Under the pieces are notes generated by a model. It did not search any database and was not told where the DNA came from. It worked only from the letters and a program-made list of their open reading frames with translations. A DNA stretch of 64,000 nt. Source: Porphyrobacter sp. AAP60. Its GTDB lineage: Bacteria > Pseudomonadota > Alphaproteobacteria > Sphingomonadales > Sphingomonadaceae. The stretch lies in assembly GCF_001296025.1 (NCBI RefSeq), contig NZ_LJHV01000002.1, positions 682,001 to 746,000 of the forward strand, in the 5' to 3' direction. Below are positions 1-64,000 of this stretch, in pieces (the stretch's first letter is position 1; every line of letters begins with the position of its first letter). The position numbers and the translations under genes are program-made.

Positions 1-227
1 CGGACGCGCAGGATTTCTTCCTTGCCATCGCCTGCAATGCCGAGCTGCTTGGACAAAACATCCTGTACATCGACATAGACCCGCGCCTTGGACTCATAGG
101 AATTGGGGATCATCGCGATCACCAGCCAACCCAGCAGGCACACGCCCCAGGCCACGGCAATCGCCAGCCACCGCCGGTGCCAGACCGACCAGAGCGCTGC
201 GCGCAGTTCGTCAAAGATGTCGCTCAT
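1..227 (-). CDS. XrtA-system polysaccharide chain length determinant, N-terminal fragment
   Basis: Only the first 75 codons lie in the window; the gene runs off the left edge. The start reads MSDIFDELRAALWSVWHRRW, followed by a hydrophobic segment at about residues 19-41 and then a motif of the Wzz type (residues 47-55, PNSYESKAR, then VYVDVQDVL). This is the N-terminal membrane anchor of the Wzz/GNVR proteins that set polysaccharide chain length at the inner membrane, here of the exosortase-A-associated class. It follows the export lipoprotein by 17 bp in the same direction, so the two are probably co-transcribed. Function is inferred from the N-terminus and neighbours only. Confidence 0.8.
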   Translation of the reverse strand, partial: MSDIFDELRAALWSVWHRRWLAIAVAWGVCLLGWLVIAMIPNSYESKARVYVDVQDVLSKQLGIAGDGKEEILRV

Positions 228-244
228 GCCCGCAGCCGCCCCCT

Positions 245-886
245 TTAGAACCGGCTTTCGGGGATGATGATGGTATCGCCCGGCATCAGCATCACATTCG
301 CCGAAGCATCACCCTTGCGGATCAGATCCGACAGGCGGAGCCGGTATTCGACCTGCTTGCCGGTTTCGCGGTCAAGCCGGATCAGCTTGGCACGGTTGCC
401 GGCGGCAAATTCATTCAGTCCGCCCACCGCGATCATCGCATCAAGCACAGTCATGTTGGCGCGGAACGGCAGCGAAGCCGGCTGCCCGGTCGCACCGATA
501 ATCCGCACCTGCTGGGTAAAGTTGCCTTCGGGCGTGTTGACGATGACCGATACGATCGGTTGTTCGATATATTTGGAAAGCTCGCCCGCGATGTATTCCT
601 GCAGTTCGGTCGAGGTTTTGCCCACCGCCGGAATGTCCTGCACCAGCGGGATCGTCAGCCGCCCGTCAGGCCGCACGCGCACCTTGTCGGCGCTGAGTTC
701 GGGATTGCGCCAGACGTGGATTGTAATCTCGTCGAGCGGGCCGATGGTGTATTCCTCGCTCGGTGCGATGGTGTTGCTGGAATAGTTTGCTGTGGGCAAC
801 TGCGCGCCTCCGCTGGCGCAGGCCGACAGCAGTGCCGAAGCAAGGCCAAGAGCCGCGATGCGGGAAAGGGGCAGAGGGTAAAGCAT
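245..886 (-). CDS. Polysaccharide export lipoprotein (Wza-like, XrtA-associated)
   Basis: A 213-residue outer-membrane polysaccharide export protein. The N-terminus has a lipoprotein signal with lipobox LLSAC (Cys about 23). A Poly_export domain covers about residues 45-125 (YTIGPLDEITIHVWRNPELS, then RVRPDGRLTIPL) and an SLBB-type beta-grasp region follows at about 127-210, ending in MLMPGDTIIIPES. The short length and single SLBB domain fit the exosortase-A-associated EPS exporters. It would form the outer-membrane end of the channel whose inner-membrane partner is the chain-length protein just downstream. A 190-bp gap separates it from the decarboxylase upstream, so it may have its own promoter. 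Confidence 0.9.
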   Translation of the reverse strand: MLYPLPLSRIAALGLASALLSACASGGAQLPTANYSSNTIAPSEEYTIGPLDEITIHVWRNPELSADKVRVRPDGRLTIPLVQDIPAVGKTSTELQEYIAGELSKYIEQPIVSVIVNTPEGNFTQQVRIIGATGQPASLPFRANMTVLDAMIAVGGLNEFAAGNRAKLIRLDRETGKQVEYRLRLSDLIRKGDASANVMLMPGDTIIIPESRF

Positions 887-949
887 TGGTCAGGGATCCT
901 TGGCCGTGTTGCGTGCGGGGGGCGCGTGCACCATGCAGGAGCGACCTGC

Positions 950-982
950 GACACGAGACCCCCGGTCATTGGGTCTCTTGTC
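950..982 (-). promoter_or_regulatory. Imperfect inverted repeat in the leader of the export gene
   Basis: Positions 950-961 (GACACGAGACCC) and 971-982 (GGGTCTCTTGTC) form a 12-bp dyad with one mismatch and a 9-nt loop. It lies in the 190-bp gap between the decarboxylase stop and the export-lipoprotein start, about 65 bp upstream of that start. On the minus strand no T-run follows, so it does not look like an intrinsic terminator. It could be an operator or a leader stem. Nothing else in the gap is recognisable. Confidence 0.4.
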
Positions 983-1076
983 GCCGGAAATGGTGAACAT
1001 ATTGTTAGTTATACAGGCCAGAATCCGGCCCCATCCCGCTTTGGGACAGGGTAAAATCGCCGATTAACGCCGCGGT

Positions 1077-2303
1077 TCAGACCAGAATTTCGGCCGCCGG
1101 GCCGTGGCCCAGAAAAGCGCTGGGGCTGGCAGTCGCACCGTAGGCTCCGGCGCAGAACACCGCGACCAGATCGCCAACATCGGCCTGCGGCATCATTGCG
1201 GCGTCGGCCAGCCTGTCGAGCGGGGTGCACAGGCAGCCGACGATGTTGACTTCCTCTGTTGCCTCCATCGCGTAACGGGTTGCAATCGCAGAAGGATAAT
1301 TGCGGCGCACCACGGTGCCGAAATTGCCCGATGCCGCCAATTGGTGGTGCAACCCGCCATCGGTAATCAGGTATGTCACCCCGTGGCTAATCTTGCGGTC
1401 GATCACGCGGGTGAGATAGACCCCCGCTTCACCGACCAGATAGCGGCCCAGTTCGATGCACAATTCGGTATCGGATAGCACCGACGGAAGGTGCGCCGCC
1501 CGCTCCGCCAGCGCCGCGCCCACCTTGGCGAGATCGACCGGCTCGTCACCGGGGAAATAGGGGATACCCAGACCGCCGCCCATGTTCAGTTTGGGCAGGC
1601 CGTAGCCGATATCATCGGCAAGATTCGCAGCCAGTTCCAGAACATTGCCCTGCGCTTCGATGATCGCGTCTGCGCTGAGTGTCTGGCTGCCGGAGAAGAT
1701 GTGCAAGCCGCGCCATTCGGCCCCTTGGGTTATCACATCACGCGCCAGAGCGGGCACCCGTTCGGCATCCACGCCGAACTGCTTGGCCCCGCCGCCCATT
1801 TTCATGCCAGAACCCTTCATTTCGAAACTGGGGTTTACCCGGATCGCAATGCGAGGTGCCTTGCCGAGCCTTTGCCCGATCGCGAGCGCCCGCGCGGCCT
1901 CGCCTTCGCTTTCGCAATTGAGCGTGACGCCTACGGCAATCGCGGCTTCCAACTCGTCGTCACGCTTGCCCGGCCCGGCGAAGCTGATGCGCGCCGGATC
2001 GATCCCGACCGCCGTGCACAGCGCCAATTCGCCTGACGAGGCAATGTCGAACCCGTCCACCAGCGGCGCCATATGGCCGATCACGGCGAGGTGCGGGTTG
2101 GCCTTGACCGCAAAGTTCAATCCGACCCGCCTTGGCAAAGCCGCTCGCAAATCCGCCACACGCGCATCCAGATGGGCGCGTGAATAGACGAACAAGGGCG
2201 TGCGCCCGGCTTCGGCCGCCAGTTCGCTCGCGCGCTTGCCGCCGATGGCGAGTTCGCCGCCGATGGTTTCGTATCCGGCGGGGATCGGGCCGACGGGCTT
2301 CAT
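1077..2303 (-). CDS. PLP-dependent decarboxylase, exosortase A system-associated
   Basis: A 408-residue fold-III pyridoxal-phosphate decarboxylase related to diaminopimelate and ornithine decarboxylases. The PLP lysine is in FAVKANPH (about residue 67), and the glycine-rich phosphate-binding segment is NMGGGLGIPY (about 241-250). The C-terminal barrel carries the CTPLDRLAD segment, where DAP decarboxylases have the active-site Cys. This subclass is a regular member of XrtA clusters; its amino-acid substrate is unknown to me. Its start overlaps the end of the ligase gene by 4 bp (ATGA), which implies translational coupling; the pair probably makes or attaches an amino-acid-derived substituent of the exopolysaccharide. 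Confidence 0.88.
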   Translation of the reverse strand: MKPVGPIPAGYETIGGELAIGGKRASELAAEAGRTPLFVYSRAHLDARVADLRAALPRRVGLNFAVKANPHLAVIGHMAPLVDGFDIASSGELALCTAVGIDPARISFAGPGKRDDELEAAIAVGVTLNCESEGEAARALAIGQRLGKAPRIAIRVNPSFEMKGSGMKMGGGAKQFGVDAERVPALARDVITQGAEWRGLHIFSGSQTLSADAIIEAQGNVLELAANLADDIGYGLPKLNMGGGLGIPYFPGDEPVDLAKVGAALAERAAHLPSVLSDTELCIELGRYLVGEAGVYLTRVIDRKISHGVTYLITDGGLHHQLAASGNFGTVVRRNYPSAIATRYAMEATEEVNIVGCLCTPLDRLADAAMMPQADVGDLVAVFCAGAYGATASPSAFLGHGPAAEILV

Positions 2304-3859
2304 GCGTCAAATTCCTTATCGAGTTCAATCTGCAAGGCCGTGCGGTCAATCTTGCCGTTAGGGTTGATCGGCATCGCCGCACGCCAGTGTATCATCTTTG
2401 GCTGCATGAAATTGGGCAGATCGCGTTGCAACCGCTTCGGCAGATCGGCGCGGGCCGCCTCGTCACCGACACCGCGCACCACCAGATGCACCGCCTGCCC
2501 GAGCCGCGCATCGGCCACGCCCAATGCCACCGCCTCTGCTGCAAGACCAGTGGCGAGCGCGGCCTCCTCCACCTCCTGCGGGCTGATCCGGTTGCCCGCG
2601 CTCTTGATCATCGCATCGCGGCGACCGGCGAAATAGAGCAAGCCGTCTGCATCGCGCCGCACGCGGTCGCCCGACCACACCGCGGTGCCGCCGTAAGCCG
2701 ATTGGGCCGGCGCGGGCCTAAAGCGTTCGGCGGTGCGTTCCGGATCCTGCCAATAGCCTTGCGCCACCAGCGGGCCGCAATGCACCAACTCGCCTTCCTC
2801 GCCATCCGCCGCGACTTCGGCCGCATCGTTGATCACGAGAATCTCTGCGAAGGGTATCGCCTTACCCATTGAAGTCGGATGCGAATCGACCAATGCAGGA
2901 TCGAGGAATGTCGAACGGAAAGCCTCGGTCAGCCCATACATCGGGAACAGCCGCGCCTGCGGGAATATCCCGCGCAAGGAATGCACCAGATCAACCGTCA
3001 GCGCCCCGCCGCTATTGGTGAGGCGTCGCAGGGGCGCACTCGCTTCGGCGGGCCATTCGATCTCGGTCAGTTGCACCCACAAGGGCGGCACTGCGGCAAG
3101 CGTCGTCACCCCGTGCTTGGCGCAGGCCTTGGCGACATCCTTGGGAAACAGGAAATCCAGCGGCACCACACACCCGCCCGCAAACCATGTGCTCAAAAGC
3201 TGGTTCTGCCCGTAATCGAACGATAGCGGCAGCACTGCCAGCGTCACATCGTCTCGCTCAAGCCCCAGATAATGCGCCACCGCCACGGCGCCCAGCCACA
3301 TATTGGCATGGCTCAGCATCACGCCCTTGGGCCTGCCGGTCGATCCGGAAGTGTAGAGAATGGCGGCGAGTTCGGCTGGATCGGCCGCCGAAGGGCCAAG
3401 TTCGCGCCCTGCGGCAGCGGCAGCCGCCAGCGCTTCCGTCTCACCCAAGCCAGCGCAACCAGCAGGCAGATCGCCCGGCTCCAGCGAAGCGAGCCGCGAA
3501 CCTGTACCGATCAGAAGCCGCGCGCCGCTATCGGCAAGGATATGTGCCACCTGCGCGCGCTTGAGCATGGGATTGACCGGCACATGCACCAGCCCCGCCC
3601 GCGCTGCGGCGAGCGGAAGCAGGCAGGTCAATTCACCCTTGGCTGCCCAGCTTGCCACCCGCGCTCCACCCTGCGGCACCATTTGCGCCAGCCAACCCGC
3701 CAGCAGCGCAACACGCTGTCTTAACTGATTGTGGTTAAGCGTGGCATCGCGCAGCACCAGCGCCGGGCCATCCCCATGCCCGCTCATCCCGGCCAGTTCG
3801 GCCAGATGATCGAGCGGTCGCGGGAGAGGATCGGGCAGGTGCGGCATGAACGGGAGCAT
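2300..3859 (-). CDS. AMP-forming acyl-CoA ligase, exosortase A system-associated
   Basis: A member of the ANL adenylating superfamily. The phosphate-binding loop YTSGSTGRPKGVM, the MYGLTEAFRS region and the C-terminal GRRDAMIKSAGNRISPQEVE hinge are all present, ending with the catalytic lysine in NPNGKIDR. ATG at 3859 is preferred because GGA lies 5 nt upstream on the minus strand; ATG at 3847 and a longer reading from 3910 are also possible. In XrtA clusters this ligase accompanies the decarboxylase and an acyl carrier protein, suggesting that it activates a small acid and loads it onto the carrier at 4936. Its start is only about 10 bp from the divergent FemAB-like gene. Confidence 0.87.
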   Translation of the reverse strand: MLPFMPHLPDPLPRPLDHLAELAGMSGHGDGPALVLRDATLNHNQLRQRVALLAGWLAQMVPQGGARVASWAAKGELTCLLPLAAARAGLVHVPVNPMLKRAQVAHILADSGARLLIGTGSRLASLEPGDLPAGCAGLGETEALAAAAAAGRELGPSAADPAELAAILYTSGSTGRPKGVMLSHANMWLGAVAVAHYLGLERDDVTLAVLPLSFDYGQNQLLSTWFAGGCVVPLDFLFPKDVAKACAKHGVTTLAAVPPLWVQLTEIEWPAEASAPLRRLTNSGGALTVDLVHSLRGIFPQARLFPMYGLTEAFRSTFLDPALVDSHPTSMGKAIPFAEILVINDAAEVAADGEEGELVHCGPLVAQGYWQDPERTAERFRPAPAQSAYGGTAVWSGDRVRRDADGLLYFAGRRDAMIKSAGNRISPQEVEEAALATGLAAEAVALGVADARLGQAVHLVVRGVGDEAARADLPKRLQRDLPNFMQPKMIHWRAAMPINPNGKIDRTALQIELDKEFDA

Positions 3860-3868
3860 TCTTTTCCA

Positions 3869-4894
3869 GTGATCGAAACGCGGTATCACGACAGCGTTAA
3901 CGTCTTGCAAGCGCTGACTGCGAGCGGCACCGCTGCGCCCTTCGACCGCGCCGAATGGTATGCAATGCTGGCAGACACCGGGCTAACCCCGATGATTGCG
4001 ATGGCGAGCGATGCCGATGCCGCCGCCGCGCTCGCGCTGACCGAGGATCGCGGGCGAATCGCCCCCTTGCGCAACTGGTACAGTTTCACGTGGCGCGAAC
4101 TCGCTCCGGCGGGCGCTGCGGGTGAGCGGCTACTGCGCGCCATTGCCCAAGGGCTCAAACGGCGCGGCTGGCGGGTGACTCTCGAACCCGTGCCGGGCGA
4201 GGATGGATCGGCCACGCGCCTCGCCGAAGCATTCCGTTCAGCTGGCTGGCAGGTCGCGGTGGAGCAATGCGACAGCAACCATGTGCTTGATGTGCGCGGG
4301 CGCAATTTTGCCCAATATTGGGAAAGCCGCCCGGGAACCTTGCGCACCACATTGAAACGCAAGGCCAAAAAGGTCGAGACCGAAGTGCTGACCCGCTTCG
4401 ATCCGGCGGTGTGGGCCGAATATGAAACAATCTATGCTGCCAGCTGGAAGCCGGCGGAAGATCAACCCGCCATGCTGCGCGCTTTTGCCCAGGCCGAGGG
4501 CGCGGCGGGCCGCCTGCGAATGGGCGTGGCGCGAGCCGATGGGCTGGCAGTGGCCGCGCAGTGCTGGACAGTCGAAAATTCAATCGCCTACATCCACAAG
4601 CTCGCCCACCTTGAAAGCCACAAGCCACTGTCGGCAGGCACCACCTTGAGCGCGGCGCTGTTCCGCCACGTGATCGATTGCGACAAGGTAGCCATCGTGG
4701 ATTTCGGCACTGGCGATCAGAGTTACAAAGCGGACTGGATGGAACAGGTGCGCCCACGCTTCCGGATCGATTGTCTCGACCCGGCACAGCCGAAAAGCTG
4801 GGCGCCGCTTGCCAAGCGCAAGCTGCAGGCGTTGCGCGGATCGGCGGCGGCCCTGCCCGTTGCAAGCCTTGCACCCGCGCCCGCGCATGGCTAA
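3869..4894 (+). CDS. FemAB-like protein, XrtA/PEP-CTERM system-associated
   Basis: Read from GTG 3869, this is a 341-residue GNAT/FemAB-fold protein. The C-terminal half has the usual FemAB-like pattern: a basic segment TLKRKAKK (about residues 160-167), YETIYAASWKP, an interior IAYIHKLAH strand and a final DFGTGDQSYK motif. XrtA-linked members of this family are thought to add an aminoacyl or acyl group to the polysaccharide or a precursor; the donor is not known. An upstream in-frame extension to 3731 lies antisense to the ligase and is not family-like, so I reject it. The gene heads the plus-strand half of the cluster. Confidence 0.82.
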   Translation: MIETRYHDSVNVLQALTASGTAAPFDRAEWYAMLADTGLTPMIAMASDADAAAALALTEDRGRIAPLRNWYSFTWRELAPAGAAGERLLRAIAQGLKRRGWRVTLEPVPGEDGSATRLAEAFRSAGWQVAVEQCDSNHVLDVRGRNFAQYWESRPGTLRTTLKRKAKKVETEVLTRFDPAVWAEYETIYAASWKPAEDQPAMLRAFAQAEGAAGRLRMGVARADGLAVAAQCWTVENSIAYIHKLAHLESHKPLSAGTTLSAALFRHVIDCDKVAIVDFGTGDQSYKADWMEQVRPRFRIDCLDPAQPKSWAPLAKRKLQALRGSAAALPVASLAPAPAHG

Positions 4895-4935
4895 GCCCCG
4901 CGGCCACGGTCGCACGCAGGAACCAAGGTAGCGTC

Positions 4936-5244
4936 ATGGGCAGCACGCCATTCATCGAAGGTCAGTTGGACGAGGCAGCGCTCGACCGGCAGTTGAAGGC
5001 CCTGATCGCCGATGTCCTCGGCCTGGATCAGGCACAGGCTGCGGCGTTTGGCGCGGAGTCCGGCCTGTTTGGCCACCTGCCCGAACTCGATTCGATGGCC
5101 GTGGCCGGATTGCTGACCGAGATGGAAGACCGGCTCGGGATCGTGATCGACGATGATGATGTCGACGGCGAAATGCTGGAGACTTATGGCGGGCTGCTGG
5201 CCTTCGCGCAGGCCAAGCTAGACCCCCTCCAGACCCCGTCTTGA
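4936..5244 (+). CDS. Acyl carrier protein, exosortase A system-associated
   Basis: A 102-residue acidic carrier protein. The phosphopantetheine attachment serine is in PELDSMAVAG (about residue 54), followed by the helix LTEMEDRLGI and an acidic DDDDVDGEML stretch typical of ACPs. ATG 4936 starts the conserved part; a longer frame from 4678 only shadows the FemAB gene. It probably carries the acyl group activated by the ligase at 2300-3859. Its last codons (after AQAKL) lie inside an 11-bp DNA repeat array, so the C-terminal tail DPLQTPS may be shaped by DNA-level constraint rather than protein function. Confidence 0.88.
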   Translation: MGSTPFIEGQLDEAALDRQLKALIADVLGLDQAQAAAFGAESGLFGHLPELDSMAVAGLLTEMEDRLGIVIDDDDVDGEMLETYGGLLAFAQAKLDPLQTPS

Positions 5245-5263
5245 CCCCTTCCAGGCCCGTGCT
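5220..5263 (+). repeat. 11-bp tandem repeat array I (four units) beside a parS-like box
   Basis: Four units start at 5220, 5231, 5242 and 5253, exactly 11 bp apart: AGACCCCCTCC, AGACCCCGTCT, TGACCCCTTCC, AGGCCCGTGCT. They cross the stop codon of the acyl carrier protein gene and end 6 bp before the parS-like box at 5270. The same register and orientation recur at 18272 and, on the other strand, at 32997. Function unknown; a binding array for a DNA-binding protein is an inference. Confidence 0.7.
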
Positions 5264-5266
5264 TGC

Positions 5267-5944
5267 GTGATTTTCACGTGGAACATTCCCGCCCGTGATG
5301 GCGGTTTGGCCGGCGATGAAATGCTGCTGGCGTTTGATCGCGGGCGCACGGCGCGGGTGCTGATCTGTCCGGCGTGGTTCGATGAAGCAAACAAGCTGCG
5401 GCGCTTTACGGTCGAAGTGATGCGGCGGCTGGATGCGGCTGGGATCGACTCCCTCCTTCCCGATCTGCCGGGCTGCAACGAAAGCCTCGTAGCGCTTCAG
5501 AAACAGACACTTGGTGAATGGCGTTCAGGCATGGCAGCCGCTGCCCAATCGCTGAGTGCGACCCATGTTCTAGCGATCCGTGCGGGCGCGTTGGTGGCCC
5601 CCGCAGAACTTCCCGGCTGGCATTACGCCGCACAATCGGGGCCGAAACTGCTGCGCGGCATGATCCGCGCCCGCACCATCGCAGCGCGCGAGGCCGGGAT
5701 TTCCGAGACGTCCGAAGGCCTTATGGCCATTGGGCGAGAAAGCGGATTAATGCTGGGGGGTTGGCACATCGGGGCAAAAATGTTCCGCGAGCTTGAGATT
5801 GCCGAACCAACCGTCGCTCATAACCAGACCGAAATCGCCCAATCTCAAATCGGCGGCTCCGGCCTGTGGCTGCGCGCCGAGCCTGACGAAGATGCCGGTC
5901 AGGCTGACCGGCTCGCGGCGTTGATCGCGGACAGCATCGGATGA
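5267..5944 (+). CDS. Alpha/beta hydrolase-fold protein 2, exosortase A system-associated
   Basis: A 225-residue protein of the hydrolase-2 class found in XrtA clusters. The core fold is recognisable (VLICPAWFDEANKLRRF, then a strand ending DLPGCNES). At the position of the usual G-x-S-x-G nucleophile elbow it reads AIRAGAL, so the catalytic serine appears to be missing. It may therefore be a non-catalytic partner of the neighbouring hydrolase 1. The start is a GTG without a clear ribosome-binding site, and codons 2-6 coincide with a parS-like palindrome. The next in-frame methionine (residue 19) is an alternative start. Its stop overlaps the next start by ATGA. Confidence 0.82.
   Translation: MIFTWNIPARDGGLAGDEMLLAFDRGRTARVLICPAWFDEANKLRRFTVEVMRRLDAAGIDSLLPDLPGCNESLVALQKQTLGEWRSGMAAAAQSLSATHVLAIRAGALVAPAELPGWHYAAQSGPKLLRGMIRARTIAAREAGISETSEGLMAIGRESGLMLGGWHIGAKMFRELEIAEPTVAHNQTEIAQSQIGGSGLWLRAEPDEDAGQADRLAALIADSIG
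5270..5285 (-). other. parS-like ParB-binding site I (imperfect)
   Basis: On the minus strand the box reads TGTTCCACGTGAAAAT, which matches the universal parS consensus TGTTNCACGTGAAACA except for the last two bases. The CACGTG core is intact. It sits inside the first codons of hydrolase 2 and 6 bp after repeat array I. ParB binding is inferred from sequence; two mismatches in one half-site could weaken it. Confidence 0.5.
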
Positions 5945-6732
5945 GCCGCCTTTCGCACACCTTCGGCTGCGGCAGCCTGTTGCTTGCTGCCACGCTCGAC
6001 ACGGCACCGGGCACCGCTGGTCTCCTGATCATCAGCGGCGGCAACGAGATTCGTGCGGGTGCATTTGGCGGACAGGCCGACATGGCCTCCCGCATTGCCA
6101 GTGCGGGGTTTCCGGTATTTCGGTTTGACCGACGCGGGATTGGCGACAGCGAGGGCGAGAACCGCGGTTTCCGTAATTCTGCCAAGGATATAGCCGCCGC
6201 AATTGATGCATTTCGTGCGATGGCACCGCAAATTGGACGGGTGATCGCTTTCGGCAATTGCGATGCGGCTTCGGCGCTGATGCTGGCGGGCGGTGCGGGG
6301 TGCGACGGGCTTGTGTTGTCGAACCCGTGGACCATCGAACATGGCGAAGGCGGCAAGGCGGCCGATGACACCCCGCCCCCCGCCGCGATCCGCGCCCGCT
6401 ATCTGGAAAAGCTGAAGAACCCGCGTGAAATCATGCGGCTGCTTGGAGGAGGTGTAAATCTGGGCAAACTGGGTCGCGGCCTTGCCCGCTCGCTCAGCCC
6501 TGCTGCGCCGCCGTCCAGCCTGGCACAGGAGATGCGCGAAGGAATTACCAGCTTTTCCGGCGATGTCCGTATCCTGCTTGCTGCAGCGGACCGGACGGCG
6601 CAGGTGTTCGAAGCAGCATGGGATAAGGGCGATCCGCGCATCCACCGCTGCGAAGGCGCCGGCCACGCCTATGTCGAACCGGCGCACCGCGACTGGCTGG
6701 AAGCGCAGATCCTCGCCGCTCTGCGCGCCTAA
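5941..6732 (+). CDS. Alpha/beta hydrolase 1, exosortase A system-associated (Cys nucleophile)
   Basis: A 263-residue alpha/beta hydrolase of the XrtA-associated hydrolase-1 class. FRFDRRGIGDSEGENR (about residues 60-75) is the oxyanion-side loop. The nucleophile elbow reads AFGNCDAASA, with Cys in place of Ser as in dienelactone-hydrolase-like enzymes; the likely acid and base are in LLAAADRT and GAGHAYVEP. It overlaps hydrolase 2 by 4 bp (ATGA) and meets the RNA methyltransferase tail to tail with a 4-bp overlap. A role in releasing or transferring an acyl group during exopolysaccharide assembly is an inference from the cluster. Confidence 0.85.
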   Translation: MSRLSHTFGCGSLLLAATLDTAPGTAGLLIISGGNEIRAGAFGGQADMASRIASAGFPVFRFDRRGIGDSEGENRGFRNSAKDIAAAIDAFRAMAPQIGRVIAFGNCDAASALMLAGGAGCDGLVLSNPWTIEHGEGGKAADDTPPPAAIRARYLEKLKNPREIMRLLGGGVNLGKLGRGLARSLSPAAPPSSLAQEMREGITSFSGDVRILLAAADRTAQVFEAAWDKGDPRIHRCEGAGHAYVEPAHRDWLEAQILAALRA

Positions 6733-7940
6733 CGCTCGAACAGGCTAACAAGCTCGACATGGGTTGACCAGCGGAACTGGCCCACGGGCCGCAATCTGGT
6801 CAGCCGGAACCCGGCCTCAGCCAGCACAGCCGCATCGCGCGCCCAGCTGGCAGGATTGCAGCTGACATAGACCACGCGGGTCAACGTGCTCGCTGCAATC
6901 TCGGCAATCTGCGCCCGCGCTCCGGCCCGCGGAGGATCAAGCAGCACCGCATCGAAACGGTTCAATTCGTCTGGCTGAAGCGGGTTGCGGAACAGATCAC
7001 GGTGTAGCGCCAGCACAGTGCCCCCGGCCCGCGCTCCGGAGGATTTGCAGGCGAGGTGAGCAGCCCGCTCTGCCTCCACGGCGAGAACTTTGCGCCCCTC
7101 CCCCCGCAGCCCGAAGGCAAAGGTACCCAACCCGGCGAACAGATCGGCCACGATCTTGGACTCTGAGAGCCATTTAACGGCGTCGGCCACCATGCGGGCC
7201 TCTGCATCGGCCGTAGCCTGCAGGAACGCACCCGCAGGCAGTCCGACCGGCACGCCCGCGAGAGTAATCGTCACCGGCTCCGGTTCCCACACCGTTTCCG
7301 GCCCGTAGCCCTGATCGATGGTCAGGCGCGCAAGCCCCTGATCGCGCGCGAAATCGAGTGCAGCCTCGGTCGGCCCAAGCCCTTCGAGAGGGAATTGGGA
7401 AAGGTTCATCTCCACACCCTGATCGCCGAGCGTGAGGTCGATCCCGACCATGGCCTTGGGGCCATAGGCACCCACAAACCGCCGTAGCGGTGCGATCAGC
7501 GCGGCCAGTTGCGGGTGCAGCACCGGACATTCGGCCAGATCGACGATGCGGTGCGATCCGCCCTCCCGGTAACCGATCGCCGCGCCCTTGGCGATGCGCA
7601 GCCCGTGCAGCCCTGCGCGGCGGCGGGTTGCGGGCGGCGAAAGGTGCACGGGCAGCAATTCGGCAGGCTCCAGTCCCTGCCCCTTGGCGGCGTTGAGCAC
7701 ACGATCGCGCACGAAATCGGCCAGGGCGTCATCGTCAACATGCTGCAACTGGCACCCGCCGCAGGTGGAAAAGTGGCGACAGACAGGCGCGACGTGATGT
7801 GGCCCCGGCGTGATCACTCCGTCTTCGTCCACCAGGTCGCCCGGCACGGCTCCCGCGACATGACGACCGGAGGCGGCAACGCCGTCACCTTTGGCGGCGA
7901 GGCGGATGATGGGTTCGGAAATTGTCGCGCTTGCGTTCAT
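6729..7940 (-). CDS. RNA m5U methyltransferase, TrmA/RlmD family
   Basis: A 403-residue SAM-dependent 5-methyluridine methyltransferase. An N-terminal region carries the iron-sulfur cysteines C-R-H-F-S-T-C-G-G-C (about residues 53-62) plus a fourth Cys further on (AECPVLHP). The SAM-binding strand is VADLFAGLGTFAFGL, motif IV is LLDPPRAGA and the catalytic Cys is in VVYVSCNPAS. The cluster cysteines favour an RlmD-like 23S rRNA enzyme over TrmA, but the exact uridine cannot be read from sequence. It is the last gene of a tightly overlapping operon behind nnr (ATGA). Confidence 0.88.
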   Translation of the reverse strand: MNASATISEPIIRLAAKGDGVAASGRHVAGAVPGDLVDEDGVITPGPHHVAPVCRHFSTCGGCQLQHVDDDALADFVRDRVLNAAKGQGLEPAELLPVHLSPPATRRRAGLHGLRIAKGAAIGYREGGSHRIVDLAECPVLHPQLAALIAPLRRFVGAYGPKAMVGIDLTLGDQGVEMNLSQFPLEGLGPTEAALDFARDQGLARLTIDQGYGPETVWEPEPVTITLAGVPVGLPAGAFLQATADAEARMVADAVKWLSESKIVADLFAGLGTFAFGLRGEGRKVLAVEAERAAHLACKSSGARAGGTVLALHRDLFRNPLQPDELNRFDAVLLDPPRAGARAQIAEIAASTLTRVVYVSCNPASWARDAAVLAEAGFRLTRLRPVGQFRWSTHVELVSLFER

Positions 7941-9319
7941 AGGCAGGCCGCTAGCGCTTCAGCGACCCTTTCGGCAAGCTGCGAAGGAGTAAATGCCGGG
8001 CCTGCCCGCCGCGCGGCCTCACCGTGCAGCCACACAGCCTCGCAAGCTGCAGTGAAGGGATCGGCGCCGGTCGCCATCCGGCTAACCGCTATTCCGGCGA
8101 GCACATCGCCGCTTCCCGCGACCGAAAGCCAGCTTGGCGCGGGTGGTGCGATCGCGATACGGCCATCGGGCGCAGCAATGATTGTGTCCGGCCCTTTGGC
8201 GCAAATAACCATCCCGCTTGCCGTTGAGAGCGATCTGGCACGGTTGATACGACCCTCCGCAATCACACAGAAAGCGCGGCACAGTGCTTCCAATTCGCCA
8301 TCGTGCGGGGTGGCGAGAATGGGTTGATCTGCATTGAGCATCCAGGGGCCGACCAAATGAAGGGCATCGGCATCAAGTACGATTGCCGCGGCGGATCGAA
8401 GAGCCTCCTCAAGCCCCTTGCGCGCCCCGTCGTGCCTGTCCAGACCCGGTCCGATCAATACGGCATTGATGCGTTCATCCGACAATGCCACGCGATATGG
8501 CGATGGATCGACTACAAGATCAGGCGGTGCCTGGTGCAAATCATGTGCTGCCAGTTTCACATAGCCCGCCCCTGCCCGCATCGCTGCCAGTGCAGACAGC
8601 GTCGCAGCCCCCAGCATGTCTCCACCCAACACCATCGCGAGGCCGCGGCGGTATTTGTGACTATCTGCAGCGGGCGACGCGATTTTCGGGCGTGTTATCA
8701 ACTGCGCAGCCCCCTCCACCGCGCCGATGCCGATCGGCACAAGCCGCATCTGCCCCATCAATTCCCGGCCCGGCAGGCGCCAATGCGTGAACTTCCATGC
8801 GCCGAGCGCCAAGGTCAGATCATAGGCCGGCAGACCGCTGTTGAGCGCTGCGCCGCTATCGCTGGCAACGCCGGAGGGCACGTCCACCGCGACCCGGTAA
8901 CGATGCCGCGCCGCCAGATCGCATAGCAACAATGCGTGTTCCGCCACCAGTGGTCGTGCAAGGCCCGAACCGAACAGGCAATCAACGAATACCTCGCCTG
9001 AAACCCCCGCCCGCCCGACCGGCCCGCCCCAGCGCTGCGCTGCCGCCTTCGCCGCATCGGTCGCAGGATCAAGCGGGGCGACGACATTCACCGCATTGCC
9101 TGCCGCGCGCAAAAGTCGCGCGATAACATAGCCATCGCCGCCATTGTTACCAGGGCCGCACAACACGGTGATGTTGCGGCCCGCGGCGACCCGCCGGATC
9201 CAGTCCGCCGCGCCGCCTGCGGCAACCTCCATCAGCTCGGAAACGCTGGTTCCGCTATCGAAAAGCGCCTGTTCGGCAGCGCGCATCTGCGCTGCAGTGA
9301 GAACCTGCGCGGCGCTCAC
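7937..9319 (-). CDS. nnr: Bifunctional NAD(P)HX epimerase / ADP-dependent dehydratase
   Basis: A 460-residue two-domain nicotinamide nucleotide repair enzyme. The N-terminal YjeF/NAXE epimerase domain spans about residues 10-210 with the loop LCGPGNNGGDGYVIARLL. The C-terminal ribokinase-like NAXD dehydratase domain spans about 220-455 with ATPHDGELE and the catalytic loop VAGSGDVLAGI. It restores hydrated, damaged NADH and NADPH. Both ends overlap their neighbours by 4 bp (the small lipoprotein upstream, the methyltransferase downstream), so it is part of the ilvD operon. Confidence 0.95.
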   Translation of the reverse strand: MSAAQVLTAAQMRAAEQALFDSGTSVSELMEVAAGGAADWIRRVAAGRNITVLCGPGNNGGDGYVIARLLRAAGNAVNVVAPLDPATDAAKAAAQRWGGPVGRAGVSGEVFVDCLFGSGLARPLVAEHALLLCDLAARHRYRVAVDVPSGVASDSGAALNSGLPAYDLTLALGAWKFTHWRLPGRELMGQMRLVPIGIGAVEGAAQLITRPKIASPAADSHKYRRGLAMVLGGDMLGAATLSALAAMRAGAGYVKLAAHDLHQAPPDLVVDPSPYRVALSDERINAVLIGPGLDRHDGARKGLEEALRSAAAIVLDADALHLVGPWMLNADQPILATPHDGELEALCRAFCVIAEGRINRARSLSTASGMVICAKGPDTIIAAPDGRIAIAPPAPSWLSVAGSGDVLAGIAVSRMATGADPFTAACEAVWLHGEAARRAGPAFTPSQLAERVAEALAACL

Positions 9320-9669
9320 GGCGCAGGCGGTGTCAGCAATGCTTGCGGAATGCGATAACGATCAGCCCCCACAGCGAAGCTTCCCGCATCCGCCATACCG
9401 GGTTCAGGCACCAATGGTTCGGCTCCGTCGAGGGGAACGAGCGCACCGGTTTCTGCCATGCGGGCGAACCTGCGGAAACCGCCATCGGGATGGTGGATCA
9501 CGATCTCCCCACCACTCGTCTGTTCGAGTGTGCAAACAGTGGAGAAACCCGCCCCTGCGCCAATCGCGCAATCGACCTGCGCACCCGGCGGCGGCGGGGA
9601 CACTTCAGCCCCGCCGCACGCTGCGGTGGCAGTCACCAGGGCCAGCGCGCTAGATATCCGCAAAAACAT
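9316..9669 (-). CDS. Small putative lipoprotein of unknown function
   Basis: A 117-residue protein with an N-terminal hydrophobic segment ([18 protein letters not shown]) and a cysteine at residue 18 that could be lipidated, although the lipobox (TAAC) is weak. The rest includes a PPPP stretch, two further cysteines (VDCAIG, VCTLEQ) that could form a disulfide, and a beta-rich part ([15 protein letters not shown]). I recognise no domain. It overlaps the end of ilvD by 20 bp and the start of nnr by 4 bp, so it is certainly in that operon; the context suggests an envelope housekeeping gene rather than a role in valine synthesis. Confidence 0.75.
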
Positions 9670-11371
9670 GGGTTTCCGCCTTCGCGCCCGGATGGGTTAG
9701 CGCACCGAACCGCGCCGGGCCGACATTCTGAGCATAGCGCCAGAGCGCGCCAGCCTGATAATCGTGGCTGCGCGGCTGCCATGCCTTGCGACGCTCTGTC
9801 AGGACATCTTCGGCGACGTCGAGTTCAATCGTGCCCGCTTCGGCATCGATGCTGATGATGTCGCCATCCTTGATCAGCGCAATCGGCCCGCCTTCGGCAG
9901 CTTCCGGGCCAACGTGCCCGATGCAGAAGCCGCGCGTCGCGCCGGAAAAACGTCCGTCGGTGATCAGCGCAACCTTTTCGCCCATGCCTTGCCCGTAGAG
10001 CGCGGCGGTGGTCGACAGCATCTCGCGCATCCCGGGGCCGCCCTTGGGCCCTTCATAACGGATCACGATCACGCAGCCCTCCGCAATGTCGCGACTTTCG
10101 ACAGCGGCAAAGGCATCTTCTTCGCAATCGAACACCCTTGCAGGGCCGGAGAACTGGAGCCGCGCCATCCCGGCAACCTTCACGATCGCGCCATCAGGCG
10201 CGAGGCTGCCCTTGAGGCCGACAACACCGCCGGTAGGGGTGAGCGGGGACTTCACATCGTAGAACACCTTCTGATCAGGGTTCCAGGTAATTTCCTCAAG
10301 GTTTTCGCCGATGGTCTTGCCGGTGACAGTGATCGGGTTCGGGTCGATGAACCCGCCATCCAGCAATGTTTTCATCGCCATGTAGACCCCGCCCGCCTCG
10401 TGCATATCCTTGGCGACATACCGACCGCCGGGCTTCAGATCTGCAATGTAAGGCGTTGATTTGAATATCTCGGCAACATCGAAAAGATCAAAGTCGATCC
10501 CTGCCTCGCTCGCCATGGCGGGCAGATGCAGCGCGGCGTTGGTCGATCCGCCGGTAGCCGCCACAACGCGGGCGGCGTTCTCGAACGCGGCGCGGGTGCA
10601 GATGTCACGGGGGCGCAAGTTGCGGGCGACGAGTTCCATCACCTGCTTGCCCGCCGCGACAGCGATGTCATCACGCGATCTGTAAGGCGCGGGCGCCATG
10701 TTGCTGTTTGGTAAGGACAATCCAATCGCCTCGCCAACGCAGGCCATGGTGTTGGCGGTAAACTGGCCCCCGCAGGCGCCGTGTCCGGGGCAGGCGACCT
10801 TTTCGAGCGCGATCAGTTCGGTCAGCGGGCAATTCCCGGCGGCGAACTGGCCCACGGCCTCGAACACATCCACCACGGTCACATCATTGCCGCGGTGCGT
10901 GCCGGGCAGGATCGAACCGCCATAGACGAAGATCGAGGGCACATTCAGCCGAAGCATCGCCATCATCATGCCGGGCAGGCTCTTGTCGCAGCCAGCAAAG
11001 CCGACAAGCGCGTCATAACAATGACCTCTGACCGAAACTTCGACCGAATCCGCAATGATCTCGCGGCTGATGAGCGAACTTTTCATCCCCTGATGGCCCA
11101 TAGCGATGCCATCGGTAACGGTGATGGTGTTGAACCGCCGCGGGGTGCCCCCGCCTGCGATGACGCCTTCGCGGCAGATATCGGCCTGCGCGTTCAAGGT
11201 GGTGTTGCACGGCGCGCTATCGTTCCCGGCGCTGATCACACCGACGAAAGGCGCGGCGATTTCTTCCTCGGTCATGCCCATCGCATAGTAGTATGAACGG
11301 TGCGGAGCGCGCTCCGGCCCGACCGAAACGTGGCGGCTGGGAAGCTTCGATTTGTCAAACTTGGACGACAT
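9650..11371 (-). CDS. ilvD: Dihydroxy-acid dehydratase
   Basis: A 573-residue IlvD/Edd-family enzyme that dehydrates dihydroxy-isovalerate and dihydroxy-methylvalerate in valine, leucine and isoleucine synthesis. Iron-sulfur ligands are visible in [11 protein letters not shown] and [16 protein letters not shown], and the C-terminal half has [21 protein letters not shown]. The length is normal for the short IlvD class. AGGAAA lies just upstream of the ATG. It leads a four-gene overlapping operon with a small lipoprotein, nnr and an RNA methyltransferase. Confidence 0.97.
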
Positions 11372-11413
11372 AAGATTTCCTGTAGCGGGGATTTTGTGAA
11401 ACGTCCCCTGCCT

Positions 11414-12130
11414 TCAGGCGAGCGCTGACGCAACCCTTTGCGCAATATTGGCAAGCAATGCCGCCCAGCGGGTGTGATCTTCGGGGTTTTGCGTGAGGTC
11501 TTGCCGCAGTTCGACGCCGAGATAGGGGCGTCCTGCACCTTCCGCATGGCGGTTCATGGTGTAATTTAAATCGCGGCCCGAATAGGGGAGGTTGTCGCCG
11601 ACATTCAGCCCCTCGGCTTCAAACATGGGAATGGCGATCCGGGCGGCGCGGTCATCCTGATTGTACAGCACGCCGACCTGCCACGGACGCGCCTCCTCGC
11701 GTGAGGCAAGGCGCGGGGTGAAGCTGTGGAGCGAGAGGATCAGCGCGGGCTCTGCCGCCGCCAGCCAATCGGACAATACGGTGTGATAGGGCCGGTGGAA
11801 GCGGGTAAGCCGCCCTTCCCTTTCCACGCCGATATTGCCGGGGATCGGGTGACCGTCGCTCGCCTCGGGGACGAGGCCGGGGGCGCTTTCTTCGCGATTG
11901 AAATCACACACCAGGCGGCTGACGGCGGCGATGTAGGCGGGAATGGCGTGATCGCGGGCGAGGCGTTCAGCAATCGCTTCGGTGCCGATGTCGACTGCGA
12001 TGTGTTCGTGCAGCAAGTGTGCGGGTATGCCGAGGCTGATATCGGCGGGCACATGGTTCGAGGCATGATCGGCGGTGCAGACGATGCCGCCTTTGGTGGC
12101 GGTGCCAAGCTGGCGGTAAGATTCGTTCAC
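11414..12130 (-). CDS. N-formylglutamate amidohydrolase
   Basis: A 238-residue member of the N-formylglutamate amidohydrolase (HutG-like) family, which releases formate from N-formyl amino acids. Typical segments are CTADHASNHVP (about residues 18-28), LVCDFNRE, ILSLHSFTP and the final LGVELRQDL. I start at GTG 12130, just after AGGG, because the possible extension to 12193 translates a dispersed palindromic repeat (peptide SASTSSARTG) and is not part of the family. No other hut genes are in the window, so it may act on formylated peptides or amino acids outside histidine degradation. Confidence 0.85.
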   Translation of the reverse strand: MNESYRQLGTATKGGIVCTADHASNHVPADISLGIPAHLLHEHIAVDIGTEAIAERLARDHAIPAYIAAVSRLVCDFNREESAPGLVPEASDGHPIPGNIGVEREGRLTRFHRPYHTVLSDWLAAAEPALILSLHSFTPRLASREEARPWQVGVLYNQDDRAARIAIPMFEAEGLNVGDNLPYSGRDLNYTMNRHAEGAGRPYLGVELRQDLTQNPEDHTRWAALLANIAQRVASALA

Positions 12131-12141
12131 GATCCCTAACC

Positions 12142-12228
12142 CCGTTCGTGCTGAGCTTGTCGAAGCACTGTTCTTCTTCTGAGCTTGATCCAAAAAATAC
12201 GGCCCTTCGACAAGCTCTGGGCGAACGG
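12142..12228. repeat. Dispersed palindromic repeat, family A
   Basis: An imperfect inverted repeat whose arms start CCGTTCGTGCTGAGCTTGTC and end with the complementary GACAAGCTCTGGGCGAACGG, around an unrelated loop. A second copy lies at 35705-35796. The stems would fold into a long hairpin between ispE and the amidohydrolase. Such REP-like elements (GAGCTTGTCGAAG core) are widely scattered in sphingomonad genomes. Confidence 0.85.
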
Positions 12229-12241
12229 AGTTTTTTGGCAG

Positions 12242-13069
12242 TTAACGCAGCCGCCCTGCCATGATCCACCACTCTCCCGGCATCGCTACCGCCGCTGCAT
12301 CGCGGGCCTCGGGCGTGTCGTAGAGCGCAAAGCAGGTCGCGCCGGAACCTGACATGCGGGCGAGCCACGGCGAAGTGGCTTGCAGAGCCTCCAGCACCTT
12401 GGCGATCACTGGGCACAACGAAATGGCGGGGGCTTCGAGGTCGTTGCGCCCTTCCCTTGCGATCCTTGATGCCGGGCCTTCGGGCACTGCGCCCCTGTCT
12501 TCACCATCCCAAGCCTTGAAGACCGGGCCAGTGCTGAGCGGCACACGAGGGTTGACCAACAGGACAGGGGTTCCGGCGAGGTCGTCTTCGACTTCGCGTT
12601 GCTCGGTGCCGGTGCCGAGGCCGATGTGGGTGCGGCTGAGGACGCAGGCGGGCACATCCGCGCCAAGCTTTGCCGCCCTCGCTTGCCAATCTTCGGGCAG
12701 GCCGTGCAATGCCTCGACGATCCGGAACACCGCCCCCGCATCCGCCGACCCGCCGCCGAGACCAGCCGCGACAGGGAGGTTTTTCTCCAGCGTTATCGCA
12801 AGACCCTCCGGGCGCGGCAGCGCGGTCAGTGCCTTGGCCACAAGGTTGTCGAAAGGATTGTCCAGCCCGCCCGCAAATTCGCCCAGCGTGGTGACGCTGT
12901 CCTGCGCGGCCGGCTCCGCCGTCAGCACATCGCCCGCATCGACGAAGGCGAACAGGGTCTCAAGCTCGTGATACCCGTCCTCCCTGCGCCTGCGGACATG
13001 CAGCGCGAGGTTGATCTTGGCGTAGGCGGTTTCGCGCAAATCGAACGTCCCCTCAGCTTCGAGCGTCAA
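12242..13069 (-). CDS. ispE: 4-diphosphocytidyl-2-C-methyl-D-erythritol kinase
   Basis: A 275-residue GHMP kinase of the non-mevalonate isoprenoid pathway, phosphorylating the 2-hydroxyl of CDP-methylerythritol. The N-terminal AYAKINLALHVRRRREDGYH is the family signature, the ATP loop is LPVAAGLGGGSADAGA (about residues 96-111) and the C-terminal glycine-rich motif is ARMSGSGATCFAL. It follows a small membrane-protein gene by 9 bp on the minus strand and probably shares its transcript. Confidence 0.95.
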   Translation of the reverse strand: MTLEAEGTFDLRETAYAKINLALHVRRRREDGYHELETLFAFVDAGDVLTAEPAAQDSVTTLGEFAGGLDNPFDNLVAKALTALPRPEGLAITLEKNLPVAAGLGGGSADAGAVFRIVEALHGLPEDWQARAAKLGADVPACVLSRTHIGLGTGTEQREVEDDLAGTPVLLVNPRVPLSTGPVFKAWDGEDRGAVPEGPASRIAREGRNDLEAPAISLCPVIAKVLEALQATSPWLARMSGSGATCFALYDTPEARDAAAVAMPGEWWIMAGRLR

Positions 13070-13078
13070 GTCAGCTTC

Positions 13079-13327
13079 TTACTCATCTGAAGCGAGCGCA
13101 CGGCTAATCCGCTCTTCCTGATACGGTTCCAGCGCCCCCTCGGGAGCCATCGCAGCAAGATGAACCACTGCGGCACTCCGCACCCGTTCCTGCTGATATG
13201 GCTCCATGTTCGCGTACATTCCCCAAACACCGAAAAACAGAGTCGCGAAAATCAACGAGGTCGTGCGCACGGCCCTGTCGAAAACCGGCAGTCCCTTACG
13301 CTTTGAGACCTGCTTATCCTGAGCCAT
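13079..13327 (-). CDS. Small single-span membrane protein, unknown function
   Basis: An 82-residue protein with a basic N-terminus, one transmembrane segment at about residues 24-42 (SLIFATLFFGVWGMY) and a C-terminal part holding two copies of one motif, EPYQQERVRSA and EPYQEERISRA, about 24 residues apart. I recognise no family. It lies 9 bp before ispE and 67 bp after ETF-QO, all on the minus strand. The short repeated motif suggests a duplicated binding or oligomerisation helix. Confidence 0.65.
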   Translation of the reverse strand: MAQDKQVSKRKGLPVFDRAVRTTSLIFATLFFGVWGMYANMEPYQQERVRSAAVVHLAAMAPEGALEPYQEERISRALASDE

Positions 13328-13394
13328 TAGGCGATACTCCCCGGATCCAGTTTCGGTGCACGAGATGCGATCAGAGCCTTCTCGCGCAGCAGCC

Positions 13395-15044
13395 TCACAT
13401 ATTCGGATAGTTCGGCCCGCCGCCGCCTTCCGGCGTCACCCAGTTGATGTTCTGGTTGGGATCCTTGATGTCGCAGGTCTTGCAGTGGACACAGTTCTGC
13501 GAGTTGATCTGGAACTTGGGCTCGCCGGTCTTTTCGTCGACCAGCCATTCGTAGACCCCCGCCGGGCAATATCGCGCCGACGGCCCGCCATAGACGGCAA
13601 GCTCACTCTCCTTCTGCAATTGCAGATCGGCGACCTGCAGGTGGCAGGGCTGGTCCTCGGCATGGTTGGTGTAGCTGTAGGCGACGTTGGTCAGCTTATC
13701 GAAGGTGATCACGCCATCGGGCTTGGGGTAGTCGATCTTCTTGTAGAGATCGGCCCGGCCGGTCATTTCGTAATCGCGGTGGTGCTTCATACTGATGGGG
13801 AGGCCGATCTTGAGCGTCCTCATCCACATGTCGATGCCTGCCAGCACCGTGCCGATTTCGCCGCCGAACTTGGCGACCGCAGGCTCGGCGTTCTGGACGA
13901 CCTTGAGCTCGGCCGCGATCCAGCTGGAGCGCACCGCAGCATCGTAATCCATCAGCTCGGTCTTTTCATGGCCCGCAGCGATTGCCCCAGCGATGGATTC
14001 TGCCGCCAGCATCCCGCTCTTCATCGCGGTATGGCTGCCCTTGATGCGCGGCACATTGACGAAGCCCGCCGCGCAGCCGATCAGTGCGCCGCCGGGGAAC
14101 GCCAGTTTCGGGACAGACTGCCAGCCGCCCTCGTTGATCGCGCGCGCACCATAGCTGACGCGCTTGCCGCCTTCGAGATATTCGCGGATCGCCGGGTGGT
14201 TCTTCCAGCGCTGGAATTCCTGATAGGGCGAAACCCACGGGTTCTTGTAATCAAGCGCCGTCACGAAGCCCAAGGCCACCTGCCCGTTCGCCTGATGGTA
14301 GAGGAAGCCCCCGCCCCAGCTCTCGCTTTCCGACAGAGGCCAGCCCTGCGTGTGGATCACCCGGCCCGGCTTGTGCTTTTTGGGATCGATGTCCCACAAT
14401 TCCTTGATGCCAAGGCCATAAACCTGCGGCTGGCAATTCGCCTCAAGGTCGAACTTCGCCTTCATACGCTTGGTCAGGTTGCCGCGCGCGCCTTCGGCCA
14501 GCACGGTGTATTTGGCGTGGATTTCCATGCCGGGCGTGTAATCGCCCTTGTGGCTGCCATCAGCGGCGACGCCCATGTCCTGCGTGATCACGCCTGCAAC
14601 GCGGCCTTCATCGTCGATCATCACGTCGGCGGCGGGGAAGCCGGGGAACACCATGACACCCAGCGCCTCGGCCTGTTCGGCCAGCCAGCGGGTCATGTTG
14701 CCCAGCGATCCGGTGTAGCAGCCCGAATTGCTCATCAGTGGCGGCATAAAGACGTGAGGCATCGAGGTTTTGCCGTTTTTCGACAGCACCCAGTGCCAGT
14801 TATCGGTCACCGGGGTTTCCGCCATCGGGCACCCCTGGTCGCGCCATTCGGGCAGCAACTCGTCCAGAGCCTTGGGATCGACCACCGCGCCCGACAGGAT
14901 ATGGGCGCCGATTTCCGAACCCTTTTCGAGCACGATGACCTCGAGTTCGGCATTGATCTGCTTGAGCTTGATTGCCGCCGCGAGGCCAGCCGGACCGCCG
15001 CCGACAATCACGACATCGCAGGGCATTGATTCACGTTCGACCAT
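13395..15044 (-). CDS. Electron transfer flavoprotein-ubiquinone oxidoreductase
   Basis: A 549-residue ETF-QO, which passes electrons from ETF (fatty acid and amino acid dehydrogenases) to ubiquinone at the membrane. FAD binding is shown by DVVIVGGGPAGLAAAIKL near the N-terminus. The C-terminus has the 4Fe-4S cysteines in RYCPAGVYEW and NCVHCKTCDIKDP, ending PNYPNM. ATG 15044 is chosen because AGGAAA lies upstream; a longer reading to 15089 is less likely. It is divergent from the uracil-DNA glycosylase-like gene across a 114-bp gap with no other feature that I can name. Confidence 0.95.
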   Translation of the reverse strand: MVERESMPCDVVIVGGGPAGLAAAIKLKQINAELEVIVLEKGSEIGAHILSGAVVDPKALDELLPEWRDQGCPMAETPVTDNWHWVLSKNGKTSMPHVFMPPLMSNSGCYTGSLGNMTRWLAEQAEALGVMVFPGFPAADVMIDDEGRVAGVITQDMGVAADGSHKGDYTPGMEIHAKYTVLAEGARGNLTKRMKAKFDLEANCQPQVYGLGIKELWDIDPKKHKPGRVIHTQGWPLSESESWGGGFLYHQANGQVALGFVTALDYKNPWVSPYQEFQRWKNHPAIREYLEGGKRVSYGARAINEGGWQSVPKLAFPGGALIGCAAGFVNVPRIKGSHTAMKSGMLAAESIAGAIAAGHEKTELMDYDAAVRSSWIAAELKVVQNAEPAVAKFGGEIGTVLAGIDMWMRTLKIGLPISMKHHRDYEMTGRADLYKKIDYPKPDGVITFDKLTNVAYSYTNHAEDQPCHLQVADLQLQKESELAVYGGPSARYCPAGVYEWLVDEKTGEPKFQINSQNCVHCKTCDIKDPNQNINWVTPEGGGGPNYPNM

Positions 15045-15158
15045 CGGGCTTTCCTGATCCTTGATAGTTTTGGCGCGCTCGCCGCACATTCCGGCGAATT
15101 GCTCTCCCCTTGCACTTGCTAACTGGGATTCGCCCCGTCAAGACCTCGCTTTATCAGC

Positions 15159-15962
15159 ATGACCACCGCAGCCCCCTCTCTTGCCCGTGATTTTGAGGCG
15201 GCGCTCGCCTGGTGGCGCGCGGCTGGGGTGGACTGCGACTTTGCCGATGACGCTACGGCGTGGTTGGCCGATGCGGCGCTCGACACGCCCGCAATTCCCG
15301 GAAAGTCAACGGCGGGAAGGCCAGGGAACGCCCCCGCCGCAGCGATGGGCGGAGAAAATCCGGCACCGCGCAAATTCGCCGAGATCGCTCTGCCAGCGGC
15401 GGTCACGCCGCGCCGCGACCTGCTGGGCGATTCGCCGCCGACTGATCTCGCCGCCTTCCGCCAATGGTGGCTGGAAGCACCCGCGTTGGATAGCGGGAGG
15501 CTTTATCCTCGGATTGCTCCTGCCGGGCCGGAGGGTGCCACGCTGATGGTGCTGGTGCCGCAACCGGAAGAACATGATCGCGAAAAGCTGCTGGAAGGGC
15601 CGCAGGGCCGCCTGCTCGCCAATATGCTGAGCGCCATGGGGTTGGATGCTGGCGCGGTTTACATCGCATCGGCCTTGCCGTGCCACACGCCGTTGGCCGA
15701 TCTGGCACTGCTGGCGGCCGGCGGAATGGATGCCGTGCTGGCGCATCACATCGGCCTGGTCGCGCCGCAGCGTCTGCTGGTGCTTGGCACAGCGCTTGAA
15801 GCGATGCTGTCAGAAAATGCGGGGCAGCCTTTACGTGAAATCAACCATGCCGGTGGCAAGGTTCCGGTGATGGTAAGCGAAACGCTCGAATCGTTGATGG
15901 AAATGCCCCGGCTCAAAGCCCGGTTCTGGCGGAGATGGATGGAATGGTCGGCCTCACAATGA
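15159..15962 (+). CDS. Uracil-DNA glycosylase-like protein
   Basis: A 267-residue protein with the uracil-DNA glycosylase superfamily fold in its C-terminal two thirds: LMVLVPQPEEHD, GRLLANMLSAMGLD, YIASALPCHTP and RLLVLGTALEAML. The first 100 residues are Ala/Pro-rich and variable. I do not see the four cysteines of the iron-sulfur UDG class 4 enzymes, so it may be a divergent or structural homologue; glycosylase activity is not certain. It is coupled to the transglycosylase downstream by an ATGA overlap. Confidence 0.75.
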   Translation: MTTAAPSLARDFEAALAWWRAAGVDCDFADDATAWLADAALDTPAIPGKSTAGRPGNAPAAAMGGENPAPRKFAEIALPAAVTPRRDLLGDSPPTDLAAFRQWWLEAPALDSGRLYPRIAPAGPEGATLMVLVPQPEEHDREKLLEGPQGRLLANMLSAMGLDAGAVYIASALPCHTPLADLALLAAGGMDAVLAHHIGLVAPQRLLVLGTALEAMLSENAGQPLREINHAGGKVPVMVSETLESLMEMPRLKARFWRRWMEWSASQ

Positions 15963-17716
15963 TGCGCCCGCGCACAAGCCTTTTGGCAATCGCGCTGGCT
16001 GGGCTGGCGTTTCCTGCCGGCGCACAGGCGCAATCGGGCAGTCTGGTCGCCGATTGGCGCGGCGAGGCGCGCAGTGATGCGGCCATTGCCGCAGTGCTGG
16101 GCCGTGAGGATCGCGAACATTACCGCCAGCTGTTCACCGCAATCGACGCGCAGCAATGGCCGATGGTCGAAGAACTGCTCGCCCGGCGTCCCGATGGTGT
16201 GCTGACACAGGCAGCCCGCGCCGAATACTACACCCACGCCAACAGCCCCAAGGTTTCACCCGAACAGATTGCCGGGTGGTTTACCGACGGCACCGAACTG
16301 CCGCAGGCCGATCAGCTGGTGCGCATGGGCGCAAAGCGCGGTGTTACCTCGTTGCCCTCCCTGCCGACCGAACAGGGCTTTGCCCGCCAGCCCTATGCGC
16401 CCAAGCGTATTCTGCCGCGCAATGTGAACGACGGTACGATGCCGTCTTCTACTGCAACGATGATCCTTGAAGCGATCAAGTCAGATAACCCGCTCGAAGC
16501 CCAGCGGCTCCTTTCAGAAGTGGACTGGCAGCTTTCCAGCGACGCCCGCGCCGAATGGCGCCAGCGGGTCGCGTGGAGCCACTATATCGAAAACAACGAT
16601 GCCGCCGCATTGGAACTGGCGCGCACCGCATCCGAGGGCACCGGCGAATGGGTCGCCGAAGGCGCGTGGACCGAAGGTCTGGCCGCATGGCGGCTGGGTT
16701 ATTGCTCGCTGTCGGCAGAAGCTTTTGCGCGAACTGCCGGGCGGGCATCCAATCCCGAACTGGCGGCTGCCGGGCATTACTGGGCGCACCGGTCGCTGGT
16801 CCGTTGCCGCGAGCCGGGACAGGCGCAGCAGCATCTTTCCGCTGCGGCGCAGATGCACGAGACGCTCTACGGCATGCTCGCTGCCGATCAATTGGGCGTC
16901 GAACTGCCCGCCCACGCTCCGCCGCAGGCCTTCGGGCCGGACGACTGGAACCAGCTTGCCCGGCGCGGCAACGTGCGTGTGGCGGTGGCCTTGACCGAGA
17001 TCGGACGTCCCGGCCTGGCGGATGAAGTTTTGCGCCATGAAGCGAAGATCGGCCCTGCCAGCCAATATGGGGCACTCGCCCGGCTGGCACGCGAACTCGG
17101 GCTGCCGTCCACCCAGCTGTGGATGGCGCATAATGCCCCTTACGGCTCCAGCAGCGATCCCAGTTTGCGTTTCCCTGTGGCGCATTGGCAGCCGGTTGGC
17201 GGCTGGCAGGTCGATCCGGCGCTGGCCTTCGCCCACGCGCTGCAGGAATCGAACTTCCGCGCCAATGCTGTCAGCCCCGCCAATGCGCGCGGGCTGATGC
17301 AGATCATGCCCGGCACCGCGCGCGATCACTCAGGTCGCCTCAGCCTTGGTGCCTCTTACGAGGATTTGAACGACCCGCAGGTCAACCTTGCCTACGGCCA
17401 GCGCCATCTGGCGATGCTGCGCGATCATCCTGCGACCGGCGGCGTGCTGCCCAAGATCATGGCCGCCTATAACGCCGGGCTTACACCAATCGGGCGCTGG
17501 AATTACGAGATCAACGATCAGGGCGATCCGCTGCTGTGGATGGAATCGATCCCCTATTGGGAAACGCGCGGCTATGTTGCCATCGTGATGCGCAATTACT
17601 GGATGTATGAACGCGCTGCGGGCGTCCAATCGCCCAGCCGCCGCGCGTTGGCACAAGGCCGCTGGCCGGAATTTCCGCAGGCGGGCACCGTGCGTTCCGC
17701 AAGGCTGGAGCCATAA
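15959..17716 (+). CDS. Soluble lytic murein transglycosylase
   Basis: A 585-residue periplasmic lytic transglycosylase that cleaves peptidoglycan glycan strands to 1,6-anhydro products. A signal peptide spans about residues 1-24 (SLLAIALAGLAFPAGAQAQ). An alpha-helical superhelix follows, then the SLT domain with the catalytic Glu in ALQESNFRANA, the ARGLMQIMPGTA loop and MAAYNAGL. The ATG at 15959 overlaps the upstream stop (ATGATG), so translation is coupled; an upstream start at 15935 would put extra residues before the signal peptide. It overlaps moaB by 1 bp. Confidence 0.94.
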   Translation: MMRPRTSLLAIALAGLAFPAGAQAQSGSLVADWRGEARSDAAIAAVLGREDREHYRQLFTAIDAQQWPMVEELLARRPDGVLTQAARAEYYTHANSPKVSPEQIAGWFTDGTELPQADQLVRMGAKRGVTSLPSLPTEQGFARQPYAPKRILPRNVNDGTMPSSTATMILEAIKSDNPLEAQRLLSEVDWQLSSDARAEWRQRVAWSHYIENNDAAALELARTASEGTGEWVAEGAWTEGLAAWRLGYCSLSAEAFARTAGRASNPELAAAGHYWAHRSLVRCREPGQAQQHLSAAAQMHETLYGMLAADQLGVELPAHAPPQAFGPDDWNQLARRGNVRVAVALTEIGRPGLADEVLRHEAKIGPASQYGALARLARELGLPSTQLWMAHNAPYGSSSDPSLRFPVAHWQPVGGWQVDPALAFAHALQESNFRANAVSPANARGLMQIMPGTARDHSGRLSLGASYEDLNDPQVNLAYGQRHLAMLRDHPATGGVLPKIMAAYNAGLTPIGRWNYEINDQGDPLLWMESIPYWETRGYVAIVMRNYWMYERAAGVQSPSRRALAQGRWPEFPQAGTVRSARLEP

Positions 17717-18246
17717 TGGCGATCGACGAAAGCCGCACCTTCAAGCCGATCAATATCGCGGTGTTGACCGTATCGGACACCCGCACGGCTGATGATGACA
17801 CTTCCGGCGATATACTGGCCGAGCGGGTGACGGGCGCGGGCCACAATCTGGCAGCGCGGACGATCGTGAAGGATGACGCCGCACTGTTGGCCGCGCAGTT
17901 CGAGGCGTGGATTGATGATCCCGCCATTGATGCGATTGTCAGCACCGGCGGCACGGGACTGACGGGCCGCGATGTGACGCCAGAAGCCCTCGGCCAGATC
18001 GAAGGCGCGCGCGACATCCCCGGATTTGGCGAGCTGTTCCGCTGGCTCAGCTACAAGAGCATTGGCACCAGCACCGTGCAATCGCGCGCCTGCGCGGTTG
18101 TGGCCCGCGGCACCTATATCTTTGCGCTCCCCGGCTCGAACGGCGCGGTGAAGGACGGCTGGGACGGGATTCTGGCCGAGCAGATCGACAGCCGCAACCG
18201 GCCCTGCAACTTCGTGGAACTGATGCCGCGTTTGCGCGAGGTGTGA
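17716..18246 (+). CDS. moaB: Molybdenum cofactor biosynthesis protein B
   Basis: A 176-residue MoaB/Mog-type protein, which binds molybdopterin and in many bacteria adenylylates it before molybdenum insertion. Diagnostic motifs are LTVSDTRTADDDTSG, STGGTGLTGRDVTPEAL and ALPGSNGAVKDGWDGIL. It overlaps the lytic transglycosylase by 1 bp and closes the operon that starts at 15159. No other molybdenum cofactor genes are in the window. Confidence 0.93.
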   Translation: MAIDESRTFKPINIAVLTVSDTRTADDDTSGDILAERVTGAGHNLAARTIVKDDAALLAAQFEAWIDDPAIDAIVSTGGTGLTGRDVTPEALGQIEGARDIPGFGELFRWLSYKSIGTSTVQSRACAVVARGTYIFALPGSNGAVKDGWDGILAEQIDSRNRPCNFVELMPRLREV

Positions 18247-18271
18247 CGTAAGCCCGCGACGACCGGCGGCC

Positions 18272-18293
18272 AGACCCCGTTTAGACCCCTGCT
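18272..18293 (+). repeat. 11-bp tandem repeat array II (two units) upstream of parS
   Basis: Two units, AGACCCCGTTT at 18272 and AGACCCCTGCT at 18283, are exactly 11 bp apart in the gap between moaB and the radical SAM gene. They are close to units 2 and 4 of array I, and both arrays continue into TTGC. The array ends 37 bp before the perfect parS box, about 31 bp (three helical turns) further than in arrays I and III. Confidence 0.65.
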
Positions 18294-18329
18294 TGCTGTA
18301 GCCTTGCGCGGCGCAGCTTTGTTCCTTAA

Positions 18330-19415
18330 ATGTTCCACGTGAAACATTCTCCGGTCAAAGGGCGCGGTGCGCAATCGGGAGTAGTCCCCACCCGCTTCGG
18401 GCTGGCGACACGCGAAATCGATGGTGACTGGCGCGACCATGTGCAGACGCTCGACGGCCCACCCGTCAAACTGCGCACCACGGTGACCGAGGAACGGCCC
18501 AAATCGATCCTCACCTTTAACCAGTCACCCGATGTGCCGTTCGATCGCTCGATCAACGCCTATCGCGGGTGCGAGCATGGGTGCGTCTATTGTTTTGCGC
18601 GGCCCACCCACGCCTATCACGACCTGTCACCGGGGCTCGATTTCGAGACGAAGCTGTTTGCCAAGCCCGATGCAGCCGATCTGCTCCGCAAGACGCTGGC
18701 AAAGCGCGGATACCGCCCGAAACCCATCGCGATGGGCACCAACACCGATCCCTATCAGCCGATCGAGCGGGATTACCGGATCACGCGCCAGGTGCTCGAA
18801 CTGTGTCTTGAGACGCGGCACCCCGTCACCATTACCACCAAGTCCGACCGGGTGCTCGACGAGGCCGGTGTTCTGGAGGCATTGGCACGCGAGAAGCTGG
18901 TCGCGGTATCGATCTCGGTGACGACCCTCGATCCGGAACTGTCTGGCAAGCTCGAACCACGCTGCGCTGCGCCCGCCAAGCGGCTGGCGGCGCTCGGCAA
19001 GCTGGTGGAACTCGGCGTGCCGGTGCATTGCTCGGTATCGCCGATTATCCCCGCGATCACCGACGAATTTATCGAAGGCATCATCGCCGAGGTCGCACGG
19101 CTGGGGGTGCAAAGCGTGAACTGGATCCCCCTGCGCCTCCCCCACGAAGTCGCGCCCCTGTTCCGCGAATGGCTCGCCGTCCACTACCCCGACCGCGCAG
19201 GCAAAGTGATGAGCATCGTGCGCGAGATGCGGGGCGGGCGGGACAATGACCCCAACTTCCACAGCCGCTTCAACCCGCAAGGCGTCTGGGCCGACCTCAT
19301 CCGCGCGCGATTCAAACTGGCGTGCAAGCGGACGGGGATTGGCAAAGCGCGGTTCGAACTCGACTGCTCACGGTTCAGGCCGCCAGAGGTGGGCGGGCAG
19401 CTGCGGCTGCTCTAA
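18330..19415 (+). CDS. Radical SAM protein, PA0069 family
   Basis: A 361-residue radical SAM protein. The cluster-binding cysteines are in YRGCEHGCVYCFARPTH (CxxxCxxC, about residues 80-87), and NTDPYQPIERDY and SVSISV-type strands follow in the barrel. The family resembles spore-photoproduct-lyase-like proteins but its substrate is unknown. The only possible starts, ATG 18330 and GTG 18339, both fall inside or against a perfect parS site, so the peptide FHVKH is the translation of the ParB box. No ribosome-binding site is visible, which is unusual. Confidence 0.88.
   Translation: MFHVKHSPVKGRGAQSGVVPTRFGLATREIDGDWRDHVQTLDGPPVKLRTTVTEERPKSILTFNQSPDVPFDRSINAYRGCEHGCVYCFARPTHAYHDLSPGLDFETKLFAKPDAADLLRKTLAKRGYRPKPIAMGTNTDPYQPIERDYRITRQVLELCLETRHPVTITTKSDRVLDEAGVLEALAREKLVAVSISVTTLDPELSGKLEPRCAAPAKRLAALGKLVELGVPVHCSVSPIIPAITDEFIEGIIAEVARLGVQSVNWIPLRLPHEVAPLFREWLAVHYPDRAGKVMSIVREMRGGRDNDPNFHSRFNPQGVWADLIRARFKLACKRTGIGKARFELDCSRFRPPEVGGQLRLL
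18331..18346 (+). other. parS site II (perfect ParB-binding consensus)
   Basis: TGTTCCACGTGAAACA is an exact match to the universal bacterial parS consensus TGTTNCACGTGAAACA and identical to the classical Bacillus form. It starts one base after the A of the presumed ATG of the radical SAM gene. Chromosomal parS sites nucleate ParB and usually lie in the origin-proximal part of the chromosome, often inside genes. Confidence 0.88.
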
Positions 19416-19567
19416 GGTTCCACGCCTTCACAGTAGCTACCGCCGCTTTGCCAACGTCCGCCAGCGTCGAGGCATGAGTCGACGTGGTTCATCTCCTGCA
19501 ACCACCACCCGGCGCTTAGTCCGAACAACAGTCCGGCTATTAGCAAAAGCGCATCGCGTTTGTTCAC
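19412..19567 (-). CDS. 51-residue membrane-anchored small protein
   Basis: A short gene starting at GTG 19567 and stopping at 19412. The product begins with a basic NKRD, has one hydrophobic segment (ALLLIAGLLFGLSAGWWL, about residues 6-23) and ends in a soluble tail with two cysteines (SCLDAGGRW and YCEGVEP). The GTG overlaps the DUF1330 stop as GTGA, so it is translationally coupled. A tail of the form CLDxGGRW...C recurs in small sphingomonad proteins as far as I recall, but I know no function. It overlaps the radical SAM stop by 4 bp tail to tail. Confidence 0.7.
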   Translation of the reverse strand: MNKRDALLLIAGLLFGLSAGWWLQEMNHVDSCLDAGGRWQSGGSYCEGVEP

Positions 19568-19995
19568 CCAAACCCCCCGCCTGCCTCACCCGGCGCGAAC
19601 CGCATCAGGCGGCTGTCCACCAGTGCGGCGGCGCGGTTCACCACCGCCTTTTGATAATCCGCATCCTTGATCATGGCAAAGAACGCGCCCGCATCGGGAT
19701 ATTGCGCGACGAAGCCGTCGTGCCATTGCTTGTCCCCCGGCCCGGTCACCATCGTTTCGAACGCCCCGCGCCAAACGATGCTGCCGCCGACGCGCTGGAA
19801 GATCGGGCCACTGGTCTTGCCGTACTCCTCGTAGGCCCGCCGCCCGCTCCAGCCTTTGCCTGCGTGTTCATGGCCCTCGGGATACTCCGCCAGATCGCGA
19901 TACCGCAGCAGGTTGAGCATATGGATGGGCATGTCGCGCGGCAGATCCTTGAAGGCCGCGAAATTCTCCGGGGATGGATCGATGAAATAGGTCAT
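19564..19995 (-). CDS. DUF1330 domain protein (dimeric alpha-beta barrel)
   Basis: A 143-residue protein with DUF1330 features: PIHMLNLLRYRDLAEYPEGH near residues 23-42, GGSIVWRGAFETMV and DGFVAQYPDAGAFFAMIKDADYQKAV, ending in SRLMRFAPG. Such ferredoxin-like dimeric barrels are small and of unknown biochemical role. It overlaps the acetyltransferase upstream by 4 bp and the 51-residue gene downstream by 4 bp, so the three are co-translated on the minus strand behind the acyl-CoA synthetase. Confidence 0.87.
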   Translation of the reverse strand: MTYFIDPSPENFAAFKDLPRDMPIHMLNLLRYRDLAEYPEGHEHAGKGWSGRRAYEEYGKTSGPIFQRVGGSIVWRGAFETMVTGPGDKQWHDGFVAQYPDAGAFFAMIKDADYQKAVVNRAAALVDSRLMRFAPGEAGGGFG

Positions 19996-20519
19996 AGCTC
20001 TCTCTCGTCATTGCGAGCGACCGCAAGATCGCGTTGCATATAGACCGTATCGAGCCTGCGCCCGAACTTGAAGCCGACATTGCGCATTCGCCCGGCATGG
20101 ACGAACCCGCACTTGGTGTGGAGCGCGACCGAGGCGGGCTCGCCCCCGCCAATCACCGCGATCATCTGTTCGAACCCGCAATTCTGCGCAGCGGCGACGA
20201 GAGCCGCAAGCAACGCCGATCCCACCCCGCCCCCGCGCGCAGTGTCCGCGACATAGATGCTGTTCTCGCAGGTGCGCGCATAGGCGGCGCGGTCGCGGAA
20301 CTGGGTGGCATAGCAATAGCCAAGCACCGTTCCGTCGCGCTCGGCGACAAGGAACGGCCAGCCGCGCGCGGTGACAGCCGCGATCTTTTCCGCCCACGCC
20401 GCAACGTCGGGCGCGGCAGTATCAAAGGTGGCGGTGCCGTGCGCGACATGGAAGGCATAGATATCGCAAACGGCCTGCGCGTCGCCGGGACGCGCAGGCC
20501 GGATAGTGAGGTCAGCCAA
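19992..20519 (-). CDS. GNAT N-acetyltransferase, phosphinothricin acetyltransferase type
   Basis: A 175-residue GNAT enzyme similar to the Pat/MnaT amino-acid N-acetyltransferases. It starts LTIRPARPGDAQAVCDIY, has the early FDTAAPD segment, the acetyl-CoA loop ARGGGVGSALLAAL (about residues 102-115) and the late VALHTKCGF strand. I use TTG 20519, which overlaps the ligase stop by 8 bp, because the in-frame sequence further upstream is antisense-like and inside the ligase. The C-terminal residues ARNDEREL are encoded by half of a dispersed repeat (20005-20019). Confidence 0.85.
   Translation of the reverse strand: MADLTIRPARPGDAQAVCDIYAFHVAHGTATFDTAAPDVAAWAEKIAAVTARGWPFLVAERDGTVLGYCYATQFRDRAAYARTCENSIYVADTARGGGVGSALLAALVAAAQNCGFEQMIAVIGGGEPASVALHTKCGFVHAGRMRNVGFKFGRRLDTVYMQRDLAVARNDEREL
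20005..20019. repeat. Half-copy of dispersed repeat family B
   Basis: TCGTCATTGCGAGCG matches one end of the palindromic repeat at 27146-27248. Here it encodes the last residues of the acetyltransferase and has no partner arm nearby. Confidence 0.6.
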
Positions 20520-22119
20520 GCGTGTAGTCGCTGAACCGGTCACGCAGGTCTTTCTTGCTGATCTTGCCGGTGGCGGTGTGCGGGATGTCATCGACGAATT
20601 CGACCGCATCGGGCAGCCACCACTTGGCGATCTGCGGCTTGAGATGCTCGATGATATCATCGGCGCTCACTTCCGCGCCCGCTTTCCTGACCACGAACAG
20701 CACCGGTCGTTCGTCCCACTTGGGGTGGGTGATACCGATGCAGGCGGCCTCGGCCACGGCGGGGTGGCCTGCGGCTGCGTTCTCCAGCTCGACCGAGCTG
20801 ATCCATTCGCCGCCCGATTTGATCACGTCCTTGGTGCGGTCGGTCAGTTGCAAGGTGCCGTCGGGGTGCAAGATGCCGACATCGCCGGTATCGAACCAGC
20901 CTTCGTTGTTGGCGGCATCCCGATCGGCCTTGAAATAGCGCTTGATGATCCACGGCCCGCGAATTTGCAGCGCGCCGCTGGTCTTGCCGTCACGCGGCAG
21001 TTCGGTCGCCATGTCGTCGAGATCGACCGTGCGCAGCTGCACGCCGAAAATCGGGCGGCCCTGCATTGCGGTTTTTTCGACCTTCTGTTCCAGCGTGAGG
21101 CTGTCCCAATCCCAGGTCGGCCCGCCAACCGTGCCGATAGGGCTGGTTTCCGTCATCCCCCAGGCGTGTTGCACGCGGGTGCCGTTCTTGAGCAGGCGCT
21201 CGATCATGAACTTCGGGGCGGCCGATCCGCCGATGGTCGCAGCCTTCAAGGGCGGCAGGTCGAGGCCATTGGCGTCGCAATACTGGAAGTGCGCCAGCCA
21301 CACCGTAGGCACACCCGCGGAATCGGTCACGCCCTCGCTCAGCATCAGTTCGTGCAGCACCGCCGGATCATTGACGGCGGAAAACACGAACTTGATCCCC
21401 GCCATCGCGCCCGCATAGGGAAGGCCCCAGCTTGCCGCGTGGAACATCGGCACCACGGGAAGCATCACCGAAGCCGCGCTGAAGTTGAACGCTGACGGTT
21501 GCAGCCCCGCCATGGCGTGCATCATGGTCGAACGGTGTTCGTATTGCACACCCTTGGGATTGCCAGTGGTGCCGCTGGTGTAACAGATCATGCAGGGATC
21601 GGTTTCCGACCCCGTCACCCATTCGAAATCGCCGTCCTGCGCGCCGATCCAGTCTTCGAAAGAGGCTGTATGCTCTCCGGAATCGTAGCAGATGTAGTGC
21701 TCGACCGTCGTCCAGCGGCTTTTCATCCTATCGACAATCGGCTGGAACGCCGCATCATAGCACAGCACGCGGTCTTCGGCGTGATTGACGATATATTCGA
21801 GCTGATCATCGAACAGGCGCGGGTTCACCGTGTGCAGTACCCCGCCCATGCCTGCCACGCCGTACCAGCTGACGAGGTGGCGCGAATGGTTCATGGCGAG
21901 GCTCGCCACTTTGTCACCCGGCTTCAGGCCGAGTGCCTGCAGCGCCTGCGCCATCTTCAGCGCATCGCGGCGGATGCCTGCCCAATTGGTGCGGGTGATG
22001 CTGCCATCAGCCCATCGGCTGACGATTTCGCGCTCCGGCGCCTCGCGCGCGGCGTGATCGATCACCGCGGTCACCCGCATGGTCCATTCCTGCATTGCTC
22101 CGAGCCTTGATCCGGCCAT
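20512..22119 (-). CDS. Long-chain acyl-CoA synthetase (AMP-forming)
   Basis: A 535-residue fatty acyl-CoA ligase of the ANL superfamily, similar to the AlkK/medium-long chain class. Motifs are CYTSGTTGNPKGV, HAWGMTETSPIGT, GWFDTGDVGILHPDG, TDRTKDVIKSGGEWISS and the catalytic lysine in TGKISKKDLR. ATG 22119 gives the normal family length and has a GGAGAG upstream; the open frame to 22377 crosses the ompA promoter region and is rejected. It leads a four-gene minus-strand unit and diverges from ompA. Confidence 0.93.
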   Translation of the reverse strand: MAGSRLGAMQEWTMRVTAVIDHAAREAPEREIVSRWADGSITRTNWAGIRRDALKMAQALQALGLKPGDKVASLAMNHSRHLVSWYGVAGMGGVLHTVNPRLFDDQLEYIVNHAEDRVLCYDAAFQPIVDRMKSRWTTVEHYICYDSGEHTASFEDWIGAQDGDFEWVTGSETDPCMICYTSGTTGNPKGVQYEHRSTMMHAMAGLQPSAFNFSAASVMLPVVPMFHAASWGLPYAGAMAGIKFVFSAVNDPAVLHELMLSEGVTDSAGVPTVWLAHFQYCDANGLDLPPLKAATIGGSAAPKFMIERLLKNGTRVQHAWGMTETSPIGTVGGPTWDWDSLTLEQKVEKTAMQGRPIFGVQLRTVDLDDMATELPRDGKTSGALQIRGPWIIKRYFKADRDAANNEGWFDTGDVGILHPDGTLQLTDRTKDVIKSGGEWISSVELENAAAGHPAVAEAACIGITHPKWDERPVLFVVRKAGAEVSADDIIEHLKPQIAKWWLPDAVEFVDDIPHTATGKISKKDLRDRFSDYTLG

Positions 22120-22194
22120 ATCCGCTCTCTCTCCGTGTGAAGTTGATCCCATCTGATGTCGCCGATGAGTGCCCTGTGTTGATGCCCGCCGGAA

Positions 22195-22213
22195 AGCCGA
22201 TTGGCAATCGGCT
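22195..22213. promoter_or_regulatory. Perfect palindrome between acyl-CoA synthetase and ompA
   Basis: AGCCGATTG-G-CAATCGGCT is a 9-bp perfect inverted repeat with a single central base, in the 247-bp gap between two divergent genes. Its size and symmetry suit a dimeric repressor operator for either gene; which gene it would control is unknown. The rest of the gap contains no other feature that I can name. Confidence 0.45.
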
Positions 22214-22366
22214 CGTCGGACTAAAACAACACTTCGACCGAACGCGATGAAACATTTCCTGTTCTGCGAAGCTACCCCCCTGACCGCTGAGCGACAGCCG
22301 GCGTCACAGATGTGGCGCCCCCCGGTTGAGGGGGCAGCGGGTAGTTCATTGCAAGGAAGTAAAAGA

Positions 22367-23491
22367 ATGAAAAACACAGCTTTGCTACTGGCTGGCGCAG
22401 CGGCGATCGTCGCTGTGCCCGCGCAGGCACGTGACGGACAACCTTACCTCGGCATCAATGGCGGTATCGTGTTCGAAGACCAGGTTGACGTCCAGGCCGA
22501 CCCTGCTGCCGCATCGCGCAACGAAGCCCGCATCAACACCGGCACCGGCTGGGAAGGTGACGTGGTTATCGGTTACGATTTCGGCGCCTTCCGTCTCGAA
22601 GCCGAAGCCGGTTACAAGAACCAGGACCACGACACCCTTTTCATCGACGGCCCCAACACCGCCGGTCTTCCGGTCGGTCTGCGCACCGGGCCTGACAGCA
22701 CGCAGAAGACCTACACCGGCATGGTCAACGCGCTGATCGACATCGGCAGCGATGATGGTCTGCAGTTCTACGCAGGCGGCGGTGCGGGCCTTGCCCGCGT
22801 CAACTTCGAATTGAGCGTTCCGGGCGCCGGCACGTTCATCGACGACAGCGATACCGCATTCGCTTACCAGGGCATCGCCGGTATGCGCTTCCCGGTGAAC
22901 GACAACATCGATCTTGGCGTGAAGTATCGTTACTTCCGCGTCGACGATCTCAAGCTTAACGGGTTCGGCAACAATCCGCTGGAGCTTGGACTGGAATCGC
23001 ACTCGGTTCTGGGCAGCATCCTCGTGAACTTCGGTGGCCGCAGCGAGCCTGCTCCGGTTGCAGCCCCGCCGCCGCCGCCGCCGGTAACTGCTCCCCCGCC
23101 GCCGCCGCCGGCCCCGCCGCCGCCGCCGCCGGCTCCGGCCTGCAACACCGGCCCGTACATCGTGTTCTTCGACTTCGATCGCTCGGACATCTCGGCCGAG
23201 GCGTCGACCATCCTCAACAATGCCGTCACCGCCTATGCCAACTGCGGCAGCGCGCGTGTGATGCTGGCTGGTCACACCGACACCTCGGGCAGCGCAAGCT
23301 ACAACATGGCACTCGCCCAGCGTCGTAATGATGCCGTGCGCAGCTACATGACCGGTCGCGGTGTGCCCTCGGGCCAGATCAGCGGTGAAGCTTTCGGGGA
23401 ATCGCAGCCCCGCGTGCCGACCGCCGACGGTGTGCGCGAAGCGCAGAACCGCCGCGTGGAAGTCACCTACGGTCCGGGTTCGGGCATGTAA
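22367..23491 (+). CDS. OmpA-family outer membrane protein
   Basis: A 374-residue porin-like protein. A signal peptide covers about residues 1-22, an eight-strand OmpA-type barrel about 24-225, then a proline-alanine hinge (four short runs of prolines, about 230-258) and a C-terminal OmpA domain that binds peptidoglycan (VFFDFDRSDIS, LAGHTDTSGS, AQRRNDAVRSYM and RRVEVTYG). ATG 22367 follows AAGGAAG; the upstream open frame is leader sequence. It ends in a strong terminator and is probably among the most abundant envelope proteins. Confidence 0.94.
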   Translation: MKNTALLLAGAAAIVAVPAQARDGQPYLGINGGIVFEDQVDVQADPAAASRNEARINTGTGWEGDVVIGYDFGAFRLEAEAGYKNQDHDTLFIDGPNTAGLPVGLRTGPDSTQKTYTGMVNALIDIGSDDGLQFYAGGGAGLARVNFELSVPGAGTFIDDSDTAFAYQGIAGMRFPVNDNIDLGVKYRYFRVDDLKLNGFGNNPLELGLESHSVLGSILVNFGGRSEPAPVAAPPPPPPVTAPPPPPPAPPPPPPAPACNTGPYIVFFDFDRSDISAEASTILNNAVTAYANCGSARVMLAGHTDTSGSASYNMALAQRRNDAVRSYMTGRGVPSGQISGEAFGESQPRVPTADGVREAQNRRVEVTYGPGSGM

Positions 23492-23517
23492 GGTTACGTT
23501 CCAACGGAACAAGCAGA

Positions 23518-23545
23518 GGGGCCGGAGCGATCCGGCCCCTTTTTT
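23518..23545 (+). terminator. Intrinsic terminator of ompA
   Basis: GGGGCCGGA at 23518-23526 pairs perfectly with TCCGGCCCC at 23531-23539 around a GCGA tetraloop, followed by six T. It lies 27 bp after the ompA stop. The complementary strand lacks a T-run, so it serves ompA and not dnaE. Confidence 0.93.
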
Positions 23546-23570
23546 CTGCCCGGCCTTTTTGTCTCGAGTG

Positions 23571-26500
23571 TTAAGCGACGAGCCGCAGGTTCGATCGCTT
23601 TTTGAGCGGCACCAGCGCCACATTGCTGATGCCTTCGATCGCCGCAAGGCGCTCTGCCAGTTCACCATGAAGCACGAAAGCACGGCCCAGCACCATTGTG
23701 ACCTGACCGCCACCGGCCAGCGTCAGCCGCACCTGCACCTCGCCGCTGCCTGCAGGCCGCTCGCCCAGCGCCGCATCAAGTTCGATCCGCAGCTCTAGCA
23801 AAGCTGCGACACTGGCGATCTCGGCAGTCAACTGCATCGCAGTCGCGCCGCTCACCGCCGCCAGCGGACGCGCGCCGCGCACAGTCAGGCGCGGGGGTTC
23901 ATCCGGGCTTGGCGAGTCGAGCTCGACCGTCAGCAACAGACACTCGCCTGACTGCGCCCAGCGTTCGAAATCGGGCACCAGCGCTTCTTCGAAACAAGCA
24001 GCCGAAAATTGACCCGAAGAATCGGAGAAATCCGCCCGGACAAAGGTTCCGCCTTTGCGCGTGCGGGCCTTGGTGATTCCTTCCACCAGCACCGCCATCA
24101 CCGCAGTGCTGCGCCCTCCCGCAGGCGCGCCGCCTTCCATCAGGCTTTGATAGGTGCGCGCGCCATTGGCCGACGCCGCATCGCGATATTGCTGCACCGG
24201 ATGGGCCGAGAAATAGAAGCCGAAGTTTTCGCGTTCCTTCGTCATGCGGTCAGACCGGCTCCACGCAGGTGCCGCCTGCAACCGCAGGTCTTCCGGCGCG
24301 GCAGCCTCACCGCCGAACAGCCCGACCTGCCCGCTCGATCTTTCGCGCATCGCAGCATCTGCCACCGCCATCAGCATATCGGCATTGGCATACAGAAGCC
24401 CGCGATCCGGTTCGAGCCCGTCGAACGCGCCCGCACAGATCAACCCTTCCAGCTGGCGGCGGTTCATCGTGCCTTGCGGCAACCGCTCGAAAAGATCCTT
24501 GATGCTGGCAAAGGCGCCGCTCGCCTGCCGTTCGGCAACGATCGCCTCCATCGCCTTTTCGCCGACATTGCGGATCCCGGCCAGCGCGTATCGCACCGCG
24601 TAGCCGGTATCGGTCTGCTCGACAGTGAAGCGCGCGTGGCTCGCGTTGATGTCGGGCGGCAGCACCTCGATCCCGCCGTGGCCATTGGGATACCGCCGTG
24701 CATCATCGACAAACACGTTGAGCTTTTCCGACTGGTGCATGTCGAAGCACATCGAAGCGGCGTAGAATTCTTCGGGGTAATGCGCCTTCAGCCACGCGGT
24801 CTGATAGGCCAGCAGAGCGTAAGCGGCGGCGTGCGATTTGTTGAAGCCGTAGCCTGCGAATTTGTCGATCAAATCGAACAGTTCATTGGCGCGCTTTGGC
24901 TCGATCCCCGAATTTGCCTTGCAGCCTTCCACGAAGCGGCCGCGCTGGGCGTCCATTTCGGCCTGCACCTTCTTGCCCATTGCGCGGCGCAGCAAGTCTG
25001 CATCGCCAAGCGAATAGCCAGCCAGCACCTGGGCGGCCTGCATCACCTGTTCCTGATAGACGAAAATGCCGTAGGTTTCGGACAGGATGCCTTCCAGCTT
25101 CTGGTGCGGATATTCAATCGGCACCACGCCTGCCTTGCGCTGGCCGAACAGCGGGATGTTGTCCATCGGGCCGGGGCGATAGAGCGAGACGAGCGCGATG
25201 ATGTCGCCGAAATTGGTGGGCTTTACCGCCTTCAGCGTCCGCCGCATCCCTTCGGATTCCAGCTGGAACACGCCGACGGTATTGCCGGTCTGCATCAGGT
25301 GATAGACCTGCGCGTCATCCAGCGGCAGCGCGCCAAGATCGATCGTGATGCCGCGTTCTTCAAGCAGGTCGGTCGCCTTGCGCAGCACCGATAGTGTTTT
25401 CAGCCCGAGAAAGTCGAACTTCACCAGCCCTGAACTTTCGACATATTTCATGTCGAACTGCGTCACCGGCATATCCGAACGCGGATCGCGGTACAGCGGC
25501 ACCAGCTGCGCCAGCGGCCGGTCACCGATCACCACGCCCGCCGCGTGGGTCGATGAATTGCGCGGCAGGCCTTCCAGCTGCATCGCCAGGTCGACAAGGC
25601 GCTTAACGTCCTTGTCATTGTCATACTCGCGCTTGAAATCCGCCGCCCCGTTCAGCGCGCGCGGCAGCGGCCAAGGGTCGGTCGGATGATTGGGGATCAT
25701 CTTGCACAGCCGGTCAACCTGACCATAGCTCATCTGCAAAATCCGTCCGCAATCGCGCAGCACGGCGCGCGCCTTTAGCTTGCCGAAGGTGATGATCTGC
25801 GCAACGTGATCGGTGCCATATTTGGCCTGCACGTAACGGATCACTTCGCCGCGCCGCGTTTCGCAAAAGTCGATGTCGAAGTCCGGCATCGAAACGCGTT
25901 CGGGGTTGAGGAAGCGTTCGAACAGCAGGCCCAACTGGATCGGATCGAGATCGGTGATGGTCAGCGCCCACGCCACCGCCGAGCCCGCGCCCGAACCGCG
26001 CCCCGGCCCCACCGGAATCCCCTGTTCCTTGGCCCATTTGATGAAGTCGGCAACGATCAGGAAGTAGCCGGGAAAGCCCATCCCCACGATCACGTCGATC
26101 TCGAATTCGAGGCGGTCGAAATAGACCTTGCGCTGTTCATCCGAAAGATCGGGATAGGCGGCCAGTCGCTCTGCCAGCCCGGCGCGCGAATCCTCCGCCA
26201 GCATCCGCGCCTCGCCCGCAAGGTCGCCCGCTAGGCTGGGCAGGATCGGCTTGCGATAGGGCGGCGCAAAGGCGCAGCGCTGCGCGATCACCAAAGTATT
26301 GGCCATCGCCTCGGGAAGATCGGCGAAGGCTTCATCCATCATGCTGGCGGATTTGACGAAGGCCTGCGGGTTGGAGCGGGGGCGTTCCTCCGCCTCGATC
26401 TGAGTCGAATTGGCAATGCACAGCATCGCATCATGCGCCTTGTGCATATGCGGTTCGGCGAAATTGGCAGGGTTGGTGGCGACCAGCGGCAGGTCGCGGG

Positions 26501-27083
26501 CATAGGCGAGATCAATCAGCGCCTCCTCCGCCCGCTCGCACACCGGATCGCCGTGCCGTGCGATCTCGATATAAAGGCGCTGCGGGAACAGCGCCGCCAG
26601 CCGCTCTGCCAGGCGTGTGGCGGCATCGTGTTGTCCTTCGGCCAGCAGGCGGGTCAACCCGCCCTCGCCCGCGCCGGTCAGCGCGATCAATCCGTCGGTG
26701 CGGCCTTCCAGTTCGGCAAGCGTGACGTGCGGTTCACGCTCCAGCGGGCGATCAAGGTGGGCTTGCGATACCAGATGGCACAGGTTGCCATATCCAGCTT
26801 CGTCCTGCGCCAGCAAGGCGAGGTAATCGATAACCGCCCCGGCGGATCCTTCAACGCTCTCGCGCACCACGCCCAGCAGTGCGCCGATGATCGGCTGGAC
26901 CCCTTCGGCTTTACAGGCAGCCGCAAACGGCATGACCCCGTAGAGCCCGTTGCGGTCACAGATGGCGATGGCGGGATAGCCGCGTTCCTTCGCCAGCTTG
27001 GCAATATCCTTGGGATCGATCGCCCCTTCGAGCATCGAGAATGACGAAAGCACACGCAGGGGGACGAAGGGAGCAAAGGGCAT
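23571..27083 (-). CDS. dnaE: DNA polymerase III subunit alpha
   Basis: A 1170-residue replicative polymerase of the DnaE1 class. The PHP domain covers about residues 5-280 (VLSSFSMLEGAIDPKDIA), the polymerase active site has the aspartates in PDFDIDFCE (about 400), and the C-terminal part has a helix-hairpin-helix region and an OB fold (RKGGTFVRADFSDSSGQFSA). I start at ATG 27083 because the extra residues of the longer frame (MDCFAPLAMTS) come from a dispersed repeat. Length is normal for the family. Confidence 0.96.
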   Translation of the reverse strand: MPFAPFVPLRVLSSFSMLEGAIDPKDIAKLAKERGYPAIAICDRNGLYGVMPFAAACKAEGVQPIIGALLGVVRESVEGSAGAVIDYLALLAQDEAGYGNLCHLVSQAHLDRPLEREPHVTLAELEGRTDGLIALTGAGEGGLTRLLAEGQHDAATRLAERLAALFPQRLYIEIARHGDPVCERAEEALIDLAYARDLPLVATNPANFAEPHMHKAHDAMLCIANSTQIEAEERPRSNPQAFVKSASMMDEAFADLPEAMANTLVIAQRCAFAPPYRKPILPSLAGDLAGEARMLAEDSRAGLAERLAAYPDLSDEQRKVYFDRLEFEIDVIVGMGFPGYFLIVADFIKWAKEQGIPVGPGRGSGAGSAVAWALTITDLDPIQLGLLFERFLNPERVSMPDFDIDFCETRRGEVIRYVQAKYGTDHVAQIITFGKLKARAVLRDCGRILQMSYGQVDRLCKMIPNHPTDPWPLPRALNGAADFKREYDNDKDVKRLVDLAMQLEGLPRNSSTHAAGVVIGDRPLAQLVPLYRDPRSDMPVTQFDMKYVESSGLVKFDFLGLKTLSVLRKATDLLEERGITIDLGALPLDDAQVYHLMQTGNTVGVFQLESEGMRRTLKAVKPTNFGDIIALVSLYRPGPMDNIPLFGQRKAGVVPIEYPHQKLEGILSETYGIFVYQEQVMQAAQVLAGYSLGDADLLRRAMGKKVQAEMDAQRGRFVEGCKANSGIEPKRANELFDLIDKFAGYGFNKSHAAAYALLAYQTAWLKAHYPEEFYAASMCFDMHQSEKLNVFVDDARRYPNGHGGIEVLPPDINASHARFTVEQTDTGYAVRYALAGIRNVGEKAMEAIVAERQASGAFASIKDLFERLPQGTMNRRQLEGLICAGAFDGLEPDRGLLYANADMLMAVADAAMRERSSGQVGLFGGEAAAPEDLRLQAAPAWSRSDRMTKERENFGFYFSAHPVQQYRDAASANGARTYQSLMEGGAPAGGRSTAVMAVLVEGITKARTRKGGTFVRADFSDSSGQFSAACFEEALVPDFERWAQSGECLLLTVELDSPSPDEPPRLTVRGARPLAAVSGATAMQLTAEIASVAALLELRIELDAALGERPAGSGEVQVRLTLAGGGQVTMVLGRAFVLHGELAERLAAIEGISNVALVPLKKRSNLRLVA

Positions 27084-27145
27084 GGGCGACACTATGCTTT
27101 CGGGTGGGAGATTCGCCAAGCGCGGGCGGCTGTTTTTCCCGCAAC

Positions 27146-27248
27146 TCGTCATTGCGAGCGGAGCGAAGCAATCCATGGCCTCGGGGTGCCGCTGAACGGA
27201 AAAGGCAGGTCATGGATTGCCGCATCGCTCCGCTCCTCGCAATGACGA
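27146..27248. repeat. Dispersed palindromic repeat, family B
   Basis: A roughly 100-bp imperfect inverted repeat between dnaE and the glutathione peroxidase gene. The left arm starts TCGTCATTGCGAGCGGAGCG and reaches GCAATCCATG; the right arm is CATGGATTGC, an insertion, then CTCGCAATGACGA. A half copy is at 20005. It could fold into a long hairpin or serve as a REP-type element. Confidence 0.85.
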
Positions 27249-27256
27249 AGGTCGAA

Positions 27257-27736
27257 CTACAGAAGCGCTTCGATATCCTTGGCGATCCTGTCTGGCGCAT
27301 CTGTCGGGCCGTAACGCTTCACCACCTTGCCATCGCGGCCAATCAGGAACTTGGTGAAGTTCCACTTGATCGAGGTCGATCCCATCAGCCCCTTGGCCGA
27401 GGTTTTCATCCAGTCATACAGCGGCGAAGCACCAGCGCCGTTGACGTCCACCTTGGCCATCAGCGGAAAGGTGACGCCGAAATTGACCTTGCAGAATTCG
27501 GCGATCTCATCGGCATTGCCCGGTTCCTGCCCGCCGAACTGGTTGCAGGGAAAACCCAGCACCTCGAACCCGCGATCCTTGTATTGCTGGAACAGCTTTT
27601 CCAGCCCGTCATATTGCGGGGTGAAGCCGCACTTGCTGGCGGTGTTGACCACCAGCAGCACGGTGCCCAGTTTATGCGACAGGTCGAGCGGTTCACCGCG
27701 ATTGGTGGTGACGGTGAAATCGGCAATGGTGGTCAT
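27257..27736 (-). CDS. Glutathione peroxidase family protein
   Basis: A 159-residue thiol peroxidase of the glutathione peroxidase fold. The peroxidatic Cys is in NTASKCGFTPQY, the Gln/Asn partners in GFPCNQFGGQEPG, and the Trp/Asn motif in IKWNFTKFLI. It uses Cys, not selenocysteine, and the second Cys in FPCNQ suggests a thioredoxin-dependent enzyme. ATG 27736 has a G-rich ribosome-binding site; the extension to 27814 overlaps the upstream gene and is not conserved in type. Confidence 0.94.
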   Translation of the reverse strand: MTTIADFTVTTNRGEPLDLSHKLGTVLLVVNTASKCGFTPQYDGLEKLFQQYKDRGFEVLGFPCNQFGGQEPGNADEIAEFCKVNFGVTFPLMAKVDVNGAGASPLYDWMKTSAKGLMGSTSIKWNFTKFLIGRDGKVVKRYGPTDAPDRIAKDIEALL

Positions 27737-27758
27737 TCGGCCCCCGCAGGAATGGTGT

Positions 27759-28046
27759 CTAGGCCTCGCCTTGTGCGGGAAAATCGGGGTGGGAGGCAAG
27801 CGCCATCGCCTCATCGGCGGAATATTGGCGGTCGCCGGCCTTTTCGATCACGTAGCCGGCGCGTTCTTCTTCCGGCAGCATGGCAATATGGCGGATCATC
27901 TCGGCGAATGTGCCGCGGCCCAGCGCCTTACCGCCGTGCAACACACCGCCGCCGCTGTCTTTCGCGTGAAGTGCAGCGCGATCGCTCCATGCGGTCTCGC
28001 CGGTTTTAAGCGTCTCGCCGCCGGACGTGCTGGGATGGTCGGCCAT
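27759..28046 (-). CDS. Conserved small hypothetical protein
   Basis: A 95-residue hydrophilic protein with no signal or membrane segment. It has a glycine-rich start (STSGGETLKTGETAWSDR) and a helical centre (GTFAEMIRHIAMLPEEERAGYVIE), ending in SADEAMALASHPDFP. A strong AAGGAG lies 9 nt before the ATG, which supports it as a real gene. I recognise no domain. It sits between lolD and the glutathione peroxidase on the same strand. Confidence 0.72.
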   Translation of the reverse strand: MADHPSTSGGETLKTGETAWSDRAALHAKDSGGGVLHGGKALGRGTFAEMIRHIAMLPEEERAGYVIEKAGDRQYSADEAMALASHPDFPAQGEA

Positions 28047-28101
28047 GATCGATTTCTCCTTGTTCTAACCCCCTGAATATGGGGCCTGGGGGGAGGAACC
28101 G

Positions 28102-28782
28102 CTAGATCAGCACCCCGTCCTTCAGCCGCACCACACGGTCCATTCGTCCCGCCAGCCGCTCATTATGGGTCGCCACCAGCGCCGCGCTGCCTTCGCCCCG
28201 CACCAGCGCGAGAAATTCGGCCAACACATTGTCGGCGGTGGCTTCGTCGAGATTACCGGTCGGCTCGTCCGCCAGCACCAGCGTGGGCCGGTTGGCGAGT
28301 GCGCGGGCAACCGCGACGCGCTGCTGTTCGCCGCCCGAAAGCTGGCTGGGCCGGTGCGTGAGCCGCGCGCCGAGACCCAGATTGGTCAGCAGGCTATCAG
28401 CGCGCTCCTCGCATTCGGCGCGGGGACGGCCAAGGATCATCTGCGGCATCACCACATTCTCGCGCGCGTTGAAATCGGGCAGCAGGTGGTGGAACTGGTA
28501 AACGAACCCCAGATGGTCACGCCGCAGGCGGGTGCGCTGATCGCTGGCGAGGGTTTCAGCGCGTTCACCCGCCACGCTGATCGATCCTTCGAACCCGCCT
28601 TCCAGCAGGCCGACCGCTTGCAGCAAGGTCGATTTGCCAGAACCCGACGGGCCGAGCAGCGCCACGACTTCGCCCGGCATGATATCAAGATCGACGCCGC
28701 GCAGCACATCGATGCGCTGACCGCCCTGTTCGAAGGCGCGCTTCAGCCCTTTGAGGCTGACGATAGGAGCACCACTATTCAT
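28102..28782 (-). CDS. lolD: Lipoprotein-releasing ABC transporter ATPase
   Basis: A 226-residue ABC ATPase. Walker A is GPSGSGKST, the Q-loop is [12 protein letters not shown], the signature is [15 protein letters not shown] and Walker B is [13 protein letters not shown]. The FHHLLP variant after the Q-loop and the adjacent permease identify LolD rather than MacB or FtsE. It drives release of lipoproteins from the inner membrane to LolA. Its start overlaps the permease stop by 8 bp. Confidence 0.93.
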
Positions 28783-30028
28783 AACGCAGCACCTGCACCG
28801 GATCGGTATTGGCAGCCTTGAGGGCCGGATAAAGCGTTGCAAGGAAGCTCATCGTCAGCGCCAGCGCCACGATCCCGGCAACTTCCCACGGATCGGTGCG
28901 CGATGGCAGGGTGCTGAGGAACCGCACTTCGGGATCCCATATCTCCTGACCCGTGGAGAAAGCGATGAAGTCGACAATCGGTTCGCGGAAGAACAACACT
29001 ATCGCGCCGAGCAGCAGCCCCGCCATCGTCCCGATCGCACCCACAGTGGTGCCAGTCGTCACGAAAATCTTGAGCAGGCTGCGCCGTGTCGCGCCCATGG
29101 TGCGCATGATCGCGATATCGCGGGTCTTGGCGCGCACCAGCATCACGAGGCTGGACAGGATGTTGAATGCGGCCACCAGCACCATGAAACTCAAGGCAAA
29201 GAACATCGCCACGCGTTCCACCTGCAAGGCTTCGAACAGGGCAGAGTTGATCGTCTTCCAATCCGAGATGATGGCCTTGCCGGTCAGTTGTTCAGCCACG
29301 GGTTTGAGGATTTCGCCAACCTTGTCGGGATCATCCACAGTCACTTCGATCATCCCGATGGTATCGCCCATCAGCAGCAGGGTCTGCGCATTCTTGATCG
29401 GCAGCACGACGAACTTCTGGTCGTAATCATAGATGCCCACTTCGAAGATCGCGCCCACTTCATAACCGATCTGGCGGATCGACGTGCCGAAGGGAGTGGC
29501 ACGGCCCTGCGGATTGATGATCGTGATGGTATCGCCCACCCGCGCGCCGATGTTCTGCGCCAGTCGCGATCCTATCGCCACCCGTCCGGCAGCACCCTGC
29601 TCGGATGGCTGGTAAAGGCTGCGAATATCGCCAAGGATCACCTTTTCGCCCAGATCAGTGATCGCTTCGTCGGTCTGTCCGCGCACAAAAACCGCTTCGA
29701 CCCGGCCACCGAAGCTCGTCAGCAAGGGCTGTTCGATCAGCGGCGATGCATCGACCACGCCGGGCGTCTTTTCGACATTGGCGAGCACGCTTTCCCAATT
29801 GTCCAGCCTGCCGCCATAGGCCTGCACGATGGCATGGCCGTTCAGCCCGACGATCTTGTCGAGCAATTCCGCGCGGAAACCGTTCATCACGCTCATCACA
29901 ATCACCAGCATGGCGACCGAGAGCATGACTACGCCGACAGAAATGCCGGCCACCAGCGCAATGAACGCCTCCCCCCTGCCGGGCCAGAGGTAGCGTTTGG
30001 CGATCATCCATTCGAAGGGAGAGAGCAT
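28775..30028 (-). CDS. Lipoprotein-releasing system permease, LolC/LolE family
   Basis: A 417-residue FtsX-type permease. It opens with [19 protein letters not shown] (the Lol coupling helix region) and has a first membrane span at about residues 24-48 and three more at about 275-300, 320-350 and 380-400, with a large periplasmic domain between. A single permease gene accompanies lolD, as in bacteria where one LolF-like protein forms a homodimer. ATG 30028 is chosen by family start. It diverges from purF over a 216-bp gap that must hold both promoters. Confidence 0.92.
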
Positions 30029-30244
30029 GGGAAGGTCAGTGCTGCCTGTAATGTGAACGCTGGCTGTAGTGCGCCCGCGCACAAGCCGCAAGCTACAGGC
30101 GGGCAGTCACACACCTGTCAGCAAAAAGGCGGGCATCGCAGGCGTGCTTTCCCTTGTAATTGATCCGTCACATCGCCATTGGGACGGGGCGCCCCGGCGG
30201 TGATCCCGCGAACATGTCTGGTGATGCCGATGACACCCCTCAAT

Positions 30245-31711
30245 ATGACACACCCCTTCCTTGACGCCGATGGCGACAAGCTGCGCGAGGAGTGCGGAAT
30301 TTTCGGCGCGATCAACGCCGCCGATGCCTCCGCTGCGACCGCACTGGGCCTGCACGCGCTCCAGCATCGCGGGCAGGAAGCGGCCGGAATTGTCAGCTAC
30401 GACGGCAAGGAATTCTTCGTTCGCCGGGGCCTTGGCCATGTGGCCGAGAACTTCTCCTCGCCCGAAGCGATTGCCGAGCTGCTCGGCCATATGGCGGCAG
30501 GCCATGTGCGCTATTCCACCACCGGCGGATCCGGCCTGCGCAACGTTCAGCCGCTTTATGCCGATTTGGCCAGCGGCGGTTTTGCCGTGGCGCATAACGG
30601 CAATATCTCCAACGCGATGACCTTGCGCAGCGATCTGGTGAACAAGGGCTCGATCTTCCAGTCGACCTCCGATACCGAGGTAATCATCCACCTCGTCGCC
30701 ACCAGCCGCTATCCCACCATTGCCGACAGGCTGGTGGATGCGCTGCGGCTGGTCGAAGGCGCCTATGCGCTGATCGTGATGACGCCCGAAGGCATGATCG
30801 GCTGCCGCGATCCGCTCGGCATCCGCCCGCTGGTCATGGGCCGGATGGGTGATGCGATCCTGTTCGCCTCGGAAACGGTCGCCTTCGATGTCGTTGGTGC
30901 CGAAGTCATCCGCGAAGTCGAACCGGGCGAGTTGGTGATGGTCGATTTCTCGGGCGAAATCCGCTCTGTGCGCCCCTTCGGCAGCCCGGCCCCGCGTCCC
31001 TGCATCTTCGAACATGTCTATTTCAGCCGCCCCGATTCCGTGTTTGCGGGCCGCAGCGTTTATGAAGCGCGCAAGGCGATCGGCACCCAACTCGCTATCG
31101 AAGCCCCGTGCGAGGCCGATCTGGTCGTGCCCGTGCCCGATAGCGGCGTTCCGGCTGCCATCGGTTTTGCCCAGCAATCGGGCGTCCCGTTCGAACTCGG
31201 CATTATCCGGTCGCACTATGTCGGGCGCACTTTCATCGCACCTTCGGACGGGGCCCGCCATTCAGGTGTGAAACGCAAGCACAACGCCAACCGCGCACTG
31301 GTAGCAGGCAAGCGGATCGTGCTGATCGACGATTCCATCGTGCGCGGCACGACCAGTATGAAGATCGTCGAGATGATGCGCGAGGCAGGCGCTTCGGAAG
31401 TGCATTTCCGCGTCGCCAGTCCGCCCACCGCACATTCCTGCTTCTACGGCGTCGATACGCCCGAACGCTCCAAACTGCTGGCCGCGCGCATGGATCTTGA
31501 ACCGATGCGGCAATTCATCAAGGCCGATAGCCTTGCCTTTGTGTCGATTGACGGCCTGTATCGCGCCGTCGGATCGCAAAAGCGCAATGCTGCCTGCCCG
31601 CAATTCTGCGACGCCTGTTTCACAGGCGACTATCCCACCCGCCTGACCGACCTCGCGCTGTCCGACCAGAAACCTGCCGAGCTTCCCTTTGCTGATCCGA
31701 AAGCTGCCTGA
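30245..31711 (+). CDS. purF: Amidophosphoribosyltransferase
   Basis: A 488-residue class-II glutamine amidotransferase/phosphoribosyltransferase that starts purine synthesis from PRPP and glutamine. The catalytic Cys is residue 17 in REECGIFGA and would be exposed after propeptide removal. The PRPP loop is IVLIDDSIVRGTTS. The C-terminal CPQFCDACFTGDYPT holds cysteines like those of the iron-sulfur PurF class. ATG 30245 keeps the normal short propeptide; ATG 30230 or 30224 are possible. An SDR gene follows 6 bp downstream. The 216-bp gap upstream has no cvpA. Confidence 0.95.
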   Translation: MTHPFLDADGDKLREECGIFGAINAADASAATALGLHALQHRGQEAAGIVSYDGKEFFVRRGLGHVAENFSSPEAIAELLGHMAAGHVRYSTTGGSGLRNVQPLYADLASGGFAVAHNGNISNAMTLRSDLVNKGSIFQSTSDTEVIIHLVATSRYPTIADRLVDALRLVEGAYALIVMTPEGMIGCRDPLGIRPLVMGRMGDAILFASETVAFDVVGAEVIREVEPGELVMVDFSGEIRSVRPFGSPAPRPCIFEHVYFSRPDSVFAGRSVYEARKAIGTQLAIEAPCEADLVVPVPDSGVPAAIGFAQQSGVPFELGIIRSHYVGRTFIAPSDGARHSGVKRKHNANRALVAGKRIVLIDDSIVRGTTSMKIVEMMREAGASEVHFRVASPPTAHSCFYGVDTPERSKLLAARMDLEPMRQFIKADSLAFVSIDGLYRAVGSQKRNAACPQFCDACFTGDYPTRLTDLALSDQKPAELPFADPKAA

Positions 31712-31717
31712 CCCGAC

Positions 31718-32449
31718 ATGACCGATGCCCAAGTAAACGATACCGGCAAACCGCTTTCCGGCCGCACCGCGCTTGTCACCGGCGCCAGCCGCGGGATTGG
31801 CGCTGCCACCGCCAAGTCGCTGGCCGCTGCCGGTGCCCATGTCATTCTGGTTGCCCGCAAAGTCAAAGCACTGGAAGCGGTCGAGGATGAAATCCACGCC
31901 GTTGGCGGCACATCGACCATCGCGCCGATCGATCTGATGGAGCCCGATGCCGTCACCCGCCTTGCCGGAGCCATCGCCGGACGCTGGCAGACGCTGGACA
32001 TCATGGTGCTGGCCGCCGCCTATCTGCCCGAACTCACCCCGCTTTCGCAGGTCGAGCCCAAGCAGTTCAATCAGGCGCTGCTGACCAACGTGGTTGCGAC
32101 CCAGGCATTGCTGGCGGGATTCGACCCGCTGCTGCGCCGGGCCGAGGCAGGCCGTATCATCGGCCTGACCAGCAGCGTCGGCGCCGTGCCCCGCCCCTAT
32201 TGGGGTGCCTATGGTTCGACCAAGGCGGCGTTCGAAAACCTGCTGGCCACCTATGCCGCCGAAGTGGAGCGCCTCTCCCCGCTGCGTGTGGCAATCATCG
32301 ATCCGGGCGCAACCCGCACCGAAATGCGCGCCCGCGCTTATCCGGGCGAAGACCCGCAAAGCCTGAAAGCGCCCGAAGTCGTCGCCGATCGTCTGCTTGC
32401 TCTGCTGATCGAGGGATTTGACAGCCTGCACCGCGAACGGATCGACTGA
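31718..32449 (+). CDS. SDR family oxidoreductase
   Basis: A 243-residue classical short-chain dehydrogenase/reductase. The cofactor loop is TGASRGIGAATAK, followed by VARKVKALE; the Arg/Lys there suggests NADP(H). The catalytic Ser is in GLTSSVGAVPR and the Y-x-x-x-K analogue in YWGAYGSTKAAFENL. Substrate unknown. It starts 6 bp after purF, so it is co-transcribed with it, an arrangement I have seen in sphingomonads but cannot explain functionally. Confidence 0.9.
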   Translation: MTDAQVNDTGKPLSGRTALVTGASRGIGAATAKSLAAAGAHVILVARKVKALEAVEDEIHAVGGTSTIAPIDLMEPDAVTRLAGAIAGRWQTLDIMVLAAAYLPELTPLSQVEPKQFNQALLTNVVATQALLAGFDPLLRRAEAGRIIGLTSSVGAVPRPYWGAYGSTKAAFENLLATYAAEVERLSPLRVAIIDPGATRTEMRARAYPGEDPQSLKAPEVVADRLLALLIEGFDSLHRERID

Positions 32450-32576
32450 TCCTAGGCAATCCTGCTTGCACTACCATTAACCTTTGTTCGCAACCCGCTC
32501 TTAGGGTTTCGGCTTCAGTTTCCGGGGCGGACCACCACCCGCGAGACCAACGGCGACGAACACAGGTTTGACAGCA

Positions 32577-32924
32577 ATGCCGCATGACTCAGACGCCTAC
32601 CGCAAGGCTGCCCAAGAAGACCGCTGCGCACCGCGCACACGGCTGACCATCCCGGCGACCTTGCGCGCTTCGGGCGGGCGGGCCTTCCAAAGCGTGGTTC
32701 ACGATCTTTCGATCTCGGGCTTCTCGGCGGCCTCGATCAACCGGATGCATGATGGCCAGATGTGCTGGCTGACCTTGCCCGGGCTTGAAGCCTTGCGGGC
32801 GGAAGTTGTGTGGTGGGACAATTGCGTCGTCGGCTGCGCCTTTTCGGAACTGCTCAGCCCGATCGTACACGACAATATTCTGCAACGTTACAGCAACATC
32901 GGAACCTACCGCCCGGCGACCTGA
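32577..32924 (+). CDS. PilZ domain protein (c-di-GMP receptor)
   Basis: A 115-residue single-domain PilZ protein. The c-di-GMP-binding motifs are both visible: R-x-x-x-R in DRCAPRTRL (about residues 17-21) and D-x-S-x-x-G in VHDLSISGFSA (about 45-50). A WWDNCVVGCAF segment corresponds to the usual closing strand. Likely a receptor that changes envelope, motility or polysaccharide output when c-di-GMP rises. ATG 32577 is preferred to TTG 32568. It ends just before the hairpin and repeat element at 32933-32997. Confidence 0.9.
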   Translation: MPHDSDAYRKAAQEDRCAPRTRLTIPATLRASGGRAFQSVVHDLSISGFSAASINRMHDGQMCWLTLPGLEALRAEVVWWDNCVVGCAFSELLSPIVHDNILQRYSNIGTYRPAT

Positions 32925-32932
32925 TCCCGCCT

Positions 32933-32968
32933 GCCAGCCCGATGTTTCACGCGAAACATCGGGCTGGC
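32933..32968. terminator. Perfect 16-bp stem hairpin containing a parS-like box
   Basis: Positions 32933-32948 pair perfectly with 32953-32968 around a 4-nt loop (ACGC), between the convergent PilZ and serine-hydrolase genes. No T-run follows on either strand, so if it terminates transcription it does so weakly. The centre of the palindrome is TGTTTCACGCGAAACA, so the hairpin may instead be an extended protein-binding dyad. Confidence 0.5.
32943..32958 (-). other. parS-like ParB-binding site III (one mismatch)
   Basis: On the minus strand the box reads TGTTTCGCGTGAAACA, one base away from the consensus TGTTNCACGTGAAACA; the change falls in the central CACGTG hexamer. Both outer half-sites (TGTTTC, GAAACA) are intact. 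It lies 6 bp beyond repeat array III, exactly as site I lies 6 bp beyond array I. Confidence 0.6.
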
Positions 32969-32997
32969 CCGGCCTGAGCAGGGTCTGGACAGGGTCT
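32965..32997 (-). repeat. 11-bp tandem repeat array III (three units)
   Basis: On the minus strand, units start at 32997, 32986 and 32975, exactly 11 bp apart: AGACCCTGTCC, AGACCCTGCTC, AGGCCGGGCCA. As in array I the last unit begins AGGCC and is followed by 6 bp and then the parS-like box. The array is intergenic, between converging genes, so coding constraint cannot explain it. Confidence 0.7.
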
Positions 32998-33038
32998 GGC
33001 CCGGCCAAGCCGCCACCAGAACCGCGCAAGCTGAGCGC

Positions 33039-34238
33039 CTATTTGATGGTGGTCGCGATCTTGCGGCTCAGATCGAGGAATTGTCCCCGCTCCGCCCCGC
33101 CACTCGCCCGCTGCCAGTTGCCGATATAGGCGAACACCACGCGCTTATCCGGGAATAGGGTTATGGCCTGCCCGAAGATGCCCTGCGCGCCGTAGGCTCC
33201 TTGCGGATAGGTCCACCACTGGTAGCCATAGCCAAAGCCGCTTGTCCCGAAATCGACCGCACTGTCGGTCGCCTCGGCAAACCAGCCTTCCGGCACGACG
33301 CCTTTTCCGCCTTCCAGTGCGAACTGCCCCATGCGGGCATAGTCCGAAAGCCGGATCGACAGGCAGCACCCGCCGATATTGCCGCCGCGCGGATCGACCA
33401 TCCAGAACAGGTCGCCTTCGAAACCGGCCGGATCGACAATCTTCGTCTTGGCATATTCGGCCAGCGGCATGCCCACCGCGTTTTCCACCAGCAGCCCGAT
33501 CAGGTTGGTCTCGCCGGTCTTGTAAACCCACTTGGCGCCCGGTTCCGCTTCACGCGGGAGCGCCTTCATCTGGGCGAGAATCGCATCGGGGCCATATTCG
33601 ATGGTGAAGAGGTTCATTTTCGCGACGTCGGAATCGGGATCACTATAGTCTTCGTTCCAGCGCACCCCGCTTGTCATGGTGGCGATCTGCCGCACCGTAA
33701 CGCCTTCGTAGGCGGAACCCGCAAGGCCCGGGATATATTTCGTGACCGGATCATCCAGACTGGCAATGTGCCCGTCCTTCACCGCTGCGCCAAGCAGCGT
33801 CGAAGTAAAACTCTTGGCGACCGAAAAGCTTGTCCAGCGGTCCTGCGGGCCCATGCCGAGGCCATATTCCTCGTGCACCACCTTGCCATCGACCAGCACC
33901 ATTACCCCGGCGGTCTTGCTCGATTGCACCAGCGCGCTGATCTCCGCCTGCAATTCAGCGCTCAACGGCGCGCCCTTGGTCAGCGCACGCGGCGACCTTG
34001 CGGCGGGGACTTCGTGCCCGGCAAACCATTGCTCCATCGCGCGGAAACGTTCGGACCGCTGGGAATCGGACCAGAACAGCACTTGCAGATCAGCCGGATC
34101 ACGTGCCGGCGGCTGGGTCAGCTGCGCTGTCGGGGCAGGCGGGCCTGCGACCGGGGCGCTTTCGCCATAGCCGCCCGCGCACCCTGCCAGCAGCGCAGCC
34201 AAAACCGCGCCCGAAACCATGCTTGTGACCCTGCCCAT
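33039..34238 (-). CDS. Serine hydrolase lipoprotein, class C beta-lactamase/esterase fold
   Basis: A 399-residue protein with a lipoprotein signal (lipobox LLAGC, about residue 20) and a beta-lactamase-like serine hydrolase domain. The catalytic S-x-x-K is SVAK in WTSFSVAKSFTS. The region YKTGETNLIG is near the usual Y-x-N position but lacks a clear Tyr-x-Asn. The family includes EstB-type esterases and peptidases; true beta-lactamase action is unlikely. ATG 34238 follows GAGGGTGAGAAAG. It is tail to tail with the PilZ gene. Confidence 0.86.
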   Translation of the reverse strand: MGRVTSMVSGAVLAALLAGCAGGYGESAPVAGPPAPTAQLTQPPARDPADLQVLFWSDSQRSERFRAMEQWFAGHEVPAARSPRALTKGAPLSAELQAEISALVQSSKTAGVMVLVDGKVVHEEYGLGMGPQDRWTSFSVAKSFTSTLLGAAVKDGHIASLDDPVTKYIPGLAGSAYEGVTVRQIATMTSGVRWNEDYSDPDSDVAKMNLFTIEYGPDAILAQMKALPREAEPGAKWVYKTGETNLIGLLVENAVGMPLAEYAKTKIVDPAGFEGDLFWMVDPRGGNIGGCCLSIRLSDYARMGQFALEGGKGVVPEGWFAEATDSAVDFGTSGFGYGYQWWTYPQGAYGAQGIFGQAITLFPDKRVVFAYIGNWQRASGGAERGQFLDLSRKIATTIK

Positions 34239-34305
34239 CTTTCTCACCCTCTCGTCTGTTAAGCGAAGGGCATAAGCGGACGGGATGGGCGGGGGCAAGC
34301 TTTAC

Positions 34306-35697
34306 TCAGCCGTCTTTCATCGCCTTCAAGGCCGACAGCGCCCGCTCGCGTGCGGCCTTGTGGCCGATGATCTTGCGCGGATAGCCCGAAGGCCTGCGCC
34401 CGAATTCATCGGGATCGTGAATATGGGGCGCTTCCAGCTTGGCGAGTTCCGGCACATATTCGCGAATATAGCGCGCCGCATCGAATTTTTCCGACTGGGT
34501 CAGCGGTGCCATGATGCGGCTGAACATGTTGCTGTCCACCCCGGTGCCCGCCGTCCACTGCCAGTTGGTGGCGTTGGAGGCATAATCAGCATCGCAGAGG
34601 CAATCCCAGAACCACTTTTCGCCCTCGCGCCAATCGATCAGCAGATGCTTGATGAGGAAGCTCGCGGTGATCATCCGCACCCGGTTGTGCATCCACCCGG
34701 TCTGCCACAACTGCCGCATCCCGGCATCGACGATGGGATAGCCTGTGCGGCCCTGTTGCCATGCCTGCAAATCCTTGGCGGCGGCTTCGTCCGTGGCCGG
34801 GTCGCGCCATGCGAAACGGTCGAAATCCTCGCGGTAATTGCTGGTCGCATAGTCCGGGAACTGGCAGATCGCGTTCTGCGCATAATCGCGCCAGATCAAC
34901 TCGCCCTCAAAGGTGCGCCAGCCATCGGAACGCTTGTGCTTGAAGGCATGCCATATCTGGATCGGCGAAATTTCGCCGAAATGCAGATGCGGCGACAGGC
35001 GCGAGACCTTGTCGACCGAGGGGAAATTGCGCTTGTCGTCGTAGTCGTCGACGTGATCCAGCCACCAGGTCATGCGATCCTGCGCCGCAACCTCGCCCAC
35101 CTGCCAGAATTCCGCGATACCGGCTGCCCAGTCCGGCTTGGTAGGGAGCAAATCCCATGAGGCCAGTTCGTCACTGGCAGGCCATTGCGAGGGCGAGGAC
35201 AGGGTTTCAGGCGCGGGCAGTTCGTCGCGCGGGGGAAATTCGGTGCGCATGGCGCGGCTGAAGGGGGTGTAGATCTTGTACTGCCCGCCGGTGCCGGTGG
35301 TAATGCTGCCCGGCGGCATCAGGAAATTGCCGTCATGGAGTTGCAGGTCGAGGCGGTCGGCCAGTTTCTTCTGCGCCTTCCTCCACCATGGCTCGTAATG
35401 GCGGTTGGTGTGGATTGTGCTCGCACCCACCTCTTCGGCCAGCTTGGTCAGTTCTTCCACCGCGTCCCCGCGCCGCAGGATCAGTTTGGCGTGCCGCTGG
35501 GCGAGGCTGTTCGAGAGGCTTTCGAGCGAATGATGCAACCACCAGCGCGATGCGCCCCCATAGGCGTGATGTTTGGCGCTCTCGTCGTCGAGCACATAGA
35601 CGCACACCACCGGCCCGGACTTGGCAGCGTGATAAAGCGCAGGATTGTCAGCCAGCCGCAGATCACGCCGCAGCCATACGATTTGGGTGTTGGACAA
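34306..35697 (-). CDS. Deoxyribodipyrimidine photolyase
   Basis: A 463-residue cryptochrome/photolyase protein, repairing cyclobutane pyrimidine dimers with light. The N-terminal antenna domain opens IVWLRRDLRLADNPALYHA. The FAD domain includes WRDYAQNAICQFP, GYPIVDAGMRQLWQTGWMHN (about residues 330-350) and MIWASFLIKHLLIDW-like helices, then NWQWTAGTGVDSNMFSR. The features fit class I CPD photolyases. Its start sits next to a family-A repeat. Confidence 0.93.
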   Translation of the reverse strand: MSNTQIVWLRRDLRLADNPALYHAAKSGPVVCVYVLDDESAKHHAYGGASRWWLHHSLESLSNSLAQRHAKLILRRGDAVEELTKLAEEVGASTIHTNRHYEPWWRKAQKKLADRLDLQLHDGNFLMPPGSITTGTGGQYKIYTPFSRAMRTEFPPRDELPAPETLSSPSQWPASDELASWDLLPTKPDWAAGIAEFWQVGEVAAQDRMTWWLDHVDDYDDKRNFPSVDKVSRLSPHLHFGEISPIQIWHAFKHKRSDGWRTFEGELIWRDYAQNAICQFPDYATSNYREDFDRFAWRDPATDEAAAKDLQAWQQGRTGYPIVDAGMRQLWQTGWMHNRVRMITASFLIKHLLIDWREGEKWFWDCLCDADYASNATNWQWTAGTGVDSNMFSRIMAPLTQSEKFDAARYIREYVPELAKLEAPHIHDPDEFGRRPSGYPRKIIGHKAARERALSALKAMKDG

Positions 35698-35704
35698 AAC
35701 AAAC

Positions 35705-35796
35705 TCCGTTCACCCTGAGCTTGTCGAAGGGCTGTCCTTCTTCTGGCACCGAGCGAGAAAGTGAAGTGCAGGGCTTCGACAAGCTCAGCCCGAACG
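35705..35796. repeat. Dispersed palindromic repeat, family A (second copy)
   Basis: Arms CCGTTCACCCTGAGCTTGTC and, at the other end, GACAAGCTCAGCCCGAACGG form an imperfect inverted repeat with a divergent middle, between the photolyase and the membrane hydrolase genes. It matches the copy at 12142-12228 in both arms. Confidence 0.85.
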
Positions 35797-35816
35797 GATG
35801 TGGGAAGGTAATGCGC

Positions 35817-36782
35817 CTAGCCCCCAGGAAGTTCCTCACACCGCACATTGGGCAGCGCGACGGAGAACCGGCCCCGCGCGCGCGGATCATAGAAGCGGGC
35901 ATCGTAAAGGATCACCGAACCGTCGTCCGCGCGGGTCGAAAAGGGCGCGCGCGACCAGAACAGGAAGGCGTCGAGCTGGGAATTGGCGCGGCGGGCGTCG
36001 GCGAAGTCGGGTAGCTTGCACATCTGTTCGGCGATCGGATCGAGTGCGGTGTCGTCGGGGCCAATTGCGCGGCGGACGAACCAGCGGCCGTCGCCGCCGA
36101 ACAGCACCTCGCGAGAAAGAGGGTTGAGCGGCACGGGGCTGCCGATGGTCGCGACCTCGCCCGACGAAAAGCCTCGCATCTGCGCGTAAAGTGCGCCGTT
36201 CTCTTGGGCGGTGTGGGTGATCGCCCCATTCAACCCGATGTAAGACAACGCTGCCGCAATCCCCACCCGCGCAGGCCGCATCCACTCAGCCCCGGCCTTC
36301 TCCCGCCGCCGCGACCACCACACGCTGCCGATCAGCAGCGCCCACAGCCACACGTCGATGATGAACAGCGTATCGCCATAGAACCACCGCGAAGAAAACG
36401 GCTCCAGCAGCCGGATGCCGTAGACATTGAGCCAGTCGAAGAACGGGTGGCTGAGGCAGCCGATGAAGGCCATCGCGTAGAGCCAGCCGAACCGCACCGG
36501 CAGCCGATCCTCGGGCCGTTTCCCGCGCTTCGTCTGCCAGCGGTCGAACGCCCACAGCAGCCCGGCCAGCACCAACGGCAGCAGCACCAGCGCGGGCGGG
36601 CCGTGGGTGATGCCGCGGCGGAAGGCGAGATGCTCGGTGCCCTCCAGCCAGAAAAAGCACGCAGCGTCCACATCGGGAAGGTTCGCGCCGATGATCAGCG
36701 CGGGCATCGCGAGCCCCGTGGTGCGCTTCAGCCCCGCCTGCCCCAGCACCGCGCCGACAAGGCTATGTGTCAGATTGTCCAT
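35817..36782 (-). CDS. YdjM-family membrane-bound metal-dependent hydrolase
   Basis: A 321-residue integral membrane protein. The N-terminus has the family pattern MDNLTHSLVGAVLGQAGL, ANLPDVDA and RRGITHGPPALVLLP, placing His and Asp residues near the membrane, followed by HPFFDWLN. Four or five hydrophobic spans lie in the first 190 residues and a soluble C-terminal domain follows. Family members have been tied to LexA or DNA-damage response in enterobacteria, but the activity is uncertain. It diverges from the esterase at 36895. Confidence 0.87.
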   Translation of the reverse strand: MDNLTHSLVGAVLGQAGLKRTTGLAMPALIIGANLPDVDAACFFWLEGTEHLAFRRGITHGPPALVLLPLVLAGLLWAFDRWQTKRGKRPEDRLPVRFGWLYAMAFIGCLSHPFFDWLNVYGIRLLEPFSSRWFYGDTLFIIDVWLWALLIGSVWWSRRREKAGAEWMRPARVGIAAALSYIGLNGAITHTAQENGALYAQMRGFSSGEVATIGSPVPLNPLSREVLFGGDGRWFVRRAIGPDDTALDPIAEQMCKLPDFADARRANSQLDAFLFWSRAPFSTRADDGSVILYDARFYDPRARGRFSVALPNVRCEELPGG

Positions 36783-36894
36783 ATGTTTGCAGGTCTAGCG
36801 GCACAGCCATGCGCAGGGAACCGCAAATGCGCTTGGCACTTGCGCCCGGCCTCGCCTATCGCTGCGCCAAACAGACATGCGGGAGAGACGCCAT

Positions 36895-37848
36895 ATGACC
36901 GACCAGACCCCTTACATCCGACCCGACATGAAAGGCTTCCTCGACATGATGGCGGCGGTGAACGGGCCGAAGCTGGCTGACATGACGCTGGAGGAAGCCC
37001 GAGCCTCTTATCAAGCCATGCACAATATTGCCGACCGCCCGGCCCGCGCTCTGCCGGTGATCCGTGACTTCGCCTGCCCCGGCCCCAACGGCGACATTCC
37101 GCTGCGCATGTATGATGCCCGCGAAACCCGCGATGCAGCCTCGCCGGTGGTGATGTTCTTCCACGGCGGCGGCTTCGTTATCGGCGATCTCGACACCCAC
37201 CATGCGCTCTGCACAGAAATCGCAGGCCTGATCGACCTGCCGCTGGTCGCAGTGCATTACGCCCGCGCGCCCGAAGCGCCCTTCCCCGCCGCGATCCTCG
37301 ATTGCGAGGCGGCGACGCGCTGGGTAGCGGGCAGCCCTGCCGAATTGGAGCGCCAAGCCTCCGGCATCATCACTATCGGCGACAGCGCAGGAGGCAATGC
37401 CACGGTGGTGGTCAGCCAGATGCTCAGCGCGAACCCCGCCGCCGTGCCGGTGGTGCTGCAAGTGCCGATCTTCCCGCTGGTGGCAGACGCCAATGGCTCT
37501 GAAAGCATGGCAGGCTTCAGCGAGGGCTTTTTGCTCACCGCAGACACAATGGGCTTCTTCGATGCCGCCTACGCTGCCGATCGCGCCGACCCGCGCGGTT
37601 TCCCGATCCTTTCCGATCACAGCAGCGCCCCGCCCACCATCGTCGTCACCGCCAGCCTCGATCCGATCCGCGATTCGGGCCGTGAGTATGCCAAGGCCCT
37701 GGTCGATGCCGGGCGCGACGTCGTTTTCCTCGAAATGCGCGGGGTGACGCACAGCTTCACCAACCTGCGTCAGGCCGTGCCGAGCACGCAGGCCGATCTG
37801 GAACGCATCATCGCCGCGATGCAGTTCATGCTGGCAAATCCGGCATGA
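36895..37848 (+). CDS. Alpha/beta hydrolase, hormone-sensitive-lipase type
   Basis: A 317-residue esterase of the HSL family. The oxyanion motif is FFHGGGFVIGDLDTHH (about residues 90-105), the nucleophile is in TIGDSAGGNA (about 160), the acid in SLDPIRDSG and the His in GVTHSFTNL. ATG 36895 follows GGGAGAG. It overlaps rppH by 4 bp (ATGA), so both are on one transcript; there is no obvious functional link between the two. Confidence 0.93.
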   Translation: MTDQTPYIRPDMKGFLDMMAAVNGPKLADMTLEEARASYQAMHNIADRPARALPVIRDFACPGPNGDIPLRMYDARETRDAASPVVMFFHGGGFVIGDLDTHHALCTEIAGLIDLPLVAVHYARAPEAPFPAAILDCEAATRWVAGSPAELERQASGIITIGDSAGGNATVVVSQMLSANPAAVPVVLQVPIFPLVADANGSESMAGFSEGFLLTADTMGFFDAAYAADRADPRGFPILSDHSSAPPTIVVTASLDPIRDSGREYAKALVDAGRDVVFLEMRGVTHSFTNLRQAVPSTQADLERIIAAMQFMLANPA

Positions 37849-38324
37849 ACCCCGAAGACCTGCCATATCGCCCCTGCGCGGGGTTCATGCTGGTCAATCC
37901 AGACGGCCTTGTTTTCGTGGGTGAGCGCATCGATGCGTCTGCGCACGGCTTCTGGCAGATGCCCCAAGGCGGGATCGACAAGGGCGAAGATGTGCGCACC
38001 GCCGCCCTGCGCGAGTTGGAGGAAGAAACCGGGATCGGCGCACATCTGGTCGAAGTGATCGCGCAAGGATCGCAAGCCTTCTTCTACGATCTGCCGCCCG
38101 AATTGCTGGGCAAGGTGTGGAAGGGCAAATATCGCGGGCAGGAACAATACTGGTTCCTGGGCCGGTTCCTCGGCAGCGATACCGATATCGATCTGAACGC
38201 CCACGATCCGGCAGAATTCAAGGCCTATCGCTGGGTCGCGCCGGAAACGCTGCCCGATCTGATCGTGCCGTTCAAACGCGATGTCTATGCCGCGCTAGTG
38301 GCGGAGTTCGGCCCGCTGATCTGA
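37845..38324 (+). CDS. rppH: RNA pyrophosphohydrolase
   Basis: A 159-residue Nudix protein of the RppH/IalA type, which removes pyrophosphate from mRNA 5' ends and starts decay. It opens YRPCAGFMLVNPDGLVFVGER, has the Nudix box GGIDKGEDVRTAALRELEEE (about residues 43-62) and the downstream KYRGQEQYWFLGRFLG segment that is typical of RppH. It ends 20 bp before the convergent TPR gene. Confidence 0.94.
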   Translation: MNPEDLPYRPCAGFMLVNPDGLVFVGERIDASAHGFWQMPQGGIDKGEDVRTAALRELEEETGIGAHLVEVIAQGSQAFFYDLPPELLGKVWKGKYRGQEQYWFLGRFLGSDTDIDLNAHDPAEFKAYRWVAPETLPDLIVPFKRDVYAALVAEFGPLI

Positions 38325-38344
38325 GCCGATCTTTTATAATCGCG

Positions 38345-38845
38345 TCAGTTGCTCGCTGGGCCCATGTCCGCGCTGCTGTCAGCGGCCAGCCGCGCAGGGA
38401 TACCGCGGGCGATGGTGCCTTGCAGCGCCACCGTTTCGGGGCAGTTATCGCCGCACAGGCTTTGCAGCTTGGCAAGGTTGCGCTTGGCCTTTTCCAGCGC
38501 GCCCTTTTCCACCAGCGCCGAGCCTTCGCCCGATATCGCGGCGAAATTGCCCGGCTCACGCTCCAGCGCCTCGCGGTAGTAACGGATCGCCTTGCCCTGC
38601 AGCCCGCTTTGACGGGCGGCCTCGCCAAGGTCGATGAAGATCGCGGTGTAACCCGGATCAACCGCCAGCGCGGCTTCGAAAGCATCGATCGCGGCTTGCG
38701 TGTCGCCTGCATTCAGCAAGGCCTGCCCCTGCGCCACCAACGCCGCCGCGCGCGGATCGGGTGCCTTGCCCGATTGGGCGGTCAGCACGCTTGCCGACAT
38801 GGCCAGACAAAGCGAGAGGGCGGCAGCAGCAGGCGCGAAACGCAT
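38345..38845 (-). CDS. Secreted tetratricopeptide-repeat protein
   Basis: A 166-residue protein with a signal peptide (about residues 1-24, ALSLCLAMSASVLTAQ) and two to three TPR units: AAALVAQGQALLNAGDTQAAIDA..., AVDPGYTAIFIDLGEAARQ and IRYYREALEREPGNFAAI. A cysteine pair (LCGDNCPE) follows. ATG 38845 has AAGGAGC upstream; the longer frame enters the rsmB gene. Likely a periplasmic adaptor; no partner is obvious. Confidence 0.85.
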   Translation of the reverse strand: MRFAPAAAALSLCLAMSASVLTAQSGKAPDPRAAALVAQGQALLNAGDTQAAIDAFEAALAVDPGYTAIFIDLGEAARQSGLQGKAIRYYREALEREPGNFAAISGEGSALVEKGALEKAKRNLAKLQSLCGDNCPETVALQGTIARGIPARLAADSSADMGPASN

Positions 38846-38907
38846 CAGAAGCTCCTTCAGTGCATGAGACCGGGAACCGGTAGGCTGGGTCATATCATGC
38901 GAAGCTA

Positions 38908-40086
38908 TCATGGTGAACGCAAGCACGCGATGAAAAAACCATCCGTGCCGTCGTGAAGCGGATCGAGCCGCCATCCGCTCACCCGTTCCCGGCCCAGCGG
39001 CAGCGGTAGCGCCTCCGCCTGCCAACCGGGATGGCGGGCAAGGAAGGCGGTAATCCTGTCCGGCCCTTCGGCATCGAGCACCGAACAGGTGACGAACACC
39101 ATCGTGCCGCCGCCGCGCACCAGATAGGAGCCGATGTCCAGCACGTGGTCCTGCAAGGCGTTCAATCGCTTCAGTTCGGCCGGATCAAGCCGCCAGCGGC
39201 CTTCGGGGCTGCGCCGCCAGGTGCCGCTGCCCGAACAGGGCGCATCGACCAGTACGTGATCAGCCTTGCCCGCCCAATTGCCCAGCGTGCGCATTTCGCG
39301 CGTGGGATCGAGCAGGACGATGTTGTCGATCTGCGCGCCCGCCCGTTCGGCCCGCGGCGCAAGGTTGCCCAGTCGCCGCTTGTCGGTATCGGCCGCGACG
39401 ATGCTGGCCGCATTGCCCAGCCGTGCGGCCAGCGCCAGCGTCTTGCCGCCGCCGCCCGCGCACAGATCGACGATGATATCGCCCGCCGCCACCGGCAGCG
39501 CATCGATAATCAGCTGGCTGCCGTGATCCTGCACTTCGATCAGGCCTTGGGCATAGGCATCCCACTGTTCGACCTGCGTGCCCGAGGGGAAGCGCAATGC
39601 CTGCGAGGCGGCGAGCGGTTCGCCTGCTTCGGGCAGTTCAACCGTCGCCCGGTCGGCTTTCAAGGCGTTGACCCGGATATCCAGCGGAGCGCGATCCAGC
39701 AGTGCGACGATCTCCGGCCCGCCAAGGCCGGAAGCGCGCAAAGCAGCAGCCAGCCATTTGGGCGCGAGGCCGGTCTTGGCGACCACCTCGCCATCAACCT
39801 TGGGCGCAGGGCCGTGGGGCGATCCGTCGAACAGTGCGGCAATCTCAGGGTCTTGCGCCGCCACCGCCAGCATTGCCGCGCGGCCGTTTTCAGGGACAGG
39901 GCCACAGAGGCGAATGGCCTGATACACCAGATCGCGCACCGCCCGCCGGTCTTTCGATCCGGCATAGCGGCGGGCGCGGAAATATTCGGCGATGATGCGG
40001 TCAGCCGGCGCGCCTTTGGTGCGCGCCGCCGGGATGATGGTATCAAGCAGTTCGATTGCTGCCTGCACGCGGGCAGCGGGGATCAT
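38908..40086 (-). CDS. rsmB: 16S rRNA m5C methyltransferase, RsmB type
   Basis: A 392-residue NOL1/NOP2/Sun-family enzyme. An N-terminal NusB-like RNA-binding part covers about residues 1-130, then the SAM domain with DLCAGGGGKTLALAARLG. Motif IV is VDAPCSGSGTWRRSPEGRWR with one catalytic Cys and motif VI is VFVTCSVLDAEG with the second. This pattern fits RsmB or a close paralogue. It is followed on the minus strand by the TPR gene and preceded by guaB. Confidence 0.9.
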   Translation of the reverse strand: MIPAARVQAAIELLDTIIPAARTKGAPADRIIAEYFRARRYAGSKDRRAVRDLVYQAIRLCGPVPENGRAAMLAVAAQDPEIAALFDGSPHGPAPKVDGEVVAKTGLAPKWLAAALRASGLGGPEIVALLDRAPLDIRVNALKADRATVELPEAGEPLAASQALRFPSGTQVEQWDAYAQGLIEVQDHGSQLIIDALPVAAGDIIVDLCAGGGGKTLALAARLGNAASIVAADTDKRRLGNLAPRAERAGAQIDNIVLLDPTREMRTLGNWAGKADHVLVDAPCSGSGTWRRSPEGRWRLDPAELKRLNALQDHVLDIGSYLVRGGGTMVFVTCSVLDAEGPDRITAFLARHPGWQAEALPLPLGRERVSGWRLDPLHDGTDGFFIACLRSP

Positions 40087-40116
40087 GATCCTTTCCCCGT
40101 TGCGGGAAAGATGGGT

Positions 40117-41667
<1,551 letters not shown>

Positions 41668-41684
41668 CTAGGGTCAGGGCCTGT

Positions 41685-43181
41685 TTACCCCGCAGGCGGC
41701 TGATAACGCGCCGGATCGGCAATAATCCGGATCAGTCCTTCATGCAGCAGCAGATCCTCCACCGCACCGCTGAGATCGAGCGCCGCAGGCGTATCGGACG
41801 GACGGTGATAGCGGCTGGACAGGAAGGGTTGCAGGATCTCGCTGGTGCCATAGCTGCTTGATAACAGCACAGTCGGCACCCCGGCATTCAGCAGCGCTGC
41901 GCCATCCTGCCGCTGGACAAAACTGGCGGCCAGTGCCTCATCGCCCAGCGTGCGCCCGCTGCGCGCGGCATGGTCGATGATGATCTGGTCAAGCGGGGTC
42001 GCGCCGCGCCCGATGAAGCCAAGCGCGCTGCCTGCCGGAGCGACCGAGACCATATCGAAGTTGAACGCTGCCACGATCTGCGTCAGCGCCAGCGGCGGGG
42101 CTTCGGCAAAGGCCCGTGCGCCGAGCAGGCCGGATTCCTCTGCCGTGGTGGCAAGCACATAGATATCGCGCGCAAGCGGCGGGCCGGATTTGAGCCGCTG
42201 CGCCAGTTCCAGCATCGCGGCAATCCCGCTGGCATTGTCGGCCGCGCCCTTGCAGATCCGGTCTTCGGCATCGGCCGGGCCGCATTCGCCCAGGTGATCC
42301 CAGTGGCCCAGCAACAGCACGGCCCCCGCATCCGGCGCGCTACCCGCGATCTTGCCGACCAGATTGTAACTGGTGAACTCGCGCCGGTCTGCCGCCGCTT
42401 CCAGCGTGATCGCCAGATTGATCTCGATCGGGGAGAAATCTTCCGCATCGGCATCGGCCTTCATCCGCGCCCAGCGCGCCTCACCCATGAATGCGGCCAT
42501 CGCGGCATCGGTGATATAGGCGGAAAGCGTATCCTTGTCCTCGCTGGCAAGCCGCACCCGTTCCCGCGATCCGGCTCTGCGCAGGCGGGCAATGGCGGCC
42601 TCGTCAGGCACCACGGTCAGCACGGCGGTGGCGCGCTGGTCGAACAGCGCCGCGCGCCGGGCCACATCGCGGGAGGGATCGGGAAGCATCACCGCCACGG
42701 CTCCGGCCATGGCGTCGGTCAGCACAAGGCCGTCACCCTTGCCCACAAACACCACCGGCACACCTGTGGCAGGGCCACTGGTCGCCAGCGCCCGGCGGCG
42801 GGGGGTAAAGACAATGGCATCGCTTTCCGGAACGGTCACACTGTTGAGCCCCTGCGTCAGCGTCAACTGGCCCGAAAGCGCGCGGGTCGACACCAGATCA
42901 ACCGGCATCCGCCAATAGCTGCCCGGATCGCCGGTGCCAGACACCAGCCCGGCCTCGCCCATGCGCTGTTCCAGAAAAGCGATCGTCGCTTCCTCGCCCG
43001 GCGTCCCCGGCTTGCGCCCGCCGAGTTCATCGCTGGCGAGCACTTCGATATCAGCCATCATCCGCGCCGCGATTGCCTCGCGGTCGTTAGTCGATACGCT
43101 CTCAACCGGAACATGCGCGCAGGCCGCCAGCAGCAGGGACGCCAGCAGGGTGAACAGCAGCCGGGCGTTGTTTGCGCTCAT
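41685..43181 (-). CDS. M28 family zinc aminopeptidase, lipoprotein
   Basis: A 498-residue secreted peptidase. A lipoprotein signal ends in LLAAC (about residue 21). A PA-like inserted domain lies at about 110-230, and the M28 domain carries LLGHWDHLGEC, DNASGIAAMLELAQ and TTAEESGLLGARAFAE, giving the co-catalytic zinc ligands His, Asp and Glu. ATG 43181 overlaps the upstream dehydrogenase stop by ATGA. It is likely a periplasmic-facing peptide scavenger. Confidence 0.92.
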   Translation of the reverse strand: MSANNARLLFTLLASLLLAACAHVPVESVSTNDREAIAARMMADIEVLASDELGGRKPGTPGEEATIAFLEQRMGEAGLVSGTGDPGSYWRMPVDLVSTRALSGQLTLTQGLNSVTVPESDAIVFTPRRRALATSGPATGVPVVFVGKGDGLVLTDAMAGAVAVMLPDPSRDVARRAALFDQRATAVLTVVPDEAAIARLRRAGSRERVRLASEDKDTLSAYITDAAMAAFMGEARWARMKADADAEDFSPIEINLAITLEAAADRREFTSYNLVGKIAGSAPDAGAVLLLGHWDHLGECGPADAEDRICKGAADNASGIAAMLELAQRLKSGPPLARDIYVLATTAEESGLLGARAFAEAPPLALTQIVAAFNFDMVSVAPAGSALGFIGRGATPLDQIIIDHAARSGRTLGDEALAASFVQRQDGAALLNAGVPTVLLSSSYGTSEILQPFLSSRYHRPSDTPAALDLSGAVEDLLLHEGLIRIIADPARYQPPAG

Positions 43182-43930
43182 TCGGCGGTCCATCCCCCGT
43201 CGATGCTGTAATTCGCCCCCGTGATATTGCGCGCTGCATCGCCGCACAGAAACAGCGCCAGCGCGGCGACATCTTCAGGCAACACAAAGCTCTTGGTCGG
43301 CTGCTTGGCCAGCAGCACATCATTCATCACCTGCTCGCGCGTCATGCCGCGGGCGGCCATGGTGTCGGGGATCTGGCCTTCAACCAGCGGCGTCCAGACA
43401 TAGCCCGGCGAGATGCAGTTGGCGGTGATGCCGTGGGTCGCCAGTTCCAGCGCGATGGTTTTGGTAAAGCCCGCCATCGCGTGCTTGGCCGCGACATAGG
43501 CGCTCTTGAAGGGCGAGGCGGTGAGCGAATGGGCGCTGGCGGTGGCGATGATCCGCCCCCAGCCTTTCGCCTTCATCCCCGGCACCGCGAGCCGCGTGGT
43601 GTGGAACGCCGCGGAAAGGTTCAGGGCGATGATCGCATCCCATTTTTCGGGCGGGAAATCCTCGACCGGGGCAACGTGCTGCATCCCGGCATTGTTGACG
43701 AGGATATCGATCGGGCCAATGTCGGCCATCATCGCCGCAATGGCATCGGGCTGCATCAGGTTCGCACCGTTGTAGCTTGCGCCCAATTCGTCGCAAAGGC
43801 CTGCGATTTCATCGGCATCGCCAAACCCGTTGAGGATCACCTCGGCACCCTCGGCGGCCAGCGCCCGCGCGATGGCAAGCCCGATTCCCGATGTCGAACC
43901 GGTGACAAGGGCGCGCTTGTCCTTGAGCAT
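43178..43930 (-). CDS. 3-hydroxybutyrate dehydrogenase (SDR)
   Basis: A 250-residue classical SDR. The NAD loop is TGSTSGIGLAIAR, followed by ILNGFGDADEI, a pattern typical of bacterial D-3-hydroxybutyrate dehydrogenases. The active site is ATASAHSLTASPFKSAYVAAKHA and the substrate loop carries SPGYVWTPLVEGQIPD. It would oxidise 3-hydroxybutyrate released from polyhydroxybutyrate. ATG 43930 follows AGGAG; the upstream extension is antisense to the metallopeptidase. It diverges from that gene. Confidence 0.92.
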   Translation of the reverse strand: MLKDKRALVTGSTSGIGLAIARALAAEGAEVILNGFGDADEIAGLCDELGASYNGANLMQPDAIAAMMADIGPIDILVNNAGMQHVAPVEDFPPEKWDAIIALNLSAAFHTTRLAVPGMKAKGWGRIIATASAHSLTASPFKSAYVAAKHAMAGFTKTIALELATHGITANCISPGYVWTPLVEGQIPDTMAARGMTREQVMNDVLLAKQPTKSFVLPEDVAALALFLCGDAARNITGANYSIDGGWTAE

Positions 43931-44036
43931 TGGTCGCATCTCCTGCACGTTCGGCCTCTTGCCCATCGCTTTTGCCGCGCGAATTGCGGCTGTCCAGCAA
44001 ATTGCCGAACGAATACGACGAATGGAGGGGACACGA

Positions 44037-44912
44037 ATGCGGTTAGGCCCGTTTGACACATCGAATATCAATGTTCGTTCCAGCAGCGCAGGCGGCGGCG
44101 GGGTTGGCCGCGCTGGCGGGATCGGCTGCGGCACGCTGGTGATCGCGCTGATCGGGGCCACGGTGTTCGGGCTCGATCCGATGCAGACCATCGGCATGGT
44201 GCAAGGCGTGCAGCAGCAGGCTGGGCCGGTGCAAGGCGGCGGGAGTAGCGAACTGACGGCAGATGAAGTCTGCGCGCAGAACGCCTACGCAACCGAGGCT
44301 TGCGCGGCCCTCGCCAGCCTCGATGCCACCTGGGCGGCGGCGTTTCAGCGCGCCAACCTGCCGTTTGAACAGCCCGTGCTCGATCTGTACCGCGATGGCG
44401 CTGTAGATACCAAAGGCTGCGGTAGCGCCACCTCGGCAGCGGGGCCGTTCTACTGCCCGGCAGACAAGGGTATCTATATCGACACGAGCTTCTATGACCA
44501 GTTGGCGCAGATGTCCGGCACGGGCGGCGATTTCGCGCGGCTTTATGTGCTGGCGCATGAATATGGCCACCACATCCAGACGATTACGGGCCTGTCGCCG
44601 CAGGTCAGGCAAGCACAGCAGCGCAACCCCTCTGCCGCCAACCGCCTGCAGGTGGCGATGGAATTGCAGGCGGATTGCTATGCGGGAATGTGGGCCGGCC
44701 GCAACCGCGACAAGATTGAACCCGGCGATCTGGAAGAAGGCCTGAAAGCCGCCAGCGCCATCGGGGACGACACTTTGATGCGCAATGCCGGTCAAAGCAT
44801 CAGACCGGAAAACTTTACCCACGGTACCAGCCGTCAGCGCATGGAAGCGCTCAAACTAGGATTGGAAAGTCGCAATGATTCTGCCTGTGAAGTCTTCTTC
44901 GATGCGGGTTAA
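44037..44912 (+). CDS. Neutral zinc metallopeptidase, YpfJ family
   Basis: A 291-residue membrane-anchored peptidase. One transmembrane segment at about residues 30-50 (GTLVIALIGATVFGL) is followed by a Gly/Gln-rich linker. The zinc motif HExxH is in VLAHEYGHHIQ, with downstream ELQADCYAGMWAG providing a likely third ligand. ATG 44037 has a strong GGAGGGG ribosome-binding site; the frame further upstream is shadow. It overlaps the next secreted-protein gene by 38 bp. Confidence 0.92.
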   Translation: MRLGPFDTSNINVRSSSAGGGGVGRAGGIGCGTLVIALIGATVFGLDPMQTIGMVQGVQQQAGPVQGGGSSELTADEVCAQNAYATEACAALASLDATWAAAFQRANLPFEQPVLDLYRDGAVDTKGCGSATSAAGPFYCPADKGIYIDTSFYDQLAQMSGTGGDFARLYVLAHEYGHHIQTITGLSPQVRQAQQRNPSAANRLQVAMELQADCYAGMWAGRNRDKIEPGDLEEGLKAASAIGDDTLMRNAGQSIRPENFTHGTSRQRMEALKLGLESRNDSACEVFFDAG

Positions 44913-45390
44913 AACGCTGGCGGTGCTGGCGGTGGCTGGCTTGCTGGCATCGCCCGCGGCCGCTCAGGTCATGGCCGAGCCTGACGCAACCGAAGTCGCC
45001 AAGACCCCGCTACGCGATCTCAATATCGACGGGCGCGATATTCCCGAAGTGCTGCAAAGGGCTGCACTTGCCCCCTATTCGACCACTGGGATGAAGCGCT
45101 GTAACGCGCTGATCAGCGAAATCGCCGCGCTCGATACCGAATTGGGCGCGGATTACGATATTGCCGATGCTGACGGAAAACAGAGGCTCAGCCAGGGCCG
45201 GATCGGGCAAAGCGTGGTCGGATCGATCCTGCCTTTTCGCGGGATCGTGCGCGAAGTGACGGGCGCGGCCGGCAATGACCGCGCCCTGCGCGCTGCCTAT
45301 ACTGCGGGGATGGCAAGACGCGCATTCCTCAAGGGCTGGGGGCTTGGGCGCGGTTGTGCTTACCCTGCCCGGCCCAAGGTCATGAAATAA
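44875..45390 (+). CDS. Secreted protein of unknown function
   Basis: A 171-residue protein with a signal peptide (about residues 1-31, VKTLAVLAVAGLLASPAAAQ). The mature part is polar with a paired-cysteine layout (MKRCNALISEI and GRGCAYPARP) and a helical part around GQSVVGSILPFRGIVREVTG that may sit on a membrane. GGAAAG before ATG 44875 supports that start, although ATG 44902 is possible. I recognise no family. It is coupled to the metallopeptidase by overlapping it by 38 bp. Confidence 0.72.
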   Translation: MILPVKSSSMRVKTLAVLAVAGLLASPAAAQVMAEPDATEVAKTPLRDLNIDGRDIPEVLQRAALAPYSTTGMKRCNALISEIAALDTELGADYDIADADGKQRLSQGRIGQSVVGSILPFRGIVREVTGAAGNDRALRAAYTAGMARRAFLKGWGLGRGCAYPARPKVMK

Positions 45391-45406
45391 CCAGCCGCAC
45401 AGGGGA

Positions 45407-47137
45407 TCAGCTCTCCTTGTCAGCCAGACGGGCAATCTGCCGGTCGAGGTGCTGAATCATTTCCTTGCGGGTAGTTTCAGGGATTTCCCTGTCTCTGGCG
45501 ATCTCGGCGCGCGCCTGTTCCAGCCCTCGGCGGGCTGAGGCAGCGCGCGCGTCATCGAACCCTCGCATCGCCAGCGCCTGAATGCGCGGCTGGCAGATCA
45601 TAATCGTCTTCTTGCCATCCTTGCCATTGATGACCTGGGCCTGACCGGGAAACGCTGACGTGCAATCCTTGAGCACCATGACTTCTGGCGCCGCAGCACG
45701 GGCAGCTTCGGCATGCTCGCGTGCCTTGTCCGCCTGCATCATGGCAAAGGCCAGCGTTTGCCTCATTTCAGCCCGCACCCGCTCGGCTTCGGCCAGTCCT
45801 TCGCGCAGGGCGGCGGTCATTTCGGCATGTTCCTGCTCGCTCATCCATTCGGACCGGGCAAGATCGACAGTGATGGGTTCGCCCGCTGCGCTGGTGCGCC
45901 GGACGATCCTCACGGTGCGCTCCTTACCATCCGCGCTGCGGGTCGTGCGTTCGCTGACGATGGTCTTGCCATCCCCTTCGCTGTCCCCTTCCCCGTCCGG
46001 AAAAACGAAGGCGAGCGGTGCTTCGGGCGGTGCCGGGGGTTGCGGCGCATCGGGCGCTTCGGGCGCATGCGGCGGTGCAGGCGGCGTGGGCGCGGCTGGC
46101 GGCTCGGGCGCTTCGGCGGGCACGGCTTGCGCAGGGTCGCTCGCGGCATAGCTGAACGAAGCGGTGAGCGGCAGGGTCAGCAGGCCGGCGCCCAGCAAGG
46201 CACCTCCCGCAAGGCGGCGACGCAGGGAAATACGGGACATCGACAGGCTCCTCAGACGGTGAATGATCGATTTTTCGCCAAGCACCGGACAGGCCATCGG
46301 CGCAGTCAGGGCGGCATTGCCCGCAGCAACGGGTGCGGCGGCATAGCGGGCAATCAGCGCAGCATAGGCGGCACGATCCTGCGCATCGCGGTGCGCCATG
46401 ACCCGGGCATCGCAGGCGGCTTCCTGATCGCGGCGCAGCGCCAGCCAGCCATAGCGGCCGAGCGGATTGAACCAGTGCAGCGCGAACAGCGGCTGCACCA
46501 GCACATTGACCAGCAGATCGCCGCCCCGGTGGTGCGCCAGTTCATGCGCCAGCGCCAGATCGCGCGCCTGCCGGTCATGCAGCGCCATGAAGCCGGGCGG
46601 GAGCGCGATGACCGGATCAAGCACACCCATCGCCAGCGGCGCAGGCGTGCCCGGTGTCTCGACCAGCCGCACGGTTGCAAAACCCTCGCGCACCCGCCCG
46701 ACCTCGCGCCCTTCGGCCAGCAGCGCATCGCGCAGTTCGAAATAGGCGGCAAAACGGCGGCACAGGAACACCCCCGCCCCCGCCAGCCAGACCAGCAACA
46801 GCGATTCGGCCAACGGAAGACCGGCCAGCGTCTCCAGCAGATCATAACCGGCGGCAGGGGCCACTTCTGCCGGGACGATCGCAACATCGGCCATCGCCTG
46901 CGATGTCGCTGCAGTATCGACCGAAACCGGGATGGCGGCAGGTTCAGGCAAAGGCGCACGCGGTGCCATCCATGCAGGCAAGGTGATCGGCGGCAGGAAC
47001 AGCCGGGCCAAGGGCAGCAGCCACAAGGCATAGGCAACCTGCGGGCCGAACCACCGCGCAACGGGGCGGCGCAGCAGCAACACCGCCGCGATCAGCACGC
47101 CGGTCCATGCCAGCATGTGCAGCAGCACGGCGCTCAT
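45407..47137 (-). CDS. BlaR1/MecR1-like M56 membrane metallopeptidase sensor
   Basis: A 576-residue BlaR1-type protein. Membrane spans lie at about residues 5-22, 33-50, 105-127 and, after the protease, 305-330. The zinc motif is HELAHH (198-203). The C-terminal part does not contain the penicillin-binding domain of true BlaR1; it has a long Pro/Ala linker (about 340-385), a small beta region, a charged coiled coil (EWMSEQEHAEMTAALREGLA onward) and a cysteine pair (DCTSAF, MICQPR). It overlaps the BlaI-type gene by 4 bp. The signal it senses is unknown and probably not a beta-lactam. Confidence 0.88.
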   Translation of the reverse strand: MSAVLLHMLAWTGVLIAAVLLLRRPVARWFGPQVAYALWLLPLARLFLPPITLPAWMAPRAPLPEPAAIPVSVDTAATSQAMADVAIVPAEVAPAAGYDLLETLAGLPLAESLLLVWLAGAGVFLCRRFAAYFELRDALLAEGREVGRVREGFATVRLVETPGTPAPLAMGVLDPVIALPPGFMALHDRQARDLALAHELAHHRGGDLLVNVLVQPLFALHWFNPLGRYGWLALRRDQEAACDARVMAHRDAQDRAAYAALIARYAAAPVAAGNAALTAPMACPVLGEKSIIHRLRSLSMSRISLRRRLAGGALLGAGLLTLPLTASFSYAASDPAQAVPAEAPEPPAAPTPPAPPHAPEAPDAPQPPAPPEAPLAFVFPDGEGDSEGDGKTIVSERTTRSADGKERTVRIVRRTSAAGEPITVDLARSEWMSEQEHAEMTAALREGLAEAERVRAEMRQTLAFAMMQADKAREHAEAARAAAPEVMVLKDCTSAFPGQAQVINGKDGKKTIMICQPRIQALAMRGFDDARAASARRGLEQARAEIARDREIPETTRKEMIQHLDRQIARLADKES

Positions 47138-47523
47138 GGCCGCAGCTCCTTCAGCAGCGTCTCAATGGCATCGAGATCATCTGCGCTCAGCGCCTCGGTC
47201 TCGGCCAGGTGTGCCACCAGCGAGGCTGCATTGCCGCCGAACAGGCGATCGACCAACCGGCGCGATTCGCCGCCGACATAGGCATCGCGGGCGATCAGTG
47301 GGGTGTAGAGAAACCGCCGCCCGTCAGGCTCGGCAGCCAGCGCGCCTTTCTGCACAAGCCGCGAAAGCAGGGTTTTGACGGTGGCAAGGCTCCATCCGCG
47401 CGGGGTGCAAACCGTCTCGCATACTTCGGCGGCGGTCTGGCGCGGACGATCCCACAGCGCCTCCATCACGGCGTGTTCGGCATCGGTAATGCGGTCGTGG
47501 GCGGGTTCTTCAGGGGTGTTCAT
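47134..47523 (-). CDS. BlaI/MecI/CopY-family repressor
   Basis: A 129-residue winged-helix repressor. It shows ITDAEHAVMEALWDRPRQTA, CTPRGWSLATVKTLLSRLVQKG (recognition helix, about residues 42-63) and a C-terminal dimerisation helix with SLVAHLAETEALSADDL, where BlaR1-type proteases usually cleave relatives. A GGGAGG precedes the ATG. Two operator-like dyads in its promoter region indicate self-repression. With the M56 gene it forms a classic repressor/protease pair. Confidence 0.92.
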   Translation of the reverse strand: MNTPEEPAHDRITDAEHAVMEALWDRPRQTAAEVCETVCTPRGWSLATVKTLLSRLVQKGALAAEPDGRRFLYTPLIARDAYVGGESRRLVDRLFGGNAASLVAHLAETEALSADDLDAIETLLKELRP

Positions 47524-47546
47524 GGCAAAGCCTCCCTCAAGGCGAT

Positions 47547-47577
47547 TACACCTGTAGTCACAACGACTACGTTTGTA
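47547..47577 (-). promoter_or_regulatory. Twin BlaI-type operators upstream of the repressor
   Basis: Two boxes of the TACA-NN-TGTA type are present: TACACCTGTA at 47547-47556 (perfect) and TACGTTTGTA at 47568-47577 (one mismatch), 21 bp or two helical turns apart. They also form a larger dyad (GTAGTC..GACTAC). A possible minus-strand promoter, TTTACA with a 17-nt spacer to TACAGG, overlaps both. The boxes could control both the repressor operon and the divergent gene at 47648. Confidence 0.75.
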
Positions 47578-47647
47578 AACCTTGCCGCTGCATGAACGGG
47601 TGGCGCACCGGCTTGCGCTTCGGCAAACGGACGATACACCCGGACGA

Positions 47648-49306
47648 ATGACAATCCGCGCCGCCTTGCCCTTCGCCGCCCCACCACTCGCAGCAATGGC
47701 CCTGCTTCTCGCCAACCCCGCCCTGGCGCAGGAGGCGTTTCTGCCGCTGACCACGCCGGTCGAGCTTTCGGCAGACGCAGGCGATGTGGAAGTGGGTGAT
47801 CTGATCTTTCGCGGCGGGGTGGAAATCGCGCCTGACAAGGTCGGGATCGGCGGCATCTCCGGCCTCGAATGGCACGATGGGCAGCTTTACGCGGTGGCCG
47901 ATGACGGGCGCTGGCTGATCATGACGCCCGAGGATGTGGCGGGCCGCCTTGTCGATATTTCATCGGTCACAATCGGCGATTTGCGCGATGAAAAGGGCGG
48001 CAAGCTTGCCAGCAAGACCCGCGGTGATGCCGAAGCGATTACCCGCCTGCCGACAGGCGAATGGCTGGTCGCCTTCGAACAGGAACACCGCATCTGGCAA
48101 TATGGCGAACTGGGCGGGCCTGCTGTCAACGCAGCGTCACGGCCCGAAGCCGCCGCGGCAGTTGCGCTGACAGCCGATGCCCAATCCAATGCCGGGCTTG
48201 AAACAATGGCGGCCAGCCCGAACACCTTTCTGGCCTGCGGCGAATGGGTCGATCCTGCCCGGCCCAATTGCGTGCACGCATCGATGGGCGGCATTACCCG
48301 TTTCCACCTGCCCGCGCCCGAAGGCATTGCCGATGTCGGCGGCGTGCCGACCGACGCAGCCTGCAAGGCGGATGATACATGCTACGTCCTGTTCCGCAGC
48401 TATACGCCCGGTTATGGCAACCGCGCCGCGATTGTCGAGCTGGCCCCCGATGCCGATCCCAAAACGCTGGCAGTACTCGCCCCGCCGCTCGCTCTCGACA
48501 ATTTCGAAGGGCTGGCCGTGCGTGAGGCCGAGGGGAAAACCTTCCTCTACCTCGCCTCTGACGACAATTTCCGCAATTGCGAGACCAAGCCGGGCGCCGG
48601 ATGCCAGCGCACCTTGGTGATGAAGTTCGAAGTGAAGGGCGCGCCCGTTGTCGCGCCGCCGCCCACGCCCGAAGGCTTTGCCACCACGCCCACTGCCCGG
48701 CCCGGTATCCGACCATTTCCTGAAGCGGCCAGCGTCAACGTGGGAATCGAAACAAGCCTCGGTCCGATCACCATCGCGCTGGAAACCGAACGCGCGCCCG
48801 TAACGGCAGGCAATTTCCTGCGCTATGTCGAAGAAGGGCGACTGGATGGCACCAATTTCTACCGCGCGGTGAGAATGCCCGGCGGCCCCCAGCCCGGCGG
48901 GCTGCTGCAGGGCGGCACACGCGGCGATCCCGCGCGGGTGCGGCCGGGCATCGCGCATGAACCGACCTCTCAAACCGGCCTCAGCCACACCCACGGCGCG
49001 CTGTCGATGGCGATGAATGAGCCCGGCACCGCCACCGGCGATTTCTTCATCATGATCGAGAATCAGGCCGGCTTCAACGCCGATCCCGCCGCCGCCGATC
49101 CCGCCTGGCGCGCAGGCTTTGCGGTGTTCGGCTATGTGGTGGAGGGGATGAACGTGGTCGCCGCGATCCACGCAGCCAAGCGCGATCCGGACGCGGGCGA
49201 AGGCGTGATGAAGGGCGAAATGCTGAGCCAGCCGGTCAAAATTATTTCGGCGCGGCGGCTTTCGGCGCCTTCTCCTTTGCCAGCCCCTTCGCCGCAATCG
49301 CCATAA
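47648..49306 (+). CDS. Secreted fusion of esterase-like phytase domain and cyclophilin
   Basis: A 552-residue protein with a signal peptide (about 1-28). The first part (about 30-340) resembles the esterase-like activity of phytase family: GGISGLEWHDGQLYAVADDG, GDAEAITRLPTGEWLVAFEQ, LDNFEGLAVREAEGKTFLYL and SDDNFRN, a beta-propeller with acidic metal sites. After a Pro-rich linker (about 335-360) comes a cyclophilin-type prolyl isomerase (about 363-545) with LDGTNFYRAVRMPGG, GGLLQGGTRGD and GDFFIMIENQAGF. It is divergent from the BlaI-type gene and may share its operators. Both domains would be periplasmic. Confidence 0.85.
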   Translation: MTIRAALPFAAPPLAAMALLLANPALAQEAFLPLTTPVELSADAGDVEVGDLIFRGGVEIAPDKVGIGGISGLEWHDGQLYAVADDGRWLIMTPEDVAGRLVDISSVTIGDLRDEKGGKLASKTRGDAEAITRLPTGEWLVAFEQEHRIWQYGELGGPAVNAASRPEAAAAVALTADAQSNAGLETMAASPNTFLACGEWVDPARPNCVHASMGGITRFHLPAPEGIADVGGVPTDAACKADDTCYVLFRSYTPGYGNRAAIVELAPDADPKTLAVLAPPLALDNFEGLAVREAEGKTFLYLASDDNFRNCETKPGAGCQRTLVMKFEVKGAPVVAPPPTPEGFATTPTARPGIRPFPEAASVNVGIETSLGPITIALETERAPVTAGNFLRYVEEGRLDGTNFYRAVRMPGGPQPGGLLQGGTRGDPARVRPGIAHEPTSQTGLSHTHGALSMAMNEPGTATGDFFIMIENQAGFNADPAAADPAWRAGFAVFGYVVEGMNVVAAIHAAKRDPDAGEGVMKGEMLSQPVKIISARRLSAPSPLPAPSPQSP

Positions 49307-50294
49307 GCGCCGCTTCGTCAAACGCGGGCCGCCCCACCGGCGCGCTGGCTATGCGCGGCCGGCCCGCTTCAAGCGCGGGGAGCCAGGTGCCGACTTCGGG
49401 CCCGATACTGACCTGCGGCAGCGAGGCAAGGAAGCGCGCCTGCGTCTCCCACTCGGCAACCGATCGCCCGGCCATGCGCGCTGCCTCGTCCAGCGGAACG
49501 GGCTGACGCAGCGCGCGGTTGATCAGCGCGTCGCCAAAGAACGTCCAGTCATTCTCCGCCACGCAGCCGAAAGATGTGCGCGTGCTGGCCGCAGCGGTCA
49601 GGATCGCGCTGTCAGGGCTGGCGAGTGCGGGCACGAACACGCCCGAATAGCAGGCCGAGAGGATCAGCACCCGCCGCTTGATCCCCGCTTCCTCAAGCGC
49701 TGCCTTCAGCTTCGCGGGCGAAAGGATGCCATAGCCACTGTCGCCGTAATGATAGGCGAGGCCCAGATCCATGCCGTGGCTGGTGGTGTAGAGCACCAGC
49801 GCATCCTCGCCTGCGTCCATCAGGCCGCCGACATGGCTCAGCGCGAGTAGCAGCGCGGTGATCGACCCATGCGGCGCATCATCGCGGGTGCCATCCGGCC
49901 CGGCCAGCACCAGCGTGCGTTCTTGCGCCCCATAACGCGCGCCCAGCACCCGCCCCGCCTCGCGCGCCTCACGCGCAAACACCGGATCGCTATCGAGAGC
50001 TATAGTTATGACGTAGGCATCGGCCGTGCCAGGCCGCTGGGGTGCAAGCGCGGCAAGTGCGGTATCAAGCCTGCGCTGCTGTTCGCGGATTTGCCCCGCC
50101 GATACGCCCCGCTGCAATTCGGGGCTGAGTTCGTAGGACTTGCGCCGCTCGGCCCGGCTCTGCCCGCCACCGAGATCGGGGAACGGTGCGACATGCGGCG
50201 GGGGCTGGTTGGGATCGGGGGCAGAGGACTGCGACAACGCGGGCACAGCGAACAATGCCGCCAACAGCCCAGCGATGATCCGGCCCCTATTCAT
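49242..50294 (-). CDS. Secreted caspase-fold cysteine peptidase, C13 type
   Basis: A 350-residue protein with a signal peptide (about 1-22) and a clan CD peptidase domain. The catalytic dyad is His173 in LYTTSHGMDLG and Cys215 in VLILSACYSGVF, the spacing and context of C13/legumain-like bacterial enzymes. The Pro-rich N-terminal part and the helical, Ala-rich C-terminus may be pro-segments. Its last 65 bp overlap the 3' end of the fusion gene on the other strand. Substrate unknown. Confidence 0.85.
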   Translation of the reverse strand: MNRGRIIAGLLAALFAVPALSQSSAPDPNQPPPHVAPFPDLGGGQSRAERRKSYELSPELQRGVSAGQIREQQRRLDTALAALAPQRPGTADAYVITIALDSDPVFAREAREAGRVLGARYGAQERTLVLAGPDGTRDDAPHGSITALLLALSHVGGLMDAGEDALVLYTTSHGMDLGLAYHYGDSGYGILSPAKLKAALEEAGIKRRVLILSACYSGVFVPALASPDSAILTAAASTRTSFGCVAENDWTFFGDALINRALRQPVPLDEAARMAGRSVAEWETQARFLASLPQVSIGPEVGTWLPALEAGRPRIASAPVGRPAFDEAALMAIAAKGLAKEKAPKAAAPK

Positions 50295-50371
50295 CGGGGA
50301 GGAAGGTGGCGCGGCAACGCCTCCAGCGTCAAGTCATCTTTTTCCCGCCCACTCCCTCTGCATCTTGGCGA

Positions 50372-50863
50372 TCAGACGTACATACCGCTGTAGGCCTGCC
50401 CCGGCGCGACAAGTTCGGCAACCTTGAACCGTTTGGGACGGTTCCTAACGATTTCCCACTGCGGAATGCCGGTTCCTGCGGGATAGTCTGCATCACCGAA
50501 CGGGGCAGCATGCGGCACAACCTTGCAGAGGCGATCCGCGCCTTGATAGGTAAAGGTTTCCCGGCAAATCTTCTCTTTGAGCCGGCGCAGATCGACACCA
50601 TCGCTTGCCAGCCGCTGTTCGGCATTGGGCCCTTTGGCAAAGGCGGCCTTGTGGCCTCTTTCGATCCCGCCACTCATCTGAGTGTAACCCCTGAATTCGA
50701 AATCATCGGGCATCAGAATGTCGATCAAAAAGATGAGCTTGAAACCATCTTTCAGGCGACCGGCACGAAATCCGAGTCGACGTTCCAGTTCGTTCGCCGA
50801 TTGCATGCGCACATATTTAGCCTGCGTAATGTAACCCGCGCTGGTTTCGATACTTCCGATCAT
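50372..50863 (-). CDS. Orphan protein of unknown function
   Basis: A 163-residue cytoplasmic protein with no signal or membrane segment. It is rich in charged residues (ELERRLGFRAGRLKDGFKLI) and includes PDDFEFRGYTQMSGGIERGH and a C-terminal WEIVRNRPKRFKVAEL. GGGGGAAG lies upstream of the ATG. The base composition is clearly less GC-rich than in the neighbouring genes. I recognise no family. The overlapping plus-strand frame (50306-50917) lacks a ribosome-binding site and looks like a shadow. Possible recent acquisition. Confidence 0.6.
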   Translation of the reverse strand: MIGSIETSAGYITQAKYVRMQSANELERRLGFRAGRLKDGFKLIFLIDILMPDDFEFRGYTQMSGGIERGHKAAFAKGPNAEQRLASDGVDLRRLKEKICRETFTYQGADRLCKVVPHAAPFGDADYPAGTGIPQWEIVRNRPKRFKVAELVAPGQAYSGMYV

Positions 50864-50956
50864 TGGCTTCCCCCCGTTGACAAGAGGTTACCGAATATCA
50901 TTCTTGAACCAAAATAGCACGAGCGATTTCAGCAGGCTGACGGGCTACGGCACCAA

Positions 50957-50992
50957 AGAAAAAAAGGCCCGACCCCTTTGGGGGACCGGGCC
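50957..50992 (-). terminator. Intrinsic terminator of the sdh operon
   Basis: On the minus strand a strong GC-rich stem (GGCCCGG..., loop AAAG-like, ...CGGGCC) is followed by seven T (50965-50959). It begins 28 bp after the sdhA stop. The stem has a small internal mismatch. It implies that sdhA is the last gene of its transcript. Confidence 0.92.
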
Positions 50993-51019
50993 TTCGAAGT
51001 TCTATCTAAAGCCGCCGGA

Positions 51020-52888
51020 TCAATACACCCGCGCTTTCGGCTCGATATAAGCAATATCATCCGTAAGCGTATACTCATGCACCGGACGGTAGTCGATCCG
51101 GCTGTTGCTGCCGCGACCGCCCCAGCCGTCGAACCACGCGATGGTGTGCTTCATCCATTCGGCATCGTTGCGATCGGGGAAATCCTCGTGCGCGTGGGCG
51201 CCGCGGCTTTCCTTGCGGTTGGCGGCGCTGGCGATGGTGACATTGGCCTGTGCCATCAGATTGTCGAGCTCCAGCGTCTCGATCAGATCGCTGTTCCAGA
51301 TCAGCGACTGGTCGGTGACGTGGATGTCCTCCATCCGCTTGTTCTGTTCGGCGAGCTTCGCCACGCCTTCGTCCATCAGCTTCTGATCGCGGAACACGGC
51401 GCAGTGCTTCTGCATCGCCTTCTGCATTTCCGCACGGATCTGCGCGGTGGGTGATCCGCCCTGAGCATAGCGGAAGTGATCGAGCCGGGTCAGCGCAAAA
51501 TCGGCGCTGTCGGCGGGAAGTTCGGGCTGCTTGGCATTGGCCTTCAGGCTATCACGCAGGTGATGTCCGGTCGCACGGCCGAACACCACGAGATCGATCA
51601 GCGAGTTCGAACCGAGACGGTTGGCCCCGTGCACCGAAACGCAGGCCGCCTCGCCCACGGCATAAAGGCCGGGGATCACATGATCGGGGTTGCCATCCGG
51701 CCCCAGGGTCACGACCTGCCCGTGATAGTTACAGGGGATACCGCCCATGTTGTAATGCACCGTCGGGGTCACCGGCAGCGGCTGGCGGGTCAGATCGACA
51801 CCGGCGAAGATCTTGCCGCTTTCCGTGATGCCCGGCAGACGCTGGGCCAGCACGTTCGGGTCGATGTGATCGAGGTGGAGGTAGATATGATCCCCCTCTG
51901 GCCCCACGCCGCGCCCTTCGCGCATTTCCAGCGCCATCGAACGGCTCACCACATCGCGGCTCGCCAGATCCTTGGCGGACGGCGCATACCGCTCCATGAA
52001 GCGCTCGCCTTCGGAGTTGGTGAGGTAGCCGCCCTCCCCGCGCGCGCCTTCGGTAATCAGCACGCCCGCACCGTAAATGCCGGTGGGGTGAAACTGGACG
52101 AACTCCATGTCCTGCATCGGCAGGCCGGCGCGCAGCACCATGCCGCCACCGTCGCCGGTGCAGGTATGGGCCGAAGTGGCAGTGTAATAGCAGCGGCCAT
52201 AACCGCCGGTTGCCAGCACGACCGACTGCGCGCGGAAACGGTGGATCGTGCCGTCATCCAGGCACATCGCCATCACGCCGACGCACACCTTCTCGCCGTC
52301 GCGTTCGGACATGATCAGATCGAGCGCGAAATATTCGATGAAGAAGTCCGCGTCATACTTCAGGCTCTGCTGATACAGCGCGTGAAGCATCGCGTGACCG
52401 GTGCGGTCGGCCGCGGCGCAGGTGCGCTGCACTGGCGGGCCGGCACCCATGTTCTGCATGTGGCCGCCGAACGGGCGCTGGTAGATCGTGCCATCGGCGT
52501 TGCGGCTGAAGGGCACGCCTGCGTGCTCAAGTTCGTAAACAGCAGCCGGAGCTTCGCGGGCGAGATATTCGATCGCGTCCTGATCGCCCAGCCAGTCAGA
52601 CCCCTTGACGGTGTCGTACATGTGCCAGGTCCAGTGATCAGGGCTGTTGTTGCCGAGGCTCGCCGCGATCCCGCCCTGCGCTGCCACGGTATGGCTGCGG
52701 GTGGGGAACACCTTGGAGATATTGGCGGTGCGCAGGCCGCTTTCCGCCGCGCCCATCGTGGCGCGCAAGCCCGAACCGCCCGCGCCCACCACCACCACAT
52801 CATAGGTGTGGTCGATAATCTTGTAAGCGCCCTTCAAGTGAGCCCCGCCGACGTCATTGGCGGTGCCGGGTGCTGCTGCGGTAGCCAT
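51020..52888 (-). CDS. sdhA: Succinate dehydrogenase flavoprotein subunit
   Basis: A 622-residue complex II flavoprotein. FAD binding is [20 protein letters not shown]; the flavinylated His is His66 in [12 protein letters not shown]. Active-site segments include [30 protein letters not shown]-type loop and [23 protein letters not shown] 52888 overlaps the sdhD stop (TGATG). It is followed by a terminator and not by sdhB, which must lie elsewhere. Confidence 0.97.
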
Positions 52889-53274
52889 CAGGCCTGTCCT
52901 CCGAATGCGAGTGCGGCAACGCTGAAAATCGCGAATGCGCCGCCGCCGATAGTTGCAAGATTGAGCGCCGAGATCGCGGCGAATTTGCTGCCGGCTTCGT
53001 GGACATAGTCCTCGATCACCACCTGCAGCCCAAGGCGTGCGTGCCAGAACAGGCTGATCACCAGCAGGATCATCGCAGTCGCCGAAATCGGCTGCGACAG
53101 CCACTTCACCACATTCTCATAGCCGAAATCGCCCAGCACGACGAAGCTGACCAGCAGCCAGCTCATCAGCACCACATTGCCGATCGCGGTGAAGCGCTGC
53201 ACCAGCCAGTGATGCGCGCCTGCATGTGCCGAGCCCAGCCCGCGCACGCGTCCGATTGAGGTTCCGTTACCCAT
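52888..53274 (-). CDS. sdhD: Succinate dehydrogenase membrane anchor subunit
   Basis: A 128-residue protein with three membrane spans (about residues 28-52, 64-84 and 99-122). [16 protein letters not shown] and [16 protein letters not shown] are the usual SdhD pattern; the latter has the His/Asp/Tyr region near heme and quinone. It ends with a TGATG overlap onto sdhA and starts 13 bp after sdhC. Confidence 0.94.
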
Positions 53275-53286
53275 AGTCCCGTCTCC

Positions 53287-53667
53287 TCAGCGAAGCAGCA
53301 AGAGGGCCCAGAAGCCCGCGGTGAGTACAACAGCGATGATCGGCGAAGCGATCGACCACAAGCGATTGGTCTTGAGTTCGTAACCTGCGCCGATATCCAG
53401 CACGAAGTGGCGCATCCCGCTCATCATGTGAGTGAAAAACGCCCAGCTGAGGCCCACCAGCACCAGCATGCCCAGCGGCGATCCCATGATCGACTGGAAG
53501 CTGGCATAGGCGGCAGGCCCGCTGGCCAACGCACCCAGCCACCATACCAGCACGCCAAGTCCAACCACGGCCATGCCGTCACCGGTGGCGCGGTGGAGGA
53601 TCGATACCAGCATGTGCGGCCCCCAGCGCCACACCTGCAAATGGGGAGAAAGCGGTCTTTGGTTCAT
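53287..53667 (-). CDS. sdhC: Succinate dehydrogenase cytochrome b556 subunit
   Basis: A 126-residue three-span membrane subunit. SPHLQVWRWGPHMLVSILHR is the quinone-site start (Ser and Arg), and HMMSGMRHFVLDIG contains the heme-ligand His region. It is the first gene of sdhCDA on the minus strand, divergent from the SDR at 53776; the 108-bp gap must contain both promoters. Confidence 0.95.
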   Translation of the reverse strand: MNQRPLSPHLQVWRWGPHMLVSILHRATGDGMAVVGLGVLVWWLGALASGPAAYASFQSIMGSPLGMLVLVGLSWAFFTHMMSGMRHFVLDIGAGYELKTNRLWSIASPIIAVVLTAGFWALLLLR

Positions 53668-53775
53668 GATGATCCCGTCTGGTCCCTAGATTTGGCTTCC
53701 CACTTAGCGTCCCACACGCGTGAGGCAAGCGGCGAGCGGTGGACACAGCTTGCAAATTTCGTGATAGGCGCTTGC

Positions 53776-54501
53776 ATGGGACACATACTTGTAACCGGAT
53801 CAAGTCGCGGAATTGGCAAGGCAGCACTGGCAAAACTGGCCGAGCGCGGGGTGCCGGTGATCGGCCATGCCTCGCGCAGCCACACCGCAGCAGACGGCGC
53901 GCCGCCGATCATCGCCGCCGATTTCGGCGATCCCCAGGCTGCGCAAGGCCTGTGGGAAGCCGCGCTGGAACTTTCGGGCGGGCAGATTGACGCCGTGGTC
54001 AACAACGCCGGAAGGTTCGAGGCCAACCGGCTTGATCGTTCGGACATCGAATGGCTGGATGCGTGGGAGGATACCTTGCGCGTCAACCTCACTTCGGCAG
54101 CGCAGCTTTCGCGTTTTGCCGTCAACCACTGGCACGCGCGCGGGGTAGGCGGCAGGCTGATCCACGTCGCCAGCCGCGCCGCCTATCGCGGTGACAGCCC
54201 GGCGCACTGGCACTATGCCGCCGCCAAAAGCGGGATGATCGCCATGCACAAGACCATCGCCCGCGCCTATGCCAAGGATGGCATCCTGAGCTTTGCCGTC
54301 ACCCCCGGCTTTACCGATACCAGCATGGCGGGCGATTACCTCGCCAGCCGCGGCGGGCCGGGCTTGCTGGCCGACATCCCGCTCGGCCGCGTTGCCGCGC
54401 CCGACGAAATCGCCGCCATCATCGCCTTCTGCGCGCTGGACGCCCCGCCAAGCATGACCGGCGCGGTGATCGACGCCAACGGAGCAAGCTTTGTCCGCTA
54501 A
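53776..54501 (+). CDS. SDR family oxidoreductase
   Basis: A 241-residue classical SDR with LVTGSSRGIGKAALAK, NNAGRFEAN, VASRAAYRGDSPAHWHYAAAKSG (Ser, Tyr, Lys) and TPGFTDTSMAGDYL. It resembles 3-oxoacyl-ACP reductase-like SDRs; the substrate is unknown. ATG 53776 is the family-like start and the longer frame upstream is antisense to sdhC. Its last 11 bp overlap the beta-lactamase gene. Confidence 0.9.
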   Translation: MGHILVTGSSRGIGKAALAKLAERGVPVIGHASRSHTAADGAPPIIAADFGDPQAAQGLWEAALELSGGQIDAVVNNAGRFEANRLDRSDIEWLDAWEDTLRVNLTSAAQLSRFAVNHWHARGVGGRLIHVASRAAYRGDSPAHWHYAAAKSGMIAMHKTIARAYAKDGILSFAVTPGFTDTSMAGDYLASRGGPGLLADIPLGRVAAPDEIAAIIAFCALDAPPSMTGAVIDANGASFVR

Positions 54502-55396
54502 ACTTCCCGCCGCCTTGCTCGCAGCCTTGGGCCTTGCTGCCTGCGCCCATGCCGAAGCCCCCGCCCCGCTGGTGCCCGAAGCCAACCGCGCCGCATGGGT
54601 CGCTGCCTGCACGGACTGGGACGATTGGGACAAGCCCGCCCCGCCCTACCGCATCTACGGCAACACCTACCATGTCGGCACCTGCGGGATCGCCGCTATC
54701 CTGATCGTGGGCGATGAAGGCGCGGTACTGATCGACAGCGGCACTGCACCCGGATCAGACGTTATTGCTGCCAATATCGCCGCGCTCGGCTTTGCCATGG
54801 CGGACGTAAAGGCGCTGTTCGGCAGTCACGAGCATTTCGATCACGTCGGCGGCATGGCCCGGTTGCAGCAGGCGAGCGGCGCGCCGCTGTGGGTCGGCGC
54901 GGATGCTGTTCCGGTGATGCGCACCGGCAAGGATGATCCGCGCGATCCGCAGGCAGGAATGCACGATCCGATGGAGCCCGTCACCGGCACTGTCCGCGCC
55001 GCTGCCGATGGCGAGGTCATCACCGCAGGCGGCACCGCTATCACCGCCATCGCCACCCCCGGTCATACGCTGGGCGCGATGAGCTGGCAGTGGCAGAGCT
55101 GCGACGAGGGTGCATGTATCACCATCGTCTATGCCGACAGCCTCTCGCCGGTCAGCGCCGATGTTTATCGCTTCACCGACCATCCGGAATATGTCGCGAT
55201 GTTCCGCCGCGGGATCGCCCGGCTCGATCCGATTGCCTGCGACCTGCTGCTGACCCCCCACCCTTCGGCAAGTGCGATGCGCGCGCGGCTGGCTGGCGAT
55301 GCCCCGTGGATCGATCCCGGCGCGTGTCAGGCCTATGCCGCGATGGCGACCATGCGGCTGGACAACCGCCTCGCCAAGGAAGCCACCGCGCAATGA
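54491..55396 (+). CDS. Subclass B3 metallo-beta-lactamase, lipoprotein
   Basis: A 301-residue metallo-beta-lactamase of subclass B3. The zinc ligands are His113, His115, Asp117 and His118 in GSHEHFDHVGG, His192 in ATPGHTLGAMSW and His257 in LTPHPSASAMR, all at the standard B3 positions; both zinc sites are complete. The N-terminus has lipobox GLAAC (Cys18), so it would be membrane-anchored in the periplasm. The start is TTG 54491 after GGAGC. It overlaps the SDR by 11 bp and prmA by 4 bp, so it is expressed with housekeeping genes. B3 enzymes of this kind are known in Erythrobacter; substrate range cannot be read here. Confidence 0.92.
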   Translation: MSAKLPAALLAALGLAACAHAEAPAPLVPEANRAAWVAACTDWDDWDKPAPPYRIYGNTYHVGTCGIAAILIVGDEGAVLIDSGTAPGSDVIAANIAALGFAMADVKALFGSHEHFDHVGGMARLQQASGAPLWVGADAVPVMRTGKDDPRDPQAGMHDPMEPVTGTVRAAADGEVITAGGTAITAIATPGHTLGAMSWQWQSCDEGACITIVYADSLSPVSADVYRFTDHPEYVAMFRRGIARLDPIACDLLLTPHPSASAMRARLAGDAPWIDPGACQAYAAMATMRLDNRLAKEATAQ

Positions 55397-56304
55397 CAAC
55401 CTGGAAGCTCAGCCTCCACGCCCCCAAACCGGTCGTGCAAGCCGCCCTACTGGCGCATGACGACATCGACGATTGGGACGCCGATCTGGTGATCGCCGGA
55501 CGCGAAATCGCAGAAAACCGCCCGGATGACTGGGTGCTGGAAGGCTGGTTCCCGAAAAAGCCCGGCCAAGCCGAGAAGGCCGCGCTGAAGGGCCTGTTCG
55601 AAGGAACCGCGCCTAAAATCACCATCGAGGAACTGCCGCCGCAGGACTGGGTGACGCTGAGCCAGCACAATGTCGCACCGATCCGCGCCGGGCGCTTCCA
55701 CATCCACACGCCCGATTATCCCGCAGACGCGGATGCGATAGACTTCATCATTCCCGCCAGTCAGGCCTTCGGCACCGGCCAGCACCGCACCACTGCCGGT
55801 TGTCTGGAAATGCTGACCGACATGAAGGCGAGCGGCATGACGGCGCGCAACATCGCCGATATCGGCACCGGCACCGGCCTGCTGGGCTTCGCCGCGCTGG
55901 CCCTGTGGCCGCGCGCCAAGGTGACGCTGACAGATATCGATCCGGTGTGCGTGCCGGTGGTCGAAGAAAACGCCGCCCTCAACGCCATACCGCTCGGCCC
56001 GCGTGCGGGCGAGGCGGTGATGGTGGTGGCCGACGGGATGGACGATCCGCTGATCACGGTGCGCGGGCCGTATGACGTGCTGATCGCCAACATCCTTGCC
56101 GGGCCACTGGTGGAACTCGCACCAGATTTCGCCCGTGCGGTAACGCCCGGCGGAAGCCTGCTGCTGGCCGGATTGCTGGCAGGCGATCAGGAAGCGGCGG
56201 TAAAGCGCGCCATGATGCTGGCCGGTTTCCGCATGGCAAAGCGGTTGCAACGCGGCGACTGGGCGATCCTGTGGCTGCGGAGGCGCCGGCTGCGCGGGAA
56301 CTGA
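55393..56304 (+). CDS. prmA: Ribosomal protein L11 methyltransferase
   Basis: A 303-residue class I methyltransferase. An N-terminal L11-recognition domain (about 1-110) precedes AFGTGQHRTTAGCLEML and IADIGTGTGLLGFAALAL, the PrmA-specific SAM motif, then ANILAGPLVELAPDF as motif IV. It trimethylates L11 in the ribosome. The ATG overlaps the beta-lactamase stop (ATGA), an unusual partner for prmA. Confidence 0.94.
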   Translation: MTTWKLSLHAPKPVVQAALLAHDDIDDWDADLVIAGREIAENRPDDWVLEGWFPKKPGQAEKAALKGLFEGTAPKITIEELPPQDWVTLSQHNVAPIRAGRFHIHTPDYPADADAIDFIIPASQAFGTGQHRTTAGCLEMLTDMKASGMTARNIADIGTGTGLLGFAALALWPRAKVTLTDIDPVCVPVVEENAALNAIPLGPRAGEAVMVVADGMDDPLITVRGPYDVLIANILAGPLVELAPDFARAVTPGGSLLLAGLLAGDQEAAVKRAMMLAGFRMAKRLQRGDWAILWLRRRRLRGN

Positions 56305-56380
56305 TTGGCTGCAAAAAGGAACATCGGGCGGCTCATTCGCTTGGACTGGGTAACTGAAACACAAGCCCAGGAGACCCATC

Positions 56381-57052
56381 ATGGCCCGCACACTTCTCAT
56401 CACCGGCGCATCGTCCGGAATCGGCGCCGCCACCGCCCGCCTCGCCGCCGAAAAGGGCTGGAACGTCGCGTTGCTCGCGCGCTCGGCCGACAAGCTTGAT
56501 GATCTCGCCGGTCAGATCGGTGACGCCGCGCTCGCGCTTCCTTGCGATGTGACCGACCGGGACGATCTCGCCACTGCCATTGCCAAGGTGGCGGAGCGTT
56601 TCGGCGGGATCGATGCCGTCTTTGCCAATGCCGGAAAGGGCGTGTCCAACCCCGGGATCGAAAAAGGCGATCCCAAGGAATGGCACGACATGATCCACCT
56701 TAACATCCTCGCCGTGCTTTACACCGCCCATGCGGCGATGCCGCACCTGCGCAAGACCAAGGGCCATTTCGTCGTCACCGGCTCCAAAGCCGGACGTGAT
56801 CACATGAAGGGATCAGTCTATTCGGCAACCAAGTGGTTCATCCACGGGCTGTCTGACAACATCGCCGAAGAAATGCGGGAATGGGGCGGCCGCGCAACGG
56901 TGATCGCGCCGGGCATGGTCAACACCGGATTCTTCGACGAGGAAAAGCCGACCAAGCTTCAGCCCGATGATGTCGCAGCAGCCGTGATCTTCGCACTGGA
57001 ACAGCCCGAAACATCGGCGGTGCGCGAAATCTACCTGATGCCCAACGATTAA
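56381..57052 (+). CDS. SDR family NAD(P)-dependent oxidoreductase
   Basis: A 223-residue short SDR: LLITGASSGIGAATAR, NAGKGVSNPG, TGSKAGRDHMKGSVYSATKWF (Ser, Tyr, Lys) and a short C-terminus. It resembles serine 3-dehydrogenase/YdfG-like SDRs, but the substrate is unknown. It ends with a 4-bp overlap onto the CinA-type gene on the other strand. A 76-bp gap separates it from prmA. Confidence 0.9.
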   Translation: MARTLLITGASSGIGAATARLAAEKGWNVALLARSADKLDDLAGQIGDAALALPCDVTDRDDLATAIAKVAERFGGIDAVFANAGKGVSNPGIEKGDPKEWHDMIHLNILAVLYTAHAAMPHLRKTKGHFVVTGSKAGRDHMKGSVYSATKWFIHGLSDNIAEEMREWGGRATVIAPGMVNTGFFDEEKPTKLQPDDVAAAVIFALEQPETSAVREIYLMPND

Positions 57053-57545
57053 GGCTGCAACAGAGCGTCTTCCAGCAGCGCAAGCGCGTTGCGGGTGAAG
57101 GCGCCCATGTTGGCGATCCGGTCGTCGCTGGCAGTGTCGAGGACGCGGGTATGCTCGCTCCCCGGCCCTGCCAGTGCGGCCACGCTGCGCCCGGCTGGCG
57201 CGCCGCTGGGGTGTGCTGATCCGCCAACAGAGCCACTTTCCGCCAGCCCCCAGTCGGCGCCGAAATTGTCGCGGATGGCGCGGGCCTGCAGCAGCGCATA
57301 ATCCGCGCTCGCCCCTCGCATTCCCTTGTAGGTCTCACGCGGCAGGGCGAACAGCACGTCGCGCGCGCGGAAGGAATAGACCACCCCGCCGCCCACGAAA
57401 AAATCGAGCGCACCCGGCACCGTGAGCAGCGAAGCCGCAATCAGGCCTCCCGTGGCGCCGTCTGCCACCGCCACTTTCTCGCTCCGCGCCCGCAGCAGGG
57501 CCGCGATCCGCATCGCCTGCGGATGGAGCTCGCGCAGCAAATCCA

Positions 57546-57546
<1 letters not shown>
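57049..57546 (-). CDS. CinA C-terminal domain amidohydrolase (PncC type)
   Basis: A 165-residue stand-alone CinA C-terminal domain, which deamidates nicotinamide mononucleotide in the pyridine nucleotide cycle. The pattern is VAVADGATGGLIAASLL, FFVGGGVVYSF, and AESGSVGGSAHPSGAPAG near the C-terminus. The usual TAESCTGG is here ADGATGG, so the Ser-Cys pair is replaced; activity may differ. It overlaps ligA by 1 bp. Confidence 0.87.
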
Positions 57547-60668
<3,122 letters not shown>

Positions 60669-60672
<4 letters not shown>

Positions 60673-62336
60673 ACGCCCTCCAGCAAGCGATCCGCCTGCG
60701 CCCGCGCCTCTGGCGTAACTTCCGCGCCCGACAGCATTCGCGCGATTTCCTCTTGCCGTCCGGCCTGATCGAGCAGCACCACGCTGGTCCGCGTCACCGT
60801 GCCGCTGGATGCCTTGGCTATAAAGTAGTGCTGCCCCCCGCGGGCGGCGACCTGCGGCGAGTGCGTGACCGCCAGCAATTGCCCTTCGCGTGCCGCAAGC
60901 CGCGCCAGCCGTTCACCAATGGCCGAGGCGACCGCCCCGCCCACGCCGCGATCAATCTCGTCGAAGATGATCGTCGCCGCCCCGCCCTGTTCCGCCAGCG
61001 CGACCTTGAGCGCGAGGATGAAGCGCGACAGTTCGCCGCCCGATGCGATCTTGTTCAGCGGCGCAAAGTCCGCGCCGGGGTTGGTCGAGATCAGGAACTC
61101 CGCCGCATCCATGCCGCTCGCGCCCCAGCGGTCTTCGGGCAGGCGCGTCACCGCAGTGCGGAACTTCGCGGCATCAAGCTTCAGCGGCGCAAGCTCTGCC
61201 GCCACTGCTGTATCCAGCCGCTGCGCGCCCGCGACACGCGCCGCATGCGCTGCCTCGGCCGCAGTAACATAGGCGCTGCGCGCTTCCTTCGCGGCAGCCT
61301 CCAAAGCATCAAGCTGCGCCTCCCCGCCCTCGATCGCGTCCAACCGGCTGCGCATGGTGCGCATCAGTTCGGGCAGGTCATCAACCTCGCAGCGGTGCTT
61401 GCGCGCCGCAGCCCGCAGTTCGAACAGACGGGTTTCGGCATTCTCCAGCGCATGGGGATCGTGCAGCAGCGCCCCGGCTGCTTCGCGGAGCTTGTCTTCG
61501 GCCTCGCCCGCCTCGATCACGGCGCGATCCAGCGCGGCAAGCGCTTCGGCCAGCAGCGGGTGTTCGGGCGCGATCCGGTCAAGCTTACGCGCCGCGACCC
61601 GCAGCGAAGCGAGCGGCGAATCCGATCCGTCCCACACATGCCGCAGCGTTTCGAGATCGCCTGCCAGCCGCTCGCTCTTCTGCATGTCCGCCCGCGCCCC
61701 GGCGAGCCGCGCTTCCTCGCCCGCGACAGGTTCAAGCGCGGCGAGTTCGGCCAGATGCGCGATCAGCAGATCCTGATCGGCCTTGGCCTGTTCCACCGCG
61801 CCGCGTGCCTCGGACAATTGCGCCTCGGCCCTCGCCCACGCGCTATAGGCGCGCTCCAGCCCCGCACTGTCGGTGCCGGAATACCGATCCAGCAGCAGCC
61901 GATGCCCGCGCGGGTTCACCAGCCCGCGATCATCGTGCTGGCCGTGCAATTCCACCAGCGCAGGTGCCAATTCGCGCAGCAGGGCGACGCTGGCGGGTTG
62001 ATCGTTGATGAAGGCCTTCGACCCGCCATCGGCCTTGACCTGCCGACGGATCAACAAAGGCTCGCCCGGTTCGATAGCAATGTCGGCATCATCCAGCGCG
62101 GCCGCGATGGCGGCGGGCAGCGCCGCGAATTCAAAGCTGGCAGTAACGCTCGCCTTATCCTCGCCGCTGCGCACCAGCCCGCTTTCGGCGCGATCACCCA
62201 GAATCAGCCCCAGCGCATCAAGCAGGATCGATTTTCCCGCCCCCGTCTCCCCCGTCAGCACACCGAGCCCGCGCGCGAAATCGAGATCGAGCGCTTCGAT
62301 AAGGACGATGTTGCGGATGGAAAGGCGGGTCAGCAT
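60669..62336 (-). CDS. recN: DNA repair protein RecN
   Basis: A 555-residue SMC-like ATPase for double-strand break repair. Walker A is LTGETGAGKSILLDAL near the N-terminus, a long Ala/Glu-rich coiled coil covers about residues 150-370, and the C-terminal half has IASGGELSRFILALKVAL (signature) and TIIFDEIDRGVGG (Walker B). It starts normally, and is translationally coupled to the downstream lipoprotein hydrolase. bamD lies upstream beyond a 188-bp gap, an order seen often in alphaproteobacteria. Confidence 0.95.
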
Positions 62337-62498
62337 GGGCGGAAGAACAGATAGCGCACACCCACGCCCGCGTCACCTGCGGATGATCGGCAAATCCCCA
62401 AACCCGATATCCGAAAACTCCAAAATCGGCGGCCAACCAGCCGCAAGGGCGACCGCCCTCCCGCAGCAGGTGCAGCTTTTCTGCACGCATGGCGAGGA

Positions 62499-62520
62499 TG
62501 TGCGCCCGGAGGGGCGCACA
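62499..62520. terminator. Possible weak terminator hairpin after bamD
   Basis: TGTGCGCCC and GGGCGCACA form a perfect 9-bp stem with a GGAG loop, directly after the bamD stop. No T-run follows on the minus strand, so termination may be weak. The remaining 160 bp of the bamD-recN gap show nothing I can name. Confidence 0.5.
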
Positions 62521-62524
62521 CACA

Positions 62525-63319
62525 TCAAGACACCGTCACGCCTTCTGCGTGCTTGTCCACCAGTTTGAAGGCGCGCTCGTACCAGTCGGTGCCGGGGTAA
62601 TTCGCGCCCAGCACTGCGGCATATTTCACCGCTTCCTGCGGCAGACCCAGCGCAAGGCTGCTTTCGGTCAGGCGGTACAGGGCTTCGGGCGTGTGGCTGG
62701 TGGTATCGAACTTTTCCACGACATTACGGAACCGCAGGTCAGCGGCAAGCCACAGGCCCATGCGCTGATAATGCCGCCCGATCTCCATTTCCTTGCCCGC
62801 AAGGTGATCGGCCACCAGATCCAGCTTCAGCCGCGCATCGGCGGCATATTCGGTCTGGGGGAAACGCCGGTTGACCTCACGCAGCGCGGTCTGCGCCTGT
62901 TCGGTGATCTTCTGGTCGCGGTTCACATCGCTGATCTGCTCGTAATAGGAGAGCGCGATCAGGTAATAGGCGTAAGGCGCATCCTTGTTGCCCGGGTGGA
63001 TCGACAGGAAGCGCTGCGCATTGCCCACCGCCTTGTTGTAATCGCGGGCGATGTAATAGCTGAAAGCGCTCATCAACTGTGCGCGCCGGGCCCAGGGCGA
63101 ATAGGGGTGCTGGCGCTCCACCTCGTCAAACAGCGCGGCTGCCTGAAGCGTATTGCCCCGGTCAAGCCGCCGCTGCGCTTCGGCATAGAGCGATTCGACA
63201 TCGCGCGCGACATAGGCAACGTCCTTGCCTGCCGTGCTGCCACCACAGGCGGACAAGGTGGCAAGAGTGGCGGCGGCGATCGCGGCGCGAGCAAGGCGCG
63301 TGGTGAGTTTGGTCGGCAT
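62525..63319 (-). CDS. bamD: Outer membrane protein assembly factor BamD
   Basis: A 264-residue lipoprotein of the BAM complex. Lipobox TLSAC (about residue 25) is followed by TPR units: VESLYAEAQRRLDRGNTLQAA, YNKAVGNAQRFLSIHPGNKDA, EVNRRFPQTEYAADARLKLD, and VVEKFDTTSHTPEALYRLTE. Length and repeat order match BamD. ATG 63319 is the lipoprotein start; the frame to 63388 is unlikely. Confidence 0.95.
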   Translation of the reverse strand: MPTKLTTRLARAAIAAATLATLSACGGSTAGKDVAYVARDVESLYAEAQRRLDRGNTLQAAALFDEVERQHPYSPWARRAQLMSAFSYYIARDYNKAVGNAQRFLSIHPGNKDAPYAYYLIALSYYEQISDVNRDQKITEQAQTALREVNRRFPQTEYAADARLKLDLVADHLAGKEMEIGRHYQRMGLWLAADLRFRNVVEKFDTTSHTPEALYRLTESSLALGLPQEAVKYAAVLGANYPGTDWYERAFKLVDKHAEGVTVS

Positions 63320-63485
63320 GGGCGGGTGTATAGCGAGCGGTCCGGTGAATGGGAAGTGAAGGTGTGGGAGGCGCAGGCGCTTTTGCACCCCGGCGACAAG
63401 CCATCAAACACGAGCAATGAAAGCGGTTGCCTGCATGGCGAGTTGAAGTATTCTTGCACCGCAGGCCCAGTGGGGGGAATGTGAC

Positions 63486-63872
63486 TTGCTCGTCGTATCC
63501 GATCGACATTACCAGGCGACACAATCCAGCGCGATCGAAAGCTGGCTGCGGATAACCGTGCCAGAAGTTGCGCGGCGTTATCCGGAATGGACGCAGCAGA
63601 TCGGGATCGCGGGCGTCGAGGATTTGTGCCGGGAGATTGAGCAATTTTCGGCCCGATACGAATTCGATGACGAGGAATGTTTCTGGAAAATTCTGGAAAG
63701 ACGAATTGCTGATCCGGAATTGCTCTCTTCACTGACCGAGTTTCAAATCTTTGCTCTATCCCGCAAGGGCGCGGCAGAAACACTGCGGCTGCAAAGGTTT
63801 TTGGACGACAAGACGCGTGGATCGCCGACCGTGCTGATAAGGCTGGGTTTCGACAGCGAGGAGGATCAATGA
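63486..63872 (+). CDS. Small protein possibly tied to a type VI effector gene
   Basis: A 128-residue acidic, helical protein. It begins LLVVSDRHYQ-like (start TTG 63486, with GGGGGGAA 8 nt upstream), includes RITVPEVARRYPEWTQQIG and an FDDEECFWKILERRI segment, and has no signal. Small proteins with this layout are often encoded next to type VI secretion effector or PAAR genes, which is my reason for the guess. It is coupled by ATGA to the next gene, and both are less GC-rich than the surroundings. Confidence 0.55.
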   Translation: MLVVSDRHYQATQSSAIESWLRITVPEVARRYPEWTQQIGIAGVEDLCREIEQFSARYEFDDEECFWKILERRIADPELLSSLTEFQIFALSRKGAAETLRLQRFLDDKTRGSPTVLIRLGFDSEEDQ

Positions 63873-64000
63873 GTTTCGCCGCACCGGCTGCATCCTGCCC
63901 GTCTTGCCAGGCATGGACCAATGCCCCGACCGCATCAGCCAGCCAAAGCAGAACCGAGCCGGTTCAACGCGTCCGGATCGTGCTGTTCTATGACGGCACA
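63869..64000 (+). CDS. N-terminal fragment of a putative DUF2235-like effector hydrolase
   Basis: The first 44 codons of a gene that runs off the window. The start is supported by GAGGAGG and an ATGA overlap. The N-terminus has a CPSC motif and a Ser/Thr/Gln-rich stretch, then RVRIVLFYDGT, which resembles the opening strand (FFDGT) of DUF2235/Tle1-type alpha/beta hydrolases, many of them type VI secretion phospholipase effectors. The fragment is too short to be sure. Confidence 0.45.
   Translation, partial: MSFAAPAASCPSCQAWTNAPTASASQSRTEPVQRVRIVLFYDGT

Follow-up and report, generated by a model that had tools for sequence, protein, structure and literature searches.

The gene described here is a single ORF on the forward strand (47648–49306, with the ATG at 47648 and the stop codon at 49304–49306) that encodes a protein of 552 amino acids, in which a β-propeller is followed by a cyclophilin-type prolyl isomerase. 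All positions are those of the window, that is the whole stretch of 64,000 nucleotides that was analysed, and the features of the locus are collected in Table 1. Both domains had been called in the initial annotation, and the domain search proposed there placed both above the Pfam cut-offs, with PF13449 at residues 66–308 (E 2.5e-29, 103.5 bits compared with a cut-off of 27.6) and PF00160 at residues 366–533 (E 1.1e-24, 87.9 bits compared with a cut-off of 21.7). No WD40 family was found in the protein by Pfam at E ≤ 0.001. The protein had also been described as led by one signal peptide, with which our by-eye reading of the cleavage site agrees, and as having a proline linker between propeller and isomerase, which was borne out by a mean proline fraction of 0.18 over 59 homologues. 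The conservation of this linker was 0.36 compared with 0.67 and 0.77, and its length, taken from F327 to T369, ranged from 25 to 44 residues in 59 sequences. Elsewhere in the genome there were one more PF13449 match and three more PF00160 matches.

Table 1. Genes, domains and control elements of the propeller–cyclophilin locus (positions in the window)
Feature	Position	Strand	Basis
BlaR1-like M56 membrane protein	45407..47137	-	PF05569, E 2.9e-39
BlaI-family repressor	47134..47523	-	PF03965, E 3.2e-33; sole PF03965 match in the genome
First BlaI-type operator (putative), TACACCTGTA	47547..47556	+	sole exact TACANNTGTA in the window, 0.04 expected
Second BlaI-type operator (putative), TACGTTTGTA	47568..47577	+	21 bp from the first
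Leader common to fused and unfused genes, reaching the ATG	47612..47650	+	32-locus alignment
Propeller–cyclophilin fusion gene, stop included	47648..49306	+	single ORF; PF13449 and PF00160 above cut-off
Sec-type signal peptide, residues 1–27, site ALA|Q	47648..47728	+	by-eye reading; N-termini of fused and unfused relatives compared
β-Propeller domain, residues ~49–330	47792..48637	+	PF13449 match 66–308, predicted model, YjiK fold
Proline-rich linker, residues ~331–360	48638..48727	+	least conserved inner stretch
Cyclophilin-type prolyl isomerase domain, residues ~361–538	48728..49261	+	PF00160 366–533, 1j2a fold, invariant R406/Q421/F466
Peptidase C13 (legumain-type) protein, convergent	49242..50294	-	PF01650; frequent neighbour in relatives; overlaps the 3′ end of the fusion gene

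Upstream lies a divergent BlaI/M56 pair, and the 124-bp control region that it had been said to share with the fusion gene corresponds exactly to the gap at 47524–47647. Pfam analysis of the M56 protein gave PF05569 alone at E ≤ 0.001 and no penicillin-binding domain, and its score with the NCBIfam model blaR1_generic was 65.5 bits, the cut-off being 400. The C-terminal part of this protein is long and rich in Pro, Glu and Ala. Two sites of the BlaI-type pattern TAC[A/G]NNTGTA, 21 bp apart, occupy 47547–47577. When the tandem pattern was searched with 0–2 mismatches, one place was found in the 3.25-Mb genome, this same site with an exact fit, and the reversed control pattern at up to 2 mismatches gave 5 and 6 matches in the genome. 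A scan of 47400–50400 for consensus promoters found none. The convergent Peptidase C13 protein also gave a weak caspase-like match in NCBIfam.

An AlphaFold2 model of the whole fusion protein, built with 59 fused sequences, had a mean pLDDT of 87.9 and a pTM of 0.71. Because the fold search with the whole model returned mostly cyclophilins, the propeller (residues 27–329, 35 sequences) was modelled separately, giving a pLDDT of 91.2 and a pTM of 0.92; the lower pTM of the fusion model would weakly favour a loose tether between the two parts. The cyclophilin part of the model matched 1j2a with Z 22.7 (160 residues, 1.6 Å). Arg406, Gln421 and Phe466 (R406, Q421 and F466) are invariant in 59 of 59 fusions, and were paired by eye, with the aid of an alignment for R406 and Q421, with human cyclophilin Arg55, Gln63 and Phe113. 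A catalytic role of Arg55 and Gln63 (hCyp18 numbering) is described in the part of PMC4898713 available to us. The propeller model matched Escherichia coli YjiK (3qqz) with Z 19.2 (217 residues, 3.1 Å, 16% identity), followed by the glutaminyl cyclases 3mbr (Z 18.7, 203 residues aligned, 2.9 Å), 3nol (Z 18.0) and 2iwa (Z 17.9), with the next structure at 14.7. The identity of the cyclase structures to the propeller was 8–9%. Since no part of the genome, the fusion gene included, matched PF05096 at E ≤ 0.001, we regard the likeness to glutaminyl cyclases as one of fold only and rejected this identity for the propeller. A search of solved structures with the propeller profile gave no matches, and the propeller sequence gave weak matches to DARPins within residues 13–83 only, which were taken as chance.

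One doubt raised at the outset was that a sequencing frameshift had joined two genes. With the fusion protein as the query and a threshold of E 1e-8, the fusion was found, by match coordinates, in 70 of 114 genomes of the genus (Erythrobacter and kin), the classes being counted by reading the match rows. Sixty-six of the 70 had one full-length match, one (G344) had a match split over two contigs, and three (G311, G347 and G338) had two matches in one frame. The remaining genomes comprised 17 with the cyclophilin and no propeller (14 bare and three with a different protein, X, described below), five with a propeller match only and 22 with nothing; G346, one of the five, is probably also a fusion, as its contig ends inside the gene. 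The DNA of 63 of the 70 fused genomes was fetched as a non-redundant set, to which the other seven do not belong, and both domains lay in one frame in 63 of 63. Because the fusion is carried by 70 of the 114 genomes, with a shared frame in these 63 DNAs, a frameshift or an assembly artefact is excluded, and the joining of propeller and cyclophilin is a genuine two-domain ORF. The second doubt, that the fusion might be a common annotated family, also fell away: the only NCBIfam matches of the protein were to two single-domain cyclophilin models, both far under their cut-offs, and there is no NCBIfam model of the fusion.

The architecture count that had been suggested gave, besides the 70 of 114 genomes within the genus, none outside it among the family and class matches listed. 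In the family sample 3 of 298 genomes gave a full-length match (among the matches listed, with the best few candidates scored in each genome), and in the class sample 2 of 385 did (again with the best few candidates scored in each); all of these belong to the genus. In a genome scan 17 loci came up, and both domains were present in 11; Erythrobacter (fulvus, donghaensis, dokdonensis, tepidarius and colymbi) and Porphyrobacter were among the genomes concerned. None of the 12 PF13449 matches in frames of at least 480 amino acids, among those listed, had a cyclophilin by the cyclophilin profile; in 20 class-sample loci with frames of at least 480 amino acids the two profiles found both domains neither in one frame nor anywhere in the locus; and 17 cyclophilin loci of other genera listed from the family sample (11 with frames of at least 480 amino acids and six shorter) never had both domains in the locus. 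As a control, the two-profile reading detected both domains in the window's own gene. Weaker cases could escape these searches, which rest on the matches listed and on the best few candidates of each genome. The fusion was thus seen only in one genus.

The order ZnMP, g171, M56–BlaI, (propeller–)cyclophilin, C13 and SdhA-D-C recurs, with gaps, in both fused and unfused genomes. In 14 genus-mates a bare cyclophilin occupies the equivalent locus. The distance between the end of the BlaI match and the start of the cyclophilin match is 244–370 bp there, and about 1 kb in the three genomes with X. An alignment of 32 loci (18 with and 14 without the fusion) showed conserved DNA between the operators and the ATG, except in L128; three further bare-cyclophilin loci lay outside this leader alignment. 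Since the leader and the cyclophilin are found in fused and unfused loci, the propeller sits between two old parts, the leader with its signal peptide and the cyclophilin. The 63 fused propellers form one clade (support 0.971) and hence have one origin of fusion; its sister group (support 0.979) comprises 17 propellers that stand alone, 16 of them in the genus and the other in a different genus. The joining of propeller and cyclophilin is old. The deep branches of a cyclophilin plus BlaI tree were poorly resolved, and a seven-gene tree was used instead, which was built from neighbouring genes rather than the core genome and in which several deep branches are weak. In this tree the headless L130 stands beside L113 with a propeller (support 0.996), L117 beside L087 and L096 (support 1.0), and L119, which lacks X, beside the X-bearing L116 (support 1.0). 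Such headless and headed sisters fit repeated in-frame loss and exchange of alleles between species alike, as exchange could mimic repeated loss because the fused genomes compared belong to one genus.

In three genomes of the genus (L116, L123 and L124) this cyclophilin is joined in frame, at the same locus, to protein X instead, and in a fourth (G392, L102:2607–4940, plus strand) X, propeller and cyclophilin form a single frame of 795 codons, 778 residues from the start. X was present in seven of the 114 genus genomes in all, four times in these fusions and three times as its own frame. In two genomes of another genus (L010 and L030) X has a gene of its own, flanked by BlaI and the cyclophilin. 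The window's own genome has a separate X gene on another contig (G000:C3:52154–52924, L169), and neither of the two stand-alone X loci that were read had a BlaI match or an operator nearby (8.5 kb read for L169). L086 (3152–4954, plus strand) retains nothing of X but its first and last pieces, ahead of the propeller, and about 1.8 kb of other sequence separates this fossil-like gene from BlaI. In its C-terminal half X is TPR-like: designed TPR proteins were matched with E 5.1e-10 by a profile built from eight X sequences, and single X sequences gave weak TPR matches only (best E 0.00077). Taken together, the cyclophilin is the constant part of the gene and its N-terminal head is optional and exchangeable, being a propeller, the TPR-like X, both or none.

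These findings bear on a suggestion of the initial annotation, that the isomerase might act on its own propeller as a private folding aid. The lack of any stand-alone propeller inside the clade of 63 fused ones would suit such a role. However, the same cyclophilin occurs alone or with X in 17 of the 114 genomes, and 17 related propeller loci stand alone with no cyclophilin. A private helper role is very improbable because the cyclophilin and the propeller, or close relatives of them, each occur unaccompanied by the other, and with a constant cyclophilin and a head that changes in frame, an isomerase serving its own propeller is disfavoured.

dN was lower than dS in 14 of the 14 closest fused-gene pairs for both the propeller, with dN/dS of about 0.05–0.32, and the cyclophilin; judged by these codon comparisons, both domains are under purifying selection. 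Each of the acidic propeller residues D127, E129, E144, E185, E287 and D305 is conserved in at least 58 of the 59 fusions, and all are invariant over 18 fused and 17 stand-alone propellers. One explanation on which these data bear is that the fusion is neutral or nearly so, a neighbouring gene having run into the cyclophilin and left a head that is tolerated and not used. This would agree with the fact that, of the 87 genus genomes with the cyclophilin, 17 lack the propeller (14 headless and three with X), and with the absence or decay of the whole gene in 14 other genomes that retain BlaI. Such a history is nevertheless distinctly unlikely in view of the dN/dS values of the propeller, the agreement of its conserved residues with those of the stand-alone form and its retention in 70 of the 114 genomes.

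The conserved acidic residues would also fit an enzyme or a metal site. The protein might accordingly be read as a chain that carries two independent enzymes: its propeller would be a PF13449-type hydrolase or another enzyme, and the fusion would merely provide a shared promoter and signal peptide. It is in line with this that the acidic residues are conserved alike in fused and stand-alone propellers, that relatives of the propeller exist without a cyclophilin both within the genus and beyond, and that the linker is variable. A phytase or esterase activity is, however, not established for this propeller, whose nearest solved folds include YjiK beside the glutaminyl cyclases, and in sister species the same place is filled by TPR-like repeats, which generally bind. 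We regard two unconnected enzymes as a serious, though rather unlikely, alternative.

Of the 61 fused loci with a BlaI match, all had the tandem operator pair with its 21-bp spacing except L057, which has a BlaI remnant, and with the relaxed pattern TACNNNNGTA all 40 unfused loci had a pair, spaced at 21 bp in 38 of them and at 22 bp in two; duplicate loci and loci without a BlaI match had been dropped beforehand. BlaI was present in 84 of 87 genomes with the cyclophilin compared with 15 of 27 without it (G346 among the 27; Fisher p 9e-7, uncorrected for kinship and incomplete genomes). Fourteen genus genomes keep BlaI while the cyclophilin gene is missing (13 genomes) or fragmented (L193), and both operators are present in 12 of the 14; L207, from G346, was set aside from this group, as its contig ends inside the fusion gene. 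In L195, L196, L198, L201, L204 and L206 the cyclophilin is cleanly absent between BlaI and C13, with BlaI, M56 and the tandem operators kept. In L193 (5256–7216) cyclophilin fragments flank about 1.8 kb of other DNA, making this a decayed copy, and the intervening DNA includes an ORF that by eye resembles an Rrf2-type regulator. Since BlaI and the operators are found also at loci that lack the cyclophilin gene, regulation of the fusion by BlaI is only plausible, and the operators may serve mainly BlaI/M56 itself. Moreover, two fused loci (L038 and L083) have no BlaI/M56 and a third (L057) has the BlaI remnant, and no operator was found within 600 bp of the start codons in any of the three. 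The case for BlaI control as an obligatory link is thereby weakened, and such control is not obligatory.

The explanation that we favour, at roughly even odds (about 0.5), is that of a tethered exported foldase, with an active periplasmic isomerase, a propeller that recognizes clients or a ligand and expression linked to BlaI/M56. The C-terminal cyclophilin domain would be an active periplasmic prolyl isomerase, and the propeller would be a recognition head holding envelope clients or a ligand; the flexible linker of 25–44 residues would let the head bring the isomerase to them. In the weakest step of this scheme, the M56 protein would relieve BlaI repression, and expression of the fusion would probably go up. 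Propellers and TPR-like repeats are usually binding domains, the latter rather than enzymatic ones, and a recognition head is favoured because the head alternates between these two. It speaks against this explanation that the gene is dispensable, being absent or decayed in 14 BlaI-bearing genomes of the genus.

A wider reading, which we offer tentatively as a possibility, is that of a secreted cyclophilin with swapped heads, in which a fixed leader and signal peptide and a constant isomerase would be combined with interchangeable in-frame recognition heads that set the specificity for envelope clients, an exported bacterial parallel to the eukaryotic TPR- and WD40-cyclophilins. The reasons for accessory domains on prolyl isomerases have been argued mostly from eukaryotes. 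The genus provides a natural series, at one locus, of the same cyclophilin in headless form and with a propeller, a TPR-like head or the two together, which allows a direct test of what a recognition head contributes to a foldase. If the reading is true, PF13449, a propeller family that is widespread but has no firmly assigned function, would be linked to envelope protein folding. No bacterial exported PF13449–cyclophilin with swapped heads was found in the open-access titles and abstract openings searched, which cover part of the literature.

The locus can be compared with several known systems. In the staphylococcal bla divergon, blaR1–blaI stand beside a divergent blaZ. The present locus is like it in having BlaI and an M56 sensor divergent from an exported protein, with two operator dyads, and differs in that Pfam gives no penicillin-binding sensor domain on the M56 protein and no β-lactamase family in the fusion protein. 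The stand-alone PF13449 proteins annotated as 'esterase-like activity of phytase' are, among the matches listed, about 28–46% identical with the window propeller, and have no cyclophilin in frame in the 12 plus 18 long-frame genes listed, whereas the fusion protein has one.

Among cyclophilins, the AquaCyps of marine Alphaproteobacteria are described, in the part of PMC4898713 available, as having a NIC domain made from extensions, a 40–50-residue insertion between strands 4 and 5, and a disulfide. Both they and the fusion protein are enlarged alphaproteobacterial cyclophilins. Membership of this group was rejected, as far as that part of the paper defines it: in place of the cysteine pair, all six cysteines of the fusion protein lie before residue 320 with none in the cyclophilin domain, and in place of a C-terminal extension of 50–60 residues, there is a poorly conserved tail of approximately 14 residues. 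Cyp40, named in the same portion of the paper, is a TPR-bearing cyclophilin, its TPR being C-terminal, and has no propeller; the X–cyclophilin sisters likewise join TPR-like repeats to a cyclophilin. In anaCyp40, according to the portion of PMC8967839 available, an N-terminal helical domain is similar to PsbQ, so that it shares with the fusion protein the combination of a cyclophilin with an accessory domain, in its case without a propeller in what is described.

The closest parallel in layout is PPWD1, the human spliceosomal WD40-cyclophilin. According to the part of PMC6315705 available, its propeller is N-terminal and its isomerase C-terminal, the same order as in the fusion protein, and structure 5YZG holds PPWD1 (646 amino acids). 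PPWD1 is nuclear with a seven-bladed WD40 propeller there, whereas the fusion protein is bacterial, with a PF13449 propeller and, by eye, a signal peptide. In a Foldseek search with the whole fusion model, chain 5yzg_2 stood at rank 3; both the content of 5YZG given in that part of the paper and the aligned chain range of 102–646 fit PPWD1. The whole-chain superpositions were poor (rmsd 42 Å for 5yzg_2 and 25 Å for 7a5p_z) and give no common domain arrangement, so that on the predicted model the likeness to PPWD1 is one of layout only. As far as these sources extend, then, accessory domains on cyclophilins are well known, and the layout of a propeller followed by a cyclophilin is already known from eukaryotic PPWD1.
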